From the NCBI GenBank assembly GCA_019116405.1, contig DXBS01000026.1, positions 1-8,132 on the forward strand: DNA of 8,132 nucleotides, read 5' to 3'. The notes beneath the pieces are model-generated. The model was not told where the DNA came from and made no database searches. It worked only from the letters and a program-made list of their open reading frames with translations. The stretch comes from Candidatus Gallimonas intestinigallinarum. GTDB taxonomy: Bacteria; Bacillota_A; Clostridia; Christensenellales; Borkfalkiaceae. Both the position numbers and the translations under genes were made by a program. This document shows positions 1 to 8,132 of the stretch, one piece after another. Each line of letters opens with the position of its first letter. Positions within the stretch are counted from its first letter, which is position 1.

Positions 1-111
1 GGCAAGATGTGCGTCTCAGACGCGGCGAAGTCCGCAGCGCGTGCCCGGTGGCACGGGCAAGGGCTTCAACAAAGTATGAGCGTACAGTTTCCGCTTTTGA
101 TCGGGTTCGCA
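1..111. other. Non-coding stretch with clustered inverted repeats
   Basis: No gene is supported here. Three short inverted repeats lie close together: GCGTCT/AGACGC around position 17 (11-23), GCGG/CCGC (22-25 with 32-35), and TGCCCG/CGGGCA (42-47 with 54-59, loop of six). No T-run follows on the minus strand, so this is not an obvious terminator for the hydrolase gene that ends at 112. Short open frames exist on both strands, but none has a start with a ribosome binding site. Dense small hairpins of this kind suit a dispersed repeat or a structured transcript end. The window edge prevents a decision. Confidence 0.4.
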
Positions 112-2919
112 TTACTCCCTTACACTATAGCGGTTGGACTCCGTCTTGGAGACGCCGTCGCCGCTGATGTATTCATTCGCCCAGGTGCTGTTGGTGCCAA
201 AACCCTTGCCCGCCACAGGCGCGCCTGCGATATTATCGGGATGATCGTCGACCAGTCCCCAGGTATAGCCCGTGACGGCGTCCTCGCCGTACACCTGCTC
301 CGTGACCGAGTTGTACAGTCCGAAGAAGTCGCCCTCGCTGACCGTCGCGGTGTTGTAGTCGCCGCAGTCCACAAAGTAGGCGGTGTAGTTGACAAACCGA
401 TCGAGGTAGATGAACGAGCAGACCTTTGCCGACTCCGCGCCGTCCACGCCGCGGAAGGTGATGGGAATGACATCGTACGTCGTACCGTTTGCGCTGACCG
501 TCTGCGCGTTTTGGGTGATTTCGGCGGGCAGGTCGATGGTCACGGCATAGGTCGTGTTGCTGCCCGCATAGCTGAGCGAAGCGTTGGAATAGAGCACGGT
601 GTCGCCCGAGACGATCTCGATGCTCTTGCCGGCGTCCTCCCCTGCAAGGTAAACGGTGAGGCGGTTGGCGGCGTCCTTATCCACCGCCATGCGGTAGGTG
701 AACGAGCCGCCCGCTTCGGCATAGCGGTAGGTGCCGATGCCGCCCGCGACGTTGGTCGCCCCCTGCGAGCCGTCCGTCTGCATGTCGTGCAGTTCGTCCG
801 TCTCATACTGACCGTATCCGGGCTGGACGGTGTCCACGCGCTCCCAGCTGTAGGCGGGATGCTCCTCTACCACTTCCTCGTCCGTGTCGACAAAGTTCAT
901 GTAGATGGCATAGCGCTGCGTGTACTGGCGGAAATGGTAGGAATAGGTGAGCGGCTCCTCCGACTCCGTGCCCGTCAGCGTGAACTTGCCGTCCTCGCCC
1001 CTGACCATGTAGGCATCGACATTTTCCATGATTTCGGCGACGGTGACCGAGGAGACCTGCACGGGGCTGACGCTCACGGCGGCTGCGGGAATGGTGACAT
1101 TGACGCCCGTCGTCGTTGTCGTCATGTTCTCTGTACCCAGCTCCGCAGAGAGCACGAAGGGGCCGTATTTGAAGGCATAGACATTCTCGCCGTCGGGCAA
1201 ATTATATGCCATGACCGTCTTTTGCAGGGAGACGGTGACCTCGTCCCCCGCGCTGACGTCCACGGAGAGGAAGCCGTCCTGCGGCTCGCCCTCGATCGCC
1301 GTGCCGTTGACGAAGACCGTAAAGCTCTGCGTCCATTCGGGGCAGCGCAGGCGCAAGGTCGTCGCGCCGCTGTCGATATGAATGGTGACCTCGTCCGAAT
1401 TTTCAAGGTCGGCGGTCTGCGTCAGGGAGACGGCGTCCGTCGTATACGTCGAATCGAGGTAGAGCGCGACATAGGTCGCATTGCCTGCATCGTAATAGAT
1501 GCTGTCGTTCAGCTTGGTGAAGCTCTCCATACCGCTGCCCGTGCAGCACCAGAAGTGATTTTCCGCCGAGGAGTACACCTTGAAGTAGCCCGACGCCATG
1601 GGCTGGAAGTAGGTCGTCATGCCCGTTTCGGGGTTCTGCGACGACCAGATCGCATTATAGTACGTCCCCTCGTAGAAATCGAGGTATTTGACGTCCTTGG
1701 TGACGGCAAAGAGCATGCGCGAGAGCTTGAGCATGTTGTATGTATTGCACGTCTCGCAGTTGGCGTTGGTGCGCTCCGCGTTGAGGACGTCGTCCCGCCC
1801 GAAGTGCTCCCACTCGGAATTGCCGCCCGTCACATAGGTATGATGCTCCACGACGCACTCCCAGAACAGCTCCGCTGCATACAGATAGTCTATCGCAACA
1901 TTTTCCAATTCCGCGACGGGCGCCTCCGTCAGCGAGATAAACCCGTTGAGCAGACCGATGACCTTGGGAATGGTCGTGTTGGCGTGCTTGCCGTCCAGAT
2001 AGTTGGCTTGCTCGCTCAGAATGCTGTTGACCAGGCTCTGTTCGTCAAACTTGTGCGCCGCAACGGCATAGCGCGTGTCCCCCGTCACCCGATAGAGGTT
2101 GTAGAGGCAATCGTTCATACCGCCGTATTCGATGCCGAGCACGATGCGCTGCGTGGTATCCGACCACTGACTGACGCGCTCATACACCCAGTCGCCCAGC
2201 TTGGTGACGACGGTGAGCGCCTCTTCGTTGCCAGCGAGCGTGTACGCGTCGAGCAGTCCCGCGATGATCTTGTGCATCGTGTACCACGGCACCCACGCCT
2301 CGGTATTGATATTCGTTCTGCCCTGCTCCACGTTATCGAACTGGATCTCGACATTGGTATTGCTGGCGACGCGCGCGCCCCACAAGAAGCCCTCTTTCGC
2401 GCCGCGCGCGCTGTCGTAATTATCCTGACACTCCGCGAGCGAATAGATGATATAGTCCAGCTTGCCTGCAAGCTGCGCCCTATCCTCCTCCGACGTGCCT
2501 GCATTGGCGATCGCCTGCGAGAGCGCCGTCAAGTAGTGCCCCATCGTGTGCCCGCCGATCAGTGCGTTCTCCCAGCCGCCGCTATAGCAGGTTGAACCGA
2601 TGCTCCCGATCGAGGAATTGAGATAGAAGTTGGCGAGCAGCCTGTCCGCATCGAGCAGCAGAAGGTAGTCGATCTCCTTTTCCAGCCCGTTGACGGCATA
2701 ATCGTCGGTGATCACCGTCTCCGAAAGGTCGGTGAAGGAGATGTCCTCCGCATCCGTCTGATCGCTCACCGTGGGCGGCTCGTCCGTCGTATCCGACGGA
2801 TCATCCCCCGGCGTCTGTTCCGCCGGCGCACATGCGGCAAGCCCGCCCAATGCAAACGTACCGCAAAGTAAGGCTGAGAGCACGAGCGCCGCCGCCCGTC
2901 TTCTGCGCATTTTGACCAT
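112..2919 (-). CDS. Secreted DUF1680 glycoside hydrolase lipoprotein (GH127/GH146-like, probable beta-L-arabinofuranosidase)
   Basis: The protein has 935 residues from the chosen ATG. Residues 1-30 form a lipoprotein signal: an RRRR stretch, a hydrophobic core, and lipobox LAAC with Cys30. An acidic, Pro/Thr-rich linker follows to about residue 60, so the enzyme should sit on the outer face of the membrane. The DUF1680 catalytic (alpha/alpha)6 region runs from about 70 to 600. It has GHTMGHYL near 123-130, an ETC motif (Glu389, Cys391) and a CC pair (Cys458, Cys459). In characterised GH127 enzymes such a Glu-x-Cys plus Cys-Cys set binds zinc, and one Cys is the nucleophile. Glu369 or Glu371 is a candidate acid/base. 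Beta-rich accessory domains fill the rest. An in-frame GTG at 2949 would add ten residues but lacks a ribosome binding site; ATG 2919 has AGGGGG ten bases upstream, and ATG 2910 is also possible. The exact sugar specificity is inferred. The C-terminus appears cut short. Confidence 0.85.
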   Translation of the reverse strand: MVKMRRRRAAALVLSALLCGTFALGGLAACAPAEQTPGDDPSDTTDEPPTVSDQTDAEDISFTDLSETVITDDYAVNGLEKEIDYLLLLDADRLLANFYLNSSIGSIGSTCYSGGWENALIGGHTMGHYLTALSQAIANAGTSEEDRAQLAGKLDYIIYSLAECQDNYDSARGAKEGFLWGARVASNTNVEIQFDNVEQGRTNINTEAWVPWYTMHKIIAGLLDAYTLAGNEEALTVVTKLGDWVYERVSQWSDTTQRIVLGIEYGGMNDCLYNLYRVTGDTRYAVAAHKFDEQSLVNSILSEQANYLDGKHANTTIPKVIGLLNGFISLTEAPVAELENVAIDYLYAAELFWECVVEHHTYVTGGNSEWEHFGRDDVLNAERTNANCETCNTYNMLKLSRMLFAVTKDVKYLDFYEGTYYNAIWSSQNPETGMTTYFQPMASGYFKVYSSAENHFWCCTGSGMESFTKLNDSIYYDAGNATYVALYLDSTYTTDAVSLTQTADLENSDEVTIHIDSGATTLRLRCPEWTQSFTVFVNGTAIEGEPQDGFLSVDVSAGDEVTVSLQKTVMAYNLPDGENVYAFKYGPFVLSAELGTENMTTTTTGVNVTIPAAAVSVSPVQVSSVTVAEIMENVDAYMVRGEDGKFTLTGTESEEPLTYSYHFRQYTQRYAIYMNFVDTDEEVVEEHPAYSWERVDTVQPGYGQYETDELHDMQTDGSQGATNVAGGIGTYRYAEAGGSFTYRMAVDKDAANRLTVYLAGEDAGKSIEIVSGDTVLYSNASLSYAGSNTTYAVTIDLPAEITQNAQTVSANGTTYDVIPITFRGVDGAESAKVCSFIYLDRFVNYTAYFVDCGDYNTATVSEGDFFGLYNSVTEQVYGEDAVTGYTWGLVDDHPDNIAGAPVAGKGFGTNSTWANEYISGDGVSKTESNRYSVRE

Positions 2920-2953
2920 TTCCTCATTTCCCCCTTGTTTTTTCTTCACAGGA

Positions 2954-2982
2954 TTGCAATTTCCCGTGGCATATGATACAAT
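2954..2982 (+). promoter_or_regulatory. Promoter of the AraC-family regulator gene
   Basis: TTGCAA (2954-2959), a 17-bp spacer and TACAAT (2977-2982) form a good sigma-A promoter, with a start expected near 2989, about 40 nt before ATG 3031. Its -10 box ends two bases from the -10 box of the oppositely directed hydrolase promoter, so the two polymerase footprints overlap. Confidence 0.65.
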
Positions 2983-3006
2983 ATATTATAAATTATCCCA
3001 ATATAT
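2979..3006. repeat. Direct repeat CAATATAT, candidate AraC-family operator
   Basis: CAATATAT occurs at 2979-2986 and again at 2999-3006, a period of exactly 20 bp or about two helical turns. AraC-family proteins often bind two direct half-sites spaced this way. The first copy overlaps both -10 boxes and the second lies in the spacer of the hydrolase promoter. Because the region is AT-rich, chance cannot be excluded. Confidence 0.4.
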
Positions 3007-3013
3007 CCGACAA
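2985..3013 (-). promoter_or_regulatory. Promoter of the DUF1680 hydrolase gene
   Basis: On the minus strand, TTGTCG (3013-3008), a 17-bp spacer and a perfect TATAAT (2990-2985) form a sigma-A promoter. Transcription should start near 2978, giving a leader of about 60 nt before ATG 2919. The -35 box matches consensus at only four of six positions, which would suit activation by the divergent AraC-family protein. Confidence 0.65.
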
Positions 3014-3030
3014 GTCCATTAGGAAACATT

Positions 3031-3864
3031 ATGGTAGCAAAAAGTAATTTACATTTTGATCTGAGCGCCCCTGTCCAGCTCTTGTGGTTCGGCGAATTTA
3101 TCTCTCCCGAGAAAAACTGGAAACACCTCACGCGGCGGCTGTTCGAATATGAGCTGTTCGTCGTGACGGAGGGCGTCCTGTACATTGCCGACGAGGAATT
3201 TGAGCACGAAGTCCGCGCAGGGGAATACCTCATCATGCCGCCGACCGTGAATCAGCACGGCTCGCGCGTCTGCCGCTGCCGCTTTTACTGGCTGCACTTC
3301 CGCTGTCCCGCGCTGCCCGCCTCCGTCTCCATGCCTGAGCAGGGCAGTTTTTCCGATGCGGACACCGTGCGCACCATTGCCAAGAAGCTCATGCAGGCGG
3401 AAGCGGCCGAACCGCGCGGCGTGCACTCGCGCTATCTTGCGAGCGAACTTTTGCTCGAACTTCGGGAACAGGCGCTTGCGGGCGCGCACGAGGCAGGCGG
3501 CGCCAACTCCTCCGCCGAACGGCTGTGCGAGCGCATCAGGGAGTTTGTCTTCTTCCACCGCTTTTCCGACGTCAAGGTGCGCGAGATCGCGCGGGAACTC
3601 GGGTATCACGCAAAGTACCTCTCCGCCCTCTTTCACCGCACCGAGGGCGTGACGCTCAAATCGTATATCAACGCCCAGCGCTGCGCGGAGGCAAAGCGGC
3701 TTTTATTGGAGAGCGGGCTCACCGTGACCGAGGTCGCCTATTACCTCAACTTCCCCGATCCGCACAGCTTTGCCCGCTTTTTTAAGACGATGACGGGAAT
3801 AACGGCGACGCAGTTCCGCGAAGAACAGTCGGTCTCTCCCCCGAAGCCGGCGCCCGAAATATAA
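3031..3864 (+). CDS. AraC-family transcriptional regulator (cupin sensor plus double HTH)
   Basis: This is a 277-residue cytoplasmic DNA-binding protein of typical AraC-family length. Residues 10-95 resemble the AraC-type cupin sugar-sensing domain, including a stretch ending EYLIMPPTVNQHG that is typical of the barrel. Residues about 165-265 form the DNA-binding domain. The first helix-turn-helix lies at 183-205 (IARELGYHAKYLSALFHR) and the second at about 230-254 (VTEVAYYLNFPDPHSFARFFK), with the family signature of PHSFARFFK followed by a T-G-I-T-A segment. The start is supported by AGGAA at 3021-3025, five bases upstream of ATG. It is divergent from the DUF1680 hydrolase and shares its promoter region, so it most likely controls that gene, and perhaps itself, in response to a pentose or an oligosaccharide. 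The effector cannot be read from sequence. Confidence 0.93.
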   Translation: MVAKSNLHFDLSAPVQLLWFGEFISPEKNWKHLTRRLFEYELFVVTEGVLYIADEEFEHEVRAGEYLIMPPTVNQHGSRVCRCRFYWLHFRCPALPASVSMPEQGSFSDADTVRTIAKKLMQAEAAEPRGVHSRYLASELLLELREQALAGAHEAGGANSSAERLCERIREFVFFHRFSDVKVREIARELGYHAKYLSALFHRTEGVTLKSYINAQRCAEAKRLLLESGLTVTEVAYYLNFPDPHSFARFFKTMTGITATQFREEQSVSPPKPAPEI

Positions 3865-3888
3865 ATGGAGCGCGAAAATTCTGCATAC

Positions 3889-3931
3889 AAAAAAATGAGC
3901 TCGGCGATACCGGGCTCGGTTATGCTTTTTT
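3889..3931. terminator. Bidirectional intrinsic terminator between araC-type gene and aminotransferase gene
   Basis: An 8-bp stem, GAGCTCGG (3897-3904) with CCGGGCTC (3910-3917) and one G-T wobble, has a 5-base loop. On the minus strand a run of seven T (3895-3889) follows the stem after one base, giving a classic terminator for the aminotransferase transcript. On the plus strand six T (3926-3931) follow after eight bases, so it may also end the AraC-family transcript. Confidence 0.75.
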
Positions 3932-3951
3932 CTGTTGTATCGTCATAATTT

Positions 3952-3983
3952 TGCGGCGCGCTGCAATCATGCAGCGCGCCGTA
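3952..3983. repeat. Strong GC-rich hairpin after the aminotransferase stop
   Basis: GGCGCGCTGC (3955-3964) and GCAGCGCGCC (3971-3980) are perfect inverted repeats around AATCAT. The stem extends to 13 bp with one G-T wobble. It begins 12 bases after the aminotransferase stop but has no T-run on its 3' side in either direction. It may be an RNA 3'-end stabiliser or a pause element acting with the terminator at 3889-3931. Confidence 0.5.
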
Positions 3984-3994
3984 TATAAAAGATT

Positions 3995-5055
3995 TTACCT
4001 GACAATCTTGCGCCAACCGTAGGGATCGGGCGTCGTGCCGTACTGGATGCCCGTGATGGTATCGTAGAGCATCTTGGTGATCTCCCCCATCTTGCCGCCG
4101 TTGATGACGTAGTCCTTGTCCTTATAGCGAATGAGCCCGACGGGCGAGATGACCGCCGCCGTACCCGTGCCGAATGCCTCGTCCAGCGTGCCGTTTTCGG
4201 ACGCCTCCAGCACCTCGTCAATGGAGATGCGGCGCTCGGTGACGGGGATGCCCTTGTCCTTTAAGACCTGGATGCAGCTCTTTCTGGTGATGCCGGGCAG
4301 AATGGAGCCGACGAGCGCGGGCGTGATGACCTCGCCGCCGATCACGAAGAACATGTTCATGCTGCCCACTTCTTCGACGTACTTCTTCTCCTTGGCGTCC
4401 AGCCAGAGGACCTGATCGAAGCCCTTCTCCTCCGCCTCTTCGCCTGCCTTCATGGACGCGGCGTAGTTGCCAAGGCACTTGCCTCGCCCGTGCCGCCCAG
4501 CGTCGCGCGGGTGTAGTAATCCTCCACGACGAGCTTTGTAGGCTCCAGCCCGTGCGCATAGTAACTGCCGACAGGCGAGAGGATGATGAAGAACAGATAT
4601 TCCGTGGACGCGTGCACGCCGAGCATGACGCGCGTCGCGACGATGGTCGGGCGAATGTAGAGCGCCGTGCCGGGCAGGGTCGGGATCCAGTCCTTCTCCA
4701 GTTTCAGAAGTTCCTCCAGTCCCTCTTCGACGACATCCTCGGGAAAGTTGGGGATGCACATTCTCGTTGCGGAACGGTTCATGCGCGCCCAGTTCTCCTC
4801 GGGACGGAATACGGCGATGGAGCCGTCGGGCTGCTTGAATGCCTTCATGCCCTCGAAGATGCCCTGCGCATAGTGGAAAATGCTCGTCGCAAGGTCGAAC
4901 GGTTTGGGTTCGTTGGGTTCAATTTTTGCATCGTGCCAGCCCTTCTCGGCGGTGTACTTCATTGTGAACATATAGTCGGTGAAGTAGTGACCGAAGCCGA
5001 GCGAGTTATCAAACACGGGTTTTTCCTTGAGCTGCTTTCTTTTGATGATCTCCAT
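3995..5055 (-). pseudogene. ilvE: Branched-chain amino acid aminotransferase, frameshifted at the PLP-lysine junction
   Basis: The product would be a fold-type IV, PLP-dependent aminotransferase that exchanges the amino group between glutamate and Leu, Ile or Val. The first frame starts at ATG 5055, with GAGG seven bases upstream, and reads MEIIKRKQ to ...[10 protein letters not shown] (191 residues). The family motif then continues in another frame as [12 protein letters not shown] to the stop at 3995. Inserting one base between 4480 and 4481 restores [15 protein letters not shown] and a 353-residue protein of normal length. The first codon after the lesion is AAG, the lysine expected to form the PLP Schiff base (residue 193 of the restored protein). 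As written, the first frame ends ten codons later without it. Other conserved stretches are intact ([45 protein letters not shown]), so the event is recent or a sequencing error. The gene has its own promoter and a terminator. Confidence 0.9.
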
Positions 5056-5085
5056 ACGAATACCTCGAAGGCTTGATTTCCTTTT

Positions 5086-5114
5086 ATTATACTCCGCTTT
5101 TTTCTATTTATCAA
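5086..5114 (-). promoter_or_regulatory. Promoter of the aminotransferase gene
   Basis: On the minus strand, TTGATA (5114-5109), a 17-bp spacer and TATAAT (5091-5086) form a near-consensus sigma-A promoter, eleven matches of twelve. The -35 box lies inside the last codons of the upstream YigZ-family gene, whose stop is at 5104-5106. Transcription should start near 5079, about 24 nt before the ATG. Confidence 0.75.
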
Positions 5115-5730
5115 GCGGAAAAGGCGAAAAATATGATTTCCCGCGCAAAATCTCCGCGCGGCCGAGGAGCATATCGCTGCAGCGCGCGCAGAAGTCGTCA
5201 ACGCTCTCCTCGCGGACGGCGACTGTGAAGGACGCCTTCTCCGCAAACTCCCTGGAAAGCACGTTTTCGCCCTCTAAAAAGCGGGTGAGCGCGTTGACTT
5301 CGGGGTAGTTGACGGCGATCGTCACCTCGACACAGACGGCGTATTCGCAGATCTCCGCCCGCTCCAGCGCCTCTGCGGCGCTTGAAGAATACGCGCGCGT
5401 CAGTCCGCCCGCCCCCAGCTTGATGCCGCCGAAGTAGCGCACGACCGCAACGCCCGTCTCAAACAGTTTGCGCGCGCGGATGACCCCGAGGATGGGCATG
5501 CCCGCCGTCCCCTGCGGCTCGCCGTCGTCCGAAAAGCGCATGAGATTGCCGATGCGGTCGGCGACGAACGCATAGCACACATGGGTCGCAAGCGGGTGCT
5601 GTGCGCGGACTTCCGCCAAAAAGGCGCGTGCCGCCGCCTCATCCTCCGTGTGCGCGACGTAGGTGAGAAAGCGCGACTTTTCGATGACCTTCTCGTACGA
5701 AGAGGGTTTTGCGACGCTCAGGTAGCTCAC
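5104..5730 (-). CDS. yigZ: YigZ/IMPACT family protein (UPF0029 plus DUF1949)
   Basis: The protein has 208 residues from a GTG start, close to the roughly 200 usual for the bacterial family. The N-terminal IMPACT/UPF0029 domain carries [15 protein letters not shown] (67-81) and [19 protein letters not shown] (96-114), both family signatures. The C-terminal part (about 135-205) fits DUF1949. The eukaryotic relative IMPACT binds GCN1 and is linked to translational stress; the bacterial role is poorly defined, so no specific reaction is claimed. The open frame runs back to 5880, but that part is only the tyrS antiframe. The GTG at 5730 overlaps the tyrS TGA in the string GTGA, and AAAGG lies ten bases upstream, so translation is probably coupled to tyrS. 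Confidence 0.9.
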
Positions 5731-6923
5731 TGCACGCTGACCTTTAAGCGCACCTTCTTGCCCTTGAACAGTGTGAAGGGCGACGGGGGCAGCGGCGCGT
5801 TGACGTCCGTGACCTTCTCGCCGTTGATCGTGACGCCTCCCTGTTCGACGAGACGGCGCGCCTCGCCGTTGGACTTGCACACGCCCGTCGCGACGAGCGC
5901 CTGCAGTACCGTCTGCGTATCGGCAGGAATGACCTTTTCGGGCATCTCGCCCTCGCCGCCGAAGGCGGCCTTCGCCTGTGCGCGGACGGCGTCCGCGTTC
6001 TCCTGCCCGTGCACCATCTTGGTCAGCTCGTAGGCGAGCACTTCCTTGGCAGCGTTCATGCGCTCGTCCTGATAGCGCGTCAGTTCCGCGATCTCGTCAA
6101 GGGGCAGGAAGGTGAGGAGCTTCAGGCACTTCTCGACGTCCGCGTCGGCGGTGTTGCGCCAGTACTGGTAGAACTCATAGGGCGGGGTCTTGTTCTCATC
6201 CAGCCAGACGGCGCCCTTCTGCGTCTTGCCCATCTTCTTGCCCTCGCTCGTGGTGAGCAGGGTGAACGTCATGGCAAACGCCGCCTTGCGCTCTTTGCGG
6301 CGGATGAGGTCCGCACCCGCAAGGATGTTGCTCCACTGGTCGTCGCCGCCCATCTGCAACAGGCACCCGTATTTGCGGTTGAGCACCAAGAAATCGTACG
6401 CCTGCATGAGCATATAGTTAAATTCAAGGAAGGTAAGCCCCTTCTCCATGCGCGAACGGTAGCACTCCGCCGTGAGCATTTTGTTGACGGAAAAGTACAC
6501 GCCGACGTCGCGCAGGAAGTCCACGTAATTGAGGTTTAAAAGCCAATCCGCGTTATTGACGACGATCGCGCCGTTCTCGCCCTCGAAGCGGATGAAGCGC
6601 GACATCTGCTTCTTGAAGCATTCGACGTGATATTTGACGGTCTCGCGCGTCATCATGGAGCGCATATCGGTGCGACCGGAGGGGTCGCCGATCATGCCCG
6701 TGCCGCCGCCGATGAGGATGATGGGCTTGTGGCCGGCATCCTGCATGTGGCGCATGGCGATGAGCTGCATGAAGTGGCCGACGTGCAGGCTGTCCGCCGT
6801 GGGATCGAAGCCGATATAGAAGGGGACGCTCTCGCTGCCGAGCTTTTCGTAGAGCTCGTCCTCGTACACCGTCTGCTTGATAAAGCCGCGCGCACGCAGC
6901 GTGTCCATTACATTTTGTGACAT
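5727..6923 (-). CDS. tyrS: Tyrosyl-tRNA synthetase
   Basis: This cytoplasmic class Ic enzyme charges tRNA-Tyr with tyrosine using ATP. The 398 residues are a normal bacterial length. The Rossmann catalytic domain has [16 protein letters not shown] (35-50), with HVGH as the HIGH motif, [10 protein letters not shown] (74-83), YMLMQAYDF (170-178) and [11 protein letters not shown] (190-200) in the tyrosine and ATP pocket, and KMGKT (230-234) as the KMSKS-type loop. An S4 RNA-binding domain occupies about 333-390 ([21 protein letters not shown]). Together these fit the TyrRS-type enzyme with a C-terminal S4 domain. The start is supported by AAGGAG (6938-6933), nine bases upstream of ATG. It is the first gene of a unit with yigZ, and expression is likely controlled by the attenuator described at 6945-7091. 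Confidence 0.97.
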
Positions 6924-6944
6924 TGTTCTTTACTCCTTTTTTTC

Positions 6945-6985
6945 AATAAAAAACGGTCTGCGCCCCGCATTTGAGCGCAAACCGT
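6945..6985 (-). terminator. Intrinsic terminator (attenuator) in the tyrS leader
   Basis: On the minus strand, ACGGTTTGCGC (6985-6975) pairs with GCGCAGACCGT (6963-6953) in an 11-bp stem with one G-U pair and an 11-base loop, followed by TTTTTTATT (6953-6945). On the plus strand the same position is a C-A mismatch, so the structure is tuned for the minus transcript. It lies inside the 5' leader, with its T-run about ten bases before the tyrS ribosome binding site. It should therefore stop transcription before the gene unless prevented. Confidence 0.85.
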
Positions 6986-7013
6986 GCATGACCAGCCTGT
7001 TGTCACCTGCGAT

Positions 7014-7091
7014 TTACGCGCAAACGCACCCCGACGATTCGCCGCGGTAAAGATACTTGCCGTAAATTGCGAGGGACATTTCGTGCTTCAT
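7014..7091 (-). CDS. Tyrosine-rich leader peptide of tyrS (candidate attenuation peptide)
   Basis: A 25-codon open frame begins at ATG 7091 and ends at TAA 7016-7014. Its middle reads AIYGKYLYRGE: three tyrosines within six residues, at codons 7064-7062, 7055-7053 and 7049-7047. It lies between the tyrS promoter and the tyrS attenuator, which is where leader peptides of amino-acid operons sit. Slow decoding of the Tyr codons when charged tRNA-Tyr is scarce could change folding of the leader. The first ATG falls one or two bases from the predicted transcription start, so translation would be leaderless. The in-frame ATG at 7079, with a weak GAAG six bases upstream, is an alternative that keeps all three tyrosines. 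Length and position are seen directly; the regulatory role is inferred. Confidence 0.55.
   Translation of the reverse strand: MKHEMSLAIYGKYLYRGESSGCVCA
7027..7049 (-). promoter_or_regulatory. Leader RNA hairpin starting at the third Tyr codon
   Basis: In the tyrS leader RNA, UACC-G-CGGCG pairs with CGUCG-G-GGUG around an AAU loop, giving nine pairs including two G-U pairs, with one G-G mismatch. The 5' arm begins with the last tyrosine codon (7049-7047), so a ribosome paused there would block it. This is the expected position of a pause or protector hairpin in a ribosome-controlled attenuator. Confidence 0.45.
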
Positions 7092-7098
7092 GTCACTC

Positions 7099-7127
7099 AT
7101 TATACACGCGAAAAAACCGTTTGTCAA
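7099..7127 (-). promoter_or_regulatory. Consensus sigma-A promoter of tyrS
   Basis: TTGACA (7127-7122), a 17-bp spacer and TATAAT (7104-7099) match the consensus at all twelve positions. Transcription should start near 7092-7093, giving a leader of about 170 nt before tyrS. Such a strong basal promoter fits control by termination in the leader rather than by initiation. Confidence 0.85.
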
Positions 7128-7256
7128 CGAAACGCGCGCCCCTTTGTGAAATTTTTACACTTCCCGTCCCCGACCGCCCGCCCGCGGCGCCGCGCGGCAG
7201 TCCACCCCCTTGATCTCTTCCGGCTGCGGGAGGGAGCCGCAAGGCGCTCCCCACCC
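7128..7256. other. Intergenic spacer between divergent tyrS and WYL regulator promoters
   Basis: No gene is supported. The stretch holds an imperfect palindrome, GTGAAATTTTTACAC (7146-7160, five of seven pairs), a perfect 12-bp palindrome CGCGGCGCCGCG (7183-7194), and a small inverted repeat CGGCT/AGCCG near 7221-7239. Either palindrome could be an operator for the neighbouring regulator, but nothing in the sequence proves binding. Confidence 0.35.
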
Positions 7257-7285
7257 TTGACAAAATTGCAAAACCATGCTATCCT
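7257..7285 (+). promoter_or_regulatory. Promoter of the WYL regulator gene
   Basis: A perfect TTGACA (7257-7262), a 17-bp spacer and TATCCT (7280-7285) form a likely sigma-A promoter. Transcription would start near 7292, about 38 nt before ATG 7330. The short leader can form GGCGG/CCGCC just before the ribosome binding site. Confidence 0.65.
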
Positions 7286-7329
7286 TTTGAAAAACGGCGG
7301 TCCACGGCCGCCCGAAGGAGAAACGACGC

Positions 7330-8132
7330 ATGAAGGCACAGACGCTCATCGGCATCCTCTTTACCCTGCTCTCCTGCCGCAGGATCAGCGCGGGCGAGCT
7401 GGCCGCCAAGTACGGCTGCTCGGAGCGCACCATCTTCCGCTATGTGGACGAGCTCACCTGCGCAGGCATCCCCATCGACGTCTCGCGCGGGTCGGGCGGC
7501 GGCATCTACATCTCCGATGCCTACAAGCTCCCCCGCGGCCTGCTCACGCGCGAGGAGGCGGCGCGCACGCGGGAGGCGATGCTTGCCATGAACGAACAGC
7601 TCCGCGACCCCGCCCTCACGGCGGCCATCCGGAAGTTCGAGGCGCAGTACCGCACCGAGCGCGTGGGCCCCTCCTCCTTCGGCAACATCCTGGTGGACAG
7701 CGGTTCCTGGGGGGACGAACACCGCTTTTCGGACAAGCTCGCCCTCATCGACCGCGCCATTGCCGAGGCGGAGGAGCTTGCCATCGACTACGTTGACCGC
7801 GAAGGCGACCGCTCGCACCGCCGCATCCGCCCGCACCTTCTGGTGCTCAAACAGAACGTGTGGTACGTCTATGCCTGGTGCCTGATGCGCAAAGAGTTCC
7901 GCCTCTTCAAGCTTGGGCGCATCCGCACCATCCGAAGAACGGGCGAGACCTTCCGCCGCACGCCCGTCTCGCGCGAGGACATCCCGCTCAGCTTCTGGCC
8001 GGCAGAGGGAAAGACGGTCTTTGCGCGCTTTGCGATCGCCCCCGAGGCGCTCCCCTATGTGCAGGATTGGCTGGGCGTGGAGAGCATCGTGACGGCGGAC
8101 GGCGTACACACCGCCGAGGCCGCCCTGCCCGA
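7330..8132 (+). CDS. WYL-domain transcriptional regulator (HTH_11/DeoR-like), 3' end cut by the window
   Basis: An open frame of 267 codons runs off the right edge with no stop; members are usually 300-320 residues, so perhaps 35-50 are missing. AAGGAG (7315-7320) lies nine bases before the ATG. Residues 1-62 form a winged helix-turn-helix: ISAGELAAKYGCSERTIFRYVDEL (19-42) is the HTH, followed by the wing GSGGGIYIS (54-62). Residues about 135-205 fit the WYL domain, with WYVYAW (178-183) at the motif position and RLFKLGRI (191-198) after it. WYL proteins bind DNA as dimers and sense ligands that may include nucleotides or nucleic acid. The gene is divergent from tyrS with its own promoter. 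Targets are unknown; autoregulation or control of genes beyond the window is likely. Confidence 0.9.
   Translation, partial: MKAQTLIGILFTLLSCRRISAGELAAKYGCSERTIFRYVDELTCAGIPIDVSRGSGGGIYISDAYKLPRGLLTREEAARTREAMLAMNEQLRDPALTAAIRKFEAQYRTERVGPSSFGNILVDSGSWGDEHRFSDKLALIDRAIAEAEELAIDYVDREGDRSHRRIRPHLLVLKQNVWYVYAWCLMRKEFRLFKLGRIRTIRRTGETFRRTPVSREDIPLSFWPAEGKTVFARFAIAPEALPYVQDWLGVESIVTADGVHTAEAALP

Follow-up and report, generated by a model that had tools for sequence, protein, structure and literature searches.

The tyrosine--tRNA ligase gene tyrS is preceded, on the minus strand of the window (the whole 8,132-nucleotide stretch of DNA analyzed here), by a leader that we regard, with a probability of about 0.88, as a transcription attenuator worked by a ribosome reading tyrosine codons. 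Dozens of related gut bacteria conserve the arrangement, which suggests that tyrS would be turned on when a ribosome has to wait for tyrosine. A preliminary description of this DNA had proposed a probable ribosome-mediated attenuator before tyrS, and the proposal is supported in outline by tyrosine conservation specific to one reading frame, by covarying RNA helices, and by covariance searches that returned no T-box in the leader.

The perfect promoter claimed in that description is present on the minus strand, where a consensus −35 hexamer, TTGACA (positions 7122 to 7127), is separated by a 17-nt spacer from a −10 box, TATAAT (7099 to 7104), similar to boxes found in relatives. The leader peptide frame, MKHEMSLAIYGKYLYRGESSGCVCA, consists of 25 codons and a TAA stop (7014 to 7091, minus strand), and its ATG at 7091 lies 7 nt past the −10 box. 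Tyrosine at three of six consecutive codons had been described and was confirmed at codons 10, 13, and 15 (7064 to 7062, 7055 to 7053, and 7049 to 7047; span, 7047 to 7064, minus strand), which from their sequence are the proposed stall codons. Four putative pairing regions were assigned on the same strand. Region 1 (ATTTACG, or AUUUACG in RNA; 7061 to 7067) is the partner of region 2 as judged by covariation of helix 1:2, while region 2 (GCGCGTAAATCG / GCGCGUAAAUCG; 7010 to 7021) holds the stop codon of the small open reading frame (sORF) and could pair with either region 1 or region 3. Region 3 (ACGGTTTGCGC / ACGGUUUGCGC; 6975 to 6985) is the 5′ arm of the terminator, and region 4 (GCGCAGACCGU; 6948 to 6963), assigned from covariation of helix 3:4, contains both the 3′ arm GCGCAGACCGT (6963 to 6953), which forms 11 bp with ACGGTTTGCGC (6985 to 6975), and a U-run, T6, at 6953 to 6948. 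An 11-bp stem and U-run just before the tyrS Shine-Dalgarno sequence had also been claimed, and these elements indeed occupy 6985 to 6948, ahead of AAGGAG at 6938 to 6933 (minus strand; recognized by its sequence). The 398-amino-acid product of tyrS (5727 to 6923, minus strand; ATG at 6923) was identified through the NCBIfam equivalog TIGR00234 (408 bits versus a cutoff of 114; E = 3.6e-122). Because the fold of the 177-nt window leader scored z = −5.15, equalled by 0 of 200 shuffles, and many relatives have the same layout ahead of their tyrS genes, the arrangement is beyond chance.

Other features of the window are also noted here. The branched-chain aminotransferase gene ilvE (3995 to 5055, minus strand) is split into two overlapping frames, 4450 to 5055 and 3995 to 4759, which match the first and second halves, respectively, of a single family model; the split is a frameshift, either real or from assembly. 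Positions 112 to 2949 (minus strand) encode a 945-amino-acid protein with a partial, below-cutoff match to aceric acid hydrolase, and an AraC-type regulator is encoded divergently from it at 3031 to 3864.

One scan of genome contigs was used to collect tyrS loci in relatives, and the best 80 were kept. Among these 80, the loci nearest to the window are from metagenome bins labelled Clostridia, several of them from animal gut samples. Tyrosine-rich frames are visible in five (L001, L003, L006, L012, and L014), and the leader of L003, from genome G003, is almost identical to that of the window. Within the genus of G003, tyrS was matched in 100 of 103 genomes, the nearest copy sharing 94% identity with the window tyrS, and 97 upstream loci were obtained, 96 of them at least 100 nt long. 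Frames in these regions were accepted if they had at least 10 codons, started 4 to 11 nt after a −10-like box, and ended at least 40 nt before tyrS, with no preselection for tyrosine. By this rule, 41 of the 96 regions carry a leaderless-type sORF. The preliminary description had called for orthologous leaders to be aligned and the retention of tyrosine codons checked; the codons and the open frame are kept together with the terminator, at least two tyrosines being found in 40 of the 41 frames and in all 37 of those that also pass a strict terminator rule.

The companionship of tyrosine frame and terminator holds in general, with exceptions in which a hairpin is kept and the tyrosine frame is not (L169, L192, and, by eye, L128 and L134). 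The single exception among the 41 frames is L169, where a tyrosine-free frame (MAGNAASERFA) has a terminator overlapping its end. In L128 and L134, the hairpin of the terminator sequence is kept with neither its U-run nor a tyrosine frame. The terminator-like hairpins before tyrS in these four loci are possible remnants of the element. Among the 55 regions with no such sORF, a terminator-like hairpin was found within 110 nt in 3 and, by the rule, in none of the other 52. Its distribution across the genus is therefore patchy.

To look beyond the genus, 45 distinct leaders selected for at least two tyrosines were aligned (alignment A1) and made into a covariance model (R1). Searching 398 genomes of the family with R1 gave, under stricter filters, matches at E ≤ 0.01 in 86 genomes, 89 matches in total: 42 already in the set, 40 new ones that were examined, and 7 weak ones that were left out. 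Of the 40, 32 sit before tyrS, including every match with an E value below 4e-5, and the TyrS stretches behind these 32 fall into groups 64 to 69% and 79 to 90% identical to window TyrS. The other eight (L291, L298 to L300, L302, and L305 to L307; E values of 4.6e-5 to 0.008) were considered as the same element before other genes and rejected, being weak and devoid of the promoter-frame-terminator layout. Dropping L268, which equals L063, left 31 further family leaders of tyrS; L295 was dropped for a missing start, and all 30 readable leaders have at least two tyrosines (e.g., MKNFALKNGLSYGYSYCYYRNTSFRVE, MKGFMRQKEYYQTYAYAYYYGDTTI, MKNISVTLAYVYYFYYRG, and MVGLLFAHLYYCGYSYCLNK). An order-level draw of 396 genomes yielded seven R1 matches at E ≤ 0.001, and as four of these were already known members, the element, as seen by this model, is rare outside the family.

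Three individual leaders are worth recording. L272 differs from its close relatives by a shift of one base that puts the tyrosine cluster out of frame, through either sequencing error or decay. A similar frameshift in L275 was rejected, as its true start is further upstream. The locus of Clostridium sp. cel8 (L060), in AT-rich DNA with no terminator, was left out of the alignment by hand as a candidate member; 142 nt before its tyrS is a frame, MIIYKLVNWLIYIYNGYNVL, with a −10-like box at the same distance, which may be chance.

Codon counts indicate that the tyrosine codons are probably selected as codons. Across 75 leaders, tyrosine codons make up 281 of 1,498 codons in frame versus 18 and 31 of 1,498 in the other two frames, with nearly even usage (143 TAT and 138 TAC). 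Tyrosine accounts for 18.8% of residues after the start in these leaders versus 3.8% in window TyrS, and each of the 75 has 2 to 7 tyrosines, a range to be read with the preselection of 45 of them for at least 2. A like caveat applies to the statistics built on these leaders, since the 45-leader set was selected for tyrosine, R1 was built from that set, and related sequences are not independent. Within the 17 leaders of the MKxSLAV group, all four tyrosine columns are tyrosine in 17 of 17; one column mixes codons (11 TAC and 6 TAT) and the other three are invariant, and codon 13, between tyrosine columns, may be Ala, Leu, Trp, or Ser. Tyrosines are arranged differently in different lineages, as YGKYLY in the window and as YYIYAYAY, YGYSYCYY, or YYFYY elsewhere.

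Such leaders could also act by nascent-chain arrest, with a motif of the LAIYG type responding to a ligand or antibiotic and not to a codon-level shortage of charged tRNA-Tyr. Some nontyrosine residues are well kept within groups (SL, A, and AIYG in 17 leaders), as an arrest peptide would predict, but the family groups share tyrosine richness while differing in most other residues, and the controlled gene, tyrS, matches the codon. Arrest of this kind is the least probable of the alternatives, at most a very slight chance, and codon reading is the better account of the frame.

The distance from −10 box to ATG is 4 to 10 nt in the leaders. This places the ATG about where transcription should start, leaving no room for a Shine-Dalgarno sequence, so the peptide is probably leaderless, a point absent from the preliminary description. 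An exact pattern of promoter, 5 to 8 nt, and ATG had 36 matches in genomes G001, G003, and G004 versus 0 for the reversed pattern, and 16 of the 30 loci examined (L208 to L237) open frames of at least 150 amino acids, from which leaderless genes seem ordinary in this lineage. Among the 30, a tyrosine cluster together with a terminator occurs only in the two tyrS leaders (L208 and L234). One of the other loci, L213 in G004, has a leaderless 46-codon frame with five tyrosines (MYHYRKYALF...) upstream of another gene and no evident terminator. A leaderless attenuator frame in Firmicutes, if true, would offer a test of how initiation at a bare 5′ AUG can match the speed of RNA polymerase.

Compensatory change is evident in three helices, all first picked out visually on alignment A1 and afterward scored on that same alignment. 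The terminator helix 3:4 is paired in 92.3% of cells, with 20 double-change cells, and helix 1:2, which involves the coding region, is paired in 86.3%, with 16; none of 500 shuffles reached the covariation score of either. A hairpin joining the two late tyrosine codons to the stop-codon region is paired in 89.3% of cells, and its covariation score was likewise reached by 0 of 500 shuffles; its number of double-change pairs was reached by 124 of 500 and its number of pair types by 110 of 500. In leaders with an early stop (L001, L111 to L126, and others), this hairpin runs straight into a T-rich stretch and might thus serve for pausing or as a weak first terminator.

The last helix raises the question of whether the tyrosine codons owe their retention solely to UAUUAC being a hairpin arm (GUAUUACG:CGUAAUAC), the terminator being regulated in some other way, for example by TyrRS binding its own leader. 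The strong covariation of the hairpin, with 36 double-change cells, means that pairing constrains those bases, and the two late tyrosine codons never vary in the MKxSLAV group. Yet tyrosine-rich frames persist in the lineages with other arrangements, other tyrosine columns mix TAT and TAC and stay tyrosine, and an ATG recurs at its short distance from the −10 box. Retention for pairing only is accordingly quite unlikely, if the most credible of the alternatives weighed here, and reading of the codons by a ribosome is preferred.

Evidence for the proposed antiterminator, helix 2:3, is of a different kind. It is paired in 86.5% of cells versus 24 to 47% when the arms are slid, with only 2 double-change cells in fixed columns (a number reached by 347 of 500 shuffles) and a covariation score reached by 219 of 500; the predicted antiterminator is complementary, and its covariation is weak. 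Regions 2 and 3 are separated by a stretch of freely varying length. In 75 leaders, the duplex of region 2 with its own region 3 had an energy of −16.4 versus −14.0 with permuted partners, an advantage matched in 0 of 2,000 permutations and likewise in 0 of 2,000 within the 45 leaders. Among the 45, the gain is confined to 6 odd leaders (−11.82 with their own partners versus −9.31 and −5.98 with those of other groups), so that a handful of divergent lineages account for most of the permutation result; 32 leaders with a common region 3 gained nothing (−14.06 versus −13.89 with each other's), nor did 7 UUUACGC leaders (−10.63 versus −10.97 among themselves). Compared by TyrS group, linkers of the main group (A) gave −16.90 with their own region 3 versus −11.42, and those of the second group (B) gave −14.19 versus −13.16. 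Against shuffled linkers, P = 0.05 was reached by 23 of 75 leaders (median z, −1.09), and an earlier version of this test, with arms set by RNAfold and badly delimited, gave 10 of 45.

From these sequences we infer where transcription starts, that the frame is translated, that ribosomes stall on it, and which way tyrS responds, as follows. Judging from the spacing, transcription would begin on the AUG or no more than a few bases away, and a ribosome would load on the bare 5′ end. With plentiful charged tRNA-Tyr, it would reach the stop codon, which most relatives have 12 to 18 nt before region 2 and the others within it, and would cover region 2 or, after release, let region 2 pair again with region 1, so that terminator 3:4 could form. 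With charged tRNA-Tyr scarce, a ribosome stalled on the tyrosine cluster would occupy region 1 and free region 2 for region 3, a pairing that would block the terminator and allow tyrS to be transcribed. Counted on alignment columns, stop codons fall within region 2 for 11 of the 45 leaders, the window included, and 12 to 18 nt upstream of it for 33; in L006, it is 5 nt upstream. A ribosome at a stop inside region 2 would itself cover that region, while at an upstream stop, release and 1:2 refolding would have to act.

When transcripts ending ahead of region 4 were folded at equilibrium, without a shuffle control, region 3 had at least four expected upstream pairs in 75 of 75 leaders with a ribosome on the tyrosine codons, in 66 with no ribosome, and in 60 with a ribosome at the stop. 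Expected pairs of region 3 in the window were 10.9, 9.0, and 7.0 in these respective states, and 24 of the 75 leaders lost at least two such pairs with the ribosome at the stop. On these numbers, most leaders would need a kinetic switch. The 75 leaders are ready natural variants.

A divergent T-box, or another riboswitch binding tRNA or a metabolite, would make the open frame incidental. There is precedent, as tyrS of Bacillus subtilis is described as being under a T-box (PMC2494555), and the leader does have alternative helices. A covariance search for a genuine T-box, raised in the preliminary description as a way to overturn its reading, found none with RF00230 in the window at E ≤ 5, none in 20 leader loci at E ≤ 0.5, and none in 20 tyrS loci at the gathering score. 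As a positive control, the same tool detected a T-box ahead of tyrS in two more distant Clostridia (L066 and L077), a finding that also counts in favor of the riboswitch reading. The other Rfam families matched were microRNA models, namely two at other places in the window and, in L269, mir-299 on both strands; these matches were put down to chance and rejected.

The absence before tyrS is informative because T-boxes were detected elsewhere in related genomes. All 12 relatives searched had T-box matches at E ≤ 0.001, from 1 to 6 each, and 7 genomes had one over the Rfam cutoff. In genomes with the tyrosine leader, these lie before pheS and leuA (G003) and thrS (G006), the pheS and thrS matches being below the Rfam cutoff, and in G005, which does not have the leader, one lies before a trpB-like gene. 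Further matches precede PF00133 proteins that, by position, appear to be ileS and cysS. The riboswitch explanation is also at odds with tyrosine enrichment confined to one frame and with some synonymous changes, neither of which a frame-blind RNA would show, and with the free length of the stretch from region 2 to region 3. We consider it very unlikely and retain tyrosine-codon attenuation as the explanation for the leader.

Two PF00579 proteins are encoded in each of G001, G003, and G004; one is tyrS and the other was interpreted as trpS, which apparently leaves tyrS as the only TyrRS gene in these genomes. Upstream regions of other synthetase genes (28 loci inspected by eye, with several starts misplaced by the script) gave no further peptide attenuators that we noticed, which, given those misplaced starts, does no more than suggest that there are none at these genes. 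The earlier proposal that peptide-based attenuation may have replaced a T-box here is supported as to attenuation by a tyrosine peptide, while the replacement itself is deduced from the distribution of T-boxes. Since tyrS of more distant Clostridia has a T-box and related genomes have T-boxes before other genes, replacement at tyrS is plausible from sequence comparison. A lineage with T-boxes before other synthetase and amino acid genes and a peptide at tyrS is suited to asking why and how a gene changes its sensor.

Control of synthetase genes by leader peptides has several parallels. According to PMC1262725, Firmicutes synthetase genes are mostly under T-boxes and none is listed under classical attenuation, and pheST of gammaproteobacteria and trpS and leuS of Streptomyces resemble the present case in having cognate codons, an antiterminator, and a terminator before a synthetase gene. 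Those attenuators use other amino acids in other phyla, and G003 combines the T-box match before pheS with a tyrosine leader. Other parallels are histidine leaders: PMC2965389 predicts that, in bacilli, hisZ and hisS* have exchanged T-boxes for His-leader peptides, and PMC9413887 predicts, by comparison, that his genes have His leaders in three lineages of Firmicutes. Both share with the present case the phylum, a peptide in the place of a T-box, and comparative prediction, but they involve histidine codons and hisS paralogues or his genes, whereas here the codons are for tyrosine, tyrS is apparently the sole TyrRS gene (in three genomes), and the frame is probably leaderless. Peptide attenuation replacing a T-box at a synthetase gene, suggested in the preliminary description, would gain a tyrosine case here, but as an idea it is not new, having been predicted earlier for hisS paralogues (PMC2965389).

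Other comparisons concern the start and the codons. The uORFC-8-2 motif before cysS of Rhodobacterales (PMC8632094) similarly has a conserved AUG and tandem cognate codons before a synthetase gene, and differs in using cysteine in alphaproteobacteria. Leaderless trpL of Sinorhizobium meliloti (PMC7298713) likewise encodes an attenuator peptide from the very 5′ terminus of its mRNA, for tryptophan and in another phylum, and leaderless polycysteine sORFs reported from mycobacteria share such a start, for cysteine and again in another phylum. The aroR leader of Corynebacterium glutamicum has a tyrosine codon in its peptide (Phe-Tyr-Phe) but is reported to be unresponsive to tyrosine availability (PMC11802643), and it controls an operon with aroF (DAHP synthase). 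No tyrosine-codon attenuator of tyrS was found in the open-licence literature searched. The tyrosine leader most probably belongs to the class of leader-peptide attenuators, of which it is a tyrosine-specific member unmatched in Rfam. The B. subtilis tyrS T-box (PMC2494555; Rfam RF00230) serves the same gene and the same inferred signal, but its RNA reads uncharged tRNA directly, and no T-box was detected in the tyrosine leaders. On balance, we lean toward a tyrosine-specific class of attenuators with a leaderless AUG in one uncultured family of gut Clostridia, in which the first ribosome would engage the emerging RNA and which would have displaced the T-box at tyrS, with the same cells retaining T-boxes at other genes for synthetases and amino acid metabolism.
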